This document shows positions 1-64,000 of a stretch of DNA of 64,000 nucleotides, piece by piece; within the stretch, counting starts at the first letter, position 1, and every line of letters begins with the position of its first letter. Where the stretch lies: assembly GCF_029688735.1 (NCBI RefSeq), contig NZ_JARULD010000004.1:62001-126000 (forward strand), written 5' to 3'. Under the pieces are notes generated by a model, which saw only the letters and a list, made by a program, of their open reading frames with translations, made no database searches and was not told the origin of the DNA. The stretch is from Qipengyuania flavescens (GTDB lineage Bacteria > Pseudomonadota > Alphaproteobacteria > Sphingomonadales > Sphingomonadaceae). Position numbers and translations under genes: made by a program.

Positions 1-114
1 GGTCGGCGCATCGAGCAGCAATTGCCCCCCGCCGTCCCAGCGCGCGGGGCCTTCGTGGCGGACGGCCGAATGCCCGTCATACCAGCTGGCCGCGACCTGG
101 AAGCTGTCGTCCAT
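1..114 (-). CDS. N-terminus of an uncharacterised protein, possibly M48-type peptidase (partial)
   Basis: Only the first 38 codons are present; the frame starts at the ATG ending at 114 and stays open to the window edge. It begins 4 nt after the stop of the DUF898 gene, so the two form one operon. The visible residues (MDDSFQVAASWYDGHSAVRH...) contain no catalytic motif. The M48 metallopeptidase guess rests only on the known pairing of DUF898/YjgN-like genes with an M48-type gene in related bacteria; the visible part alone cannot confirm it. Confidence 0.45.
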   Translation of the reverse strand, partial: MDDSFQVAASWYDGHSAVRHEGPARWDGGGQLLLDAPT

Positions 115-118
115 CGGC

Positions 119-1210
119 TCAGATCGCGCCCATGTCGAAGGCGTCGAGCAGGCCCTCGCCATGCCTGGCCGTCTTGGTGGTCGACTGGGTCAGCTCGTCG
201 AGCAGGATCTCGCCGCTCGCCTCCAGGTGGGTGATGAAAAACTTCCAGTGCCGATAGGACAGGAAGATCAGTCCGATCCCGAGCGTGAACACGACCAAAA
301 GGGCATCGCCGACCAGCAGCTTGACCCACTCCAGCGTCGATGCCTCGAAGCTGAAATCGAGATCCTTCCACCGCGTCGCGCCGACCACTTCGCGATAGAA
401 CTTGGCGTAGAAAGCCACCGCAATCAGGCCGAGGCCGAGATAGAAGAACAGGATCAGGCCGATGGCTCCGAACACGCCGCCCAGCGCCATCCCGTCCTCG
501 CCGCCGATACCGTAGCCGGCGAGCATGCCCATGGCGGCCATGAACAATCCGCCGAGAAACAGGATGATCGGGGCGAGATAGAACAGCAGGAAGCGAGCGA
601 ACACGCCGCCCGATTCGGCATTGGCTTCGAACCGGTATGGCCCGAAGCTCATCTTGCTCCAGCGCTCGTTCCACAGGCTGGTCATCGACCAGGGGATCAG
701 CAGGCCGAGCGGGAGCCAGCCGACGATCGTCTTCCACATGTAGGACAGGCCGAACACGAAACCGGGATTGTCGCTCCCCCCGCGGATGCCCCGCCAGCGC
801 GTGCGCGACAGGCGATAGCGCAGCGCCCGGAAGCGCGCGACGCCCATCAGGTAGAAGATCGCGACGAATGCCAGCACGCCCAGCGCCGCGCCGATCTCTT
901 CATAACCGCGCGCGATCAGCGCCTGCGCGCCGAAGGAGATGATGAAATAGGGCAGTCCGAACAGGACCAGCACGATCAGGAAGCCGAAGAACAGCTCCTT
1001 GCCCGTTCCGGCCCATTCGAGATGCTCGTCGACGAAGCGGCTGCGCGACCACAGATATTGCCGCTCGCGCGTGGTGGCCCAGAAGCGGTAGATTCCCAGC
1101 GTGACGATGGTCAGCAGCAGATTGGTGAAAGCGATCGGTGCGAATTCGCGCCAGTTCCCTTCGAACACGAAAGCGCTTTCGCCGCCCTCGCCATCGTATT
1201 TACCGTGCAT
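119..1210 (-). CDS. DUF898 (YjgN-like) multi-pass inner-membrane protein
   Basis: This 363-residue protein has a short soluble N-terminus followed by repeated hydrophobic segments, roughly at residues 25-50, 75-120, 160-180, 205-275 and 300-325. The segment TLGIYRFWATTRERQYLW near residue 38 is typical of DUF898/YjgN proteins, in which a similar motif recurs around membrane helices. Function is unknown in the family; it sits in the inner membrane. It is the first gene of an operon that continues leftwards 4 nt after its stop. The intrinsic terminator at 1218-1263 separates it from the upstream regulator operon, so it needs its own promoter in the short gap. Confidence 0.85.
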   Translation of the reverse strand: MHGKYDGEGGESAFVFEGNWREFAPIAFTNLLLTIVTLGIYRFWATTRERQYLWSRSRFVDEHLEWAGTGKELFFGFLIVLVLFGLPYFIISFGAQALIARGYEEIGAALGVLAFVAIFYLMGVARFRALRYRLSRTRWRGIRGGSDNPGFVFGLSYMWKTIVGWLPLGLLIPWSMTSLWNERWSKMSFGPYRFEANAESGGVFARFLLFYLAPIILFLGGLFMAAMGMLAGYGIGGEDGMALGGVFGAIGLILFFYLGLGLIAVAFYAKFYREVVGATRWKDLDFSFEASTLEWVKLLVGDALLVVFTLGIGLIFLSYRHWKFFITHLEASGEILLDELTQSTTKTARHGEGLLDAFDMGAI

Positions 1211-1217
1211 GATGCAG

Positions 1218-1263
1218 TAAAACCCCTTCGATCCCGTCGCCGGATGCTCGGGGATCGAAGGGG
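1218..1263 (-). terminator. Intrinsic terminator of the HTH/membrane-protein operon
   Basis: A perfect 13-bp inverted repeat (1223-1235 with 1251-1263, arm CCCCTTCGATCCC) with a 15-nt loop is followed, when read leftwards, by TTTT at 1222-1219. It lies 23 nt after the stop of the HTH gene and just before the DUF898 start. Confidence 0.8.
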
Positions 1264-1285
1264 CCGTGTCAATCGCGGTGCGTGA

Positions 1286-1480
1286 CTACGCGTCGCGCTG
1301 GAAGATATCCTCGATCGCCAGCTCGAAGACTTCGGCGATCCGGAACGCCAGCGGCAGCGACGGGTCGTAACGCCCCGTCTCGATCGCGTTCACGCTCTGG
1401 CGGCTCACCTCCAGCAGGTCGGCAAGCTGCTGCTGGCTCCAGTCGCGTTCGGCGCGCAGCACCTTGAGGCGGTTCTTCAT
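1286..1480 (-). CDS. Small XRE-type helix-turn-helix regulator
   Basis: A 64-residue protein that is almost entirely one Cro/CI-type HTH domain: residues 16-37 (QQQLADLLEVSRQSVNAIETG) give the helix-turn-helix and the tail (YDPSLPLAFRIAEVF) is the usual second half. Such stand-alone regulators often control their own operon together with adjacent membrane proteins. Its ATG overlaps the stop of the upstream membrane-protein gene by 4 nt (ATGA), implying translational coupling. A strong terminator follows. The target is unknown; autoregulation of the promoter around 2274-2320 is an inference. Confidence 0.9.
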   Translation of the reverse strand: MKNRLKVLRAERDWSQQQLADLLEVSRQSVNAIETGRYDPSLPLAFRIAEVFELAIEDIFQRDA

Positions 1481-2094
1481 AGCGCGCCCCAAGTGCCGTA
1501 GCTGATGCGGTTGGCCACTGCGCCTACGAACTGGCCGAAGAACCATGCGACCGCCCACCAATAGGCATCGAGGTGGATGACCACGCCGGTTGATTCGAGG
1601 AACCCCCACAGCGTGGCGGCGGCAAGCGCGAAGCCGGTGGCGATCAGCGCCTGGCGCACAATCAGCATGCGCAGGAACTCGTCCTGCTCCTCCACGATCA
1701 GGCGACCGATCGCCCAAAACACGCCGATGATGGCGAAGGCGGGCAGCAGCGCCAGCGCCACGCGGGCGGCAGTCGACGGATCGCCATCGCTCAGCAACGA
1801 GACCTGCAGCGCTATGGCGACCAGATAGGCGCTGCTGAACACCACAACGCGCTTGATGTAACGTTGCTGTGCCTCGCCCTTGGCGCTGCAGGGCCCGCGA
1901 TTGTTCGCGGCCCGGTTGGCCGCGCGCATCGTCTGGAAGAACAGCGCTGCCGGAACGATCAGGAGGATCATGGCCGTGGTCGAGTTGATGGCATCGCTCA
2001 GCGCCAACCCCATCGCTGCGCCGAAGCTGGCGAAGGTCAGTCCGGCCCATACGGGCACCGAGCTGCGGAGCGCGTTTTCGCTGCTATCGGTCAC
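1477..2094 (-). CDS. Uncharacterised membrane protein next to HTH regulator
   Basis: About 205 residues with four or five hydrophobic segments (near residues 16-50, 80-100, 110-130, 150-170 and 180-195) and no motif I can name. I chose the GTG start at 2094 (VTDSSENALRSS) because it overlaps the preceding gene's stop as GTGA, the same 4-nt coupling used at its other end with the HTH gene; an upstream start at 2124 would intrude into the preceding gene. Neighbour logic suggests a membrane sensor or target of the small HTH protein, but no biochemical role can be read from the sequence. Confidence 0.7.
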   Translation of the reverse strand: MTDSSENALRSSVPVWAGLTFASFGAAMGLALSDAINSTTAMILLIVPAALFFQTMRAANRAANNRGPCSAKGEAQQRYIKRVVVFSSAYLVAIALQVSLLSDGDPSTAARVALALLPAFAIIGVFWAIGRLIVEEQDEFLRMLIVRQALIATGFALAAATLWGFLESTGVVIHLDAYWWAVAWFFGQFVGAVANRISYGTWGAL

Positions 2095-2273
2095 GAAAAG
2101 ACGCCCTTGAGCGACGCGCAGCATTTGCCCGGCCGGATCGTCGCGATCGCCAGTGCCGGGAAGACAATCAGCATCGGTTCACCGACCGCGGCGTCAATTG
2201 CGCCCAGAGACACGCCGAGCGCGGTCAGCAGCATGGCAATGGCGAAGCCACTGGAAAGGATCGTACGGTTCAT
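2091..2273 (-). CDS. Small hydrophobic protein, first gene of the HTH operon
   Basis: Sixty residues with an N-terminal hydrophobic stretch (residues 4-28) and a second one around 33-45, probably two membrane helices or one helix plus signal. Start ATG at 2273 has AAGGAG 7 nt upstream on the minus strand. Its TGA overlaps the GTG of the next gene. No family recognised. It heads a three-gene operon ending in the HTH regulator and is divergent from the PhoD phosphatase gene. Confidence 0.6.
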   Translation of the reverse strand: MNRTILSSGFAIAMLLTALGVSLGAIDAAVGEPMLIVFPALAIATIRPGKCCASLKGVFS

Positions 2274-2381
2274 TGGTCAAGCTCCTTTGCTATGGTGTAA
2301 AGTGTATTTGTCATAGGAGGCGGGTTATGTCAAGCACACTTTCCAATATGGAGCGCGACCTTTCCAGCAGTGTCGAAAGAC

Positions 2382-2399
2382 TTGTCATGCAGGGGTCAT
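2382..2399 (+). promoter_or_regulatory. Candidate Pho box upstream of the PhoD phosphatase
   Basis: Two 7-mers TTGTCAT (2382-2388) and GGGTCAT (2393-2399) are direct repeats with an 11-bp period, the geometry of the PhoB box (CTGTCAT, 4-nt spacer, CTGTCAT). A weak -10-like CAGAAT follows at 2413-2418 and the gene starts at 2435. Match is 6/7 and 5/7 to the half-sites, so this is a candidate only. Confidence 0.45.
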
Positions 2400-2434
2400 C
2401 CGGCGCAGGCAGCAGAATGAGTGAGGAGAAACAA

Positions 2435-4096
2435 ATGATCGCCACCGAACCGCCTGCTGCCGCGAAGCTGCCGTCGCTCGATCGCCGGAGCGTGATCAAG
2501 GGTGGAGTGCTCGGCGCAGGCCTCGCCGGGATGCCGCTGGCCGCGCAGGTGCCCGGACGCGGCTTCACGCATGGGGTCGCAAGCGGCGAGCCTGCGGCGA
2601 ATGGCGTGTTGGTGTGGACTCGGTTCGTGGCTAATCAGGACACGCCGCTGACCTATGAGCTGTCGGAAAGCGCCGATTTCGGCAGTATCGCTGCGGGCGG
2701 CACGGTCACGGCCAGCGCGGATAACGACTGGTGCTGCAAGGCGACCGCGCGCGGCCTTGCCCCGGCACGCTTCTATTACTTCCGCTTCGTCGCGCCCGAC
2801 GGTTCGATGTCCGATGTCGGCCGCACGAAGACACTGCCCGAAGGCCCGACCGAGCGGTTCCGCATGGCGGTGTTCTCCTGCTCCAACATCGCCTTCGGCT
2901 GGTTCAACGCCTATGCCCATGCCGCCGATGCGAACGCCTTCGACTGCACGCTGCATTTGGGCGATTATTTCTATGAATACGGGCCCGGCACCTACCCCTC
3001 CGCCGACGAGGCCTTGTCCGGCCGTACGCTGTTCCCGGCGAAGGAGATCGTCAGTCTCGACGAATACCGCCGCCGCTATGCGCTCTATCGCAGCGACCCG
3101 GATCTGCGCCGCCTCCACCAGATGTATCCGATGATCAGCGGCTGGGACGATCACGAGAGCGCAAACGATTCGTGGGAAGGCGGCGCCCAGAACCACCAGC
3201 CCGATAGCGAGGGCGAATGGTCGGTCCGCAAGGCGGCGGCGATCAAGGCCTATCGCGAGTGGATGCCCGTCTCCGACGAGCCTTGGGCGGCTTACGAAAT
3301 CGGCGATCTCGCCACGCTGTTCCGCCTGGAAACGCGACTAACCGCGCGGGCGGAGCAGTTTTCCTATGGCGATATCCTGACCGGCCAGACCTCCGCCGAC
3401 GAGGCGTTGGCCGCGCTGACGGCCTTCCGCGAGGGCGACTATCGCGACGCTTCGCGCGAACTGCTCGGGGCGCGGCAGCAGGCGTGGCTGGCGGATGGCA
3501 TGCGGCGCTCCGCCGGGGCGGGCAAACCGTGGCAGGTGCTGGTGCAGCAGGTCCTGATGGGCAACCTCTCCACCGCGCCCGGCCTCACCGAGGGACTGCC
3601 GGGCGATTTGCCCGACTTCATTCGCCAGCGGATCCTGGCAGGCGCGATGGCTGGGCGGGCGGAACTGCCACTGAACATGGATGCGTGGGACGGCTACCCG
3701 GCCGCGCGGGAACGGCTGTTGAAATCCGCACTTGACGCGAATGCGAATCTGATCAGCCTCGCCGGCGATACGCACAATGCCTGGGCTTTCGATCTCGACC
3801 ACGCCGGGCAGCCGGTCGGCGTCGAATTCGGTGTGCAAGGCGTCACGTCGCCGGGGCTCGAAAGCTATCTGTCGTTCATTCCGAAAGACCGGCTGGAGCG
3901 CGCGATCGTCGATCACAATCCGCAGCTCCAATGGATGGATTCGGCGCGCCGCGGCTATATGGCGGTGGAACTCACGCCCGGCAGCGCGTCGAGCGAGTTT
4001 CGCTTCCTCTCCAGCGTGCGCGAGAAGGGCGCGGGCGTCTCCGCAACCCACCGCATGACCACATTGGCGGGCAGTCGCAGGCTGCAAGCGACTTGA
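2435..4096 (+). CDS. phoD: PhoD-family alkaline phosphatase/phosphodiesterase, Tat-exported
   Basis: A 553-residue protein of the PhoD/metallophosphatase type that releases phosphate from organic phosphate esters outside the cytoplasm. A twin-arginine signal (LDRRSVIKGGVLGAGLAG, residues 13-31) is followed by the N-terminal PhoD domain (GVASGEP...VWTRF) and the metal-binding phosphoesterase core (LHLGDYFYEYG, ISGWDDHESAND, ISLAGDTHNAW). Start: I chose ATG 2435 with GAGGAG 6 nt upstream; an in-frame ATG at 2327 also follows AGGAGG, but the codons between them show only about 55% G/C at third positions, unlike the rest of the gene. A Pho-box-like repeat lies just upstream. Confidence 0.9.
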   Translation: MIATEPPAAAKLPSLDRRSVIKGGVLGAGLAGMPLAAQVPGRGFTHGVASGEPAANGVLVWTRFVANQDTPLTYELSESADFGSIAAGGTVTASADNDWCCKATARGLAPARFYYFRFVAPDGSMSDVGRTKTLPEGPTERFRMAVFSCSNIAFGWFNAYAHAADANAFDCTLHLGDYFYEYGPGTYPSADEALSGRTLFPAKEIVSLDEYRRRYALYRSDPDLRRLHQMYPMISGWDDHESANDSWEGGAQNHQPDSEGEWSVRKAAAIKAYREWMPVSDEPWAAYEIGDLATLFRLETRLTARAEQFSYGDILTGQTSADEALAALTAFREGDYRDASRELLGARQQAWLADGMRRSAGAGKPWQVLVQQVLMGNLSTAPGLTEGLPGDLPDFIRQRILAGAMAGRAELPLNMDAWDGYPAARERLLKSALDANANLISLAGDTHNAWAFDLDHAGQPVGVEFGVQGVTSPGLESYLSFIPKDRLERAIVDHNPQLQWMDSARRGYMAVELTPGSASSEFRFLSSVREKGAGVSATHRMTTLAGSRRLQAT

Positions 4097-4121
4097 GAAG
4101 CGCAGGCTCTAGCGCTATCTG
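4093..4121 (+). promoter_or_regulatory. Predicted promoter of the thrS leader transcript
   Basis: TTGAGA (4093-4098) and TATCTG (4116-4121) are separated by exactly 17 nt, a good housekeeping-type promoter. The transcription start would fall about 7 nt after the -10, at 4128-4129, which is the A of the leader peptide ATG. No Shine-Dalgarno sequence precedes that ATG, consistent with a leaderless message. The -35 overlaps the PhoD stop codon. Confidence 0.5.
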
Positions 4122-4128
4122 CCCGGCC

Positions 4129-4200
4129 ATGACGCAACTGCGCTTCACCATCACGACTACCACCACCCCGGGTCTCCGGGGGCGGATGGTCGCGGCCTGA
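4129..4200 (+). CDS. Threonine-rich leader peptide of thrS (attenuator uORF)
   Basis: A 23-codon open frame, MTQLRFTITTTTTPGLRG..., in the 325-bp gap before thrS. Seven of 23 codons are threonine, including five in a row (codons 9-13: acg act acc acc acc) with one Ile at codon 8, the composition of the enterobacterial thrL leader (Thr/Ile). It ends at TGA 4198-4200. Its codons overlap strand 1 of a set of alternative hairpins, and the regulated gene downstream is threonyl-tRNA synthetase, so uncharged tRNA-Thr would stall ribosomes here. Translation is probably leaderless. The peptide itself is expected to have no function. Confidence 0.8.
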   Translation: MTQLRFTITTTTTPGLRGRMVAA

Positions 4201-4245
4201 CCGCAGCCACCGCCGCCCGGTTTCGGGTGGCGCGGCGTTCCTCTC
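4147..4245 (+). promoter_or_regulatory. Transcription attenuator of thrS (mutually exclusive hairpins)
   Basis: Three competing pairings are visible. 1:2, pause hairpin: ACCATC 4147-4152 with GATGGT 4185-4190, plus CCCCGG 4166-4171 with CCGGGG 4176-4181. 2:3, antiterminator: GGCGGATGG 4181-4189 with CCACCGCC 4207-4214 (one bulged A). 3:4, terminator: CGCCGCCCG 4211-4219 with CGGGTGGCG 4224-4232 (one G-U, loop GTTT), followed by GTTCCTCTC, a weak pyrimidine/T tract. Stalling at Thr codons 4153-4167 would mask strand 1 and favour 2:3, giving read-through into thrS; completion at the stop codon would favour 3:4. The poor T tract is the weak point; a translational variant is possible. Confidence 0.65.
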
Positions 4246-4274
4246 GAAATCGGTTCTTCGTCGGGGCGGCGCCA

Positions 4275-4338
4275 GCCCTCACCCCCTCCCGGCCACCCAC
4301 GGGATTATCCTATCGGGTGGCCGGGAGGGGGTGAGGGC
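4275..4338. repeat. Long perfect palindrome, REP-like, copy 1
   Basis: Two perfectly complementary 24-nt arms (4275-4298 and 4315-4338) flank a 16-nt loop. The arms contain the core CCCGGCCACCCACGG, which recurs at 63512-63526 in another long intergenic palindrome. No T tract follows on either strand, so it is not a standard terminator. It lies between the attenuator and thrS and will fold strongly in the thrS leader RNA. Confidence 0.85.
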
Positions 4339-4421
4339 CGGAACCGCCTCAAAACAAAAACGCCGCTTCAACGGTGCGCATGCCTGTGCCATGGGCCGCG
4401 CAAGGAAACGGACGAGATACG

Positions 4422-6443
4422 ATGACGGAACTGCTCAAAATCAGCCTGCCCGATGGTTCGGTGCGCGAAATGGAACCCGGCAGCACGCCCGGCGATGTCG
4501 CTGCCGCGATCGGCCCCGGCCTTGCCAAGGCCGCCATCGCCGCGCGCGTCGACGGTGAACTGCGCGACATCAACCGCCCGTTCGAGGGCGATGCCGAGCT
4601 CGCACTGGTCACGAGCCGCGACGAGGAAGACGCGCTCGAATTGGCGCGGCATGATTTCGCGCACGTCCTCGCCGAAGCGGTCCAGTCGCTCTATCCCGGC
4701 ACGCAGATCACCTTCGGCCCGGCGACGGACGACGGCTTCTATTACGACGTGAAAGCGCCCGCCGACCGCGAGCCGTTCAGCATGGACGACCTCCCCGACA
4801 TCGAGGAGGAGATGCGCCGCATCATCAAGGCCGACAAGCCGCTGCGCCGCGAAGTCTGGAGCCGCCAGCAGCTCATCGACAAATGGGAGGCCGAGGGCGA
4901 GATCTTCAAGGCCGAGTGGGCGAAGGAACTGCCCGAGAACGAGGAGCTGACGGTCTACTGGTCGGGCGAGGACTGGCTCGACATGTGCCGCGGGCCGCAT
5001 CTCGCCAGCACGGGCAAGCTCGATCCGCAGGCCTTCAAGCTGACGCGCGTCGCGGGTGCCTACTGGCGCGGCGACCAGAACAATCCGCAGCTCACGCGCA
5101 TCTACGGCACCGGCTGGCTCAACAAGAAGCAGCTCAACGCCCACCTCACGCGGTTGGAGGAAGCTGCCAAGCGCGACCACCGCAAGCTGGGCCGGGAGAT
5201 GGACCTCTTCCATTTGCAGGAAGAGGCGCATGGCAGCGTCTTCTGGCATCCCAAGGGCTATCGCATCTGGCGCGAGCTGGAGGCTTATATGCGCCGCAAG
5301 ATGGACAAGGCCGGCTATCGCGAGATCAAGACGCCGCAGCTTATGGACGTGCGCCAGTGGGAGCAGTCCGGCCACTGGGGCAAATATGCCGAGAACATGT
5401 TCGCCGTGCCCGACATGGTCCCAGAGGTTGAGGAGTTGGGCGATGGGCCGGCAAACCCCAGCGTCGCGCCCGATGCGGACTGGATGGCGATCAAGCCGAT
5501 GAACTGCCCGGCCCACGTGCTGGTCTTCAAGCAGGGCATCACCTCCTATCGCGACCTGCCGATCCGGCTGGGCGAGATGGGCTGCTGTCACCGCAACGAA
5601 CCGCATGGCGCGCTCCACGGGCTGATGCGCGTGCGCCAGTTCACGCAGGACGATGCGCATATTTTCTGCACGGAAAATCAGGTGGTCGAGGAAGTGAAGG
5701 CCTTCATCGAGCTGGCCGACCAGGTCTATCGCGACTTCGGTTTCACCTACGACGTCAAGCTCGCCCTGCGCCCCGAAAAGCGCTTCGGTTCGGACGAGGA
5801 CTGGGACACGGCGGAGCAGGAATTGCGCGATGCCGTCGCGGTCAGCGACATGCAGGGCGAAGGCGACGGCAAGCTCGAAGAACTGCCCGGCGAAGGCGCC
5901 TTCTATGCGCCCAAGCTCGAATGGCACCTCACCGACGCGATCGGCCGTACCTGGCAGGTCGGCACGATCCAGGGCGACCGCGTGCTGCCCGACCGCCTCG
6001 ATGCGAGCTATGTCGGCGAGGATGGCGAGAAGCACCGCCCGGTCATGCTCCACCGCGCGATCTTCGGCAGCTACGAACGCTTCATCGGCATCCTGATCGA
6101 GCATTTCGCGGGCCGTCTTCCGGTCTGGCTCGCGCCAGTGCAGGCGGTGGTCGCGACCATCGTCTCCGACGCCGACGATTATGCGAAGGAAGCGGTCGCC
6201 AGGCTGGAAGCCGCGGGCATCCGCGTCGAGAGCGATCTTCGCAACGAGAAGATCAATTACAAGGTGCGCGAACACAGCCACGCCAAGGTCCCGCACCTGC
6301 TGGTGGTCGGCAATCGCGAGGCCGAGGAAGGCACCGTTGCCATCCGCACGTTGGGCGAAAAGGAGCAGCGCGTGATGAGCCTCGACGAGGCGATCGCCAC
6401 GCTCAAGGCCGAGGCGACGCCGCCCGACTTGCGCGAGGGCTAG
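4422..6443 (+). CDS. thrS: Threonyl-tRNA synthetase
   Basis: A 673-residue class II synthetase that charges tRNA-Thr. In order: N-terminal TGS domain (residues 1-62), the editing domain with HDFAH (near residue 77) and CRGPH (near residue 189) zinc/editing motifs, the catalytic core with IKPMNCPAH (near 357), [12 protein letters not shown] and [14 protein letters not shown], and the C-terminal anticodon domain ([11 protein letters not shown] onwards). It is about 30 residues longer than the E. coli enzyme, mainly through an insert of about 20 residues near 332-352 ([20 protein letters not shown]). ATG 4422 is preceded by GGACGAG. Expression is predicted to be controlled by the threonine leader upstream. 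Confidence 0.97.
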
Positions 6444-6450
6444 GTCGCCG

Positions 6451-7197
6451 ATGGACCTGCTCGCGGGCTACGGCACGGCGGCCATTGTCGCCGCGCTGGT
6501 TGCCGCTTTCGGCTCGGCCTTCGTGCGCGGGCTGACGGGGTTCGGCATGGCGATCCTGCTCGTGCCGATCCTCGCGCTGGCACTGACGCCGGTGGATGCA
6601 GTGCTGCTGACGAACTTCCTTTCGGTCTTCATCGGCCTGTCGGAAATTCGCCGCCTGGTGCGCGATGCCGAGCGCTCGGCCTGGGCGATCATCGGGCTTG
6701 TCGTTGTGACGACGCCGGTCGGGCTTTTCCTGCTCGGCGCAACCACGCCTGATATCGCGCGCGTGGTGATTGCCTTCATCGCCCTGTCGGCCTTCGTCGC
6801 CATCCTGCTGCCTCGGCGCGGGGCGCTGGAGCATCATCCGGCGACGACGGGCGGCGTCGGCATCTTGAGCGGGCTCATGACCGGATATGCCGGCATGCCC
6901 GGCCCACCGGTCGTGCCCTATTACGTCGGGCGCGACATCCCGCGCGCCGTGGCTAAGGCCTCTATGCTGCTGATCTTCACCTGCGCTTCGACCACCGGGC
7001 TGGTGAGCGGCGCAGCGCTGGGCATGCTCGACTGGGCGCTTGCGCTGCTAGCGGCGCTGCTGTTCCCCGCCGTGCTGGCGGGCAACTGGCTCGGCAACAG
7101 GGTGTCGGGCCGGATCGAGGACCGCATCTGGCGCATCTGCGTGGGCGCAGTTCTGGGCGCCGCAGCGCTCGCCGCGCTGTGGAAGGCGTTTGTCTGA
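6451..7197 (+). CDS. TauE/SafE-family (sulfite exporter-like) membrane permease
   Basis: A 248-residue protein with about eight hydrophobic helices. The N-terminal FVRGLTGFGMAILLVPILAL and the central repeat-like GILSGLMTGYAGMPGPPVVPYYV are characteristic of the TauE/SafE (DUF81) family, which moves small organosulfur or carboxylate anions across the inner membrane. It starts 7 nt after the thrS stop and is probably cotranscribed with it. The substrate cannot be deduced, and no sulfur-metabolism gene is nearby. Confidence 0.85.
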   Translation: MDLLAGYGTAAIVAALVAAFGSAFVRGLTGFGMAILLVPILALALTPVDAVLLTNFLSVFIGLSEIRRLVRDAERSAWAIIGLVVVTTPVGLFLLGATTPDIARVVIAFIALSAFVAILLPRRGALEHHPATTGGVGILSGLMTGYAGMPGPPVVPYYVGRDIPRAVAKASMLLIFTCASTTGLVSGAALGMLDWALALLAALLFPAVLAGNWLGNRVSGRIEDRIWRICVGAVLGAAALAALWKAFV

Positions 7198-7201
7198 GAT
7201 C

Positions 7202-7330
7202 TTAGAAAGGCAGGACCGGCCCGGCGAGTACCAGTGCGAGGCCGCAGCCGCTCACGATCAGTGCGCGCGCGAGTTCGGTCGCCGAGATCGGGGCGACATG
7301 CGTACGGGCGAGAGCGATAGCCTTGGCCAT
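7202..7330 (-). CDS. Possible 42-residue single-helix membrane protein
   Basis: A short frame, MAKAIALARTHVAPISATEL..., whose second half (residues 21-40) is a hydrophobic segment ending in VLPF. Third-position G/C is near 78%, consistent with coding, but there is no good Shine-Dalgarno sequence. It lies immediately after the aguA stop on the same strand; a palindromic TTAA-type site overlaps that junction. No family recognised; it could be chance. Confidence 0.4.
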   Translation of the reverse strand: MAKAIALARTHVAPISATELARALIVSGCGLALVLAGPVLPF

Positions 7331-7353
7331 GCCGCCATTGTCGCGGGCAAATC

Positions 7354-7368
7354 CTAACGAAGCGTTAA
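7354..7368 (-). promoter_or_regulatory. CtrA-like binding site candidate
   Basis: Read on the minus strand the sequence is TTAACGCTTCGTTAG, i.e. TTAA, 7 nt, TTAG, close to the alphaproteobacterial CtrA consensus TTAA-N7-TTAA. It also forms the inverted repeat TAACG-AAG-CGTTA. It lies 24-38 nt upstream of the 42-codon frame and overlaps the end of aguA. Confidence 0.3.
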
Positions 7369-8357
7369 AGGATGGCTCTCGCCGCGGGCATTTGCTGGCT
7401 GGCGCAATGGAAACCGCCCCCGCCGGCAAGCACGGCATCGGCGGGCACGCCGACCGTCGCGCGGTCGGGGAAGAGTTCGGCGATGGCCGCCACCCCGTCC
7501 TCGTCATGCGGACTGCCGAAGGTCGGAACGACGACCAGGTGGCTGGTGATGGCGAAATTGGCGTAGCTGGCGGGCTCGACATGATCGCCGCTGGTAACGC
7601 GGCCTGGCGAAGGAATTTCGGCGACCCCGACCCCGACATCCTGCGCACGTCGCTTGGCGTCGGCATAGACTGCGGCATTGGGATCGTCGCTGCCGGTCGC
7701 GCGCGGCAGGCACAGCGTGTTGCGGCCGACGAAGCGCGCGAGATTGTCGACGTGCCCGTCGGTATGGTCGTTGATCAGCCCGTCGCCGAGCCAGAGCACG
7801 CGTTCGAAGCCGAGATCGCGCTGGAGCCGGGCCTCGATGTCTTCACGCGAGAGCTGCGGATTGCGATTGGGGTTGAGCAGGCATTGCTCGGTCGTGACGA
7901 CGAGGCCTGCGCCATCGCCATCGATCGCCCCGCCTTCCAGGATCCAGTCCGAGACGTCGAGCGGCAGGCCTGCATCCTCCGCCAGTTCCGCGCCGACGGT
8001 CTGGTCGCCCTCCATCAGGAACTTGCCGCCCCAGCCGTTGAAGCCGAAGCGCCGCGCCATGCGCTTACCCTCGCGGTCGGTCAGGACCAGCGGCCCGGTA
8101 TCGCGCAGCCATACATCGCCATAGCTGCGCCGCTCCAGCTTGACCGCTCCGGTGACCAATTGTCGCGCCCGTGCCTCGTTCGCCCCGTCGCGGACCAGCA
8201 GGCGAACCTCCTGCCCGCTTTCGGCGACAGCATTGGCGAAAGCCGCGATCTGCTCCTGCGCGCGTGGCAGGACTTCGGGCCATTCATCGGCATCGTGCGG
8301 GAAGCCGATCCACAGCCAGTCCTGCGGCGCCCATTCGGGCGGCATGGTGTAGGGCAT
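7365..8357 (-). CDS. aguA: Agmatine deiminase family protein
   Basis: A 330-residue member of the guanidino-group-modifying (peptidylarginine/agmatine deiminase) family, hydrolysing agmatine to N-carbamoylputrescine and ammonia in polyamine synthesis. Visible family features: PPEWAPQDWLWIGFPHDADEW at the start, DVWLRDTGP, the ILEGGAID loop, INDHTDGHVDN and the catalytic cysteine in GGFHCASQQMP at residue 318. Length is somewhat shorter than typical enzymes (about 350-370). The neighbouring M28 peptidase gene is on the same strand upstream, about 27 nt away, so cotranscription is likely. No carbamoylputrescine amidase gene is seen in the window. Confidence 0.88.
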   Translation of the reverse strand: MPYTMPPEWAPQDWLWIGFPHDADEWPEVLPRAQEQIAAFANAVAESGQEVRLLVRDGANEARARQLVTGAVKLERRSYGDVWLRDTGPLVLTDREGKRMARRFGFNGWGGKFLMEGDQTVGAELAEDAGLPLDVSDWILEGGAIDGDGAGLVVTTEQCLLNPNRNPQLSREDIEARLQRDLGFERVLWLGDGLINDHTDGHVDNLARFVGRNTLCLPRATGSDDPNAAVYADAKRRAQDVGVGVAEIPSPGRVTSGDHVEPASYANFAITSHLVVVPTFGSPHDEDGVAAIAELFPDRATVGVPADAVLAGGGGFHCASQQMPAARAIL

Positions 8358-8384
8358 GGATCGGCTCTTTCGCTTAAGGGGCGA

Positions 8385-10088
8385 TTACGACCCGCAAGGC
8401 CCGTCCGCGCAATCGGCATCGCGCGTGGCCTTGAACTCGTCGCCCGGGTTCCAGTTGGGCCAGCTGTCGCTTTCCGCCAGCATGCGCCCGATGCGGTAGA
8501 ACAGTTCGAGGTCGCTCATCACGCCGGACCAGTCCCAGTTCGGGTCATATTCGTCCTTCGGCCCGTGATAGCGGTTCTCGGTATAGTCGCGCGCGACCTC
8601 TGCCCCGGCGATCGTGCCGCCTGCCACCAGGTCCTCGCCGCCGTCGATATACAGCATCGGCACGCCGCGCTTGGCGAAGGCGAAATGGTCGGAGCGGTAG
8701 TAATAGCCCGCTTCCGGCTTCGGATTGGGCGTCGCCACCCGGCCTTCGGACTCCAGCGCCGCGTTCATGAACAGGTCGAGTTCGGACTTGCCCGGACCGA
8801 CGACGGTCACGTCTTTGGCAGGCCCGGCAACCTGGAAAGCGTCCATGTTGATGCCGCCGACCGTCTGGTCGAGCGGGAAGACCGGATTGGCCGCGTAATA
8901 GTCCGCGCCCAGCAGGCCCGATTCCTCAGCCGTCACGGCGAGGAAGACGAGGCTGCGATCTGCCGCACCCGCCCTGGCATGCGCTTCGGCCAGCGCGACC
9001 AGTGCCGCCGTGCCGGTCGCATTGTCGACCGCGCCATTGCAGATGTCGTCGCCATCGGGCGCGGGCTTGCAGCGGCCGAGGTGGTCCCAGTGCGCGGTGT
9101 GCATGACATATTCGTCCGGCCGCTCGCTGCCCGGCAGCATGCCGATCACGTTACGCGACTGGAAAGTGCGGATATCGTTTTCGAAGCTGGTCGAGGCGGT
9201 CAGGCCGAGCGGCACGGCCGTAAAGCCCTTCTGCTTTGCCGCTGCGGAAAGCTGCGCGAGGTTCTGGCCCGCTGCCTGCATGATCCGTTCGGCGACGCTC
9301 TTCTGCACCCAGCCGTTCATCTTGGTCATCATCGGCGCGTTCGCACCGCGCGCGGCATAGGCCTGCGGACCGCTCCAGCTGCTTTCGACGACGTTCCAGC
9401 CATAGGAGGCCGGCGCCGTATCGTGGATGATGATCGCGCCCGCCGCGCCCTGGCGGCCGGCTTCTTCGTATTTATAGGTCCAGCGCCCGTAATAGGTCAT
9501 GGCCTTGCCGCCGAACGGCCCCTCCAGCGTCTGCGCGCCGAAATCGGGATCGTTGACGAGGATGACCGCCGTCTTGCCGCGCATGTCGAGCCCGGCATAG
9601 TCGTTCCAGCCCTTCTCGGGCGCATTGATGCCGTAGCCGACGAAGACCAGCTCGCTGTTCTCGAGCGAGGTCGCCGCGTCCTCGCGGTAGGAGACGCCGA
9701 CCCAGTCGTCGCCGAAGTCGAGGCTCATCGGTCCGCCGCTGCCACCCGCGATGGTGAGTGGGGCGAAGTCCTTGCCGGTGATCTCCACCAGCGGCACGTT
9801 CTGCACCCAGCTGCCGTTATTCCCCGGGGTCAGGCCGGCGCGCGTGAATTGCTCGATCAGATAGGCGACGGTCTTTTCCTCGCCCGCCGTGCCGGGGGCG
9901 CGGCCCTCGAACTCGTCGGAAGAAAGGCGCTGCGTCACGGTCTTCATCGTCTGCTCGGACAATGTGCCTTCGGCGACCTGCGGCACATCGATGCCGGTCG
10001 GGGCGGCGCTCATGTCGCCAGCCGGTTCCATGGTCGTGCAGGCGGACAGCAACAGCGCTGTCGTGGCGGCAAGGGTCAGGCGTTTCAT
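8385..10088 (-). CDS. Lipoprotein M28-family zinc aminopeptidase
   Basis: A 567-residue secreted peptidase. Residues 1-17 form a lipoprotein signal (MKRLTLAATTALLLSAC, lipobox LSAC). The C-terminal half carries the M28 metal-binding motifs: MHTAHWDHLG, AVDNATGTAALV, VTAEESGLLGADYYAANP and the late YYRSDHFAFAKRGVP. A PA-type insert probably lies between the N-terminus and the catalytic domain. The start at 10088 has GAGAGAGG upstream. It is divergent from glnE, with a 105-bp shared promoter region. It likely trims peptides in the periplasm or outer membrane. Confidence 0.9.
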   Translation of the reverse strand: MKRLTLAATTALLLSACTTMEPAGDMSAAPTGIDVPQVAEGTLSEQTMKTVTQRLSSDEFEGRAPGTAGEEKTVAYLIEQFTRAGLTPGNNGSWVQNVPLVEITGKDFAPLTIAGGSGGPMSLDFGDDWVGVSYREDAATSLENSELVFVGYGINAPEKGWNDYAGLDMRGKTAVILVNDPDFGAQTLEGPFGGKAMTYYGRWTYKYEEAGRQGAAGAIIIHDTAPASYGWNVVESSWSGPQAYAARGANAPMMTKMNGWVQKSVAERIMQAAGQNLAQLSAAAKQKGFTAVPLGLTASTSFENDIRTFQSRNVIGMLPGSERPDEYVMHTAHWDHLGRCKPAPDGDDICNGAVDNATGTAALVALAEAHARAGAADRSLVFLAVTAEESGLLGADYYAANPVFPLDQTVGGINMDAFQVAGPAKDVTVVGPGKSELDLFMNAALESEGRVATPNPKPEAGYYYRSDHFAFAKRGVPMLYIDGGEDLVAGGTIAGAEVARDYTENRYHGPKDEYDPNWDWSGVMSDLELFYRIGRMLAESDSWPNWNPGDEFKATRDADCADGPCGS

Positions 10089-10193
10089 CGTTGCGAACCT
10101 CTCTCTCGTGTCCCGTTCTCGGCCCGCTTCTTGCAGCATGGCGGCGCGAGGGCAAGCTTGCGCGTGCGGCCCAGTGGCGGCAGGGAAGCGGCG

Positions 10194-12875
10194 ATGGCTG
10201 CCGACTGGACCTCCGCCCTCGAACGGGCGCGCGCTCATGCGCCGTTTCTCGCGCGCGCGCTGGAAAAGCGCGAGGACCTGGCGGCGATGCTGGAGCAGGG
10301 GCGCGGCGAGGATGCGCTGCTGGCGGCGAAGAGGACGCGCGAAAGTGACGTCGCGGCGGCGCTGCGCAGCGAACGCCTCGGCCTGGCGCTGGTGCTGGCG
10401 GTGGGCGATCTCGCCGGCGCGTTCGACCTCGACAAGGTCATGCGCGAGCTGTCGACCTTCGCCGACCGGGCGCTGCATGCCGCCATCGGCGCAGCGATAA
10501 CGCGGCGGGTGGAGGATGCCCGCAACGAAGGCATGATCGGCCTCGCGCTGGGCAAGCATGGAGCGGGGGAATTGAACTATTCCTCCGACATCGATCCGAT
10601 CCTGCTGTTCGATCCCGAAACCCTGCCCCGCCGCGAGCGGGACGAGCCGGGGGAGGCGGCGCAGCGCTATGCCCGCGAAGTCGTCCGCCTGCTCTCCGAA
10701 GTGACGCCACTCGGCTATGTCTTCCGCGTGGACCTGCGCCTGCGACCCCAGTCCGAAGTCAGCCCGCTGGCGCTGCCGCTCAATGCCGCCACGGCGCATT
10801 ACGAAAGTTCCGCGCTGGCGTGGGAGCGGGCGGCGTTCATTCGTGCGCGCGCCTGTGCGGGCGATATTGCGGCGGGCGAGGCGTTCTTGGACCATATCCG
10901 CCCGTTCGTGTGGCGGCGCAGTCTCGACTTCGGCGCGATCGACGAGATCCGTCGCCTGACGCGCCGCATCCGGGAGCAGCAGAGCGGACCGCAACAGCCC
11001 GGGCCGGGCTACAATCTCAAGCTTGGCCGGGGCGGCATCCGCGAGATCGAGTTCTTCGCCCAGACCCACCAGCTGATCCATGGCGGGCGCGATCCCTCGT
11101 TGCGAAGGCGAGGAACGCGCGCGGCGCTCGACGCGCTGGCGGCAAGCGGCCGCATTGCGGAAGAAGACGCGTGTGTGTTGGGCGAGAGCTACGACACCCT
11201 GCGCACGATAGAGCACCGGTTGCAGATGGTGCGGGACCAGCAGACGCACTCGCTCCCCTCCGGCAAGGCGCTGGATAATGTCGCGCGGCTGCACGGGCTG
11301 GATGACGGCGCGGCGCTGGTCGCGCTGTTGCATGACGTCACGGCGCCGGTGGGCGAGCGGTTCGATGCCCTGCTCGACGAGGATCGCGTGTCGGTGCCGG
11401 GGCATGCGCTGCACGTGGCGGGCACCGACGCCGCGGCGGCTCCGGTCCCGCAGGAGATCGTCGCGCGCGTCGCCGAGTGGAGCGACGGGCGCTATCCGCC
11501 CCTACGCAGCCCGGCGGCGCTGGCGGCGTTCGATGCGATCCGGCCGGACCTGCTCCAGTCCGTCGCGGCGTCGGAGGATCCGGAGCGGACCCTTGCACGG
11601 TGGGAGACCTTGCTGGGCCGGCTGCCGAGCGCGATCAACCTGTTCCGCCTGCTGGAAGCGCGCCCCGGACTGTTCGACCTGCTGGCGAAATGCCTCACCC
11701 TTGCCCCGCCGCTGGCCGACGAACTGTCGCGGCGGCCGGATCTGCTCGACGCGCTGATCGATCGCACCGCGCTCGACCTGCCCGGCGACGTCGCGGCGCT
11801 AGCGGCGGCGATGGCGCAGCGCGAGCGGGGTGACGATTACGAAGACCGGCTCGATCGCATCCGCATCGTCACGGGCGAATCGCGCTTCGGGCTCGGCGTC
11901 CAGCTGATCGAGGGCGCGCGCGATCCGATTGCCGTGGCCGAGGCGCTTTCGCGAACGGCGGAGGCGGCTCTGCAGGTCGCGGTGGCAGCGGCGGAGGACG
12001 AATTTGCCGCCAAGCATGGGCGGATCGAGGGCAGCGAACTCGCCATCGTCGGACTGGGCCGTTTGGGCGGCGGTCTGCTCACCCATGCCTCCGACCTCGA
12101 CATCATCTACCTCTTCACCGGCTCGCACGACGCCGAATCCGATGGCGAGCGCCCGCTTGGCGCGACGCTCTATTTCAATCGCCTTGCCCAGCGGGTGACA
12201 GCCGCCCTCAGTGTACCGACAGCGCAGGGCGCGCTCTACGAAGTCGATACGCGCCTCAGGCCGCAGGGTGCGCAAGGCCCGCTCGCGGTCAGCGTCGACA
12301 GCTTCGAGCGCTACCAGCGCGAGGATGCGTGGACCTGGGAGCATATGGCGCTGGAGCGCGCGCGGGTGCTGGTAGGCGGCGAGACGGCGCGCGGTCAGGT
12401 GCAGGCCGTCGTGACGTCGATCCTCGAGATGGAGCGGGACGCGGGGCAGCTGCGCAAGGACGTTCTCAAGATGCGCGGCGAGATGGCGCGGCACAAGCAG
12501 GCGCGCGGGCCGCTCGACGCCAAGCTGTTGCGCGGCGGCCTGGTGGACATCGAGTTCCTCGTCCACTTCCTCCAGCTCAAGCACCGCAGCGCGCTGACGC
12601 CGCGTCTCGGCGAGGCCATTGCCGTCCTGGCCGCCGAGGACCTGCTGCCCGATACGATCGCTCCGGTGCATGACTTGATGACCCGCCTGCTCGTGGGTAC
12701 GCGCCTGCTGGCACCGGACCTGACGCGCCCCAACGATGCCGCGGCGGCAATCCTGGCGCGGCAGAGCGGGTGCGAGGATTTTGATGGCCTCACCGGCCGC
12801 TTCGCGCAGGGACGGCGTGACGTCGCGGCGGCGTGGGGGGAGATATTCGGCGAAACACTGGAGATGGATGAATGA
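10194..12875 (+). CDS. glnE: Bifunctional glutamine synthetase adenylyltransferase/deadenylase
   Basis: An 893-residue enzyme that adenylylates and deadenylylates glutamine synthetase in response to PII, tuning ammonia assimilation. The two nucleotidyltransferase domains are both present: the N-terminal one with GKHGAGELNYSSDIDPILLFD (near residues 120-140) and the C-terminal one with GLGRLGGGLLTHASDLDIIYLF (near 620-640), each followed by RLRPQ and GGIREIEF/GGLVDIEF segments. ATG 10194 follows GGGAAG. The last four bases overlap the peroxiredoxin gene. It is slightly shorter than the E. coli enzyme (946). Confidence 0.95.
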   Translation: MAADWTSALERARAHAPFLARALEKREDLAAMLEQGRGEDALLAAKRTRESDVAAALRSERLGLALVLAVGDLAGAFDLDKVMRELSTFADRALHAAIGAAITRRVEDARNEGMIGLALGKHGAGELNYSSDIDPILLFDPETLPRRERDEPGEAAQRYAREVVRLLSEVTPLGYVFRVDLRLRPQSEVSPLALPLNAATAHYESSALAWERAAFIRARACAGDIAAGEAFLDHIRPFVWRRSLDFGAIDEIRRLTRRIREQQSGPQQPGPGYNLKLGRGGIREIEFFAQTHQLIHGGRDPSLRRRGTRAALDALAASGRIAEEDACVLGESYDTLRTIEHRLQMVRDQQTHSLPSGKALDNVARLHGLDDGAALVALLHDVTAPVGERFDALLDEDRVSVPGHALHVAGTDAAAAPVPQEIVARVAEWSDGRYPPLRSPAALAAFDAIRPDLLQSVAASEDPERTLARWETLLGRLPSAINLFRLLEARPGLFDLLAKCLTLAPPLADELSRRPDLLDALIDRTALDLPGDVAALAAAMAQRERGDDYEDRLDRIRIVTGESRFGLGVQLIEGARDPIAVAEALSRTAEAALQVAVAAAEDEFAAKHGRIEGSELAIVGLGRLGGGLLTHASDLDIIYLFTGSHDAESDGERPLGATLYFNRLAQRVTAALSVPTAQGALYEVDTRLRPQGAQGPLAVSVDSFERYQREDAWTWEHMALERARVLVGGETARGQVQAVVTSILEMERDAGQLRKDVLKMRGEMARHKQARGPLDAKLLRGGLVDIEFLVHFLQLKHRSALTPRLGEAIAVLAAEDLLPDTIAPVHDLMTRLLVGTRLLAPDLTRPNDAAAAILARQSGCEDFDGLTGRFAQGRRDVAAAWGEIFGETLEMDE

Positions 12876-13345
12876 GCACAATCTTTGGCGAAGGCGATCC
12901 GATGCCCGATATCGCGATGGAAACCCCCGATGGCGGCACGGTGCGCCCGTCCGATTTCAAGGGGAAGAAGGCGGTGATCTTCTTCTACCCCAAGGACAAC
13001 ACGCCCGGCTGCACGACCGAGGCGAAGGATTTCACTGCGCTCAAGCCTGAATTCGACCAGGCGGGCGTCGCCCTGCTCGGCGTCAGCAAGGATTCGCCCA
13101 AGAAGCACCAGAACTTCATCGCCAAGCACGAACTCACGGTCGATCTCGCGACCGATGCGGAAGAGGGTGGGCTGTCCGACGCGCTCGGCGTGTGGGCCGA
13201 GAAGAAAATGTACGGGAAGACCTTCATGGGCATGGTCCGCTCGACCTATTTGCTGGGCGAAGACGGCAGGATCGCCCGCATCTGGCCGAAGGTTAAGGTC
13301 AAGGGCCATGCCGAAGAGGTGCTTGAGGTCGCGCGCTCCCTGTGA
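12872..13345 (+). CDS. bcp: Peroxiredoxin of the BCP/PrxQ family
   Basis: A 157-residue thiol peroxidase that reduces hydrogen peroxide and organic hydroperoxides. The peroxidatic cysteine is C47 in NTPGCTTEAKDF, after the FFYPKDNTPG strand. The resolving cysteine usually five residues later in two-cysteine BCP enzymes is absent, so this should be a one-cysteine type that relies on an external thiol. Overlaps glnE by ATGA and the next gene by GTGA, so the three genes are translationally coupled. Confidence 0.93.
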   Translation: MSTIFGEGDPMPDIAMETPDGGTVRPSDFKGKKAVIFFYPKDNTPGCTTEAKDFTALKPEFDQAGVALLGVSKDSPKKHQNFIAKHELTVDLATDAEEGGLSDALGVWAEKKMYGKTFMGMVRSTYLLGEDGRIARIWPKVKVKGHAEEVLEVARSL

Positions 13346-14217
13346 CGGCAATGTCGTTGACGTCCCCGCGGCGAAGTGTGGCTACGGCAATCCGTGCGGC
13401 GTTGCTGACAGCCGACCCGACGGCGAAGGTCTTCGCCGCGCGGCAGGTCGCGCGCGACTGGCGGCTGGGACGGCTGGACTTCGATTTCGATGTCGCCATG
13501 CCCGACCGGCCGGCCTGGCCGGAAAATCTCGAACTCCTCCCGCCGCGCGAAATGCCGAAGCGCGGCAAGATGGGCTCGCAGCGCAACCGCATCGCGTTGT
13601 GGCATTCGCTCGCGCATATCGAATTCGTCGCCATCGACCTCGCGCTCGACATGGCGGGCCGCTTCGGCGACTCGATGGGGGAGGGCTTCATCTCGGACTT
13701 CCTCTCTGTCGCCGCGGACGAGGCGATGCATTTCGCCCTGCTCGCGCGAAAGCTGGAGTCGCTCGGCTCGGCTTACGGCGTGCTGCCCGTCCACGATGGC
13801 CTCTGGAGCGCAGCGCAGGACACGGCACATGACGTGGCTGCCCGGCTCGCCATCGTGCCGATGGTGCTGGAGGCACGCGGCCTCGATGTAACGCCCGCCA
13901 CGCTGGAGCGCGTGCGCGCGCAGGGCGACGACAATGGTGCGAAAATCCTGCAGCGGATCCTTGACGACGAGATTCGCCACGTGGGCATCGGGTCAAGGCA
14001 CTTCCACGAGCTGTGCGCCAGGCGCGACGAAAGTCCGCGCGAAACGTGGCAAAATCTTGTCCGAATTCACTTTTCGGGGGGTCTGAAGCCGCCATTCAAC
14101 GACTCGGCGCGTTTGGCAGGCGGCCTACCGCTGGAGTTCTACGGGCCTATTGCCTCGTTAACTTCTTCGCCGTTACCCAATACTCACGAGACGCCGGGGG
14201 GTTCCGGCAGTGACTGA
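13342..14217 (+). CDS. DUF455 ferritin-like protein
   Basis: A 291-residue protein of the DUF455 family. It has a helical ferritin-like core: HSLAHIEFVAIDLALDMAGRF near residues 90-112, AADEAMHFALLARKLESLG near 130-150, and ILDDEIRHVGIGSRHFHEL near 210-230, whose E and H residues could bind a di-metal centre. Function is unknown. GTG start overlaps the peroxiredoxin stop; an ATG three codons later is the alternative start. The tail after about residue 260 is low-complexity and probably disordered. Pairing with a peroxidase hints at iron or oxidative-stress biology, but this is inference. Confidence 0.85.
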   Translation: MTAMSLTSPRRSVATAIRAALLTADPTAKVFAARQVARDWRLGRLDFDFDVAMPDRPAWPENLELLPPREMPKRGKMGSQRNRIALWHSLAHIEFVAIDLALDMAGRFGDSMGEGFISDFLSVAADEAMHFALLARKLESLGSAYGVLPVHDGLWSAAQDTAHDVAARLAIVPMVLEARGLDVTPATLERVRAQGDDNGAKILQRILDDEIRHVGIGSRHFHELCARRDESPRETWQNLVRIHFSGGLKPPFNDSARLAGGLPLEFYGPIASLTSSPLPNTHETPGGSGSD

Positions 14218-14296
14218 AAAAAGGTGACGGGGCGTCAGGGACGTCGCTTCGATCATCTCGGGAAAAGGCGCCCCGAGGCGTCGGACGGGTTTAGCA

Positions 14297-14977
14297 ATGG
14301 CTACGAAGCGCACCACGCTCGCACTGGTGATCATGTCTGCAGGACTTACGATCGCCGCCGCACCGGCACATGCCGGCGAAACGAACACCGCCGCCGCAGT
14401 TGGTGCCATCGACATGTCGAAGGTTTCCGGCGTTACCGAAAAGGGTGACGACGCGCAGTTCCGGCAGCTGTTCGCCAAGTGGGAAGAACTGGATCGCCCC
14501 GCACCGGCGCAGGCCGTGGTTTCCGTGCCGAGCCGCATGCCGCTCGACGATACCCGCCTGACCAGCGATTACGGCATGCGCACCCATCCGGTGCTCGGCG
14601 GCCGTCGCTCGCACAATGGCGTCGATCTCGCCGCGCCGACCGGCACGCCGATCTACGCCACCGCCGACGGCTACGTCAGCAAGGCCGAGTGGTTCTCCAG
14701 CTACGGCAAGTACGTCTCGATCGAACATGGCGCAGACCTGCAGACGCGCTTCGCCCACATGTCGGACATCGCCGTTACTTCGGGGACGCGCGTCAAGAAG
14801 GGCCAGCTGATCGGTTACGTCGGTTCGACCGGCCGTTCGACCGGTCCGCACCTGCATTATGAAGTCCGCATCGCCGGCAAGCCGGTCAATCCGGTTCCCT
14901 ACATGGTCGAATCGGAAGCGCAGCGCGCCTATGCCCTCGCCATGGGTGAAGGCGGCCAGGGCGGCGGCGACGAATAA
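14297..14977 (+). CDS. Secreted M23-family (LytM-type) peptidoglycan endopeptidase
   Basis: A 226-residue protein with a Sec signal peptide (residues 1-26, cleavage after APAHA) and a LytM/peptidase M23 domain: SHNGVDLAAPTGTPIYA, the central FAHMSDI and STGPHLHYEVRI supply the zinc-binding His/Asp and catalytic His residues. It is expected to cleave cross-links in periplasmic peptidoglycan. There is no strong Shine-Dalgarno sequence before ATG 14297; the 79-nt upstream gap contains a CTCGGG/CCCGAG hairpin. Monocistronic: a strong terminator follows at 15002. Confidence 0.93.
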   Translation: MATKRTTLALVIMSAGLTIAAAPAHAGETNTAAAVGAIDMSKVSGVTEKGDDAQFRQLFAKWEELDRPAPAQAVVSVPSRMPLDDTRLTSDYGMRTHPVLGGRRSHNGVDLAAPTGTPIYATADGYVSKAEWFSSYGKYVSIEHGADLQTRFAHMSDIAVTSGTRVKKGQLIGYVGSTGRSTGPHLHYEVRIAGKPVNPVPYMVESEAQRAYALAMGEGGQGGGDE

Positions 14978-15001
14978 GGCAAACGCCTTTCGGGATTGAT
15001 G

Positions 15002-15040
15002 AAAAGGGGCTGCGGAGCGATCCGCGGCCCCTTTTCTCAT
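15002..15040 (+). terminator. Intrinsic terminator after the M23 peptidase gene
   Basis: Fifteen-bp stem (15002-15016 with 15021-15035, one G-U pair) capped by a GCGA tetraloop and ending in TTTTCT. The AAAA at the left base also gives a T tract on the other strand. Confidence 0.9.
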
Positions 15041-15145
15041 TCCCCCCAATTTTCCTTGCTCATGTGCGCATGTCGGGTAGGTTTCATCCGGCAACCGGAC
15101 GAGTCCCGCCGATAGATGCGGACCGACCGAGAAGAGAGGAAGCCC

Positions 15146-16693
15146 ATGCACCCGATCGTTCACGCGCAGGCGCGCCCCGACCATCCCGCCCTTATCATGG
15201 CCTCGAGCGGAGAGACCGTCACATACGGTGAGCTCGATGCCTATGCCAACCGCTTCGCCCAGCTGATGCGCGCGCGCGGATTGGGGCGCGGCGATCACGT
15301 CGCGATCCTGATGGAGAACAATCCGCACTATCTCCAGATGGTCTGGGGCGCGCAGCGCAGCGGCATCATGATGGTGCCGATCTCAACCCGCCTGACCGCG
15401 CCGGAGATCTGCTACATCTTGCAGGACAGCGATACGAAGCTGCTGCTCACCTCCACCTATTTCGAAGAGGTCCTCGGCGAGATCCGCAGCGAGTGCCCGG
15501 ATATTCCCATGCTGATCGCCGGCGGGAAAGGCGACGAGAGCCTGGAGGACGCGCTCGCAGCCCAGCCCGCAGAGCCGATCGCGGACCAGTTGCCCGGGCA
15601 GTACATGCTCTATTCCAGCGGCACGACCGGGCGGCCCAAGGGCGTACGCCCCGCTCCGCCGGCGGATGACGACATCCAGGCGGTGAACCCGCTGGTCGGC
15701 CTGGCAGTGATGGGCGCAGGCATGCCTGCCGACGGATCGATGGTCTATCTCTCGCCCGCGCCGCTCTATCACGCCGCTCCGCTCGGCTGGTGCACGACGG
15801 CGCATCGCCTCGGCGGCACGGTCGTGGTGATGGAGAAGTTCGATCCCGAAAGCGCGCTGGCGACGATCGAGAAATACAAGGTGACCGACAGCCAATGGGT
15901 GCCAACCCATTTCGTCCGCATGCTCAAGCTCGATCCATCGGTTCGCACGAAATACGATCTGTCGAGCCACCAGCGCGCGCTTCACGCGGCAGCACCTTGC
16001 CCGGTCCCGATCAAGCGTGAGATGATCGAATGGTGGGGGCCGATCATCAATGAATATTACGCCGGGTCCGAAGGCATCGGCATGACGCTGATCAAGGCGG
16101 AAGACTGGCTCGACCATCCCGGCAGCGTCGGCAAGGCGATCCACGGCACACTGCATGTCTGCGACGAAAACGGGGAAGAGGTGCCTGCCGGACAGGACGG
16201 GCTGCTCTACTTCGAAAACGACCTCATCCCGACCTATCACAACGACCCGGAAAAGACGCGCGAGGCGATGCATCCCAAGGGCTGGATGACGCTCGGCGAT
16301 ATCGGCCACGTGGACGAGGACGGCTATCTCTACCTCACCGACCGCAAGAGCCACATGATCATCAGCGGCGGGGTGAACATCTACCCGCAGGAGATCGAGA
16401 ACCTGCTCGTCACCCATGACAAGGTGATGGACGCTGCCGTGATCGGTGCGCCCTGTCCCGATTTCGGCGAGAAGGTCGTCGCCGTGGTACAGCCGATGGA
16501 TATGGGCGAGGCCGGGGACGGGCTCGAGGCGGAACTGCGCGAGTTCCTCGCGCCCAGCCTCGCCAAGATCAAGATGCCCAAGTTGTTCGACTTCCGGCCC
16601 GACCTGCCGCGCGAGGCGAACGGCAAGCTCTACAAGCGCGAATTGCGCGACGAGTATCAGCGCATGGCCGAAGAACAAACGGAGCAGGCGTGA
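15146..16693 (+). CDS. AMP-binding acyl-CoA synthetase
   Basis: A 515-residue ANL-superfamily enzyme that activates a carboxylic acid to its acyl-CoA via an acyl-AMP. Motifs: YSSGTTGRPKGVRP (P-loop, near residue 152), NEYYAGSEG (A5), TLGDIGHVDEDGYLYLTDRKSHMIISGG (A7-A8) and the C-terminal lysine in REANGKLYKREL. ATG 15146 follows GAGAGGAAG. It is translationally coupled to the P450 gene downstream, which suggests that the P450 oxidises the same acid or its precursor, for example a steroid, terpenoid or fatty acid side chain. The substrate is unknown. Confidence 0.92.
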   Translation: MHPIVHAQARPDHPALIMASSGETVTYGELDAYANRFAQLMRARGLGRGDHVAILMENNPHYLQMVWGAQRSGIMMVPISTRLTAPEICYILQDSDTKLLLTSTYFEEVLGEIRSECPDIPMLIAGGKGDESLEDALAAQPAEPIADQLPGQYMLYSSGTTGRPKGVRPAPPADDDIQAVNPLVGLAVMGAGMPADGSMVYLSPAPLYHAAPLGWCTTAHRLGGTVVVMEKFDPESALATIEKYKVTDSQWVPTHFVRMLKLDPSVRTKYDLSSHQRALHAAAPCPVPIKREMIEWWGPIINEYYAGSEGIGMTLIKAEDWLDHPGSVGKAIHGTLHVCDENGEEVPAGQDGLLYFENDLIPTYHNDPEKTREAMHPKGWMTLGDIGHVDEDGYLYLTDRKSHMIISGGVNIYPQEIENLLVTHDKVMDAAVIGAPCPDFGEKVVAVVQPMDMGEAGDGLEAELREFLAPSLAKIKMPKLFDFRPDLPREANGKLYKRELRDEYQRMAEEQTEQA

Positions 16694-17994
16694 TGGCGAC
16701 GAGGGACCGGCCCACGCTCGACCCCGCCACCGCCCGGACGGTCATCGATCCGGCCAGCTATGCCGCATGGGATCCGCTGCTCGACACGTTCGACCGCCTG
16801 CGCGAGGAAAATCCGGTCGCCTGGGTCGAATCGCAGGACGACCATGCCCATCCGCCCTTCTGGCTGATCACCCGCTATGACGACGTCATGCGCATGTCGA
16901 AGGACAATGCGACCTTCCTCAACAATCCGCATACGGTGGTCTTCAGCCTGACCGAGGGGATCGAATTCGCCAAGGCGATGACCGGCGGCAGCGAGCACCT
17001 CGTGGCCAGCCTCGTCACCTTCGACGGCGATACGCACCGCAAGTATCGCAAGCTGACGCAGGACTGGTTCATGCCCAAGAACCTGCGCACCGTCGAAGGC
17101 GAAATCCGCGGCATTGCCAGGGATGCAGTCGAGCGGCTGGTCGCCGAAGGCCCGGAGGCCGATTTCTGCAAGCTCGTCAGCGCGCCCTATCCGCTGCATG
17201 TCGTCATGCAGATCATGGGTGTGCCCGAAGAAGACGAGCCGCGCATGCTGATGCTGACCCAGCAATTGTTCGGCGGGCAGGACGACGATCTCAACCAGTC
17301 GGGCATCAAGGATCTTCCGCCCGAGGCAGTCACCCAGCTGGTGGCCGGAGCCGTCGCGGATTTCGAAGCCTATTTCGCCAAGCTGACCGCGCAGCGGCGG
17401 GCCAATCCGACCGACGATGTCGCCAGCACTATCGCCAATGCGGTGATCGACGGAGAGCCGCTCAACGATCGCGACATGATGGGCTATTACATCATCCTCG
17501 CTGCCGCCGGGCACGACACCACCAGCGCCAGCACGGCGGGCGCCATGCTCGCATTGGCGCAGGACCCCGAGCAATGGGCGCGGGTCAAGGCCGACCGCTC
17601 GCTCCTCGGCGGGATCGTCGAGGAAGCTATCCGCTGGACCACGCCGGTGCAGCACTTCATGCGCACGGCGGCGGAAGACACCGAAGTCGGCGGGCAGGCG
17701 ATCGCCAAGGGGGACTGGCTGATGATGAACTATGTCGCCGCCAACCACGATCCCAGCGTCTTCGACGATCCGCGCAAGTTCGATGCGGCGCGAAGCCCCA
17801 ACCGCCACCTCGCCTTCGGGGCCGGCGCGCACCAATGCCTCGGCCTGCATCTCGCACGGCTGGAGATGCGCATCCTGTTCGAAACCCTGCTCGACCGGAT
17901 CGACCGCATCGAACTGGCAGGCGAACCGGCACGGTCCAAATCGACCTTCGTAGGCGGCCTCAAGACCTTGCCGCTGCGCTTCACCGCCGCCTGA
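16693..17994 (+). CDS. Cytochrome P450
   Basis: A 433-residue soluble bacterial P450. The I-helix oxygen-binding motif AAAGHDTTS, the K-helix EEAIRW (ExxR) and the heme-ligand loop FGAGAHQCLG with cysteine at residue 382 are intact. It hydroxylates a small hydrophobic substrate using electrons from a ferredoxin and reductase, neither of which is encoded nearby. ATG 16693 shares a base with the stop of the acyl-CoA synthetase gene (TGATG); a GTG one codon earlier is possible. The subfamily cannot be fixed by eye. Confidence 0.93.
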   Translation: MATRDRPTLDPATARTVIDPASYAAWDPLLDTFDRLREENPVAWVESQDDHAHPPFWLITRYDDVMRMSKDNATFLNNPHTVVFSLTEGIEFAKAMTGGSEHLVASLVTFDGDTHRKYRKLTQDWFMPKNLRTVEGEIRGIARDAVERLVAEGPEADFCKLVSAPYPLHVVMQIMGVPEEDEPRMLMLTQQLFGGQDDDLNQSGIKDLPPEAVTQLVAGAVADFEAYFAKLTAQRRANPTDDVASTIANAVIDGEPLNDRDMMGYYIILAAAGHDTTSASTAGAMLALAQDPEQWARVKADRSLLGGIVEEAIRWTTPVQHFMRTAAEDTEVGGQAIAKGDWLMMNYVAANHDPSVFDDPRKFDAARSPNRHLAFGAGAHQCLGLHLARLEMRILFETLLDRIDRIELAGEPARSKSTFVGGLKTLPLRFTAA

Positions 17995-18060
17995 AGTCCC
18001 GACGCTCGCGGCGGCGTCGCGGTCGAAGTCGCGCCACACCTCACGCCCAGTAATCGCGGT

Positions 18061-18105
18061 GAGAATCGTACGCGCGAATTCCGATTCTCCTCGCCAATTC
18101 GCGCG
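18061..18105. promoter_or_regulatory. Overlapping inverted repeats upstream of yqiJ-yqiK
   Basis: Two interlocking inverted repeats: GAGAATCG (18061-18068) with CGATTCTC (18082-18089), and CGCGCGAATT (18071-18080) with AATTCGCGCG (18096-18105). They cannot both form as hairpins at once. They lie about 100 bp upstream of the yqiJ start, in the 207-bp gap after the P450 gene. Confidence 0.5.
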
Positions 18106-18201
18106 ATTTCTGCTAAGTGTTCCACATGATTAAAACAGTAGGACGACGCGCTTTCGGCCCGGTCGGAGACGGATAGTCCTGCGCATCTGGAAGGGGGTCA
18201 C

Positions 18202-18840
18202 ATGACATTGCTCGAACCGCACAACCTGCCCTTTGCGGCGGCGTTGGTGGTGATGCTCGTCCTGTCCGTCGTCCAGCTGATCGGCGTGGCCGACTTCGGC
18301 GATGCGGATCTCGAGGCGGGCGGCGACGCCGACGGGATGCCGGACGCCAGCATGTTCGACGGGCTGCTGACGCTGCTCGGCATTGGGCGCGTGCCGCTGA
18401 CGATCTGGCTGGCGCTGTTCCTGTTCCTGTTCGCCGGTATCGGCCTGTCGATCCAGGAGCTCGCTCAGGATCTGACCGGCAGCCCGCTCTATGGCTGGCT
18501 GGCGGCCCTGTTCGCCGGGGCGGCTGCCGTCCCCGTCACAGGCGTCTTCGCCCGCCCGCTTGGACGTGTCATGCCAAAGGATCACACGACGGCCGTCAGT
18601 ACCGAAAGCCTGATCGGTCGCCGGGCGATGATTACCGACGGCGTGGCGCGCGCCAATTCGCCCGCCCGCGCCAAGGTGAAGGACATTCATGGGCAGACCC
18701 ATCACGTGATGGTGGAGCCCCACGAGGCATCGTCCGAAATCCACGCCGGTGACGAGGTCCTGCTCGTCCGCCGCGAAGGCAATCAATTCTATGCGACCGC
18801 GCTCGCCGAGCGCCGTCTGTCGCCAACACACAGTTCGTAA
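18202..18840 (+). CDS. yqiJ: YqiJ-like OB-fold membrane protein, flotillin partner
   Basis: A 212-residue protein with hydrophobic segments near residues 9-33, 65-88 and 97-122, then a C-terminal OB-fold-like domain (SLIGRRAMITDGVARANSPARAKVKD). This is the NfeD-like architecture of YqiJ, which is encoded with the flotillin YqiK in many bacteria and thought to organise membrane microdomains. GAAGGGGG precedes the ATG. The flotillin gene follows after 12 nt, so the two form one operon ended by the terminator at 20637. Confidence 0.85.
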   Translation: MTLLEPHNLPFAAALVVMLVLSVVQLIGVADFGDADLEAGGDADGMPDASMFDGLLTLLGIGRVPLTIWLALFLFLFAGIGLSIQELAQDLTGSPLYGWLAALFAGAAAVPVTGVFARPLGRVMPKDHTTAVSTESLIGRRAMITDGVARANSPARAKVKDIHGQTHHVMVEPHEASSEIHAGDEVLLVRREGNQFYATALAERRLSPTHSS

Positions 18841-18852
18841 GAAGGAGGGGTA

Positions 18853-20613
18853 ATGGACAATCTGTTTGGAACATCGCTGGTCATGATCGGAGGTGCCACT
18901 CTACTCGGCATCATTATCATCACGTTTCTGCTGAAGATGTACCGCCGCGCATCAAAAGAAATCGCTTTCGTGCGGACCGGTGTCGGCGGCGAGAAGGTCG
19001 TGATGAACGGCGGCGCGCTGGTGCTGCCGGTGTTCCACGAGACCATGCCGGTGAACATGAACACGCTGGTACTCTCGGTCGTCCGCCGCGACGGCGAGGC
19101 GCTCATCACGCTCGACCGCCTGCGGATCGACGTGAAGGCGGAATTCTACGTCCGCGTGAAGCCCGATAGCGAAGCGATCGCCATGGCGGCGCAGACGCTC
19201 GGCCAGCGCACGATGCAGCCGGAAATGCTCAAGGACCTGGTCGAGGGCAAGTTCGTTGACGCGCTGCGCTCGGTCGCGGCCGGCATGACGATGAACGAGC
19301 TGCACGAGCAGCGCGCCGACTTCGTGCAGAAGGTGCAGCAGGTCTCGTCCAACGATCTCGCGATGAACGGGCTGGAGCTGGAATCGGTCTCGCTGACCGG
19401 GCTTGACCAGACGAGCATCGAGCACTTCAACGCCAACAACGCCTTCGACGCCGAAGGTCTCACCAAGCTGACCGAGCAGATCGAGGCGCGCAAGAAGCTG
19501 CGCAACGACATCGAGCAGGACACGCGCGTGCAGATGGAGGCCAAGAACCTCGAAGCCGATGCGCGCAGCTTCCAGATCAGCCGCGACACCGAATATGCCC
19601 GGCTGGAGCAGGAGCGCGAGGTCGAGGTCCGGCGCGCCGCGCAGAGCTCGGAAATCGCCCGCGAACAGGCCGAGCGGACCCGCGAAGCCGATGCTGCGCG
19701 GATCGAGGCGAAGAAGCAGGTCGATGCCCAGCAGATCGAGGCTGACCGGCTCGTCGAGGAAGCGCGGATCGACCAGCAGCGTGCGCTCGAGATCGCACGG
19801 CAGGAACAGCAGATCGCGGTGCAGAACAAGAGCCGCGAGGAAAGCCAGGCCAAGGCCGAAGCCGACGAAGCTCGCGCCAAGGCCGTCGCTGCCGAGGAAC
19901 AGGTCGCGACCAGCCGCGAGACCGAGATCGCCGAGCGTCAGAAGCGCATCGAACTGATCGAGGCCTCCAAGCAGGCGGAACGCGACGCGATCAGCGTCCG
20001 CGTCGAAGCCGAAGCGGAGAAGGACGCCGCGACCAACCGCGCCGAAGCGCTGCGCCTCGAAGCGCAGGGCGAGGCCGAGGCCGAGAAGCTGCGGGCCGAA
20101 GCCGCGCGTGTGCGCTTCGAAGTCGAGGCCGCCGGTCAGCGGGCGATCAACGAGGCGGCGAACATCCTCTCGTCCGACCAGATCAGCCTGCAGACCAAGC
20201 TGGCGCTGCTCAAGGTCATGCCCGACCTCGTGCGCGAGAGCGCCAAGCCGATGGAAGCGATCGAGAGCATCAAGATCGTCCAGGTCGACGGCCTCACGAA
20301 TGGTGGCGGCAAGTCGTCCGGCGGTGTCGGCGGCTCGAGCGGCGGCTCCGGCAACCTCGCGACCGACGCGGTCAGCGCGGCGCTGGCTTACCGCGCACAG
20401 GCCCCGGTCCTCGACGGGTTGATGAAGGAGCTGGGGCTGGACGGCTCCTCGCTCGACGGGCTGGTCAAGGGCCCGGCGCAGGCCGAGGCTCCCAAGGACA
20501 CTCCCCGCCTAGCCGAAGTTCTCGACGGCATTGCGGAGCAGGTGGAGGACGTCGAAGCCAACGCCGAAAAGACTGCAAAGGCGAATGGCGAAGGCGAAAA
20601 GCCGGACGCCTGA
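18853..20613 (+). CDS. yqiK: Flotillin-family protein YqiK
   Basis: A 586-residue band-7/flotillin protein. A single N-terminal membrane helix (residues 8-28) is followed by the SPFH domain (KEIAFVRTGVGGEKVVMNGG, then VNMNTLVLSVVRRDGEALITLDRLRIDV), a very long charged alpha-helical coiled coil (about residues 200-430, rich in Glu/Ala/Arg/Gln) and a glycine/serine-rich linker before an acidic tail. Flotillins oligomerise at the inner-membrane face and scaffold lipid domains. Strong AAGGAGG before ATG 18853. Slightly longer than E. coli YqiK. Confidence 0.93.
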   Translation: MDNLFGTSLVMIGGATLLGIIIITFLLKMYRRASKEIAFVRTGVGGEKVVMNGGALVLPVFHETMPVNMNTLVLSVVRRDGEALITLDRLRIDVKAEFYVRVKPDSEAIAMAAQTLGQRTMQPEMLKDLVEGKFVDALRSVAAGMTMNELHEQRADFVQKVQQVSSNDLAMNGLELESVSLTGLDQTSIEHFNANNAFDAEGLTKLTEQIEARKKLRNDIEQDTRVQMEAKNLEADARSFQISRDTEYARLEQEREVEVRRAAQSSEIAREQAERTREADAARIEAKKQVDAQQIEADRLVEEARIDQQRALEIARQEQQIAVQNKSREESQAKAEADEARAKAVAAEEQVATSRETEIAERQKRIELIEASKQAERDAISVRVEAEAEKDAATNRAEALRLEAQGEAEAEKLRAEAARVRFEVEAAGQRAINEAANILSSDQISLQTKLALLKVMPDLVRESAKPMEAIESIKIVQVDGLTNGGGKSSGGVGGSSGGSGNLATDAVSAALAYRAQAPVLDGLMKELGLDGSSLDGLVKGPAQAEAPKDTPRLAEVLDGIAEQVEDVEANAEKTAKANGEGEKPDA

Positions 20614-20636
20614 GCTACAGTAACATCAAATAGGAG

Positions 20637-20661
20637 GGGGCGCTTCGGCGCCCCTTTTTTT
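20637..20661 (+). terminator. Intrinsic terminator of yqiJ-yqiK
   Basis: Perfect stem GGGGCGC (20637-20643) with GCGCCCC (20648-20654), TTCG tetraloop and seven T residues (20655-20661). It is the strongest canonical terminator in the window. Confidence 0.95.
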
Positions 20662-20745
20662 GCATGCCTTGGAATTCGGGCTGTCCTACAGCCGAAGGCC
20701 AGTGCTAGCCGGCAAGTCAATCGCTGACGCGACTTCGAAGGGGTG

Positions 20746-20760
20746 CCCCCCCGGGGGGGG
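20746..20760. repeat. C7-G8 homopolymer palindrome
   Basis: Seven C (20746-20752) directly followed by eight G (20753-20760), flanked by GGGGTG on the left and TCCCC on the right, so the whole 26-bp block is nearly self-complementary. It lies in the gap between the yqiK terminator and the galU end and belongs to no gene. It is prone to slippage and to sequencing error. Confidence 0.7.
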
Positions 20761-20831
20761 TCCCCAAAACCGTCACGGCAAGTCCAAGTAAAAGTGCTTA
20801 AACTATAATGGTATAAGGCCCAGCGCCATCG

Positions 20832-20868
20832 GGCGACAGGGTGTCGCCTTTGTCGCCTGAGTGTCGCC
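20832..20868. repeat. TGTCGCC repeats abutting the end of galU
   Basis: One GGCGACA (20832-20838) and three TGTCGCC copies (20842-20848, 20851-20857, 20862-20868) sit immediately 3' of the galU stop. The first two form a GGCGACA-GGG-TGTCGCC hairpin. No T tract is present, so this could be a processing or Rho-related galU 3' end rather than an intrinsic terminator. Confidence 0.6.
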
Positions 20869-21774
20869 CTACTCCGCCAGTAACCGCTCCGCCATGGCGC
20901 GAATCTCGGCGCCCATGTCCTCGCGCTCCAGTGCCAGCGCCAGCGTCGCCTCGACGAAGCCGGTCTTACTGCCGCAATCGAAGCGGCGGCCGGCGAAAGT
21001 CACGGCGTGGAAGGCCTGGTTGCCGATCATTCGGGCCATCGCATCGGTCAGCTGGATCTCGCCGCCTGCGCCCTTTTCCTGGTCTTCCAGCACGCGCATG
21101 ACTTCGGGCTGGAGGATGTAGCGGCCGGAGATAATCTTGTTCGACGGCGCTTCGGCCACCTTGGGCTTCTCGACCAGGCCGGTAACCTCGGTCAGCGTGT
21201 CCGACTTGGTTTCGCCCGGTGCGATGACGCCATAGCTGGAAACCTCGTCCTGCGGCACTTCGAGCACCGAGATCAGGTTGCCGCCGACTTCGTTGTAGGC
21301 GTCGACCATCTGCTTCATGCAGCCTGCCCCGCCGCCCTTCTGCGCGACCATCAGTTCGTCGGGCAGCAGGATGGCGAAGGGCTCGTCGCCCACGATGGCG
21401 CGGGCGCACCAGATCGCGTGGCCCAGGCCCAGCGGCACCTGCTGGCGCACGGTAATGATATCGCCCGGCGTCGCCCGCGTCGGGTCGAGCACGGTCATGT
21501 CCTTGCCGCGCTCTTCCATGGTCGATTCGAGCTCGTAGGCGACGTCGAAATGTTCGACGATCGCGGTCTTGCCGCGGCCGGTTACGAAGATGATCTGTTC
21601 GATCCCCGCCTCGCGCGCCTCGTCCACCGCATACTGGATCAGCGGGCGATCGACGATGGGGAGAAGCTCCTTAGGGATGGCCTTGGTCGCGGGAAGGAAA
21701 CGGGTGCCGAGGCCGGCGACGGGAAACACCGCCTTCCTGATGGGTTTATGCTGCGAAGTGTCGTGGTGGGTCAT
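20869..21774 (-). CDS. galU: UTP--glucose-1-phosphate uridylyltransferase
   Basis: A 301-residue nucleotidyltransferase that makes UDP-glucose for exopolysaccharide, glycolipid and osmoprotectant synthesis. The nucleotide-binding N-terminus KAVFPVAGLGTRFLPATKAIPKELLPIVDRP (residues 13-43), the FVTGRGKTAIVEHFD segment, LGLGHAIWCA and LPDELMV are all diagnostic. I chose ATG 21774 (MTHHDTSQ) because homologous sequence begins just after it; the Shine-Dalgarno sequence is weak. It is divergent from murA, with a 128-bp shared upstream region. Confidence 0.95.
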   Translation of the reverse strand: MTHHDTSQHKPIRKAVFPVAGLGTRFLPATKAIPKELLPIVDRPLIQYAVDEAREAGIEQIIFVTGRGKTAIVEHFDVAYELESTMEERGKDMTVLDPTRATPGDIITVRQQVPLGLGHAIWCARAIVGDEPFAILLPDELMVAQKGGGAGCMKQMVDAYNEVGGNLISVLEVPQDEVSSYGVIAPGETKSDTLTEVTGLVEKPKVAEAPSNKIISGRYILQPEVMRVLEDQEKGAGGEIQLTDAMARMIGNQAFHAVTFAGRRFDCGSKTGFVEATLALALEREDMGAEIRAMAERLLAE

Positions 21775-21902
21775 GGGTGAGGGCGTAGGTCCGCTATCGA
21801 AGGGGGTCAATTGCCATAGGTTAAGCGCGCGACCCCGCTGGACGCGTTTTGTAACAGCGGTGTGACGCTTGCCAGCGGCGCGCGTGCGATTAAGGAGACG
21901 GC

Positions 21903-23186
21903 ATGGACAAACTGATCGTACGCGGCGGCAATCGCCTTTCCGGGACCATTCCCATTTCGGGCGCAAAAAATGCCGCGCTCACGCTGATACCCTGTGCGCT
22001 GTTGACCGAAGAGGCGGTCACGCTGCGCAACCTGCCGCGGCTGGCGGATATCGACGGCTTCCAGCATCTGATGACGCAATTCGGCGTCAGCCACACGATT
22101 CCGGGCAAACGGCCGGAGGAGTTCGGCCGCAATGTCACGCTCGAAGCCATGCGGATCACCAGCTCGGTCGCGCCTTACGATCTGGTGCGCAAGATGCGGG
22201 CCTCGATCCTCGTGCTCGGCCCGTTGCTGGCGCGCACCGGCGAAGCGACGGTTTCGCTGCCGGGCGGCTGCGCCATCGGCAACCGGCCGATCGACTTGCA
22301 CCTCAAGGCGCTGGAGGCGTTCGGTGCGCAGATCGAACTGGCGCAGGGCTATGTGAAGGCTAGCGCGCCCGACGGCGGCCTGCCGGGCGGTGATTTCGAT
22401 TTCCCCGTGGTGTCGGTCGGCGCGACCGAGAATGCCGTGATGGCCGCCGTGCTGTGCAACGGGACCAGCGTGCTTCGCAATGCCGCGCGCGAGCCGGAAA
22501 TCGTGGACCTGTGCAATCTGCTCACCGCCATGGGGGCGGAGATCGAGGGGGTCGGGACGTCGGAGCTGACGATCCACGGCGTGAAGAAGCTCCACGGGGC
22601 GACCTATCGCGTCATGCCCGACCGAATCGAAGCCGGGTCCTACGCCTGCGCCGCCGCGATCACGGGCGGCGAGGTGATGCTGCAAGGCGCCGATGCGGGC
22701 GACATGGGCTCGACGTTACATGCCTTGCGTAACATCGGTGTCGAGGTCGAAACCGAGAAGGAGGGCGTGAAAATCGCCGCCAACGGACCGCTCAAGGCGT
22801 ACAATCTCACAACGGCGCCCTTCCCGGGCCTCGCAACCGACATGCAGGCGCAGCTGATGAGCCTGTTGTGCAAGGCCGAAGGCACTAGCGTGCTCAAGGA
22901 AACGATTTTCGAGAATCGCTTCATGCATGTGCCCGAACTGGCTCGGATGGGCGCAGATATCGAAACCGAAGGACGCACCGCGATCGTTCGCGGGCCATGC
23001 GAGCTGACCGGGGCGGAAGTCATGGCGACCGACTTGCGCGCTTCGATGAGCCTGGTGATCGCCGGGCTGGCAGCACAAGGAGAGACGACCGTCCGTCGCC
23101 TCTACCACCTCGACCGCGGTTACGAGCGACTGGAGGAAAAACTTCAGCTGGTCGGCGCTGATATCGAACGTGTGGGCGACGACTGA
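21903..23186 (+). CDS. murA: UDP-N-acetylglucosamine 1-carboxyvinyltransferase
   Basis: A 427-residue enzyme that transfers enolpyruvate from PEP to UDP-GlcNAc, the first committed step of peptidoglycan synthesis. The active-site loop [16 protein letters not shown] has the catalytic cysteine at C123, so the enzyme should be fosfomycin-sensitive like most MurA. Other signatures: GAKNAAL (K22, N23), [18 protein letters not shown] and [15 protein letters not shown]. Full family length. AAGGAGA lies 6 nt before ATG 21903. Read alone; a small gene follows after 70 bp. Confidence 0.97.
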
Positions 23187-23256
23187 GCACAGTGTCAGGA
23201 CCTTTCCCGCCGCGCGCTCGTTGCTTTGGGGTAACCCAATTCAAGGAGTCGTAATC

Positions 23257-23481
23257 ATGTTGCTCAAGCTTCTCGCCCTCGGCGGTCTCGGCTATGCCGG
23301 ATATCGCTATTACGAAAAGAACCGTGTCGACGAAAACGGCGTCGCATTTGCCGGCGGCGAACCGGAAGGCTCGTTTCGTAATGCCGGATCAGCGTCGACC
23401 GCCTCGCACGACCGGATGAGTTCGACTGACGAAGCGCTCGACGAGACCTATCCGGCGAGCGATGCCACCGCGAAATACTGA
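23257..23481 (+). CDS. Small single-helix protein with acidic tail
   Basis: Seventy-four residues: an N-terminal hydrophobic helix (MLLKLLALGGLGYAGYRYY, residues 1-19) followed by a hydrophilic, Ser/Asp/Glu-rich tail ending DEALDETYPASDATAKY. The tail motif TDEALDETYPASD is common in small sphingomonad proteins of unknown function. AAGGAG stands 8 nt before ATG 23257. The terminator at 23522-23550 ends the transcript. Possibly a stress-related membrane-anchored peptide, but this is only a guess. Confidence 0.75.
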   Translation: MLLKLLALGGLGYAGYRYYEKNRVDENGVAFAGGEPEGSFRNAGSASTASHDRMSSTDEALDETYPASDATAKY

Positions 23482-23503
23482 CGCGGCGAATTCATTTTCC
23501 CGG

Positions 23504-23773
23504 CTAGTTGCCGGACGGAAGAGCGGCTGGAGCGATCCGGCCGCTTTTTTCGTGGGTGACCAGCCAGATGCGGATCGCACCGGCAAGACCCGGCGGATTG
23601 TCGGCTTGGATACGCTCGGCATCGATTTCCGCGACCAGTGCGTTGATAGACTGCGCGCGGGCGTAAGCTGCCTTTCCGAGCATTTCCCAAAACAGCGGCT
23701 CGAGACTGATCGACGTACGATGCCCGGCGATGCGGACGGAGTATTTCTTCGGCGGATGGTAAGGGGGAATCAT
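23504..23773 (-). CDS. Ribbon-helix-helix domain protein (RHH_4-like)
   Basis: An 89-residue protein with PPYHPPKKYSVRIAGHRTSIS near the start, then LEPLFWEMLGKAAYARAQSINALVAEID, the beta-strand plus two helices of the RHH_4 family typical of alphaproteobacteria. It probably binds DNA as a dimer; its targets are unknown. GGGGAG precedes ATG 23773, and I chose this start over one 7 codons upstream on that basis. Its 3' end contains the intrinsic terminator of the convergent gene. Confidence 0.82.
   Translation of the reverse strand: MIPPYHPPKKYSVRIAGHRTSISLEPLFWEMLGKAAYARAQSINALVAEIDAERIQADNPPGLAGAIRIWLVTHEKSGRIAPAALPSGN
23522..23550 (+). terminator. Intrinsic terminator embedded in the RHH coding region
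   Basis: AGCGGCTGGA (23522-23531) pairs with TCCGGCCGCT (23536-23545) around a GCGA tetraloop, followed by TTTTTT. It ends the 23257 gene and lies entirely inside the convergent ribbon-helix-helix gene. Confidence 0.88.
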
Positions 23774-23865
23774 CGCGCTCCCCTTACAAACCACGAGCCC
23801 CCGCGCCCACGAAATTTTTGGCTAAGGTGGCCAGCAATGGCACCCGGTTCGCAGGTTCGCGGTCT

Positions 23866-24591
23866 TTAATACATATGCTGTCCGCCATTGATGCTCATGG
23901 TCGAGCCGGTGACGAATTCGGCATGCTCCGAGCACAGAAAGCTCACGCCGCGCGCGATCTCGCTCGCCTTGCCGAGGCGGCCGACGGGAATCTTGGCGAC
24001 GATCTTCTCCAGCACCGGCTCGGGCACGGCAGCCACCATGTCGGTGTCGATATAACCCGGGGCGATCGCGTTGACGGTGATGCCGAAGCGCGCGCCTTCC
24101 TGCGCCAGCGCCTTGGTGAACCCGTGGATGCCGGACTTGGCGGCGGCATAATTGACCTGGCCGTATTGCCCTGCCTGCCCGTTGATCGAGCCGATGTTGA
24201 CGATCCGACCCCAGCCGCGCTCCTTCATTCCGGGAAAGCAAGCCTTGGCCATATTAAAGCATCCGCCAAGGTTTGTACGCATGACCGCGTCCCAATCCTC
24301 GTAACTCATCTTGAGCAGCGTGCCGTCGCGCGTGATGCCTGCGTTGTTGACGACGATGTCGATCGCGCCATGCTCTTCCTCTACGGTCTTGCAAGCGGCC
24401 TGCACGGCCTCGTGATCCCCGACGTCGAACTTGACCGTGGGGATGCCGGTGTCGTTGGTGAACTTCTTCGCCGCATCGTCATTGCCGGCGTAATTCGCGA
24501 TGACGGTGCAGCCGCGCTCGTCGCGTAGCCGTTCGCAGATCGCGCGACCGATTCCGCGCGTTCCTCCGGTTACGATAGCAACACGTCCCAT
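23866..24591 (-). CDS. phaB: Acetoacetyl-CoA reductase (SDR)
   Basis: A 241-residue short-chain dehydrogenase. The Rossmann motif TGGTRGIG (residues 8-15), NNAGITRDGT, the catalytic Ser in NIGSINGQ and YAAAKSG (Tyr/Lys) are intact; overall sequence follows PhaB/PhbB, the NADPH-dependent reductase making (R)-3-hydroxybutyryl-CoA for polyhydroxybutyrate. FabG-like ketoacyl-ACP reductase is the main alternative. GGGAGAG precedes ATG 24591. A thiolase (48352) and an intracellular depolymerase (51104) elsewhere in the window support a PHB cycle, although no PHB synthase is present here. Confidence 0.88.
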   Translation of the reverse strand: MGRVAIVTGGTRGIGRAICERLRDERGCTVIANYAGNDDAAKKFTNDTGIPTVKFDVGDHEAVQAACKTVEEEHGAIDIVVNNAGITRDGTLLKMSYEDWDAVMRTNLGGCFNMAKACFPGMKERGWGRIVNIGSINGQAGQYGQVNYAAAKSGIHGFTKALAQEGARFGITVNAIAPGYIDTDMVAAVPEPVLEKIVAKIPVGRLGKASEIARGVSFLCSEHAEFVTGSTMSINGGQHMY

Positions 24592-24723
24592 ATTTCGCTC
24601 TCCCAAGCTTTCCGTAGCGTTTGCACATGGTCTTGGCAGAGAATCCAAAGCACGCAAAGCCATTCGGCGGCGCGACGGCTCCGAACAATCGTATTCAATT
24701 TGTTGGAGAGGGCTAAAGCCCGA

Positions 24724-25482
24724 TCAGAAACGCAGCTGCGTTCCGACGTAAACGGCTTGGTCGTCCTCGACCCCGTCTGTCAGCGGTGACAAACGATTGC
24801 GATCCTGCGACAGGCGGACGCCTGCCGTCACGTTGAGGTTGCCCTTCACGCGATAGGAACCCTGCAGATCGACGCTCTGTTCACCAAGGCCTTCCAGAGT
24901 GCGCGGCGAACGCCCGGCCTTGCTGTCGCTCTCGATCGCAAGGCGCGATCCGAAGCGGCTCGGCTTGCCGGAGGCTTCTTCCGCCGGGCGATAGGCCGAC
25001 AGGTCGGGCATCGACAGGTCACGCACGCCAGCGGGCAATGTCGCAGCCTTTTCCGGCTGGGCGAAGCCCTGATAGCCGCGGGCTATGCCGAGATTATAGC
25101 GAGTCGGTGCGATTTCGAGCGCGCGTTCACGGCCCTGTTCGCCAGCGACGGAAGTGGATGCGGTGCGGAAGGAGATCGCCCGGGCCGTCGCATCGTCGAC
25201 CCGCACGGCCACGGTGACGGTCCGCTCCGCCTGGCGCTGGACTTTGGTGGCGGGAGTGAAGCGCAGGCCATCCTCGCCGATGATCGCGGCGACCTGGCGA
25301 GCCAGCTGCGGATCGATATTGGCGGGGGTGAAAGGCAGCGACACGATGTCGGCCGCTTCGATCGCGCTATTACCTGTGCCGACCGCAAGGCCCGCGCCCG
25401 GAATGGCCAGTGCAAGCCCGGCAGCGGCCAACGCCACGGGGATCGCCCGCCTTGCGCTGATGCTGTTGACCTTGCGTCCCAT
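24724..25482 (-). CDS. Uncharacterised secreted protein with beta-barrel-like C-terminus
   Basis: A 252-residue protein with a signal peptide (residues 1-34, AIPGAGLAVG region). The middle is unremarkable. The last 45 residues alternate polar and hydrophobic positions (VDLQGSYRVKGNLNVTAGVRLSQDR and QAVYVGTQLRF) and end in phenylalanine, the signature of outer-membrane beta-strands recognised by BamA. A small barrel or a barrel-anchored tail is plausible. No family recognised. It lies between phaB and the divergent DUF3576 lipoprotein gene. Confidence 0.7.
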   Translation of the reverse strand: MGRKVNSISARRAIPVALAAAGLALAIPGAGLAVGTGNSAIEAADIVSLPFTPANIDPQLARQVAAIIGEDGLRFTPATKVQRQAERTVTVAVRVDDATARAISFRTASTSVAGEQGRERALEIAPTRYNLGIARGYQGFAQPEKAATLPAGVRDLSMPDLSAYRPAEEASGKPSRFGSRLAIESDSKAGRSPRTLEGLGEQSVDLQGSYRVKGNLNVTAGVRLSQDRNRLSPLTDGVEDDQAVYVGTQLRF

Positions 25483-25829
25483 TATCCGTTCACTCTTCCC
25501 TGTCGGCGACCATCGGAAACATCGGAATTTATCGAACAGGGCCTGAATGCACCCTGACGCGACTCGTTCCGCAGCCGTTATCGTTTTGACAACCTATGGA
25601 CGCATTGCACGCATGGCCAGCTTTTCCACAGGGCGTCCCTTTCGATTGCGAGAAAGTGTTGCGCTTTGCCCACAAAGGCTTTGGCGGGCTGGAAATTCAG
25701 GACGCATTCACGGCTGCCCGTGGCAGAACGGTACGGGCGGTTGGGAAAACTTGCCCGCGCCCTCTCAGGCTTTATAGAGCCGGAAAGATCATCGCCGTGG
25801 AAGAGCGGCTGGAAATGCTAAGGATGAAC
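25483..25829. other. 347-bp divergent intergenic region
   Basis: Separates a minus-strand secreted-protein gene from the plus-strand DUF3576 lipoprotein gene. It contains a consensus TTGACA at 25586-25591 with no convincing -10, a TTGCCC (25751-25756) and TATAGA (25773-25778) pair 16 nt apart in front of the lipoprotein gene, and a small CTTTG-CCCA-CAAAG repeat at 25664-25677. I see no RNA gene in it. Confidence 0.5.
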
Positions 25830-26276
25830 ATGAGCGCTTTCGCCAATCTCCCCCGCCCTGCCACCCTCGCCATGGCGCTGGCCGCCAGCGCCACCCTCGC
25901 AGCGTGCGGCGGTGGGGAGCGTCCGGAGGCAGATCTCGCGGCCTCGCAGGTCACTACGATCGGCGTGAATTCCTACCTTTGGCGCGCCTCGCTGGAAGCC
26001 GTCAGCTTTGCCCCGCTGCTGCAGGCGGATAGCAATGGCGGCGTGATCGTGACCGACTGGTACGCCAATCCCAGCAATCCGGGCGAACGCGTAAAGGTGA
26101 CGATCACCATCCTCGATCAGGATTTGCGCGCCGATGCGCTGCGGGTCGCCGCCAGCCGCCAGGTCGCGCAGGGCGGTGGCTGGGTCGATGCACCGGTGCA
26201 GGCTGCGACCGTGCAGAAGCTGGAAGACATCATCCTGACCAAGGCGCGCGAATTGCGCCGCCAGGCCGTCAGCTAA
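25830..26276 (+). CDS. DUF3576 lipoprotein
   Basis: A 148-residue protein with lipoprotein signal (MSAFANLPRPATLAMALAAS..., lipobox LAAC at residues 25-28) followed by the DUF3576 domain: TTIGVNSYLWRASLEAVSF, the ADSNGGVIVTDWY core and a C-terminal helix. The family is conserved in alphaproteobacteria, is typically next to leuS and lptE, and is presumed to sit in the outer membrane. ATG 25830 has AAGGA 5 nt upstream, better than the ATG two codons earlier. leuS begins 41 bp later. Confidence 0.88.
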   Translation: MSAFANLPRPATLAMALAASATLAACGGGERPEADLAASQVTTIGVNSYLWRASLEAVSFAPLLQADSNGGVIVTDWYANPSNPGERVKVTITILDQDLRADALRVAASRQVAQGGGWVDAPVQAATVQKLEDIILTKARELRRQAVS

Positions 26277-26317
26277 ACCGCCTTTAAATCACGCGCAAAA
26301 CCGGTAAGGCCGCTCGC

Positions 26318-28858
26318 ATGAGCAGCGATACCCGTTTCGATCCCGCCAGCGCCGACGCGCGCTGGCAAAATGCGTGGGAGAAGGCACAGACCTTCCGCGC
26401 CGACAGCGATTCTCCCAAGCCCAAGAGCTACGTGCTGGAGATGTTTCCCTATCCCAGCGGGCGCATCCATATCGGCCACGTGCGCAATTACACGATGGGC
26501 GACGTGCTGGCGCGCTACAAGAAGGCGACCGGGCACGAGGTGCTGCACCCCATGGGTTGGGACGCCTTCGGCATGCCGGCGGAAAACGCCGCAATGGAAA
26601 AGGGCGTGCACCCGGGCGGCTGGACCCGCGACAATATCGAGCATATGAAGGCGCAGCTTAAGCGCCTCGGCTTCGCGCTCGACTGGAACCGCGAGCTGGC
26701 GACCTGCGAGCCGGACTATTACGGCCACGAGCAGGCGCTGTTCATCGATCTCTACGAAGCGGGCCTCGTCTATCGCAAGGAGAGCGAGGTCAACTGGGAC
26801 CCGGTCGATATGACCGTGCTCGCCAACGAGCAGGTGATCGACGGCAAGGGCTGGCGCAGCGGGGCGGAGGTCGAGAAGCGCAAGCTGAACCAGTGGTTCC
26901 TCAAGATCACCGACTTCGCCGAAGAATTGCTCGAGGGTCTCGGGAGCCTCGAGAACTGGCCCGACAAGGTCCGGCTGATGCAGGAAAACTGGATCGGCAA
27001 GTCGAAGGGGCTCGAATTCAGCTTCGACCTCTCGAATGGCGAGAAGCTGCCGGTCTACACCACGCGCCCTGACACGATTTTCGGCGCGAGCTTCGTCGCG
27101 GTCGCCGCCGACCATCCGGTGGCGCAGGCGATCGACAGCGAGGAAGCGCGTGAGTTCATCGCGCTGTGCAAGCGCGGCGGCACGACGGCTGCCGAACTCG
27201 AAACCGCCGAAAAGCTCGGCTTCGACACCGGCATCACGGCCAAGCACCCCTTCACCGGCGCGGATTTGCCGGTCTACATCGCGAACTTCGTGCTGATGGA
27301 TTACGGCACCGGTGCCATCATGGCGGTGCCCGGTCACGATCAGCGCGACTTCGAATTCGCGACGAAATACGGCCTGCCCATACCGCGCGTCGTTGCCCCA
27401 AGCGTCGAAGAGGCTGGTAAGTCTTTCGACGGCGAGGCGGAGGCGGGCGAGGGTGTGATCGTCAATTCGGATTTCCTTGACGGCATGAGCGTTGAAGACG
27501 CCAAGCGCGAGGTCATCCGCCGCACCGAGGAGCATGGCCGGGGGACAGGCAAGACCGTCTGGCGCCTGCGCGACTGGGGCGTCTCGCGTCAGCGATACTG
27601 GGGCACTCCCATTCCCTTCATCCACTGCGATGCCTGCGGTGTGGTACCCGCGCCCAAGGACAGCCTTCCCATCACCTTGCCCGAGGACGTCGACTTCCAG
27701 ACGCCCGGCAATCCGCTTGTCCGCCACGAGACGTGGAAGCATGTCGACTGCCCGAAATGCGGCGGCAGAGCGGAGAGGGAAACCGACACGCTCGACACCT
27801 TCGTGGATTCGAGCTGGTATTTCCTGCGTTTCGCCAGCCAGCCCGCGGACAGGCCGTTCGATGCGGAAGAAGTCGCCAAGTGGCTGCCGGTCGAGCAGTA
27901 TATCGGCGGCATCGAGCACGCGATCCTGCATCTGCTCTATGCCCGCTTCTGGACCCGCGCGCTCGCCCATATGGGGCAGATCGAAGTGAAGGAGCCATTC
28001 GCCTCGCTGTTCACGCAAGGCATGGTCACGCACGAGACCTACCGAGTGTTTATCCCGGACGACGAAGGTCAGACGATCGCGCCTCGCAGCTACTATGTTT
28101 CTCCTGAAGAGGTGGAGCGCCGTGACGGAAAGGTGTTCGAAAAATCGAGCGGCCTGCCGGTCGAGATCGGCCGCGTCATCAAGATGTCGAAGTCGAAGAA
28201 GAACGTCGTCGACCCCGACACCATCATCGACAGCTACGGCGCAGACGCAGTGCGCTGGTTCATGCTCTCCGACAGCCCGCCCGAGCGCGACCTGCCTTGG
28301 TCGGAAGCGGGGATCGAGGGTTGCAGCCGCTTCGTGCACCGCCTGTGGCGGCTGTTCGCGGCGCATGACGCCGGCGCGCAGGGCGAGGACAAGGCGCTCG
28401 ACCGCAAGACGCACCAGACTGTGGCTGCCGTCGCGGACGACATCGAGGCGCTGGGGTTCAACAAGGCGGTCGCGCGCATTTATGAACTTACCGGCACGGT
28501 CGAGAAGGCCGCACCATCTGCCAGTCGCTCCGCTGCGATCCGCACGCTGGTCCAGCTGGTCGCGCCGATGATGCCGCACCTTGCCGAGGAAGCCTGGGCG
28601 GGCATGGGTATGGACGGCCTCGTCGCCGACGCGCCCTGGCCCGAAGTCGATCCGGCGCTGCTAATCGAGGACGAGGTCACCATTGCGATCCAGCACAAGG
28701 GCAAGCTGCGCGATACGCTCACCGCTCCGAAAGGCGCGGCGAAGGAGGATCTCGAAGCGATGGCGCTGGCATCTGAAAAGGTGCAGCGTTCGATCGACGG
28801 GGCCGAAATCCGCAAGGTCATTGTCGTGCCCGACAGATTGGTGAATATCGTCACGTGA
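26318..28858 (+). CDS. leuS: Leucyl-tRNA synthetase
   Basis: An 846-residue class I synthetase charging tRNA-Leu. HIGH motif is literally HIGH at residues 51-54 ([14 protein letters not shown]), the CP1 editing domain with its conserved [19 protein letters not shown] is at about 325-345, and KMSKSKKN is at 622-629. Length is normal. It begins a tightly packed operon leuS-lptE-holA, whose genes overlap at the stop/start codons; the same three-gene order occurs in E. coli. No leader peptide is possible in the 41-bp gap before it. Confidence 0.97.
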
Positions 28859-29346
28859 TGCGCGCGCTTCTCGCCTCCCTTTCTGCCCTGCTCCTGACCG
28901 CTTGCGGCCTCTCGCCCATGTATGCGGGCGGCGGCGATGGCGCGGTGGCGCGCGGACTTGCTGCGGTCGATGTCGCGCCGATCGAGGGGCAGGCCGGCTG
29001 GCTGGTCCGCAATGCGCTCAACGACCGGCTTGGCGCGGCAGGCGCAGCCAGCCCGCAATATCGCCTCGACGTGCGGCTCGACGACCAGCTCGAAGGCCTC
29101 GCCATCCTGCGCGACGACACCGTCAGCCGTGAGCGCCGCACGCTGCGTGCGCGCTACCAGCTGATCGATCTTGCAACCGGCGAGATCGTGCTCGACGCGA
29201 CCGCAGGATCGGATGCGGGGATCGACGTCGTCTCCAGCGAATATGCCACCATCGCCGCCGAGCAGACCGCGCTCGAAAATCTGGCCGAGGATGTGGCGCA
29301 GCGGATCGTGACGCGCGTGGCGCTGACGCTGCGCGGGGAATCGTGA
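28858..29346 (+). CDS. lptE: LPS-assembly lipoprotein LptE
   Basis: A 162-residue lipoprotein, the plug of the LptD barrel that inserts lipopolysaccharide in the outer leaflet. Signal and lipobox ([26 protein letters not shown]) are followed by the LptE fold with the conserved region DDTVSRERRTLRARYQLID. ATG 28858 overlaps the leuS stop; an in-frame GTG one codon earlier is possible. Position between leuS and holA supports the call even though sequence conservation in this family is low. Confidence 0.9.
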   Translation: MRALLASLSALLLTACGLSPMYAGGGDGAVARGLAAVDVAPIEGQAGWLVRNALNDRLGAAGAASPQYRLDVRLDDQLEGLAILRDDTVSRERRTLRARYQLIDLATGEIVLDATAGSDAGIDVVSSEYATIAAEQTALENLAEDVAQRIVTRVALTLRGES

Positions 29347-30389
29347 AGCTCACCAGCAAGGACTTCGCCGCCAAAGGCCGCAATGCGGCGCAGGACTGCG
29401 GCGTGTTCTTTTTCTGCGGCCAGGACGAGGCCGGGGCGAGCGCGGCGGCCAGCGACCTTGCCAGCTGGCTACCCGAACCGGGCGAGCGGGTTGAAATGAG
29501 CGGCGCCGACCTGCGCGGTGATCCTGCGCGGTTGGGCGATGAAGCACGCTCTACCTCGCTATTCGGCGACAAGCGCCACATCTGGGTCAGGGCCAGCGGC
29601 GACGAGGCGCATGATGCTTTGAAAACGCTGCTCGAAACCGGCGACATGGGCGCAGGCGAGGCGTGCCCGGTCATTGTCGTCGCCACCTCCGCCACCGACA
29701 AGTCGCGCACCGCCAAGCTGCTGGAAAAGCGCAGGGATGCGATCGTGGCGCTGTTCTATCCTCCCGATTTGCGCTCGGTTTCGCAGAGCGTTCGCGCGAT
29801 GGGCGATGCGGCGGGCGTGCGGCTTGGCGGCGACCTGGCGGAGCGCGTGGCGCGCGGGGCCAATCTCGATGTGCGGCTGGCGCAGAGCGAAGTCACCAAG
29901 CTCGCCACCTATCTCGACGCCAGCCCGCAGAGCCCGAAACCCGCGACCGCCGAAGACCTCGACGCGGTCGGCGCGGTTAGCGAGGAGGACGGCTTCATGC
30001 CGCTCGTCAACGCGGTGATGGGCGGACAGAGCGCCAAGGTCGCCCCGGAGATTGCGCGGATGAAGCAGCTTGGCCTCAACCCTGTGGGGGTGCTGCTGGC
30101 GTTCGAGCGGCGCGCGGCGCAGCTGGCGCGGATCGCGGCAGCGCTGGGCGCGCGCGGCTATGGCGATCTCGACAAGGGCGAGAAGGCGCGGCTGGGTATC
30201 TTCTGGAAGGAGGACCGAGAGATCGGCCAGCAGGTTTCGCGCTGGCGCGGCAAGGGGCGGCTCGACCGACTGACCCACGGCCTCACCAAGATGCATCGCG
30301 ATTTGCTGACCAACAGCCAGGCTGCCGAGTTGCTGCTGGCGCAGGGTCTTACCAGTATCGCCCAGCTGGCCGGCGCGGGACGGCGCTAG
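29343..30389 (+). CDS. holA: DNA polymerase III subunit delta
   Basis: A 348-residue clamp-loader subunit that opens the beta sliding clamp. N-terminal VFFFCGQDEAGASAAASDL, the central DPARLGDEARSTSLFGDKRHIWVR and C-terminal helical region are typical of alphaproteobacterial delta. GTG start overlaps the lptE stop (GTGA). The 3' end overlaps the convergent nucleotidyltransferase gene by 4 nt (30386-30389). Confidence 0.9.
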   Translation: MKLTSKDFAAKGRNAAQDCGVFFFCGQDEAGASAAASDLASWLPEPGERVEMSGADLRGDPARLGDEARSTSLFGDKRHIWVRASGDEAHDALKTLLETGDMGAGEACPVIVVATSATDKSRTAKLLEKRRDAIVALFYPPDLRSVSQSVRAMGDAAGVRLGGDLAERVARGANLDVRLAQSEVTKLATYLDASPQSPKPATAEDLDAVGAVSEEDGFMPLVNAVMGGQSAKVAPEIARMKQLGLNPVGVLLAFERRAAQLARIAAALGARGYGDLDKGEKARLGIFWKEDREIGQQVSRWRGKGRLDRLTHGLTKMHRDLLTNSQAAELLLAQGLTSIAQLAGAGRR

Positions 30390-31534
30390 GCGCGGAGCCA
30401 GTCGTCGAGCCGGGCGATGGCATCGTGTCGCATGCGATCGCCGGGTGTTGCGCGCTTGGCGAAGGTGTTGCGGACTTCGCCCCCGACCCAGCGGCCGTAC
30501 TCCGACAGGCTGTCGTAACGCTCGCGCCGAGCCAGAACGCGGCGCAGTTTCTTGCCGACGCCGATGTCCCTGCGGGTCAGCTTGGCTGCAGCAATGTCGC
30601 TCTCGCGAGCGTCGAGCGGTTTTCCGATCAAGGTCGGCACGTCGGATAGCATCTCCTCCGGCACCGTGACGGGACATGCGAGTGCCTCCGCCGTTCCGGA
30701 CTGCGTCCACCGATCGGCGGCGTGGACGCAAAGCGCCGCATGGCGGTCCCAACCCTCGCGAGCGGCGCGATCCCACAGGGCGGGCAGGTCCAGCGCGTTG
30801 GCCTTCTCGGCCAGCATCGCGAAATCCAGCAGCATCAGGGGGCCGCCGTCGAAGCGGTGGAATGCGGCATGGACCGCCAGATGCATCACATTGTCTATTG
30901 GGGAGAGCACGAACAGACCCGGCATGGCTGCGCTCTCGATACGCCGCTCGAGCAGGCCGATGGGTTGCGGTGGCATGCGCCCGTCGTCGTCCCACAGCCG
31001 CGTGTGGATTTCGACCACATGTCCCTCGGGTGAAATTACCGCGGGCAAGTGCTTGTAGCGCGCCGCCCATTCCTCCAGCGGCAGCGCGGTCTCCTCGCAT
31101 TGCTTATAGCCGAGGTCGAGCAGCCGGGTACGGGCCTCCAGCGCGCGGTCCGGAGGGACGAGAATGTCGAGATCGCGCAAGGGCCGCAGTCCGGGTTCGG
31201 GATAGACCTCCCAAGCCAGCCAAGCCCCCTTCAGCGCGGCCATGGGGATCCTCGCCTCAGCCAGATCGCGTGCAATGCGGACCAGTTCTGCACGCTTGGC
31301 AAGCGCTGCCAGCGTCGAGGCGCGGAAGCTTTCGACCCATCCCGCGCGAATGCTTTGCGGGATTATCTGCTCCCCGCCGCGCAGCCGGTGGAGCGCCGGG
31401 CGGCAGCGATGGTCGTCCGCCAAGCGGTCGAGCGCTTCCCAGTCGGTCGCCAACAGGTCGCGCCAGCGTTCATCGTCGAGCGGTCGGCTTCCGACCAGCT
31501 CGGTCAGCAGGAGATCGATCGGCAGCCCCTTCAT
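30386..31534 (-). CDS. Nucleotidyltransferase-fold family protein (NTP_transf_5-like)
   Basis: A 382-residue protein of the uncharacterised nucleotidyltransferase group common in polysaccharide and lasso-peptide loci. Family core: ALKGAWLAWEVYPEPGLRPLRDLDILVPP (near residues 99-127), whose RDLDILV supplies the metal-binding aspartates, then VEIHTRLW. Its biochemical activity is unknown. GAGGGG precedes ATG 31534; the lptA stop lies 10 nt upstream on the same strand, so it is likely the last gene of the rnd-lptC-lptA transcript. Confidence 0.8.
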   Translation of the reverse strand: MKGLPIDLLLTELVGSRPLDDERWRDLLATDWEALDRLADDHRCRPALHRLRGGEQIIPQSIRAGWVESFRASTLAALAKRAELVRIARDLAEARIPMAALKGAWLAWEVYPEPGLRPLRDLDILVPPDRALEARTRLLDLGYKQCEETALPLEEWAARYKHLPAVISPEGHVVEIHTRLWDDDGRMPPQPIGLLERRIESAAMPGLFVLSPIDNVMHLAVHAAFHRFDGGPLMLLDFAMLAEKANALDLPALWDRAAREGWDRHAALCVHAADRWTQSGTAEALACPVTVPEEMLSDVPTLIGKPLDARESDIAAAKLTRRDIGVGKKLRRVLARRERYDSLSEYGRWVGGEVRNTFAKRATPGDRMRHDAIARLDDWLRA

Positions 31535-31544
31535 GGGCCGCCCC

Positions 31545-32099
31545 TCAGTTTTCGGGGACGGAGAAGGTCCCGGTCACGCGGCCGCCCGATGTGGTCGAGC
31601 TTTGCCCGGTGACCGAAGACGAGCCGCTCGCGCTGCCGTCCACGCTGGAGACGCCGCTCGCAAGATCGATCACCAGTCGTCCGCCGTTCAGCGTGTCGCC
31701 GCCGCGATTGAGGCGGACGTTGCCGGCCATGGTGATGATCCGCCGGTTGAAGTCGTAGACCGCCGTGTCGCCGCGTGCCCGCTCGTTGCCGCGCTGCACA
31801 TCGACGCCGCCGGTGGCCATGATACGCTGGATCTGGAGGCTGCCCGCGTCCGAATAATTGACGATGGTGCGACCGGCGTTGAGCGTCAGTCCGGCCTGCG
31901 TGATGCGGACGTTACCCGACAGCACCACGCGGTTCTGCCGGTCCTGCAACTCGATCCGGTCGGCGGCATAGGAAACGGGCGCGTTGGAATTGTGCCCAGC
32001 GATCGCCTGCGCCTGCAATTGCATCCCGCCGACGGCAGCAAGCGTGGCCACAAAACCGGCGATGCCCCAGCGGGCCATGGTGGGAACGAGCTTGGTCAT
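31545..32099 (-). CDS. lptA: LptA/OstA-like LPS transport periplasmic protein
   Basis: A 184-residue protein with a signal sequence (residues 1-36) and the OstA beta-jellyroll repeats: YAADRIELQDRQNRVVLSGNVRITQAG and TAVYDFNRRIITMAGNVRLNRGGDTL. LptA forms the periplasmic bridge carrying LPS from LptBFGC to LptDE. I chose ATG 32099, with GAGGAT upstream; a TTG five codons earlier would overlap the lptC stop. The C-terminal 45 residues are Ser/Thr/Gly-rich and likely disordered. Confidence 0.88.
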   Translation of the reverse strand: MTKLVPTMARWGIAGFVATLAAVGGMQLQAQAIAGHNSNAPVSYAADRIELQDRQNRVVLSGNVRITQAGLTLNAGRTIVNYSDAGSLQIQRIMATGGVDVQRGNERARGDTAVYDFNRRIITMAGNVRLNRGGDTLNGGRLVIDLASGVSSVDGSASGSSSVTGQSSTTSGGRVTGTFSVPEN

Positions 32100-32110
32100 C
32101 TCAGGTATCC

Positions 32111-32782
32111 TCAATTCGGCATTCTCAGCTCTCCGGGCACCATGCGCAAGCGCGCATTGCCGGACAGGGAAATGGTACGCGCTTCGAGATCTGCATCGAG
32201 GCGATTGCCGCTGAAGGTCCCTGCAGGAATGGCTCCCTCGACACCGCCTTCGCCGGTCACGGTCTTCTCCGCAAGGTTCACCGAAACGCCGCGCGCCACC
32301 ATGCGATAGCCATCGGCAGCCACCATCAGCAGCGGCCCGTTCACCGACACGATCTGATCGTCGAGTTCATATTGCCCGCCATTGGCAGAGACGCGCGCGG
32401 GCCCGTCGTTCAGCAGCAACCGGGCGACCAGATCATTCATTCGCACGATGCCCTCCGCGCTCGACCGCTGCACTGCCTCGCCCGCGGTAAGCGAGAACGG
32501 TCGTCCGTCATTGTCCTCGCCGCGATAGAGTGCATTATCGACCCGCAAGCGCTCGTCGATCACCGCGACCTTGTCCCGGTCGAGCAGGAAGCTGATCTCG
32601 CCGCGCGGGCTCAGCGGCGTGATGACCATGAAGGCCGCGAGCACGCCCACCGCCATCGGCAGTGCCTTGGCCAGGAAACCCACGAGCTTGTCGTGCGACC
32701 CGCCGGGCTCGGCCCAGTCCTGCCGCCGGCCCCGCAGCGCCTTCGCATCGTCCGTTTCGATCCTGCGTTGCCGGAACACCAT
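32111..32782 (-). CDS. lptC: LPS export system protein LptC
   Basis: A 223-residue single-span inner-membrane protein. The helix at about residues 42-58 (LPMAVGVLAAFMVITPL) anchors a periplasmic jellyroll of the LptC/LptA type (NGGQYELDDQIVSVNGPLLMVAADGYRMVARGVSV). It links the LptBFG transporter to LptA. Encoded between RNase D and lptA, 12 nt from lptA. Longer N-terminal cytoplasmic part than the E. coli protein (191 residues), as is usual in alphaproteobacteria. Confidence 0.88.
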   Translation of the reverse strand: MVFRQRRIETDDAKALRGRRQDWAEPGGSHDKLVGFLAKALPMAVGVLAAFMVITPLSPRGEISFLLDRDKVAVIDERLRVDNALYRGEDNDGRPFSLTAGEAVQRSSAEGIVRMNDLVARLLLNDGPARVSANGGQYELDDQIVSVNGPLLMVAADGYRMVARGVSVNLAEKTVTGEGGVEGAIPAGTFSGNRLDADLEARTISLSGNARLRMVPGELRMPN

Positions 32783-32806
32783 GGCGCGGGCTTGCCCTCT
32801 CGCTCC

Positions 32807-33424
32807 TTACGCGTGGCTGAAGATGTCGTGATCGGCCCAGCCGGCGATGTCGAGGCGGGCGCGGGTGGGCAGGAAATCGAAACAGGCCTGCGCCATGTCC
32901 ATCCGCCCTTCGCGCTCCAGGCGCCGGTTCAGTTCCTCGCGCATGCGGTGGAGGAATCGGACGTCGCTCGCCGCATATTCGCGCTGTGCCTCGTTGATGT
33001 CCGGCCCGCCCCAGTCGGAGCTTTGCTGCACCTTCGACATGCTCTCGCCTAGCAATTCGTCGACCAGGTTCTTGAGCCCGTGCCGGTCGGTATAGGTACG
33101 CACCAGCTTGCTGGCGATCTTGGTGCAATAGCAGGGCGCGGCCATCACGCCGAGGTAATGCTCGATCGCCGCGAGGTCGAAGCGCGCGAAATGGTAGAGC
33201 TTGAGCCGGTTCTGGTCGCCCAGCACCGCCTTGAGATTGGGCGCATCGTAATTGCTCTCCGGCCCGAAGCGGACGAGATGCTCGTCGCCCTGGCCATCGC
33301 TGATCTGCACCAGGCACAGCCGGTCGCGCTTGGTAATCAGGCCCATCGTTTCGGTATCGACGGCTACCGGGCCATCGGCGAGCACGCCTGCGGGGAGGTC
33401 TTCTTCGTGGAAATGCACTGCCAT
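32807..33424 (-). CDS. Short RNase D-type 3'-5' exonuclease
   Basis: A 205-residue DEDDy exonuclease. Motifs: VAVDTETMGL (Exo I Asp/Glu), LYHFARFDLAAIEHYLG (Exo II) and REYAASDVRFLHRM (Exo III Tyr/Asp). It lacks the C-terminal HRDC domains of E. coli RNase D, a short form widespread in alphaproteobacteria. Expected role is trimming 3' ends of tRNA or other small RNA. lptC follows after 24 nt on the same strand. Confidence 0.9.
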   Translation of the reverse strand: MAVHFHEEDLPAGVLADGPVAVDTETMGLITKRDRLCLVQISDGQGDEHLVRFGPESNYDAPNLKAVLGDQNRLKLYHFARFDLAAIEHYLGVMAAPCYCTKIASKLVRTYTDRHGLKNLVDELLGESMSKVQQSSDWGGPDINEAQREYAASDVRFLHRMREELNRRLEREGRMDMAQACFDFLPTRARLDIAGWADHDIFSHA

Positions 33425-33567
33425 GGGCCGGAGCCTTAGGCCGATTGGGGATTGCTGGGAAGGGGTGCTGGTTCATCGGTGCGCCTGTCTCTATCCCTTT
33501 CGGTTGAGAGCGAAGTGGCGGGGCGGCAACGTCCACGTCTCGCCGCTTCGCTCGATCCCGCAGGACG

Positions 33568-34254
33568 ATGGCCTTGGCAGAAACCATTCCCGACAGCTGG
33601 AAACCGGCGCTCGAGCCGGTCCTCGATAGCGAGGAAGCGCGACGACTTGGGGGGTGGCTGCGCGCCGAGGAGGACGCTGGCAAGACGATCTACCCCGCAC
33701 GCGGTTGTCGTCTCAGGGCGCTGGAGCTCACTCCGCTCGATGCGGTGAAGGTGGTCATTCTCGGGCAAGACCCTTACCACGGTCCGGGGCAGGCGATGGG
33801 CCTGTGTTTCGCCGTGCCGGAAGGCGTGAAACTGCCGCCGAGCCTCGTGAATATCTACAAGGAGCTGGAAAGCGATCTCGGCATTGCGCGGCCCACGCAT
33901 GGCGATCTCTCGGCCTGGGCACGGCAAGGCGTGCTGCTGCTCAACAATACGCTGACGGTCGAGGCGGGTCAGGCGGGCAGCCATGCCGGGCGCGGGTGGG
34001 ACGCCATCACCGATGCCTGCGTGTCAGCAGTCGCGGCGCGTCAGACTCCGAGCGTCTTCGTCCTCTGGGGCAGCCATGCGCAGGCCAAGGCCAAACACAT
34101 CCCCGGCCTGCGCGATGGGATGCACCTCGTGATCGAGAGCCCGCACCCCAGCCCGCTCTCCGCCTATCGCGGCTTCTTCGGGTCGAAGCCCTTCAGCCGG
34201 ACCAATGCGTTTCTCGAAAGCCGAGATCGCGGCGCTATCGACTGGCGGCTGTAG
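33568..34254 (+). CDS. ung: Uracil-DNA glycosylase
   Basis: A 228-residue family-1 uracil-DNA glycosylase that excises uracil from DNA. The water-activating loop GQDPYHGPGQAMGLCFAVP, the Leu-intercalation loop HPSPLSAYRGFFG and LLNNTLTVEAG are all intact. Length matches the family. It is divergent from RNase D (143-bp gap) and convergent with the SDR gene, 15 nt away. Confidence 0.96.
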   Translation: MALAETIPDSWKPALEPVLDSEEARRLGGWLRAEEDAGKTIYPARGCRLRALELTPLDAVKVVILGQDPYHGPGQAMGLCFAVPEGVKLPPSLVNIYKELESDLGIARPTHGDLSAWARQGVLLLNNTLTVEAGQAGSHAGRGWDAITDACVSAVAARQTPSVFVLWGSHAQAKAKHIPGLRDGMHLVIESPHPSPLSAYRGFFGSKPFSRTNAFLESRDRGAIDWRL

Positions 34255-34269
34255 CTTTCGGCAGGCCGT

Positions 34270-35049
34270 TTAGAAAATCGAATAGCCCCCGTCGATTACC
34301 ACCGAATCGCCGGTGTGGAACCTGCTGGCATCTGACGCGAAATAGACGGCGATGCCGGCGAAATCCTCGCCTTCGCCCCAACGGCGCATGGGGACGCGGC
34401 CAATGGCCTTTTCGTTGAAGGCGTCCCAGTTTTGCAGGCGCTCGGTCATTTCAGTGGCGATCCAGCCGGGCAGGACTGCGTTGGCGCGAATGCCGTGGCG
34501 GGCGAGCTCTACGGCCGTACCGCGCACCATCGCCAGCACCCCGGCCTTGGTCGCGGCATAGGCCTGGTTCTGCGGCGCGCCGTGAATGGCCGACACGCTG
34601 GAGGTGACCAACAGCGAACCGCCCTTCTCGCCGTTCTCCGCGCGTTCGACCATGTGCTTCGAGGCTTCGCGGAAGGTCCAGAAAACGGCGTCCAGATTTA
34701 TCGTGGTGACCTTGCGCCACTGCTCGGTGGTCTGCTCGGTGAGCGGGGCACCGCCGCCCACCCCGGCATTGGCGATGCAGGTGTCGATCCGGCCAAGGCG
34801 CGAAAGGCTTTCCGCCATGGCATCGACCACCGCCTGCTCGTCGGACACGTCGACCTCCAGCGCCTCGACGCGCGTGCCATGCGCTTTGAGCCGCTCAAGA
34901 GCGGAGGCGTTCTTTGATTCGTTGCGGCCCCAGATGGCGACATCCGCCCCGGCCGCGGCGAGCCCTTCGGCCATACCAAGGCCGATGCCGCCATTGCCGC
35001 CGGTCACCACGGCCACCTTGCCGGTGAGGTCGAAGGGTTGGAATGCCAT
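34270..35049 (-). CDS. Short-chain dehydrogenase/reductase
   Basis: A 259-residue classical SDR: TGGNGGIGLGMA (NAD(P)-binding), NAGVGGGAPL, the catalytic Ser in SSVSAIHG and YAATK (Tyr/Lys). Substrate unknown; sequence type resembles glucose/gluconate or 3-oxoacyl reductases. GAGGAGA lies before ATG 35049 (MAFQPFDL). Divergent from the enoyl-CoA hydratase gene. Confidence 0.9.
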   Translation of the reverse strand: MAFQPFDLTGKVAVVTGGNGGIGLGMAEGLAAAGADVAIWGRNESKNASALERLKAHGTRVEALEVDVSDEQAVVDAMAESLSRLGRIDTCIANAGVGGGAPLTEQTTEQWRKVTTINLDAVFWTFREASKHMVERAENGEKGGSLLVTSSVSAIHGAPQNQAYAATKAGVLAMVRGTAVELARHGIRANAVLPGWIATEMTERLQNWDAFNEKAIGRVPMRRWGEGEDFAGIAVYFASDASRFHTGDSVVIDGGYSIF

Positions 35050-35138
35050 CTGCGCGTCTCCTCTCGTTTCTCTCGCGCACACTCAACGCGAGTGACGGGC
35101 CGATTGCAAGCTGCAACCTATCCGCTAGGCTGCACGGC

Positions 35139-35921
35139 ATGACCGATCTCATCCTCACCGAAATCGCCGACGGTGTCGCGACCGTCACTCTCAACCGTCC
35201 AGAAGCGATGAATGCGCTGTCGAAGGCGCTGCGCCACCGGCTCTACGAGGTGATGACCGGTCTCGACGCCGATGACGAAGTGTGCGCGGTAATCCTGACC
35301 GGTGCGGGGGAGCGCGCCTTTACCGCAGGCCTCGACCTCAAGGAACTCGGCAGCGAAGCGGGCGCGCTGGGCGCTGCCAATGCCGAGGGCGCGGACGAAA
35401 ACCCGGTCAAGGCGATCGAGGTCTGCCGCAAGCCGGTGATCGGGGCCATCAATGGCGTGGCGATTACCGGCGGCTTCGAGGTCGCGCTCGCCTGCGACGT
35501 GCTGATCGCCAGCACTAACGCGCGGTTCGCCGATACCCATGCGCGGGTCGGGATCGTGCCGGGCTGGGGCTTGTCGCAAAAGCTCAGCCGCATGATCGGC
35601 ATCAGCCGCGCGAAGGAATTGAGCTTTACCGGCAATTTCCTCGACGCCGAAACGGCCGAGCGCTGGGGGCTCGTCAACCGCGTGGTCGCGCCCGACGAGC
35701 TGCTGCCCGAGGCACGCCGCATCGCCGCCGACATGGCGAGCATCGACCCGGCTTTCCTCACGCAATACAAGGCGCTGATCGACGAAGGCTATGCGGCGAG
35801 CTTCGGCGAGGGGCTTGCGATCGAGCACAAGCTTTCTTCTGCAAAGAACAGCGCGGTCAGCGCGGAGGAGGTAGAGGCGCGCCGGGCGGCAGTGCAGGCG
35901 CGGGGCCGCACGCAAGGGTGA
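35139..35921 (+). CDS. Enoyl-CoA hydratase/isomerase family protein
   Basis: A 260-residue crotonase-fold enzyme. The CoA-binding/oxyanion regions RAFTAGLDLKELG (near 58-70) and INGVAITGGFEVALACDVLIAS (near 103-125), and the active-site ADTHARVGIVPGWGLSQKL with a Glu-like position replaced by His/Val, fit the superfamily. The second catalytic glutamate region is PGWG, so hydratase versus other crotonase chemistry cannot be settled. Likely acts in acyl-CoA degradation. Confidence 0.88.
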   Translation: MTDLILTEIADGVATVTLNRPEAMNALSKALRHRLYEVMTGLDADDEVCAVILTGAGERAFTAGLDLKELGSEAGALGAANAEGADENPVKAIEVCRKPVIGAINGVAITGGFEVALACDVLIASTNARFADTHARVGIVPGWGLSQKLSRMIGISRAKELSFTGNFLDAETAERWGLVNRVVAPDELLPEARRIAADMASIDPAFLTQYKALIDEGYAASFGEGLAIEHKLSSAKNSAVSAEEVEARRAAVQARGRTQG

Positions 35922-35991
35922 TGCGCCGCACGCAACAGGCGGTGCCGGGTAAGCGTTTCGCCTGACATGGGGAAACGTGTAGGCAAGCGAC

Positions 35992-36990
35992 ATGGAACGG
36001 CAGCTCCCCGCCCGCCTGATCCGCCTCGCGCCGGTCCTCCTCCCCTTGCTTGCCATAGCGCTCGCGCGCGCGATGACCTTTACCGACTGGGCGGCGGCCA
36101 ATGCCGTAGTCGCCGCGCTGTTGTTCGCGTGGATCGTCGCCGACAGCCTGCTGCTGGCAACCATTGCTAAGGCCGAGGACCGCAAGGCCGGCCTGCGCGC
36201 GATGCTGGGCGCGGGCGCGGCGGCGAGCGTGATCGTGCTGATCGGTGCTGCCGCGCCGGTGCGAGAGGCGATTTACGCCATGCCTCCGCTACTCGCTGCT
36301 GCCGCGTTGACACTGGCGCTGTTCGTGGCGTGGAGCGGCGCGCTGGTCGTCCGCGCGCTGGCTGGCGGTGCCTCGATCGAGGATGCCGCCGCGATTGTCC
36401 TGCCGCCCAAGCTCGTCCGCTTCATGAGCGCCGAATCGCGCATCATGCGGCTCGCGCTTTGGGGCTGGCGACGCGAACAGGACATTCCGGCAGGTGCGCA
36501 AGGTTTCGCCTATCACCGCTTCTTGCTGCCGATGATCTATGTTTTCCTCGCGCTACAAGCGATCGAGCTGGCGGTGATACATTTCCTCCTCATACAGTGG
36601 AATGCGACCGTCGCGTGGATCTGGTTCGGACTCGGCATCGCCGGCAGTTTGTGGATCGTCGGCCTGGCGCAAGGCTTTCGCATCCACCCGGTGCTGGTGA
36701 CCGAGCAGGGCCTGCGCGTACGCAGCGGCGTGATGGTGGACCTGTTGGTGCCCTACGATGCGATTGCGGCCATCGTGCCCAGCTTCGGTGCCGAACAGGT
36801 GAAGGCGGCCGACACGCTCAACCATGCGGTGCTTTCCTGGCCCAATGCGATGCTGGAGTTGGATCGCGAACTGACAGTGCGCCCGCTATTTGGCGCCGAG
36901 CAGCGGGTCCGCCGTATCTCCTTGCGAATCGATGAGAGCGCCGCCTTTCTTGCCGCGCTGGCCGAGCGTGTACCTCAGCTATGCAGGTAG
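35992..36990 (+). CDS. Uncharacterised multi-pass membrane protein
   Basis: A 332-residue protein with about six hydrophobic segments (near residues 8-28, 36-58, 68-84, 92-122, 180-205 and 210-228), then a soluble C-terminal domain of about 100 residues (FRIHPVLVTEQGLRVRSGVMVDLLVPYDAI). No family recognised. The C-terminus resembles a PH-like beta fold but this is only an impression. Its last 12 nt overlap the convergent P-loop gene. Confidence 0.7.
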   Translation: MERQLPARLIRLAPVLLPLLAIALARAMTFTDWAAANAVVAALLFAWIVADSLLLATIAKAEDRKAGLRAMLGAGAAASVIVLIGAAAPVREAIYAMPPLLAAAALTLALFVAWSGALVVRALAGGASIEDAAAIVLPPKLVRFMSAESRIMRLALWGWRREQDIPAGAQGFAYHRFLLPMIYVFLALQAIELAVIHFLLIQWNATVAWIWFGLGIAGSLWIVGLAQGFRIHPVLVTEQGLRVRSGVMVDLLVPYDAIAAIVPSFGAEQVKAADTLNHAVLSWPNAMLELDRELTVRPLFGAEQRVRRISLRIDESAAFLAALAERVPQLCR

Positions 36991-37488
36991 ATTTGCCAGC
37001 ACGAAATCGGCGCGCTCGCCGACGCTGACGAGTGGTAGCTCGACGGGCTCGTAACCGAGTGCCGGAAGCAGCAATGCCAGATGCTCATATTCGACGACGG
37101 CGGCTTCGAAATCGTGCCGCCGCATCGAGTCCTGCGCATAGATTTGGGGCCATGGCGGTGCGAGAAACACCCCACATGCATAGGGACGATCCGCCCCTAG
37201 CGCCTCCGAGACTGTCGGCCCTCCGTCCCGCTCCAGTCCGGCAAGCGCGTCGATCAGGCCGCGATCGTAGAATACTGGGCGCGCCACATGCTCGTGCCAG
37301 CCGAGATCGGCGCGGGCCATGTCGGCGGCGGCAGTGAGAAAACCGCGCAAATCGCCCCATGGTGTGATGCCCGCCCCGATCAGCCGACGGCCGGGTTCGT
37401 GTACGACAGTGTAGCCGCGACGGTCCAGTTCATCGAGCAGCGTCGACTTGCCGCCGCCCGAACAGCCGGTGATAAGGATGTCGGCCAC
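36979..37488 (-). CDS. P-loop AAA-type ATPase/kinase-like protein
   Basis: A 169-residue protein with Walker A GCSGGGKST (residues 8-16) and a kinase-like layout (VVHEPGRRLI, VFYDRGLIDALAGLE, the latter resembling a Walker B/lid region). This matches the AAA_28 group of small predicted kinases. Function unknown. It begins 5 nt after gltD on the same strand and probably rides on the gltBD transcript. Confidence 0.82.
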   Translation of the reverse strand: MADILITGCSGGGKSTLLDELDRRGYTVVHEPGRRLIGAGITPWGDLRGFLTAAADMARADLGWHEHVARPVFYDRGLIDALAGLERDGGPTVSEALGADRPYACGVFLAPPWPQIYAQDSMRRHDFEAAVVEYEHLALLLPALGYEPVELPLVSVGERADFVLANLPA

Positions 37489-37492
37489 CCGC

Positions 37493-38928
37493 CTAGCGCG
37501 GTAGCTGGGTCTCGCCCATCAGCGCCTTGTCGACCGCGTGCGCAGCCTGTCGTCCCTCGCGGATCGCCCAGACGACCAGACTCTGTCCGCGCCGCATGTC
37601 GCCGCAGGCAAACACGTTCGGCTCGCTTGTAAGGTACCACTCGGTATCCGCCGCCACATTGCCGCGCCCGTCTAGATCGACGCCTGCCCGGTCGAGCAAC
37701 CCGCGCCGCTTAGGCCCGGTGAATCCCATCGCCAGCAGGATGAGGTCGGCCTTCAGCGTGAATTCGCTTCCCTCGATCTCCTGCATCTTGCCGTCTTTCC
37801 ACTCGACGCGAACGCATTCCAGCCCGGCGACATCGCCGTTTTCCTCAACCACGCGCTTGGTCAGCACGGCCCAGTCGCGGTCGACGCCTTCTTCGTGGCT
37901 CGACGAGGTGCGCAGCTTCACCGGCCAGTCGGGCCAGGTCAGCGCCTTGTCTTCGCTTTCAGGCGGCTTGGGCATGATTTCCAGCTGCGTGACGCTGGCC
38001 GCGCCCTGGCGGTTGCTGGTGCCGACGCAGTCGCTGCCGGTGTCGCCGCCGCCGATCACGATCACATGCTTGCCGGTTGCAGTGAGCGAACCGCGCGGCG
38101 CGGCGCGCACTTCGTCGTCGCCCGCATTGCGCTTGTTCTGCTGGGTCAAGAATTCCATCGCCAGGCGCACGCCGTTGAGCTCGGAGCCCGGAATGTCGAG
38201 CATGCGGGCCTCTTCCGCGCCACCCGCCAAGACGACTGCGTCGAAATTTTCCTGCAGCGCCTGGAAGCTGACTTCGACACCCACCTCGCTGCTGGTGCGG
38301 AACTGGACGCCTTCGGCTTCCATCTGCACCGCGCGGCGATTGATGAGGTGCTTCTCCATCTTGAAGTCGGGAATGCCGTAGCGCAGCAGCCCGCCGATGC
38401 GATCGCTCTTTTCGAATACGGTGACGGCGTGGCCGGCACGCGCCAGCTGCTGCGCGCAGGCGAGGCCGGCGGGACCGCTTCCAATCACGGCAACCGACTT
38501 TCCAGTCCGCTTCTCCGGCAGCTGCGGCTTGACCCAGCCTTCCTGGAAGCCGCGATCGATGATCGCGCATTCGATCGACTTGATGGTGACCGGGCTGTCG
38601 ATGAGGTTCAGCGTACAGGCCGCCTCGCACGGGGCGGGGCAGACGCGGCCGGTGAACTCCGGGAAGTTGTTGGTCGAGTGCAGGACCTCGAGCGCGTCCT
38701 TCCAGTCGTCCTCGTAGACGAGGTGGTTCCAGTCCGGGATGATATTGTTCACCGGACAGCCGTTGTGGCAGTAAGGAATGCCGCAATTCATGCAGCGCGC
38801 GGCCTGCTTGCGGAGCTGGTCCTCCGACAGCGGAACGACAAATTCCTTGTAATGGTTCAGGCGTTCTTCTGGATCGCGATAGGTGCGATCCTCGCGCTCG
38901 TATTCGAGAAAGCCGGTTTCCTTGCCCA

Positions 38929-38929
<1 letters not shown>
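37493..38929 (-). CDS. gltD: Glutamate synthase (NADPH) small subunit
   Basis: A 478-residue FAD protein that passes electrons from NADPH to the large subunit. The N-terminal iron-sulfur cysteines [14 protein letters not shown] and [12 protein letters not shown]-binding [15 protein letters not shown] and NADPH-binding [13 protein letters not shown] are intact. Its ATG shares one base with the gltB stop (TAATG), giving the stoichiometric coupling expected for the GOGAT heterodimer. Works with glutamine synthetase, whose regulator glnE is also in the window, in ammonia assimilation. Confidence 0.97.
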
Positions 38930-43599
<4,670 letters not shown>

Positions 43600-43668
43600 A
43601 AGCGAAGCGTCCTCCTCCGTGCCCGCCCGTCCGCTTCCTCAACGAAGCGAACCGGGGACAGGTTTCCA

Positions 43669-43685
43669 GGTGCCCTGTCGGCACC
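43669..43685. promoter_or_regulatory. Inverted repeat upstream of gltB
   Basis: GGTGCC (43669-43674) and GGCACC (43680-43685) with a 5-nt spacer, about 70 nt upstream of the gltB start in the 249-bp gap. It could be an operator or a hairpin in the gltB leader. I found no sigma-54-type -24/-12 pair in the gap. Confidence 0.3.
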
Positions 43686-43848
43686 GCAAAATTGCGCGAA
43701 GCCTCGTCATGGCGGGGCGCTCGCTATTTTGCAACTGCGAAGAGAGAAGCAATATTTCACCCGCGCGAAGATTTCCGCACGGATTGGCGCTAAACTTACG
43801 CCACGGTCGATGGGAAATTTTTAGCGACGAAGGGTCGCAGTGGCCGGT

Positions 43849-44829
43849 TCAGGACCGCTTACCGACCTGCGACAGGCGCTCGAGCGCGCTTCTAATGCTG
43901 GCCTGCGCGTCCTCGTCGTCCTCGCTCGGACCCGATCCCACAGGGGCGGTGCGGTCGGCTTCGCGGCGCAGGAAGGCGATCACAGGGTCGGCATCGGGAG
44001 CAATCGGTTGTGGGTCCCCGACCTCTGCCTTGCGCTGCGCGGCGAGGGCCCGTTCGAGCCGTTCGGTCAATTCGCTCAGCGACAGGTCGCCCATCGCTTC
44101 GCTGCGCGGCGGGACGGGCTGGGTTTCCTGCTCGGCCGCCTCGAGCATATCGGCGGTAGTTACTGTCGGCTCTTCAAGCTCTTCCGAGCCGTGCTCGGAC
44201 CCGACGTCGAACCACTCGTCCGCAGTGTCGGGTTCGGCATTTCGATCCTCATCGTCGGGTTCGAGGTGGCCGAACTCTGCGGCGACCTCCACCTCTTCGA
44301 ATTCGGCGTCGACCGGTTCGGCGGTGACGATGGCGTCGCGCTCGATATCGGCTTCGGTTTCGAGACCGTCTTCGGTCAGATAGTCGCGGGGATTGAACAT
44401 CCGGCGAGGAGTTTCCTCAGGCAGCACCATTTCTGGCTCTTCGCCGATATCATCGTCAGCCAGCCACACCGCATCATCGCTCGGTTCGCTGTCGTCGTAG
44501 GTGCTATTCTCGGAATCTATGGTTGGCGTGGCCAATTCGGCATTGCCGCTTTCGTCAGAAATCCTATTCGCCTTCGCTCGCGAAACGCGCCGCGCGATGG
44601 CGACACCCACCAGCAGGCCCAAGATGCCGAACAGAACGCTCAGGACCAGCTTGGCTGCGAGGGCGTTGCCTACCAGCGCTTCGATCCCCAGCCAGCTTCG
44701 CAGGTTCGCATGGACTGCATCCGGCATGACGAACAGGCCACCGGCCAGCAACACGGCGAAATAAAGCCCCACCACCCATGGAAAGGCGGGGTGGCTGCTG
44801 ATCGGCATTCTGGTGTGGGTGCCGCTCAT
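43849..44829 (-). CDS. Membrane protein with long acidic disordered tail
   Basis: A 326-residue protein with two N-terminal membrane helices (about residues 17-37 and 57-80), then a long acidic region (residues 88-245, rich in Asp/Glu) and a short helical C-terminus with LSLSELTERLERALAAQRKAE. No family recognised. It starts 9 nt after the exosortase-type glycosyltransferase on the same strand, so it may serve the same envelope-polysaccharide function. Confidence 0.7.
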   Translation of the reverse strand: MSGTHTRMPISSHPAFPWVVGLYFAVLLAGGLFVMPDAVHANLRSWLGIEALVGNALAAKLVLSVLFGILGLLVGVAIARRVSRAKANRISDESGNAELATPTIDSENSTYDDSEPSDDAVWLADDDIGEEPEMVLPEETPRRMFNPRDYLTEDGLETEADIERDAIVTAEPVDAEFEEVEVAAEFGHLEPDDEDRNAEPDTADEWFDVGSEHGSEELEEPTVTTADMLEAAEQETQPVPPRSEAMGDLSLSELTERLERALAAQRKAEVGDPQPIAPDADPVIAFLRREADRTAPVGSGPSEDDEDAQASIRSALERLSQVGKRS

Positions 44830-44838
44830 CTCTCGTGG

Positions 44839-46086
44839 TTATTCCTTCGCATGGTGCGCGCCAGCATTTCGGCTCGCCTGATCGGCCTTCGCGTCTAGCA
44901 GTTTTCGGTAAACGCCGAGATAACGATCCACGTTCCGCGCCCAGTCGTGGTTCTGGACCACATGGTTGCGCGCTGCTTCGCGCATGGCAGGCCAGCCGGT
45001 TTTCGCCTCCACCAGCCCGGCGAGCGAGTTGGCGAGTGCGCTGGGGTCGTCGGGCGGGAAAAGCATGCCGGTCTCGCCGTCCGCGATCAGCTCGCGATGG
45101 CCGCCGACATCGCTCGCCGTCACGATCCGGCCCTGCGCCATCGCCTCGAGCGGCTTGAGCGGGGTGACCAGTTCGGTCAGTCGCGAACGCTTGCGCGGAT
45201 AGGCGAGGATGTCGATCAGCGAATAATAGCGCTCGACCTCGCCATGCGGGACTCGGCCAGTGAACACTATCGCGTCTGCCGCCGGTGACGCCGCTGCCTG
45301 CGTCCGCAAAGTACCCTCCATCGGCCCGCCGCCCACCAGCAGCAATTGGGCCTGCGGATGGTGCTCGCGCAGCATGGGGAGGGCGGCGATAAGGTCGTCG
45401 AGCCCTTCATAGTCGTAGAAGCTGCCGACGAAGCCGATCACCGGTACACTGCCGATGCCGATCTCGCCAGCCAGCGTCTCGTCGCGCGGGACCGGTTCGC
45501 CGAACAGCGTCAGGTCCACGCCATTGGGCGACAGGCCGATTGTCGCGCTGTCGTGCCCTCGGGCGACGAGATCGTCGCGGAGGCCCTTGGCAATGGTGAA
45601 GACCGCGTCCGCGCCGCGCACCACCCGATTCTCCAGCCAGCGCGTCAGCCGGTATTTGAGCGATCCTTCACGGCCCGTGCCATTGCCGACCGCCGCATCC
45701 TCCCAGAAAGCGCGGATTTCATAGACGAACGGGAGGCCCAGCCGCTTTGCAGCACGCAATCCCGCCATGCCGCACAGGGCGGGCGAGTGGGCGTGGATAA
45801 TGTCCGGCTGCCACTCGGCGGCGAGCGTCTCGATCGCGCCTCGCAGCGCCTCGATCTCGCGCCACTCTCGAGGGCCGGGAGGGCCGGAAGCGCTACCAAA
45901 GGTGCGATGGAAGGTCAGGCCCTCCGCCTGCTCCATCGCAGGGCCTTCGGCAAAATGTCGCTGCCCGGTGATGCCACGCACCTCCAGCCCGGCCGCCGCC
46001 TGCGCTGTCATGATCGCTCGGGTGCGGAAGGTGTAGCCGGAATGCAGCGGCAGCGAATGGTCGAGGATGTGCAGGACGCGTGTCAT
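44839..46086 (-). CDS. Exosortase-A-associated family 4-type glycosyltransferase
   Basis: A 415-residue GT-B glycosyltransferase. The opening RVLHILDHSLPLHSGYTFRTRAI is characteristic of the PEP-CTERM/exosortase-A-associated group. The C-terminal donor-binding half shows VGSFYDYEGLDDLIAAL, LLLVGGGPMEGTLR and SRLTELVTPLKPLEAMAQGRIV with the Glu pair of GT4 enzymes. It is expected to add a sugar to an exported polysaccharide. ATG 46086 is divergent from the O-antigen-ligase-like gene. No exosortase or PEP-CTERM protein is present in the window. Confidence 0.88.
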   Translation of the reverse strand: MTRVLHILDHSLPLHSGYTFRTRAIMTAQAAAGLEVRGITGQRHFAEGPAMEQAEGLTFHRTFGSASGPPGPREWREIEALRGAIETLAAEWQPDIIHAHSPALCGMAGLRAAKRLGLPFVYEIRAFWEDAAVGNGTGREGSLKYRLTRWLENRVVRGADAVFTIAKGLRDDLVARGHDSATIGLSPNGVDLTLFGEPVPRDETLAGEIGIGSVPVIGFVGSFYDYEGLDDLIAALPMLREHHPQAQLLLVGGGPMEGTLRTQAAASPAADAIVFTGRVPHGEVERYYSLIDILAYPRKRSRLTELVTPLKPLEAMAQGRIVTASDVGGHRELIADGETGMLFPPDDPSALANSLAGLVEAKTGWPAMREAARNHVVQNHDWARNVDRYLGVYRKLLDAKADQASRNAGAHHAKE

Positions 46087-46140
46087 TTGAACAGGCTTGT
46101 GACACAACAGGCTTAAGAGCGCGTCAACCGTAAGCTGGTA

Positions 46141-46359
46141 GTGGCCGCGCAAAGGACGGACCGCAGCTTGATCGACTATATCGCCCTCGGATTGACGCAT
46201 GCGCTGATCATGCTGGCGCTGCTGCGAGTGCTGGTGCGGCCCGATCTCGACTGCGAAGATCCGCTGGCGGATGAGCCGGAGACGGTACCCGCACCGCCGC
46301 CCTCGTCGCGCGACAAACGCCGAGCGCGTCGCACCGGAAAGCGGGGCGGCGATGCTTGA
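46141..46359 (+). CDS. Possible small membrane protein preceding the ligase
   Basis: Seventy-two residues from a GTG start: one hydrophobic helix (residues 10-32, DYIALGLTHALIMLALLRVLV) followed by acidic/proline and then arginine-rich tail. It overlaps the next gene by 8 nt, as coupled genes in this window do. No strong Shine-Dalgarno sequence and no recognised family; may be real but unproven. Confidence 0.4.
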   Translation: MAAQRTDRSLIDYIALGLTHALIMLALLRVLVRPDLDCEDPLADEPETVPAPPPSSRDKRRARRTGKRGGDA

Positions 46360-47734
46360 TATCGCGTTGTTCCTGACGGTGGCGATCATGCTCGCCATGG
46401 GGATCCGGCGGCCCTTCATCTGGGTGCTCGCCTATCTCTACATCGATATCCTCGCCCCGCAGAAGATGAGCTGGTCGTTGCTGCAGTCGCTGCCGATTTC
46501 GCTGATCGCCTTTCTGCTCGCTTTTGCCGGGTGGATGATCGGCGATACCAAGGCGAACACGCAGTTCACTGTGCGCCAGGGCATCCTGGTGGCGCTGCTC
46601 GGCTGGTGTTTCATGACATTGCAATGGGCCGATTTCCCGGATTCGGCACAGGCCAAGTGGGACTGGGTGTGGAAGGCGCTGGTATTCGGCATCTTCCTGC
46701 CGGTGACGCTGATCACGCGGCTGCGGATCGAGGTGGCAACTCTGGTCATGGTGCTGACGGCAGGCGCGATCATCATCTCCGCCGGCATGAAGACCGTGCT
46801 TGGCGGCGGGGGCTATGGCGACCTTTACCTGTTCGTGAACGACAATTCGAACATGTATGAAAGCTCCACCCTGGCGACGGTGGCGATCGCAATCATCCCG
46901 ATCGTCCTGTGGCTGGCGAAGCATTCGACGATCTATCCGCCCGACTGGCGCGTGAAGACCTTTGCCGCCCTGCTCATCTTCGCCTGTCTGACGATCCCGG
47001 TGGGGACCGAAGCGCGCACGGGCCTCGTCTGCATCGCCGTGCTCGGCGTGCTTATGCTGCGCGATGTGAAGAAGCGCATGCTTTACCTCTCCGGCGCGGC
47101 GGTGCTCGGGCTTGCCGCGCTGCCGTTCCTCCCGGCGAGCTATTACGAGCGCATGTCGACTCTGGGCTCGGTCCAGCAGGACCAGTCGGCTTCCACACGC
47201 ATGCAGGTCTGGGGCTGGACGCTCGACTATGTTTCTGAGCGGCCGCTGGGTGGCGGCTTCGATGCCTATCGCGGCAACAGCTTCACTTATAACCTGCCGG
47301 TGGTCGAGACCGACGGCACTACGACCTCGGTGGAGTACAAGGAGATCACCGACGGCGGGCGTGCCTATCACAGTTCGATCTTCGAGATGCTCGGCGAACA
47401 GGGTTGGCCGGGCCTGTTCCTGTGGCTGGCCTTGCATGCCATCGGCCTGTGGCAGATGGAAAAGATCCGCAAACGCTGGCGCGAACGCAAGGCGCCAGGC
47501 GAGCAATGGCAGGCGCCGCTCGCGAGCGCATTGCAGTTCGCGCAGATCATCTACCTTGTCGGCGCGACCTTCCAGGGCATCGCCTTCCAGCCTTTCGTCC
47601 TGATGCTCGTCGGCCTGCAGATCGGCTTGTGGACCTATTGCAAGAAGCGCGAGTCGGCGAAGGTCGAACTCGCCCGCAAGGCCGCGCGCGACGCCCGCCG
47701 CGCGGCTGCCTCGGCCAATCCCGCGATGCCGTAA
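46352..47734 (+). CDS. O-antigen-ligase-like (exosortase-A-associated) membrane protein
   Basis: A 460-residue protein with about ten hydrophobic helices and a large periplasmic loop near residues 290-375 (RMSTLGSVQQDQSASTRMQVWGW). This layout and sequence fit the exosortase-A-associated Wzy/ligase group. It would transfer a polysaccharide or oligosaccharide on the outer face of the inner membrane. ATG 46352 preceded by GCGGGGCGG. Tail is Ala/Arg-rich. It is divergent from the matched glycosyltransferase. Confidence 0.85.
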   Translation: MLDIALFLTVAIMLAMGIRRPFIWVLAYLYIDILAPQKMSWSLLQSLPISLIAFLLAFAGWMIGDTKANTQFTVRQGILVALLGWCFMTLQWADFPDSAQAKWDWVWKALVFGIFLPVTLITRLRIEVATLVMVLTAGAIIISAGMKTVLGGGGYGDLYLFVNDNSNMYESSTLATVAIAIIPIVLWLAKHSTIYPPDWRVKTFAALLIFACLTIPVGTEARTGLVCIAVLGVLMLRDVKKRMLYLSGAAVLGLAALPFLPASYYERMSTLGSVQQDQSASTRMQVWGWTLDYVSERPLGGGFDAYRGNSFTYNLPVVETDGTTTSVEYKEITDGGRAYHSSIFEMLGEQGWPGLFLWLALHAIGLWQMEKIRKRWRERKAPGEQWQAPLASALQFAQIIYLVGATFQGIAFQPFVLMLVGLQIGLWTYCKKRESAKVELARKAARDARRAAASANPAMP

Positions 47735-47845
47735 GGGCAGCATCGGCGCGGTTGCGCCTGTCCTGTCCATGCGCCATGAGTCGCGCCGCACGCGCGGCTG
47801 CAGAGTCGCGCAAACCCCAGGATTTCGCGAAGAGGAGACGCGTCT

Positions 47846-48295
47846 ATGAGCCCGCAGGAACTGGCAGAGAAAGTCGGCGAGAATATCGGCACCAGCGAAT
47901 GGGTCGAGATGAGCCAGGAACGCATCAACCAGTTCGCCGATGCGACCGGCGATCACCAGTTCATTCATATCGATGAGGAAAAGGCCAAGATGACGCCCTT
48001 CGGCGGCACCATCGCGCACGGCTTCCTGACCCTGTCGATGATCCCCTATCTCGGCGCGAATTCGGACATGCCGAAGATCGACGGGGTGAAGATGGGCGTG
48101 AACTACGGCGGCAACAAGACGCGCTTCATCAGCCCGGTCCGCAGCGGCAAGCGCATTCGCGGCCACTGGAAGCTGGTCGAAATGATCGAGAAGCGCCCCG
48201 GCCAGTGGCAGCAGACCAGCGAGATCACGATGGAGATCGAAGGCGAGGACAAGCCCGCCCTGATCACCGAATGGATCACCCAGCTTTTCGTCTGA
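47846..48295 (+). CDS. MaoC-family hot-dog dehydratase
   Basis: A 149-residue (R)-specific enoyl-CoA hydratase-type protein. The hydratase 2 motif is seen in QFADATGDHQFIHIDEEKAK (near residues 29-48), with PFGGTIAHGFLTLSM next to it. It would interconvert trans-2-enoyl-CoA and (R)-3-hydroxyacyl-CoA, linking beta-oxidation to PHB precursors. AGGAGA precedes ATG 47846. The thiolase gene follows after 56 bp. Confidence 0.9.
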   Translation: MSPQELAEKVGENIGTSEWVEMSQERINQFADATGDHQFIHIDEEKAKMTPFGGTIAHGFLTLSMIPYLGANSDMPKIDGVKMGVNYGGNKTRFISPVRSGKRIRGHWKLVEMIEKRPGQWQQTSEITMEIEGEDKPALITEWITQLFV

Positions 48296-48351
48296 TTTCC
48301 CCCTCCTCCCCAAGAGGCATCGGACCCCAGTAGCAATTCAAGGAAATACCC

Positions 48352-49530
48352 ATGCGTGACGCAGTCATCGTCTCCACCGCCCGCACCGCCATCGGCCGCG
48401 CTTACAAGGGCGGGTTCAACGACACCAAGGGCCCGACGCTCGGCTCCTACTCCCTGAAGCCCGCGATCGAGCGTGCCGGTATCGAAGCCGGCGAAGTCGA
48501 CGACGTGCTGTGGGGCGCAGCGCTCCAGCAGGGCACGCAGGCCGGCAACCTCGCCCGCCAGGTCGCGCTGCGTGCCGGCTGCCCGATCGGCACCAGCGGC
48601 ATGACCATCGACCGCCAGTGTTCTTCGGGCCTGATGAGCATTGCCACGGCGGCGAAGCAGATCATCACCGATCGCATGGACGTGGTTGCCGCCGGCGGAC
48701 AGGAAAGCATTTCGCTGGTCCAGACCAAGGAAATGCGCGTGATGCCCGATCCCGAGCTGATCGCGATGCACGGCGCGATCTATATGCCGATGCTGCAGAC
48801 CGCAGAAACGGTCGCCCAGCGCTATGGCATTTCGCGCGACGCGCAGGACGAATACGCCCTCCAGAGCCAGCAGCGCACTGCCAAGGCGCAGGAAGAAGGC
48901 CGCTTCGACGACGAAATCGTGCCCGTTAGCACCACCCACAAGGTGCAGGACAAGGAAACCGGCGAGATTTCGGACGTCGACATCACCATCGCCAAGGACG
49001 AGGGCAATCGCCCCTCGACCACGCTGGAAGGCCTGCAGGGCCTGAAGCCGGTGATGGGCGAAGGCACCACGATCACGGCGGGCAACGCTTCGCAGCTGTC
49101 GGACGGGTCCTCGGCCAGCGTACTGATGGAAGCCAAGGTCGCCGAACAGCGCGGCCTCGAACCGCTCGGCCGCTATGTCGGCATGGCGGTCGCCGGGACC
49201 GAGCCCGATGAGATGGGGATCGGCCCGATCTTCGCGATCCCCAAGCTGCTCAAGCGCTTCGACCTCAGCGTCGACGACATCGGCATCTGGGAACTGAACG
49301 AAGCCTTCGCCGTGCAGGTGCTCTACTGCCGCGACAAGCTCGGCATCGATAACGACAAGCTGAACGTCAGCGGCGGTTCGATCTCCATCGGCCACCCCTA
49401 CGGCATGACCGGCGCACGCTGCACAGGCCACGTCCTGCTCGAAGGCAAGCGTCGCGGTGCCAAGTACGGCGTGGTCACCATGTGCGTCGGCGGCGGCATG
49501 GGCGCAGCGGGTCTGTTCGAGATCTTCTGA
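48352..49530 (+). CDS. Acetyl-CoA C-acyltransferase (thiolase)
   Basis: A 392-residue thiolase. The acylated cysteine is C90 ([13 protein letters not shown]), the histidine motif is [13 protein letters not shown] and the second cysteine is in [13 protein letters not shown]. It condenses or cleaves acyl-CoA with acetyl-CoA; whether its physiological direction is beta-oxidation or acetoacetyl-CoA formation for PHB cannot be told from sequence. It is followed by an intrinsic terminator. Confidence 0.94.
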
Positions 49531-49557
49531 CGGCGCTCGGCGAGTTTTGGACTTAGG

Positions 49558-49585
49558 AGGGGAGCGGGCGACCGCTCCCCTTTTT
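49558..49585 (+). terminator. Intrinsic terminator after the thiolase
   Basis: AGGGGAGCGG (49558-49567) pairs with CCGCTCCCCT (49572-49581) around a GCGA tetraloop, followed by TTTT. Perfect stem of 10 bp. Confidence 0.93.
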
Positions 49586-49601
49586 CGTGAGGGCTGCCGC
49601 C

Positions 49602-50360
49602 TCAGCGCCGCCCGATGCGGCCCGAGCCGTTGCGTTCCTGGCGCAGGATGCGCTCCGCCGAACGGTAGCGGATTTCGCCCGAGCCGTTGAGCACGGCATC
49701 GAGTTCGCCGACCTGACCGGCTTCGATCGTGCCAGAGCCGTTGATCGTCGCATCCAGCTTACGCAGCGACCCCATACGGATCGCGCCCGAGCCTTCGATG
49801 TCGGCATCGACGTAGGACAGTCGCGTGGGGGAAAGGTCGATATCGCCGGAGCCGCCGATCAGCGCGCGAACATTGCTCACGTCGCCGCCCAGCTCGATGT
49901 CGCCCGACCCGCCGATCGCAAGGTCGATCGCGCGGGCGTTCCACCCGTCGAAACGCACGTCGCCGCTGGCATTGATTGCGACCGCATCGAGGCTCGGCAC
50001 CGTAAGCACCGCGCGGATACCGATATGGGTGCGGAAGCTGCCGGTGGTATCGAGCGACAGCGTCCCGCCCTCGCTGCGCGCGCGGACCAGATCGATAAGG
50101 TTGTCCTCGGCGGTAATCACCAGCGACCGGTTCGCACCCTGGCGGATGACGACATCGACCGGCCCGTCGATCGCCAACCGGTCGAAGCTGCCGATCGCGC
50201 GGCTCTCGGTCATGAGCTCGCCGGAACCGATAAGCTGGGTGTCGCCATAGCCGTAGCTCGAGGCTTTCCATTCGCCCTTGTCGCCTGCGGTTGCGCCGCC
50301 GCAGGCTGCCAGCTCTAAGAGAGCGCTGCAGGTCGCAGCCAAAATCGTGAACTTCCTCAT
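49602..50360 (-). CDS. DUF2807 (GIN-domain) lipoprotein with GSG repeats
   Basis: A 252-residue lipoprotein (MRKFTILAATCSALLELAAC, lipobox LAAC) with a putative autotransporter-head/GIN domain. Repeats with the pattern (I/L)xGSGxI recur from residue 133 to the end (IGGSGDIEL, IGGSGDIDL, IEGSGAIRM, INGSGTIEA, LNGSGEIRY, NGSGRIG), which form a right-handed parallel beta-solenoid. It should be anchored in the outer membrane or periplasm. Function unknown; family is often stress related. Regulated perhaps by the palindrome at 50377. Confidence 0.9.
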   Translation of the reverse strand: MRKFTILAATCSALLELAACGGATAGDKGEWKASSYGYGDTQLIGSGELMTESRAIGSFDRLAIDGPVDVVIRQGANRSLVITAEDNLIDLVRARSEGGTLSLDTTGSFRTHIGIRAVLTVPSLDAVAINASGDVRFDGWNARAIDLAIGGSGDIELGGDVSNVRALIGGSGDIDLSPTRLSYVDADIEGSGAIRMGSLRKLDATINGSGTIEAGQVGELDAVLNGSGEIRYRSAERILRQERNGSGRIGRR

Positions 50361-50376
50361 TTCAATTCTCCCATAT

Positions 50377-50392
50377 GTTTACAGTTGTAAAC
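50377..50392. promoter_or_regulatory. Palindromic operator candidate (GTTTACA/TGTAAAC)
   Basis: GTTTACA (50377-50383), GT, TGTAAAC (50386-50392): a perfect 7-2-7 palindrome starting 17 nt upstream of the DUF2807 start. The half-site is typical of TetR-family operators. The regulator is not evident in the window. Confidence 0.55.
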
Positions 50393-50495
50393 GTTACGAG
50401 ATCGAGGGATCGGCGGTCAATCCGCGCATCGACCGTCCGTCGGGCGACGAATGTCGTTGGACGAAGCGCGCCATTCAGGCTTATGCTGCGCGTCC

Positions 50496-51098
50496 ATGGG
50501 CATCATGGAAATCATCGGCATTGCCGGGAGCGTCAGCCTGCTAGCCGGCTGGCGGCTCTATCTTTGCATTTTCGCCACCGGCCTCGCCATGCGGATGGAC
50601 GTGGTGCCCCTGCCCGAGCATCTCGCCAGCCTCGATGTGCTCGCCAGCCCGTGGGTGATGAGCATCGCCGCGCTGGCTGCCGTGGCGGAGTTCTTCGCCG
50701 ACAAGGTGATGTGGCTCGATTCGATCTGGGATGCAGTGCACACTTTCGTGCGACCGATCGGCGGGGCGCTGCTCGCACTGGCCATCGTCGATCCGTCGGA
50801 CCCGGCAGTGCAGGTGATCGCTTTCCTGCTCGGCGGCGGTGCCAGCTTTGCAGCGCATGCGGGGAAAGCGGGCGCGCGCGGCGTGGTCAATGCGAGCCCC
50901 GAACCGGTCAGCAATGTCGCCGTATCGACTGCCGAGGACGTGGCGACAGTCGGCCTGCTCTATCTCGCCTACGAATTTCCGCTGATCGCAGCCGGGATCG
51001 CGATCGTGCTGCTCGGCCTGACGATCTGGCTGCTGGTCATCGCCCGGCGCATTATCGGCAAGCTGTTCGGGCGCCGCAAGGAACCACCGGTCGCCTGA
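50496..51098 (+). CDS. DUF4126 membrane protein
   Basis: A 200-residue protein with five hydrophobic segments (near residues 5-30, 50-65, 85-110, 148-168 and 172-192). The N-terminal GIAGSVSLLAGWRLYLCIFATGL and AKAGARGVVNASPEPVSNV are typical of the DUF4126 family of unknown function. ATG 50496 is used; the in-frame ATG three codons later is possible. Ends 5 nt before the convergent PHB depolymerase gene. Confidence 0.85.
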   Translation: MGIMEIIGIAGSVSLLAGWRLYLCIFATGLAMRMDVVPLPEHLASLDVLASPWVMSIAALAAVAEFFADKVMWLDSIWDAVHTFVRPIGGALLALAIVDPSDPAVQVIAFLLGGGASFAAHAGKAGARGVVNASPEPVSNVAVSTAEDVATVGLLYLAYEFPLIAAGIAIVLLGLTIWLLVIARRIIGKLFGRRKEPPVA

Positions 51099-51103
51099 GC
51101 CAC

Positions 51104-52342
51104 CTAGCCATGCGCGGCGATGAATTCCTCGACCACCGGGGCGATTTTCGTGCGCCAGCGGCTGCCGTTGAAGATGCCGTAGTGGCCTGCGCCTTCCGCC
51201 ATGAAGTAGCGTTTCTTCGACGCGTCGAGACCCGGCGTCAGTTCCAGCGCGGCGCGCGTCTGGCCTAGCCCCGAAATATCGTCGCGCTCGCCCTCGATGG
51301 CGAGGATCGCGGTCTCGGCGATATCGCCGAGATCGACGCGCTTGCCGCGATGGGCGAAGGTGCCGTTGGGCAGGGCATGGTCCTGGAAGACGACTTCCAC
51401 CGTCTGGAGATAGAACTCCGCCGTCATGTCGGCGACGCTGCGATATTCGTCGTAGAAATCCTTCGTCGCCTGCGCGCTTTCCTCGTCGCCTGCGGTGAGG
51501 TGCTTGAACATCTCGTAATGGCTCATGAGGTGATTGCCGAGATTCATGCTCATGAAGCCGGCCAGCTGCATGAAGCCGGGATAGACCCGCCGCCCCGCGC
51601 CGCGATACTGCATCGGTACGGTCGCGATGACATTGTGGCGGAACCACTCGATCGGGCGGTCCATGGCTAGATCGTTGACCGTGGTCGGCGAACAGCGCGT
51701 ATCGATCGGGCCGCCCATCATGGTCAGCGTCTTCGGCGTGCACGGATGCCTGTCGCGGTTCATGATCGCAGTGGCGGCGAAGACCGGCACCGACGGCTGG
51801 CACACGGCCATCACATTGGTGCCTTCACCGATATGCTCGAGGAAGCCGATCACGTAATCGATGTAATCGTCGAGATCGAACTCGCCCTCGTGCAGCGGGA
51901 CCGTCTTGGCATCGGCCCAGTCGGTCACGAAGACGCGGTATTTCTGCAGCATCCGCTCCACCGTACCGCGGAGGAGGGTGGCGAAATGGCCGCTCATCGG
52001 CGCGACCACCAGCAGGCGGGGCGCATCATCGGGCAGGCTCTCTCGGTAAAATTCCTTCAAGTCGCCGAACGGGCGATTGATGACGGTTGCCTCGATCACC
52101 GGATCGGCCTTGCCGTCCACCTCGACCGCCTCGATACCCCAGGCCGGCTTGCCATAAGGCGCGGCGGCATGGGCGAAAACTTCCAGCGCACTCGCAGCGG
52201 TCGAGCCCAGGCCCATATAGCCCATCGGGCCAACGTAGTTCATCGGGTTCGACGGGTTGGAGAGCATCTCCGCCCCGATCGAAGCCCAGGCACTGGCGGA
52301 ATTGAGCCAGCTGCGCTGGAGTTCGTAGGCGTGGTATAACAT
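51104..52342 (-). CDS. phaZ: Intracellular polyhydroxyalkanoate depolymerase
   Basis: A 412-residue protein of the intracellular PhaZ family that mobilises stored PHB. The active-site nucleophile region AVCQPSVPVFA gives cysteine at residue 181, matching the Cys nucleophile (Cys183) of the Ralstonia PhaZa1 type rather than the usual Ser lipase box. N-terminal LYHAYELQRSWLNSA and C-terminal AEGAGHYGIFNGSRWR are diagnostic. ATG 52342 has AGGGG upstream. A palindrome with TGCA half-sites lies 81 bp upstream. Confidence 0.93.
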   Translation of the reverse strand: MLYHAYELQRSWLNSASAWASIGAEMLSNPSNPMNYVGPMGYMGLGSTAASALEVFAHAAAPYGKPAWGIEAVEVDGKADPVIEATVINRPFGDLKEFYRESLPDDAPRLLVVAPMSGHFATLLRGTVERMLQKYRVFVTDWADAKTVPLHEGEFDLDDYIDYVIGFLEHIGEGTNVMAVCQPSVPVFAATAIMNRDRHPCTPKTLTMMGGPIDTRCSPTTVNDLAMDRPIEWFRHNVIATVPMQYRGAGRRVYPGFMQLAGFMSMNLGNHLMSHYEMFKHLTAGDEESAQATKDFYDEYRSVADMTAEFYLQTVEVVFQDHALPNGTFAHRGKRVDLGDIAETAILAIEGERDDISGLGQTRAALELTPGLDASKKRYFMAEGAGHYGIFNGSRWRTKIAPVVEEFIAAHG

Positions 52343-52422
52343 GTTCGTCCCCTGCTGGCCGGTGGTTCGCCTTTTACCGTGCCGCGACCTGAAAGTCGGG
52401 TATCCTGACGTCTGTGCGCCCA

Positions 52423-52437
52423 TTGTGCAATGCACAA
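52423..52437. promoter_or_regulatory. Palindromic operator candidate between phaZ and ABC exporter
   Basis: TTGTGCA-A-TGCACAA, a perfect 7-1-7 palindrome centred at 52430, in the 163-bp divergent gap. PhaR-type PHB regulators bind TGC/GCA-rich repeats, so a role in PHB control is plausible. Confidence 0.55.
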
Positions 52438-52505
52438 GGGAAGGAAATGTGCCAAATGCCGCGTCCGCTGTGGATTTTCGCATCTGCCGCGCTTACGTGA
52501 GCCGC

Positions 52506-54332
52506 ATGGACGGGCCCGCCGATACTGCACCGCGGAAAAAGCGGTTGTTCCAGCGCACGCGGCGCGGGGACGAGCAGCAACCCCGCTCGCTCAAGCCGCT
52601 GCGCATGGTCTGGCAGTCGGCGAAGCGATACCCCGGCCATGTCGCCCTGGCGATCCTCGCATTGTTCATCACCGCCGGCGCGACCCTGGCCATCCCGGCA
52701 GGGTTCAAGATGGTGATCGACCGCGGCTTTGCGGAGGGCGGCAATGCGGACGAAATGCGCTTCTGGTTCCAGTCCCTGCTCGGTATCGTCGGCGTGCTCG
52801 CGGTGGGCACGGCGATGCGGTTCTATTTCGTCAGCTGGCTGGGTGAGCGTGTCGTCGCCGACATTCGCCTACGCGTGCAGCGCAACTTGCTGCGACTGGC
52901 CCCGGGCTTCTATGAAGAGAATAGCCCCAAGGAAATTTCCAGCCGGATGACCAGCGACACGGCGCTGATCGAGACGGTGGTCGGCACCACGATTTCGGTG
53001 GCGCTGCGCAACACGCTGATGGCGATCGGCGGGACCGCCTATCTCTTCTGGCTCGTGCCGAGCCTCACGATGGGATTGTTCTTGGTAATCCCGGCAATCG
53101 TCGTCCCGATCACCTATTTCGGACGGCGTCTGCGCAAGGTCAGTCGCACCAGCCAGGACCGCGTGGCCGATATCGGCGCCATGGTGACCGAGGTGCTCTC
53201 CGCGATGAAGATCGTGCAAGGCTTCAACCAGGAAAATCGCGAGCACGAGCGCTTCGAGGCCGCCGTCGAGCGGACCTTCATCGTCGCCAAGCGGCGCGTC
53301 ATCATCCGCGCGATCATGACCGCAGTGGTCATTCTCTGCGTGTTCGGCGGTATCACGCTGCTGGTCTGGCGCGGCGCGGAGGCCGTGGGCGAGGGCACCA
53401 TATCGGGGGGGACAATAGCCGCATTCGTGCTGACGGCAGGCCTCGTGGCAGGTGCCTTCGGCGCACTCACCGAAGTTTATGGCGACTTGCTGCGCGGTTC
53501 CGGAGCGGCGAGCCGCCTGGCCGAACTGCTCGAGGAAACGCCGACCATCACTCCGCCAGCCCGCCCGCAGACCCTGCCGGAGCCGCCACGCGGCAGCCTG
53601 TCTTTCCGCAATGTGACGTTCCGCTACCCGACCCGGCTGGAGGCACCGGCGCTGATCGACTTCAACCTCGAAGTCGAGCCCGGCGAAACGGTCGCGATCG
53701 TCGGCCCATCAGGGGCGGGCAAGTCGACCATTTTCCAGCTGGCCGAGCGGTTCTACGATCCGCAGGCCGGCTCCATCCGCCTCGATGGCGTGCCGCTGAC
53801 CGGCGCGGATCCGGCGGAAATCCGCCGCCGCATGGCCTACGTCCCGCAGGAAGGCGTGCTGTTCAGCGCAAATGCGCGCGACAATCTGCGCTATGGCAAT
53901 TGGGATGCGAGCGATGAGGCGATCTGGTCCGCTGCGCGGGCGGCCAATGCGGCGGAGTTTCTCGAGAAGCTGCCCAAGGGCCTCGATACCTATCTTGGCG
54001 AGAGCGGCACGCAGCTATCGGGCGGGCAGCGCCAGCGGCTCGCCATCGCTCGCGCCCTGCTACGCGATGCACCGATCCTGCTGCTGGACGAAGCGACCAG
54101 CGCGCTCGATGCGGAAAGCGAGCGGCTAGTGCAGGATGCGCTCGAGCACCTGATGGCGGAGCGCACCACGCTCGTCATCGCGCACCGCCTGTCGACCGTG
54201 CGGGCTGCCGACCGCATCGTGGTGATGGAAGACGGACGGATCGTCGAGCAGGGCACGCATGACCAGCTTTCCGCGAACGGCGGGCTTTATGCGCGGCTCG
54301 CAAAGCTGCAATTCGCGCTCGAAACCGCCTGA
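52506..54332 (+). CDS. ABC transporter, fused permease and ATPase (ABCB/MsbA-like)
   Basis: A 608-residue half transporter with six membrane helices in residues 45-330 and an ATPase domain: Walker A GPSGAGKS (near residue 401), signature LSGGQ and Walker B ILLLDEATSALD. It exports a lipid, peptide or drug across the inner membrane; the substrate is unknown. Start at ATG 52506 is chosen because sequence before it is not conserved-looking. Divergent from phaZ. Confidence 0.93.
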   Translation: MDGPADTAPRKKRLFQRTRRGDEQQPRSLKPLRMVWQSAKRYPGHVALAILALFITAGATLAIPAGFKMVIDRGFAEGGNADEMRFWFQSLLGIVGVLAVGTAMRFYFVSWLGERVVADIRLRVQRNLLRLAPGFYEENSPKEISSRMTSDTALIETVVGTTISVALRNTLMAIGGTAYLFWLVPSLTMGLFLVIPAIVVPITYFGRRLRKVSRTSQDRVADIGAMVTEVLSAMKIVQGFNQENREHERFEAAVERTFIVAKRRVIIRAIMTAVVILCVFGGITLLVWRGAEAVGEGTISGGTIAAFVLTAGLVAGAFGALTEVYGDLLRGSGAASRLAELLEETPTITPPARPQTLPEPPRGSLSFRNVTFRYPTRLEAPALIDFNLEVEPGETVAIVGPSGAGKSTIFQLAERFYDPQAGSIRLDGVPLTGADPAEIRRRMAYVPQEGVLFSANARDNLRYGNWDASDEAIWSAARAANAAEFLEKLPKGLDTYLGESGTQLSGGQRQRLAIARALLRDAPILLLDEATSALDAESERLVQDALEHLMAERTTLVIAHRLSTVRAADRIVVMEDGRIVEQGTHDQLSANGGLYARLAKLQFALETA

Positions 54333-54455
54333 TTCCTCGCCCAAAGCGTTGTTTGAGCCGATAAACTGCATCGCACGCGCGACGAAAGCTGTTAGTTGAT
54401 GATTATCCGATTCCGGCCCCCCGGCCGGGTGACTGCGATTGGGAGACTGCATATA

Positions 54456-56600
54456 ATGATCCGTACCATGCTTGCCGCCGGTGCGAGCGCTCTTGCGCTC
54501 GGCCTGGCGACCCCGGCCCTCGCCGACGACCATACCGAAGCCAACATGGCCGAGGAAACCAACGAACTGCCCACCATGAGCTTCGGCGAATGGGGCTTCG
54601 ATCCGGCGACGCTTTCCCCGGATGTCGATCCGGGTGACGACTTCTTCGCCTATGCGAACCAGGAATGGCTCGACGCCAACCCCCTGCCTGCCGAATTCAG
54701 CAGTTTCGGCGCCTTCAACTTGTTGCGCGAAAAATCGACCAGCGACGTGAAAACGCTGGTGGATGAACTGAACGCCAAGGACCCGGCCTCGCTGACTGCG
54801 AACGAGAAGCGGATCGTGGCGGTCTACGATTCCTACCTCGATACGGATGCGATCGACGCCGCCGGCATCTCTGCCGCCCAGCCGTATCTGGAGCGTATCC
54901 AGGCCGCCGACAGCATCGACGCTCTGCTGACGCTGTGGGCGACGCCGGGATACCCTTCGCCTCTTGGTGGCGGCGTGAATGTCGATGCCAAGGAAACCGA
55001 TCGCTATTCGGTCTATCTCAGCTCCGGCGGCCTCGGCCTGCCCGATCGCGATTATTATACCGACACCAGCGAGAAGGGCGAAAACATCAAGGCGAAGTAC
55101 AAGGAGTACCTCACCTTCCTGATGGGCAAGGCCGGTTACGAGGATCCCGCTGCAGCCGCGATGGCGGTTTACGCCTTCGAGGACACCATCGCCCGTACGA
55201 TTTCGAGCGATCGCGCGGCCAGCCGCAATGTCGACCTGTTCTACAATCCCTTCACTCCTGCCGAACTCGGCGAGCTTGCGGGCGATTTCCCGATCGAGAC
55301 CTTGATCGAGGCCTCGGGCTTCGGTGAGGCGGATCGCTTCGTCGTGACCAACCTGCGCCCGAGTGCGGAGCGGGCCGAGGAAATCGGGCTCGACGCGGAA
55401 GCCATGGCGAAGCTCGGCAAGGGCTTTACCGGCATGCTCGAACTGCTCGGAACGACCGATCTCGCCACGCTCAAGGCATGGACGATCAAGGAATTCCTCG
55501 ACAACAATGCCGCCATCCTCGGCTCCGACATCGATGAGGCCGACTTTGCGTTCTACGGCACGCTGCTGCGCGGCACGCCGGAACAGCGCCCGCGCTGGAA
55601 GCGCGCCATCGGCGAGACGGAAAGCCAGTTCGGCGAACTGCTCGGCGCGTCGTATGTCGAGCGGTACTTCCCGCCCGCCAGCAAGGAAGCGATGGACGAG
55701 CTGGTCGCGAACCTGCGCATCGCGCTTGCCGAATCGCTCGCCGAGATCGACTGGATGAGCGAAGCCTCGAAAAAGCAGGCCATGGCCAAGCTCGACAGCT
55801 TCGATCCGAAGATCGGCTATCGCGACAATCTCGAGACTTACGAGGGTCTCGATGTGAAGGCGGGCGATCCGCTCGGCAACCGGATGGCGGCGGCGCACTG
55901 GGCGTGGCGCGACATGCTCGACAAGCTTGGCGGTCCGATCGACCGCACCGAATGGGGCATGCTGCCGCAGACGGTGAACGCCTATTACAACCCGTTGAAG
56001 AACGAGATCGTTTTCCCTGCCGGTATCCTGCAGCAGCCGTTCTTCGGTCCGAATGCGGACCCCGCAGTCAATTACGGTGCGATCGGCGGCGTCATCGGAC
56101 ACGAGATCGGCCACGGTTTCGACGACCAGGGATCGAAGTTCAGCGCTACCGGCGCGCTCGAGAACTGGTGGACGGACGAGGATCGCGCCAATTTCGACGG
56201 CCTTACCGATGCGCTGGTGGAACAGTACAACGGCTTCTGCCCGCTCGACGATGGGGAGACCTGCGTCAACGGCCGCCTTACGCTCGGCGAGAACATCGGC
56301 GACCTCGGCGGCCTGTCGATGGCCTATCGCGCCTACAAGCTGGCGACCGAGGGCAAGGACGTGCCGGTGATCGATGGCCTGACCGGCGATCAGCGCTTCT
56401 TCCTCGCCTGGGCCCAGGTCTGGCGTACGGCCCAACGCGACGATGCGCTGCGCCAGCAGCTGCGCACCGATCCGCACAGCCCGGCCTATTACCGGGTGAA
56501 CGGTGTCGTGCGGAACTTCGACGAATGGTATGAAGCGTTCAACGTGACACCGGAGGACGATCTCTACCTGCCGCCGGAAGAGCGCATCCGCATCTGGTAA
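54456..56600 (+). CDS. M13-family zinc metallopeptidase (PepO-like)
   Basis: A 714-residue neprilysin-type peptidase. A signal peptide (MIRTMLAAGASALALGLATPALA) precedes an acidic linker and the M13 N domain (DPGDDFFAYANQEW). The catalytic zinc motif is GHEIGHGFDDQG (HExxH) and the third ligand motif is GENIGDLGG. Full family length. GGGAGA precedes ATG 54456. It is exported to the periplasm where it cleaves small peptides. Terminator-like hairpin follows at 56635. Confidence 0.94.
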   Translation: MIRTMLAAGASALALGLATPALADDHTEANMAEETNELPTMSFGEWGFDPATLSPDVDPGDDFFAYANQEWLDANPLPAEFSSFGAFNLLREKSTSDVKTLVDELNAKDPASLTANEKRIVAVYDSYLDTDAIDAAGISAAQPYLERIQAADSIDALLTLWATPGYPSPLGGGVNVDAKETDRYSVYLSSGGLGLPDRDYYTDTSEKGENIKAKYKEYLTFLMGKAGYEDPAAAAMAVYAFEDTIARTISSDRAASRNVDLFYNPFTPAELGELAGDFPIETLIEASGFGEADRFVVTNLRPSAERAEEIGLDAEAMAKLGKGFTGMLELLGTTDLATLKAWTIKEFLDNNAAILGSDIDEADFAFYGTLLRGTPEQRPRWKRAIGETESQFGELLGASYVERYFPPASKEAMDELVANLRIALAESLAEIDWMSEASKKQAMAKLDSFDPKIGYRDNLETYEGLDVKAGDPLGNRMAAAHWAWRDMLDKLGGPIDRTEWGMLPQTVNAYYNPLKNEIVFPAGILQQPFFGPNADPAVNYGAIGGVIGHEIGHGFDDQGSKFSATGALENWWTDEDRANFDGLTDALVEQYNGFCPLDDGETCVNGRLTLGENIGDLGGLSMAYRAYKLATEGKDVPVIDGLTGDQRFFLAWAQVWRTAQRDDALRQQLRTDPHSPAYYRVNGVVRNFDEWYEAFNVTPEDDLYLPPEERIRIW

Positions 56601-56634
56601 CGGCGCGGCTGGCCGCAAAAATATCGAACGGGCG

Positions 56635-56667
56635 GGGCGGGTCACTTGACTTGTCCCGCCCTTTCTT
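56635..56667 (+). terminator. Terminator-like hairpin after the M13 peptidase
   Basis: GGGCGGG (56635-56641) pairs with CCCGCCC (56655-56661) across a 13-nt loop, followed by TTTCTT. An alternative left arm at 56630-56636 pairs equally. Confidence 0.5.
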
Positions 56668-56682
56668 CATGCACCGGCGGCA

Positions 56683-57492
56683 ATGAACACCACCATCACT
56701 GCCATTCTGCTCGGTATTCTCGAAGGTCTGACCGAATTTCTGCCGGTATCGTCGACTGGGCACCTGATCCTCGCTCAAGGGTTTTTCGGCTACGATCCCG
56801 CTCAATGGAGCCAGTTCAACGTAGTCATCCAGCTAGGTGCCATCCTTGCGGTTGTCGTGTCCTACTGGTCTTTATTCTGGCGAATGGGCACCGGTTTCCT
56901 CAGATGGGAAACGGAGTCGATACGTTTTGTGCGCAATATCGTCCTAGGTTTCGTACCGGCGGCGATCATCGGTTTGCTCGCTAAGGATACCATCGATGTC
57001 ATGCTCGGGAGCCCGGTGGTTGTTGTTGTGGCGCTGGTCCTGGGAGGCGTCGCCATTCTGGTACTGGAAAAGGTTATCCGGCCAAGCGAAGACACTGGCG
57101 TTGCCGCATTGTCCTGGAAGGTTTGTTTGGCAATCGGCTTGGCCCAATGCCTCGCGATGATACCCGGCACCAGCCGATCCGCGTCGAGCATCCTGGGGGC
57201 GCTGGCGATGGGGGTGGGCAGGAAGACTGCAGCTGAATTTTCATTCTTTCTTGCGGTTCCGACGATGCTCGGGGCAGCGACGGTCAAGATTTTCGACGAG
57301 CCGGCTCTCTTGACAGGCACCGCGGCCATCGGATGGGCGGAAATCGCGTTGGGCTTTACCGCCGCCTTCCTAACGGCTCTGGCAGTCATTCGGCTGTTCG
57401 TTGCTTACGTCGCAAAGCACGGCTTTGCTCCCTTTGCCTGGTATCGCATAGTGATCGGTAGCATCGGATTCTACTGGTTCGTCCTCGCGTAA
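56683..57492 (+). CDS. uppP: Undecaprenyl-diphosphate phosphatase (BacA type)
   Basis: A 269-residue integral membrane phosphatase that recycles the lipid carrier for peptidoglycan and polysaccharide synthesis. EGLTEFLPVSSTGHLIL (residues 11-27) and PGTSRSASSILGALAMGVGRKTAAEFSFFLAVP (near 163-195) are the two conserved motifs. Codon use differs from its neighbours: over the first 110 codons third-position G/C is about 63%, with cta, tta, ata, aga and gtt codons, against about 85% or more nearby, suggesting recent transfer or relaxed expression. Confidence 0.95.
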   Translation: MNTTITAILLGILEGLTEFLPVSSTGHLILAQGFFGYDPAQWSQFNVVIQLGAILAVVVSYWSLFWRMGTGFLRWETESIRFVRNIVLGFVPAAIIGLLAKDTIDVMLGSPVVVVVALVLGGVAILVLEKVIRPSEDTGVAALSWKVCLAIGLAQCLAMIPGTSRSASSILGALAMGVGRKTAAEFSFFLAVPTMLGAATVKIFDEPALLTGTAAIGWAEIALGFTAAFLTALAVIRLFVAYVAKHGFAPFAWYRIVIGSIGFYWFVLA

Positions 57493-57586
57493 AGCGCCAC
57501 CGCCGTCGAGTTCGGTCATAAAGTCTGGAACCAAACATGATAGCGAAGCTTATGGTGCTGAATGTAGTCACGAAGGAGCGCCTGAC

Positions 57587-57841
57587 ATGGGCCTTCTCAT
57601 CCTGATCGTCGTTGGTGCCATCCTCGGATGGTTGGCGACGATCGTTCTCAGGATCGAAGACGGCCGCACCATTGCGATGAATGCAGGTGTCGGCGTCCTC
57701 GGATCACTGCTCGCCGGCCTTGTTGCCAGCGGCGGTTCCGTGGTCGGTGCGGTCAGCGGCATCGCCCTGTTGTGGGCCGTTGCCGGAGCTGCCGTCGCAA
57801 TCGGCATTTTCAATTTCGTGCGCCAGCGTGCCTATCAATAA
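57587..57841 (+). CDS. GlsB/YeaQ/YmgE-family small membrane stress protein
   Basis: An 84-residue protein with three hydrophobic helices (residues 1-20, 32-52, 56-80) and Gly-rich packing (GVGVLGSLLAGLVASGGSVVGAVSG), typical of the GlsB/YeaQ/YmgE family of stress-induced membrane proteins. AAGGAG precedes ATG 57587. A GGAACC element at 57527-57532 resembles the -35 of the EcfG general stress sigma factor, but the matching -10 is poor. Confidence 0.85.
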   Translation: MGLLILIVVGAILGWLATIVLRIEDGRTIAMNAGVGVLGSLLAGLVASGGSVVGAVSGIALLWAVAGAAVAIGIFNFVRQRAYQ

Positions 57842-57915
57842 ACGATAGACTGCCATCGTACCACGAAAGGAGTCGCCGCATGCTGCAGCGGCTCGCCATT
57901 ACAAGGGGAATAAAC

Positions 57916-58182
57916 ATGAAGTTCAACAAGATTTCGATCGTCGCTTCGGCCGCCGCTCTCAGCCTCGGCCTCGCAGCATGTGACGGCCCGACCGAAGAAG
58001 CGATGGAAGACAATGCAGAAATGCAGGAGTCGGAACTCGACGCGCAGGCTGAAGCTATGGAAGACGCCGGTGCTCCGGAAGCCGAAGTCGAAGCTATGGA
58101 AGACCAGGCTGATGCCGTGGAAGACCAAGGCGAAGAGATGGCCGACACCGTCGGTGAAGAAATGGACGGCAACGAGATGTAA
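57916..58182 (+). CDS. Small acidic lipoprotein
   Basis: An 88-residue lipoprotein: signal MKFNKISIVASAAALSLGLAAC (lipobox LAAC) then a strongly acidic tail with imperfect repeats of MED/EAEVEAMEDQAD, likely helical or disordered. Possible stress or envelope protein; no family recognised. ATG 57916 follows AAGGGGAA; an in-frame ATG at 57880 with AAGGAG 7 nt upstream would add 12 residues before the signal and is less likely. Ends in a terminator. Confidence 0.75.
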   Translation: MKFNKISIVASAAALSLGLAACDGPTEEAMEDNAEMQESELDAQAEAMEDAGAPEAEVEAMEDQADAVEDQGEEMADTVGEEMDGNEM

Positions 58183-58233
58183 TCTCGCTTGCGAAGTTTT
58201 TTCCGGCCGAGCTTTTGTGGTTTGGTCGAAGCC

Positions 58234-58265
58234 AAACGGCCCCGGAGCGACCCGGGGCCGTTTTC
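58234..58265 (+). terminator. Intrinsic terminator between the acidic lipoprotein and phhA
   Basis: Twelve-bp stem (58234-58245 with 58252-58263, arm AAACGGCCCCGG) with a 6-nt loop AGCGAC and TTTT. It lies between convergent genes and, having A-rich base pairs on the left, may act on both strands. Confidence 0.88.
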
Positions 58266-58293
58266 GTTTGTCAAATCGGCTATGCCCGAATGG

Positions 58294-59250
58294 TCAGACC
58301 GCCTCGGCACCGCTCCCGCGCCCGCCGCGTAGCGTATATTCCAGCGTGCCTTCGTTGACCACGTAATCGACGTCGATCACCGCCGTATTGGCATAGGTGA
58401 AGCCCGGGCCGAGGCTGCGATAGAGCTTGTCGAAATCGCGTTCCACCGTCTGGCGGTAGAGATCCTCGAAGCTTTCGATAACGAAATAGGTCGGCTGCAG
58501 ATCGCTGATCACGTAATCGGTGCGCATGACGCGATCGACGTTGAGCATGATGCGGTTCGGGCTCTGCGCCTCGGTCGCATAGACCACTTCCGTCGGCCCC
58601 GAGAGGATGCCTGCGCCATAGGCACGAATGTCGCCCGGCGCTTCCTGCAGCAGGCCGAATTCGACCGTGTACCAATATAGCGCGCCCAGCGCCTTCAGCC
58701 GGTTGTAGCGCATCGCCTTCCACCCGGCGCGGCCGTATTCCTGCATGTAATCGGCATAGACCGGATCGGTCAGCATCGGCACATGGCCGAACACATCGTG
58801 GAAAACGTCCGGCTCCTGGATGTAATCGAAGGTCTCGCGTGTCCGGATAAAATTGCCGGCTGGAAACCGGCGATTGGCAAGGTGCCAGAAGAATACGTGA
58901 TCGGGGATCAGCATGGGCACGGGCACCACGCTCCACCCGGTGAGCTTGTCCAGCTCTTCGCTCAGCGTGCCGAATTCGGGCACACCGCCGCGCCCGAGGT
59001 CGAGCTTTTCGGTGCCCTCCATGAAAGCCGTCGCCGCCCGTCCTGGCAGAACCTTCATCTGGCGGGCGAAGAGATCGTCCCAGATCGCATCGTCTTCGCT
59101 GTCGTATTCGGTCTGCTTTGGCTCCAGCCAGTCCTCGCCGACATGCGCGGGCCGCTTGAGCGGAGCGGTGAAAACATCTGCGGGAAGGTCCGGCAGCCGG
59201 CTAAAGTCCTGTTCGGAACCCGGCTGTGCGCTATCTGTAAGTGTCGCCAT
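58294..59250 (-). CDS. phhA: Phenylalanine 4-monooxygenase
   Basis: A 318-residue pterin-dependent aromatic amino acid hydroxylase converting phenylalanine to tyrosine. The iron ligands are in DVFHDVFGHVPM (two His five residues apart) and YTVEFGL (Glu). Core motifs EPDVFHDVFGH and GRAGWKAMRYNRL are conserved. ATG 59250 is used (MATLTDSA); a TTG 13 codons earlier is possible. It is divergent from ppk2 around the palindrome at 59280. Pterin cofactor recycling genes are not in view. Confidence 0.95.
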   Translation of the reverse strand: MATLTDSAQPGSEQDFSRLPDLPADVFTAPLKRPAHVGEDWLEPKQTEYDSEDDAIWDDLFARQMKVLPGRAATAFMEGTEKLDLGRGGVPEFGTLSEELDKLTGWSVVPVPMLIPDHVFFWHLANRRFPAGNFIRTRETFDYIQEPDVFHDVFGHVPMLTDPVYADYMQEYGRAGWKAMRYNRLKALGALYWYTVEFGLLQEAPGDIRAYGAGILSGPTEVVYATEAQSPNRIMLNVDRVMRTDYVISDLQPTYFVIESFEDLYRQTVERDFDKLYRSLGPGFTYANTAVIDVDYVVNEGTLEYTLRGGRGSGAEAV

Positions 59251-59279
59251 ATCGTTGCCGGTGATACTGGGTTTACGTC

Positions 59280-59295
59280 CTTTGTTCAAACAAAG
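59280..59295. promoter_or_regulatory. Palindrome between phhA and ppk2
   Basis: CTTTGTT-CA-AACAAAG, a perfect 7-2-7 palindrome between the divergent phhA and ppk2 starts (30 bp before phhA and 14 bp before ppk2). An operator for either or both genes is likely. Confidence 0.45.
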
Positions 59296-59309
59296 CCGGA
59301 GATCGCCCG

Positions 59310-60080
59310 ATGAAACGCAAGCTATACGAAGCCGCGCTCGATCCGATGGAGGAGGAACTCGTCGGCATGGCCCGCTGGGCGCGCACGACCGGGCAGCGAA
59401 TCGTGGTGTTGTTCGAGGGCCGCGACACCGCAGGCAAGGGCGGCGCGATCAAGGCGGTGCGCGAACGGCTCAATCCGCGTCAGTGCCGCGTCGTCGCGCT
59501 GTCCAAGCCGACCGAGGCCGAACAGACGCAATGGTATTTCCAGCGCTACGTCCAGCACCTGCCGAGCGCGGGCGAAATCGTCCTGTTCGACCGCAGCTGG
59601 TACAATCGCGCCGGGGTGGAGAAAGTGATGGGCTATACCTCGCAGGCCGAGGTCGATGCATTCCTGGAACAGGCGCCGGTGTTCGAGAAGATGCTGATCG
59701 ACGATGGAATCCTGCTGTTCAAGTACTGGCTGACTACCGATCAGGCGAGACAGGAAGAGCGCCTACGCGAACGGTTGGAAGATCCGCTGAAGCGGTGGAA
59801 GCTGTCGCCGATCGATCTCGCCGCGCGCGCAAAATACGATGCCTATACGGCGGCGCGCGAGGCCATGCTGGCCGCAACGCACACCGAACATGCGCCCTGG
59901 ACCCTAGTCGATTTCAACGACCAGAAACGCGGTCGGCTGACGCTGGTGCGCGACCTGCTCGACCGTTTGCCCGACACGCATGTCGAGCCGCCTGCAATCG
60001 ATTTTCCCGAGCTGGGCCGCGATCCGTCCACGGAAAGCTATTCGGTGCTGAAGTCGATCGCGCCCTATCCGCTGGACTAG
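59310..60080 (+). CDS. ppk2: Polyphosphate kinase 2 family protein
   Basis: A 256-residue PPK2 enzyme that uses polyphosphate to phosphorylate nucleoside mono- or diphosphates. Walker A-like GRDTAGKGGAI, the lid region RWYFQRYVQHLP, Walker B-like FDRSWYNRAGVE and KYWLTTD are present. One PPK2 domain, class I or III; which nucleotides it prefers is not clear from sequence. Ends overlapping the convergent dehydratase gene by 4 nt (60077-60080). Confidence 0.92.
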   Translation: MKRKLYEAALDPMEEELVGMARWARTTGQRIVVLFEGRDTAGKGGAIKAVRERLNPRQCRVVALSKPTEAEQTQWYFQRYVQHLPSAGEIVLFDRSWYNRAGVEKVMGYTSQAEVDAFLEQAPVFEKMLIDDGILLFKYWLTTDQARQEERLRERLEDPLKRWKLSPIDLAARAKYDAYTAAREAMLAATHTEHAPWTLVDFNDQKRGRLTLVRDLLDRLPDTHVEPPAIDFPELGRDPSTESYSVLKSIAPYPLD

Positions 60081-60946
60081 GTGAGGCTGGCGCGGGCCTT
60101 CAGGCATTCGCGCCCGTCTGCGGCAATCGCGGCGAGTTCGATGCCCGCATCACCCTGTCGCAGCGCCAGATGGAGCGGCTCGTCCGCGATCGCCGGGCTG
60201 ATCGCTCGGAAGCCGAAGCTGGCGAGGCGATTGTCGCCGAACTCGCGCGCTGCCAATTGCAGCAACAGGCTCGCCATCAGCGGCCCGTGCACCACCAACC
60301 CGCGATAGCGTTCCACATCGCGCGCATAGGGCGCATCGTAATGGATGCGGTGAGTATTGAAGGTCAGCGCCGAATAGCGAAACAGCAGGCGGGGATCGGG
60401 CACGAGCGTATGATGCGCGTCCCACTTCGCCGGGTCGAATGGATCCCCCGTCGCGGGTGACGGGCTGAGCGGGGCATCGGGTTCCGCCGCCTCGCGATAA
60501 ACCAGCGTCTGCCGCTCGGTGACCGCCAGCGTGCCGTCGGCGCTGGTACGGTGATCGACGTCGACGAAGACGAGTGTCCCGCTGCGGCCCGATTTCTCCT
60601 CGATGGACGCGATCCGGGACACGCGCTCGATCTGTGCGCCGATGGCGACGGGCGCATGGAACTGCATCTTGCTCGCCGCCCACATCCGGCGCGGGAGCGG
60701 CACCGGCGGGAAGAAGCTGTCGGCACTGTCGCTGCGCTCGGGGTGACCGTCTTCGCCCAAGTCGGCGGTCGGCGCATCCGGTGTGCAAAGACACAAATGA
60801 ATGCCCTGCGGCATCGCACCGTCGTCAGGGGCCGGAAGATCGAAGGTGCCCGCCCAGCGCGCCGCGAGCGCCGGGTCGAGCCGGTCGTGCGAGACCTGCT
60901 CGCGCCCGAGCCAGGCGGACCAATCCTGCACGGCGGCGTCGCCCAT
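60077..60946 (-). CDS. MaoC-like acyl-CoA dehydratase (mesaconyl/itaconyl-CoA hydratase-like)
   Basis: A 289-residue double hot-dog protein. The FAS1-like N-terminal dehydratase part is followed by the C-terminal motif RYSALTFNTHRIHYD (near residue 206), typical of bacterial mesaconyl-CoA hydratase and fungal-type HTD2 dehydratases. It hydrates an enoyl-CoA. The ATG shares one base with the thiolase stop (TGATG), so it is coupled to the acyl-CoA degradation cluster. The exact substrate is unknown. Confidence 0.85.
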   Translation of the reverse strand: MGDAAVQDWSAWLGREQVSHDRLDPALAARWAGTFDLPAPDDGAMPQGIHLCLCTPDAPTADLGEDGHPERSDSADSFFPPVPLPRRMWAASKMQFHAPVAIGAQIERVSRIASIEEKSGRSGTLVFVDVDHRTSADGTLAVTERQTLVYREAAEPDAPLSPSPATGDPFDPAKWDAHHTLVPDPRLLFRYSALTFNTHRIHYDAPYARDVERYRGLVVHGPLMASLLLQLAAREFGDNRLASFGFRAISPAIADEPLHLALRQGDAGIELAAIAADGRECLKARASLT

Positions 60947-62190
60947 CAGGCCGCGCGTTCGAAGATCGCAGCCATGCCCTGCCCGCCGCCGATGCACATG
61001 GTTTCGAGACCATAACGGACTTCGCGCCGCTGCATCTCGTGCGCCATATCGGCAAGGATGCGGATGCCGGTCGCGCCGATAGGATGGCCGAGCGAAATGC
61101 CCGAGCCGTTTACGTTCACGATCTCGCGGCGGCTGTCGTCTTCGGCAAAACCCCAGCCTTTCAGCACGGCAAGGGCCTGCGGCGCAAAGGCTTCGTTGAG
61201 CTCTATCAAGCCGATATCATCCCAGCCCATGCCGGTACGCTCGAACAGCTTTTCGACCGCCGGCACCGGGCCGATGCCCATGCGGCTGGGGTCGCAGCCC
61301 GCCGCGCTCCAGCTGTTAAACCACAGGATCGGTTCGAGGCCGAGCTCCTCGACCTTGTCTTCCGCCACCACGAGGCAGGCTGCCGCAGCATCGTTCTGCT
61401 GGCTGGCATTGCCAGCTGTCACGATGGCATCGGGATCGCGCTTCAGATCGATGGCGCGCAATTTGCCGAGCGTTTCCATGTCGGCATCGGCGCGGAACCC
61501 TTCGTCCTTAGCGAACACGACCGGATCGCCGCGGCGCTGGGGAATTTCGACCGGCACCAGCTGCTCATCGAACTTTCCCTCCTCCCAGGCCTTGGCGGCG
61601 TTCTGGTGGCTGCGTACGGCAAAGGCATCGGAGGCCTCGCGCGAGATATCGTAATCCTTGGCGAGGTTCTCTGCGGTCTCGATCATGCCGGTGATGACGC
61701 CAAAGCGCTCGATCGGCTGGCTCATCAGGCGCCCGCGCGTCAGGCGGTCCCACAGCACCATGTCGCCCATGCGCGCGCCCATGCGGGCCTTGGTGGTATA
61801 GTGCTCGACATTGGACATGCTCTCGACACCGCCCGCCAGCACGCAATCGGCGACGCCGGTCTGCACCATCATCGCTGCCGTCGCGACGGCCTGCAGGCCG
61901 GAGCCGCAGCGCCGGTCGAGCTGGAAGCCGGGCACTTCGATCGGATAACCTGCCGCCAGCCAGCTCCAGCGCCCGATGGCCGGCGCCTCGCCACTGCCGT
62001 ATCCCTGGCTGAAAACGACATCGTCGACGCGCATCGGATCGACGCCGCTGCGCTCGACCAGCGCCTTGATGATGATCGCGCCCAGCTCCCCTGCCTCGAG
62101 CGGGGCAAGCGTGCCGAGGAACTTGCCCACCGGCGTGCGCAGCGGCTTGCAGATGGCGACGCGGCGGAGGGACTGGCTGGATGAGGTCAT
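60946..62190 (-). CDS. Acetyl-CoA C-acyltransferase (thiolase)
   Basis: A 414-residue thiolase with acyl cysteine C95 (QLDRRCGSGLQ), GHPIGATG and ETMCIGGGQGMA. In this operon, thiolytic cleavage of a 3-ketoacyl-CoA is the likely role. ATG 62190 overlaps the CaiB/BaiF stop (ATGA). Differs clearly from the thiolase at 48352. Confidence 0.93.
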   Translation of the reverse strand: MTSSSQSLRRVAICKPLRTPVGKFLGTLAPLEAGELGAIIIKALVERSGVDPMRVDDVVFSQGYGSGEAPAIGRWSWLAAGYPIEVPGFQLDRRCGSGLQAVATAAMMVQTGVADCVLAGGVESMSNVEHYTTKARMGARMGDMVLWDRLTRGRLMSQPIERFGVITGMIETAENLAKDYDISREASDAFAVRSHQNAAKAWEEGKFDEQLVPVEIPQRRGDPVVFAKDEGFRADADMETLGKLRAIDLKRDPDAIVTAGNASQQNDAAAACLVVAEDKVEELGLEPILWFNSWSAAGCDPSRMGIGPVPAVEKLFERTGMGWDDIGLIELNEAFAPQALAVLKGWGFAEDDSRREIVNVNGSGISLGHPIGATGIRILADMAHEMQRREVRYGLETMCIGGGQGMAAIFERAA

Positions 62191-63443
62191 GGCATGATCC
62201 TGGTTTTGGAATAGTCGTGGTTTTCGTCGCTCGGCGCGGCAATGCCGCTGTCCATCAGCTTGCCGATCGCTCCGGAGGAAAGGCCGAGCGTGTCGGCGAG
62301 CACCTGTTCGGTATGTTCGCCGAGATAGGGCGCGCGCTGCGGCTCGCCGCGTGGCTTGTCCGGCATGTTGGCGAAGCTGCGGGCGACCGGATAGTCGACG
62401 CCGCTCGGATTGTCCGGCGTGCGCCCGAACAACGGATTGTCGCCGACCAGCTGCGGGTCCTGTGCCGCCTCGTACGGCGTGCGATAGCGCTCGTAAGTCG
62501 TGCCCGCCGCCGCCATGCGCTTCTCGAGCTCGGCGTAATCGTGCTGGCCGGCGACGGACTGGAACAGGCCGAGCAGCCGGTCGCGGTGCTTGAAGCGCGG
62601 CGTGTCGCCATCGGCGAAGCGCACGCCGAGTTCTGCCTCCAGCGCGGCGATCTCGTCTTCCAGTCCGAAGGCTTCGACGATGCCGTGCCATTGCTTGGCA
62701 GTCAGCGCCGCGACCATGAAGCGCACGCCGTCGCGCGTAATCATATCGCTGCCGAATGCCCCCCAGATGGCATTGCCCAGCCGTTCCCGGTCGCCGCCGC
62801 GGAACAGCATCTCGGCAATCGTGCCGCTATTGGCGAGCGTGCCGATGGCGACGTCACCCAGCGGCACGCGGATTTCCGCGCCTTCGCCGGTGGCGTCACG
62901 GTGGCGCAGCGCCGCGAGCAGGGTGAAGGCGCAATAGGCGCCGGTGAGAAAGTCCCACGCCGGCATTAGCTGGTTGACCGGTGGCGCGGTTTCCGGGTCC
63001 CAGTCTGCGGGTCCGGTCATTAGCGGATAGCCGCTGGCGGCATTGACGGTGAAGTCCATCGCCTGGCGACCGTCATGCCAGCCCATGATGCGGACGGAGA
63101 TCATGTCCTCGCGCGCTTTCGCCATGGCGGCGTGATTGAGGAAGCTCTTTTCCGGCAAATTGGTGACGCATTGGCCCACGGCGCTGGCGAGTTCGACGCA
63201 CAGCTCCCGCCCCTCGCCGCTGCGCAGATCCAGCGCGACCGATTTCTTTGCGCGGTTGAGATTCTCCCACGCCAGCGAACGTCCGTTGTCCGCCAGCATG
63301 AAGCGATCGTAATCGAGCCCGCCTGCCTTGTGGTCGACCCGAATGACCTCGGCCCCGAACTGCCCGCAGTACAGGCCCACCGTAGGCGATGCGACGAAGC
63401 TGGAGACTTCGAGGACGGAGAGGCCGGAGAGGAAGTCGTACAT
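62187..63443 (-). CDS. CaiB/BaiF-family CoA transferase
   Basis: A 418-residue family III CoA transferase. N-terminal VGLYCGQFGAEVIRVDHKAGGLDYDR and LNRAKKSVALDLRSGEG are typical, and LGDVAIGTLANS is near the position of the catalytic aspartate of related enzymes. It shuttles CoA between carboxylic acids; alternatively it may be an acyl-CoA racemase. A family-wide weak point is that the catalytic Asp cannot be aligned here. Same strand, 145 bp after the acyl-CoA dehydrogenase end. Confidence 0.9.
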   Translation of the reverse strand: MYDFLSGLSVLEVSSFVASPTVGLYCGQFGAEVIRVDHKAGGLDYDRFMLADNGRSLAWENLNRAKKSVALDLRSGEGRELCVELASAVGQCVTNLPEKSFLNHAAMAKAREDMISVRIMGWHDGRQAMDFTVNAASGYPLMTGPADWDPETAPPVNQLMPAWDFLTGAYCAFTLLAALRHRDATGEGAEIRVPLGDVAIGTLANSGTIAEMLFRGGDRERLGNAIWGAFGSDMITRDGVRFMVAALTAKQWHGIVEAFGLEDEIAALEAELGVRFADGDTPRFKHRDRLLGLFQSVAGQHDYAELEKRMAAAGTTYERYRTPYEAAQDPQLVGDNPLFGRTPDNPSGVDYPVARSFANMPDKPRGEPQRAPYLGEHTEQVLADTLGLSSGAIGKLMDSGIAAPSDENHDYSKTRIMP

Positions 63444-63488
63444 GGGAGAGTCCTTGTTGCGTGCGGGCTGGACATCCGTCCAGCCCTT

Positions 63489-63571
63489 GCTGTTCCATCC
63501 CGCTCCCCCACCCGGCCACCCACGGCACGGTATTTTATGGGTGGCCGGGTGGGGGAGCGGGACGGAACAGC
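63489..63571. repeat. Long palindrome, REP-like, copy 2
   Basis: Two 34-nt arms (63489-63522 and 63538-63571) are complementary except for one G-U pair, with a 15-nt loop. The arm contains CCCGGCCACCCACGG, shared with the palindrome at 4275. It fills most of the gap between the acyl-CoA dehydrogenase stop and the CaiB/BaiF start. Confidence 0.88.
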
Positions 63572-63591
63572 CGAGCCGTCAGGCGAGCCGA

Positions 63592-64000
63592 TCAGACACT
63601 ATTCGCGAAATCCCGCATCATGTGCTTGGCGATCTGAAGCTGGAGGATCTGCGTCGTACCCTCATAGATGCGGTAAATGCGCGCATCGCGGAAGAAGCGC
63701 TCGGCATCGTATTCGGCGAGGTAGCCCGCGCCGCCATAAACCTGCACCACCCGATCGACCACCCGGCCGCACATCTCGCTGGCGAAAACCTTGAAGGCGG
63801 CGGCGTGCTTTACCGTGTTCTCGCCGCGATCGACGCGCGCGGTGACGTCCGCCATCATCGCTTCGGCGGCGTAGATCTCGGTCCAGCTTTCGGACAGCAT
63901 CTGCTGGATCAGCTGGAAGTTCGCGATCGGTTCGCCGAAGGCCTTTCGCTCACTGGCATAGCGGACCGCGCTGTCGAGGGCGCGGCGGGCATAACCGGTG
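63592..64000 (-). CDS. Acyl-CoA dehydrogenase, C-terminal part (partial)
   Basis: The 3' end of a gene whose start is beyond the window; 136 codons are visible. The sequence TGYARRALDSAVRYASERKAFGEPIANFQLIQQML, then YGGAGYLAEYDAERFFRDARIYRIYEGTTQIL, is the C-terminal helical domain of the FAD acyl-CoA dehydrogenase family; YEGTTQI is near-invariant. It would supply the alpha,beta-dehydrogenation for the dehydratase, thiolase and CoA transferase downstream. Confidence 0.95.
   Translation of the reverse strand, partial: TGYARRALDSAVRYASERKAFGEPIANFQLIQQMLSESWTEIYAAEAMMADVTARVDRGENTVKHAAAFKVFASEMCGRVVDRVVQVYGGAGYLAEYDAERFFRDARIYRIYEGTTQILQLQIAKHMMRDFANSV

Follow-up and report, generated by a model that had tools for sequence, protein, structure and literature searches.

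How does Qipengyuania flavescens adjust the expression of its threonyl-tRNA synthetase gene, and does the small, threonine-rich reading frame in front of that gene take part? In the window, by which we mean the whole 64,000-nt stretch of DNA that was analyzed, thrS occupies positions 4422-6443 of the plus strand and encodes a protein of 673 amino acids with TGS, tRNA_SAD, class II core, and anticodon domains. The leader ORF can be read directly on the same strand at 4129-4200: it opens with an ATG at 4129, runs for 23 codons (MTQLRFTITTTTTPGLRGRMVAA), and ends with a TGA at 4198-4200. Threonine stands at codons 2, 7, and 9 to 13, and the first-pass annotation had thus correctly reported seven threonine codons, five of them consecutive. 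The run of five (ACG ACT ACC ACC ACC, 4153-4167, plus strand) would be the expected stall site, and none of 3,000 dinucleotide-keeping shuffles of 4097-4421 contained an ORF of 10 to 40 amino acids with five consecutive threonines. The gene upstream of the leader encodes a PhoD-like phosphatase, and its stop codon (4094-4096) lies inside a predicted promoter, P1. Judged by comparative sequence analysis, the arrangement is best read as a thrS attenuator of Sphingomonadaceae that would work by ribosome stalling and depend on Thr-tRNA. Such an attenuator would give the alphaproteobacteria, in which T-boxes are, to our knowledge, rare, an example, found across a family and open to testing, of a synthetase gene that responds to the charging of its own tRNA.

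The RNA of this region can be divided into strands, all on the plus strand of the window. Strand 1 (CCACCCCGG, 4163-4171) was defined by alignment and folding, and strand 2, which consists of CCGGGGGCGG and an extension (4176-4195), by folding and permutation. Strand 3 is made up of an extension and CCGCCGCCCGG (4201-4220), of which 4210-4219 can also pair with strand 4, and strand 4 with its loop (GGTTTCGGGTGGCG, 4219-4232) has strand 3 as a partner or, through 4219-4227, a further strand 5. Pairing 1:2 joins 4163-4171 with 4176-4185 (-14.8 kcal/mol as a separate piece and -19.4 on a wider piece), pairing 2:3 joins 4176-4195 with 4201-4220 through 18 pairs (-34.4 kcal/mol as a separate piece), and pairing 3:4 joins 4210-4219 with 4224-4234 (-19.0 kcal/mol, likewise as a separate piece). 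The three are mutually exclusive and are placed so that a stalled ribosome would mask strand 1, as expected of an attenuator. The first-pass annotation had proposed three such pairings, and they do exist and exclude each other; its limits for 2:3, 4181-4214, were too narrow for a helix that extends over 4176-4220. As a whole, 4129-4256 has a fold energy that its composition would lead one to expect (z -1.2, with 35 of 300 shuffles folding at least as stably), and the case therefore rests on comparison between genomes.

For this comparison, thrS loci were taken from 30 same-genus genomes (30 of 61, the window's own included) and from the best 80 of 590 named GTDB species. Of the 30 same-genus loci, 29 carry the threonine-rich ORF and, after it, the strand 2 motif, and among the best 80 of 590 named species the element is found in 23 of 75 loci from Sphingomonadaceae in the wide sense (with L066, whose 101 nt of upstream sequence are too short for a judgment, counted as negative) and in none of the five outgroup loci; four leader-positive loci were recognized by eye. 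Carriers are named Qipengyuania, Erythrobacter, Porphyrobacter, Croceicoccus, Altererythrobacter, Pelagerythrobacter, Parerythrobacter, and kin, joined by three of six loci labeled Novosphingobium and by single cases in Blastomonas, Sphingopyxis, and Sphingomonas. Leader presence requires 7 changes on a ThrS tree versus 20 in shuffles; this tree cannot separate gain from loss, and the detail that the elements share suggests one origin with several losses. The same-genus locus that stands apart, L037, is missing the leader and 3:4 and keeps the 3' arm of a helix P5 and a P2-like motif, both discussed below, and is thus a natural leader deletion. Another locus, from a MAG (L045), retains the Thr leader ORF together with strand 2 but has lost strands 3, 4, and 5.

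From 110 loci (L009-L118), 48 with a Thr run found by script were thinned at 93% similarity to 37; L024, L044, L046, and L048 were added by eye, and L009, L010, L018 (palindrome), L045 (strands 3-5 deleted), and L102 were left out. The resulting 36 element sequences served to build a covariance model, which also permits annotation of the element. Searched at an E value of at most 0.01 against 298 genomes of the GTDB family, and with strict filters that lose weak matches, this model, which was itself derived from loci of this type, matched 107 of the 298 genomes, from 37 of 96 genera, at a total of 108 places. At 105 of the 108, all with E below 1e-3, both thrS and a Thr-rich leader ORF are present (98 ORFs from the main scan, that of L214, and those of six loci with an intervening ORF), and the conservation in related genomes that had been proposed as a check of the first-pass annotation is thereby borne out. 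The three matches without thrS (L224-L226, E 0.0015-0.009) have no Thr leader and, by eye, seem to be coding sequence. With these strict filters, 191 of the 298 family genomes gave no match; some of them may hold diverged forms, and their number implies that the device is dispensable. In a class set of 289 genomes, three family members were accompanied by four genomes from outside the family with weak matches (E 0.001-0.009), and an order set of 246 genomes gave a sole non-family match (E 0.007); the matches of these five outside genomes were taken as chance on their E values. G441, which belongs to the order set, was matched three times, at E values of 5e-12, 2e-4, and 0.008.

An alignment of 100 of the 105 thrS-linked loci, which omits L143 (the window) and L220-L223, shows what is conserved in the leader. 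Threonine is encoded at aligned codons 4 to 7, before strand 1, in 91, 95, 97, and 94 of the 100 loci, and at these codons the first and second positions have entropies of 0.1 to 0.4 bits and the third position one of 1.3 bits at three codons and 0.5 at the last. By this pattern the leader ORF is under selection for threonine, the peptide being what is selected, and the element thus comprises a short ORF that is rich in, and selected for, the cognate amino acid of the downstream gene. The number of threonines per leader has a median of 7 and a range of 4 to 13 (98 leaders). The codons ACC and ACT together make up 79% of the leader threonine codons versus 52% in the thrS parts of the same loci, and ACT alone makes up 24% versus 5%. 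Part of the third-position C may serve strand 1, while a third-position T would bring no gain in its G-C pairing. ACC and ACU are decoded by one tRNA-Thr, and the excess of these codons suggests that the run is read mainly by this tRNA.

An unsupervised two-block search of 96 distinct upstream regions returned the motif TTGA-N18-CTATNT, which in the window corresponds to the predicted P1, with an upstream hexamer ACTTGA (4091-4096, plus strand) that overlaps the stop codon of the PhoD-like gene and a -10 hexamer CTATCT (4115-4120, plus strand) that lies 8 nt before the leader ATG. The end of the -10 block is 7 to 10 nt from the leader ATG in 83 of the 96 regions; the spacing is off in 13, in 12 of which the -10 block lies at the ATG, apparently because our script chose an upstream in-frame ATG. 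Spacing of this kind would place the start of transcription at or beside the leader ATG, and the mRNA of the leader ORF is probably leaderless, as predicted from the promoter spacing. Pattern scans for promoters and terminators over positions 1-60000 of the window were uninformative. As a separate observation, the genome of Q. flavescens contains, about 240 nt upstream of a leuA-like match (L245), a short ORF (MQTALGLLLRLTRPWA) that begins a few bases after a -10-like CATAGT and has behind it an inverted repeat with no T tract; it could be a leaderless Leu leader of leuA, in the style of the Thr leader.

Downstream of hairpin 3:4, the supposed terminator, two more covarying helices appear that the first-pass annotation had overlooked. 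Strand 5 (CTCGAAATC, 4243-4251, plus strand) is complementary to 4219-4227 with two G-U pairs, giving helix 4:5, and a helix P5 is formed by a 5' arm, GGCGTT (4234-4239, plus strand), known from alignment and covariation, and a 3' arm, AACGCC (4359-4364, plus strand), known from the family alignment and read directly at its position in the window. RNAalifold unaided predicts 1:2, 3:4, and P5, and these three taken together exceed all 500 shuffles for paired cells, doubly changed cells, and covariation score in both alignments, of which the 100-locus one was fitted to the structure of the covariance model and so favors these very helices; slid versions of them drop to 38 to 56% paired cells. 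In the 100-locus alignment, 135 cells are doubly changed versus a shuffled mean of 46.6 (reached by none of 500 shuffles), 13 of 21 pairs are doubly changed versus 9.1 (reached by 5 of 500), and the pair types are matched by none of 500; in the 36-sequence alignment, the doubly changed pairs are reached by 21 and the pair types by 241 of 500. Pairing 2:3 varies hardly at all; it has three double changes, which none of 500 shuffles reach, and where it extends across the stop codon, the strands of one genome fit each other better than permuted strands do (0 of 2,000 permutations).

When independent changes are counted on the ThrS tree, the ratio of same to opposite is 20.8:0.8 for P5, 13.2:1.9 for 4:5, and 11.3:0.9 for 3:4, and for 1:2, of which two pairs were examined, the tree lends slight support (1.1:0.3 and 0.9:0.0). 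The covariation on which the first-pass annotation had staked its pairings is thus present, with 1:2 the weakest of the three. Helix 4:5 also stands out in the 36 sequences (reached by 2 of 500 shuffles for doubly changed pairs and by none for the other measures), and the strands of 4:5 and of P5 each outpair permuted ones (0 of 2,000 permutations). The tree control with slid partners was run for 4:5, which still scores 4.9 to 10.3 same versus 1.1 to 5.1 opposite when its partners are slid by one or two columns and is accordingly less secure than P5. On these alignments we regard P5 and 3:4 as firm and 4:5 as probable. Chance or an alignment artifact might be suspected, as high G+C RNA folds readily and the energy of the whole element is unremarkable, yet such an origin is barely conceivable in view of the codon-position pattern, the tree-controlled covariation, and the linkage to thrS across the family.

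The order of these parts has a bearing on what they might form. In the window, strand 4 reaches to 4227 and is followed by 6 nt, the P5 5' arm, 3 nt, strand 5, the rest of the P5 loop, and the P5 3' arm, an order as expected of an H-type pseudoknot, whose loops would be of sufficient length to span the grooves. Helices 4:5 and P5 together could form such a pseudoknot, which would compete with 3:4, since 3:4 and 4:5 both use strand 4. The P5 loop as aligned measures 21 to 43 nt in the 100 loci; the P5 arms of the window are 119 nt apart because a dispersed, near-perfect palindromic repeat (4265-4348, without assigned strand) has been inserted. This repeat is no part of the common element: it has 17 further sites in the Q. 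flavescens genome, one of them near position 63495 of the window, it sits in the P5 loop of L010 and L018 as well (L011 was judged by spacing), and it is absent in L012, L109, and others, L109 having a ThrS that is 96% identical while L018, with the repeat at the same spot, has one that is 91% identical. The aligned P5 loop contains 40% C and 16% G, with C exceeding G in 97 of 100 loci, and this richness in C is partly due to strand 5 itself.

How would transcription end in the OFF state? That the T tract after 3:4 is poor, which the first-pass annotation had named as the weak point of its proposal, is real and a property of the whole family: over the 18 nt that follow 3:4, 40 of the 100 loci have no T run longer than 1, while 38 reach 2, 17 reach 3, and 5 reach 4, the longest seen. 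The intrinsic terminator of a classical attenuator, a last hairpin with a U tract, is thus missing family-wide, and hairpin 3:4 was rejected in this role for want of a conserved U tract. The hairpin 4:5 was likewise rejected as the real terminator; some species have a T-rich stretch after it and others, such as L050 and L061 (by eye), do not, and its logic would reduce thrS expression under starvation.

A plain attenuator of the thrL or pheM type, in which 3:4 would be an intrinsic terminator with a poor U tract and 4:5 and P5 would only shape the readthrough transcript, is nevertheless a possibility to be weighed, if a doubtful one. The logic of strands 1 to 4 is classical, some members have two or three T's a few bases past the stem, and Streptomyces leader peptides with hairpins that lack a clear U tract have been reported (PMC8079986, as far as its accessible text goes). 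It has to contend with T runs of only 1 or 2 in 78 of the 100 loci and of 4 in just 5, and with the T's of the P5 arm, which switch to C together with their partners. Moreover, upstream of ilvB in the same genome there is, by eye, a hairpin with a run of seven T's, one of them in the stem. Z. mobilis is a sphingomonad too. Its intrinsic terminators are described as E. coli-like in the accessible part of one report, in which no more than roughly a third of the 3' ends of this species coincide with predicted intrinsic terminators (PMC7566282). Taken together, the missing U tract, the ilvB hairpin, and the terminators of Z. mobilis argue against ordinary intrinsic termination at 3:4, and the OFF step is probably something other than canonical intrinsic termination. 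A P5 loop rich in C and poor in G would suit Rho, although this is a guess.

Between P5 and thrS, 49 leader-positive loci (every second one) share a motif, CTTCNN-N15-TGCCAT, whose spacing is nearly always 15; in the window it reads CTTCAA-N15-TGCCAT (4366-4392, plus strand, by motif comparison). Put through the same procedure, 51 leader-negative loci gave a weaker, related pattern (TTGCC...AAGG). The nearly fixed spacing leads us to prefer a promoter or operator over an RNA hairpin, for which the flanks of the motif offer only a weak inverted repeat (z 2.7-3.0 in 83 loci), and we regard it as a putative second promoter of thrS, P2, with a protein operator being possible. The motif is unlike a standard -35/-10 pair and might represent a special promoter or operator.

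Translational control, in which the folds would regulate access to the ribosome binding site of thrS, or the RNA would be bound by ThrRS as in E. coli, seems improbable to us. Being situated beyond the supposed terminator, helices 4:5 and P5 would be useful only in a longer transcript, as this idea would have it, and the inverted repeat at the P2 flanks could also be counted in its favor. The start region of thrS, however, shows no excess of pairing with any of seven segments of the element over permuted ones (z -1.9 to 1.9), its best partner, the P5 5' arm with strand 5, being reached by 36 of 1,000 permutations, and sequestration of the ribosome binding site thus finds no support. Also against it, the hairpin loops show by eye no constant anticodon-like sequence, and in 6 of the 105 loci (L160, L162, L163 [182-748], L169, L171, and L179) another ORF stands between the element and thrS. 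A complementarity between CGTTTCCT and AGGAAACG was seen in the window's close kin and dropped, as it is lost in the other loci inspected by eye. The intervening ORF had no Pfam match in the one protein of the six loci that was tested; it is perhaps in one operon with thrS, and its look of a 3'-5' exonuclease is an impression only.

The P1 transcript might also, or mainly, yield a trans-acting small RNA or peptide, with thrS being transcribed from P2. We consider this unlikely, while noting that it is compatible with the other readings. A small ORF that is probably leaderless and a putative P2 would fit it, there is a precedent in rnTrpL and peTrpL of Sinorhizobium meliloti (PMC7298713, in its accessible text), and the residues after the Thr run are partly conserved, with [RP]GR in 74 of 98 leaders. 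The RGR, however, is encoded by strand 2 (CGG GGG CGG), and RNA pairing explains its conservation. Moreover, every match below 1e-3 in the family search is linked to thrS and only the three weaker ones are not; in the order set, G441 has a second match at 2e-4.

Our results lead us to consider with good confidence that ribosome stalling on the threonine codons switches RNA folds to control thrS, and the leader and its folds very probably serve to raise ThrRS production when charged tRNA-Thr is short. RNA polymerase would start at P1, and a ribosome would load onto the 5' AUG. At low Thr-tRNA, this ribosome would stall on the Thr run and cover strand 1, so that 2:3 forms, strand 4 is left free for strand 5, the pseudoknot closes, and polymerase proceeds into thrS. 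With ample Thr-tRNA, the ribosome would reach the stop codon and disrupt strand 2, allowing 3:4 to form, and with no translation at all, 1:2 and then 3:4 would form; in either case strand 5 would remain in an open, C-rich loop and transcription would stop before thrS. Since there is no conserved U tract, this end would probably be factor-assisted, most simply, we would guess, by Rho acting on the C-rich P5 loop, and the pseudoknot would then serve for antitermination. P2, downstream of the element, would supply basal thrS expression and could make the attenuator minor. This full scheme of an attenuator with pseudoknot antitermination and a noncanonical OFF step is the version we lean toward. 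More tentatively, we speculate that the element represents a distinct class of switch, in which the position of the ribosome on the Thr codons would decide between hairpin 3:4, exposing the C-rich loop to Rho, and an H-type pseudoknot of 4:5 and P5, hiding it, without an intrinsic terminator, and through which thrS would sense mainly the tRNA-Thr that reads ACC and ACU.

How, then, does the element compare with known systems? In E. coli, the thrL-thrABC and pheM-pheST systems combine a leader peptide rich in the cognate amino acid with the same 1:2, 2:3, and 3:4 logic, and pheM controls an aminoacyl-tRNA synthetase. The present element differs from both in having a Thr leader before thrS, an ORF that is probably leaderless, no U tract, and an added, putative pseudoknot. 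The first-pass annotation had called it a thrL-type attenuator, and of this the conserved Thr leader and the three competing pairings in front of a synthetase gene stand; that it is simply of this type does not, in view of the U tract absent across the family and the two additional helices. The Rfam family Thr_leader (RF00506) was not among 18 matches up to an E value of 10 at 4080-4430, and searches of the window and of 12 related loci against Rfam gave no match at or above a family's gathering score; a T-box riboswitch was found neither in these nor, up to an E value of 10, at 4080-4430. E. coli thrS, the same gene, is under autogenous translational control, with ThrRS binding tRNA-like hairpins at the start site, whereas for the sphingomonad element no coupling to the thrS start was seen.

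Among leaders described outside the enterobacteria, trpL of S. meliloti is likewise an attenuator from the alphaproteobacteria, and its transcript begins with the leader ATG, as is predicted here; it differs in responding to Trp, in preceding trpE(G), and in having a described hairpin terminator, with a pseudoknot unmentioned in the accessible text (PMC7298713). A small leader ORF before trpS is mentioned for Caulobacter in the part accessible of another report (PMC4117421). The LEU element of Actinobacteria, found before leuA, resembles ours, according to the accessible text, in that it places a leader ORF containing cognate codons beside an RNA with a conserved pseudoknot and a second, alternative structure (PMC1262725). 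A leader ORF with a conserved pseudoknot is what we find as well, the latter deduced from two covarying helices. In LEU the codon run is described, in the same text, as pairing with the Shine-Dalgarno box of leuA (PMC1262725), whereas here strand 1 pairs with strand 2, and the pairing tested against a LEU-type scheme fell below the permuted mean (z -1.9).

No thrS leader in sphingomonads or other alphaproteobacteria was found in the open literature that was searched, although Vitreschak et al. 2004 and Lopatovskaya et al. 2010, the latter reportedly on the attenuation of aminoacyl-tRNA operons, may hold related predictions. The first-pass annotation, which knew of no description, is thus right for sphingomonads as far as that literature goes, but a leaderless thrL before thrS has already been reported in Streptomyces lividans TK24 (PMC8079986, accessible text). 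It too is a Thr-dependent leader peptide without a U-rich stretch; as described there, it has 18 amino acids, two threonines, and one hairpin, and it belongs to another phylum. The Sphingomonadaceae element has 4 to 13 threonines and a covariation-supported four-strand logic with a probable pseudoknot. A leader-peptide attenuator that keeps its alternative folds without a U tract, beside two conserved helices that probably form a pseudoknot, could help to explain the terminator-less leader peptides that have been reported, in the accessible texts, from Actinobacteria (PMC1262725, PMC8079986).
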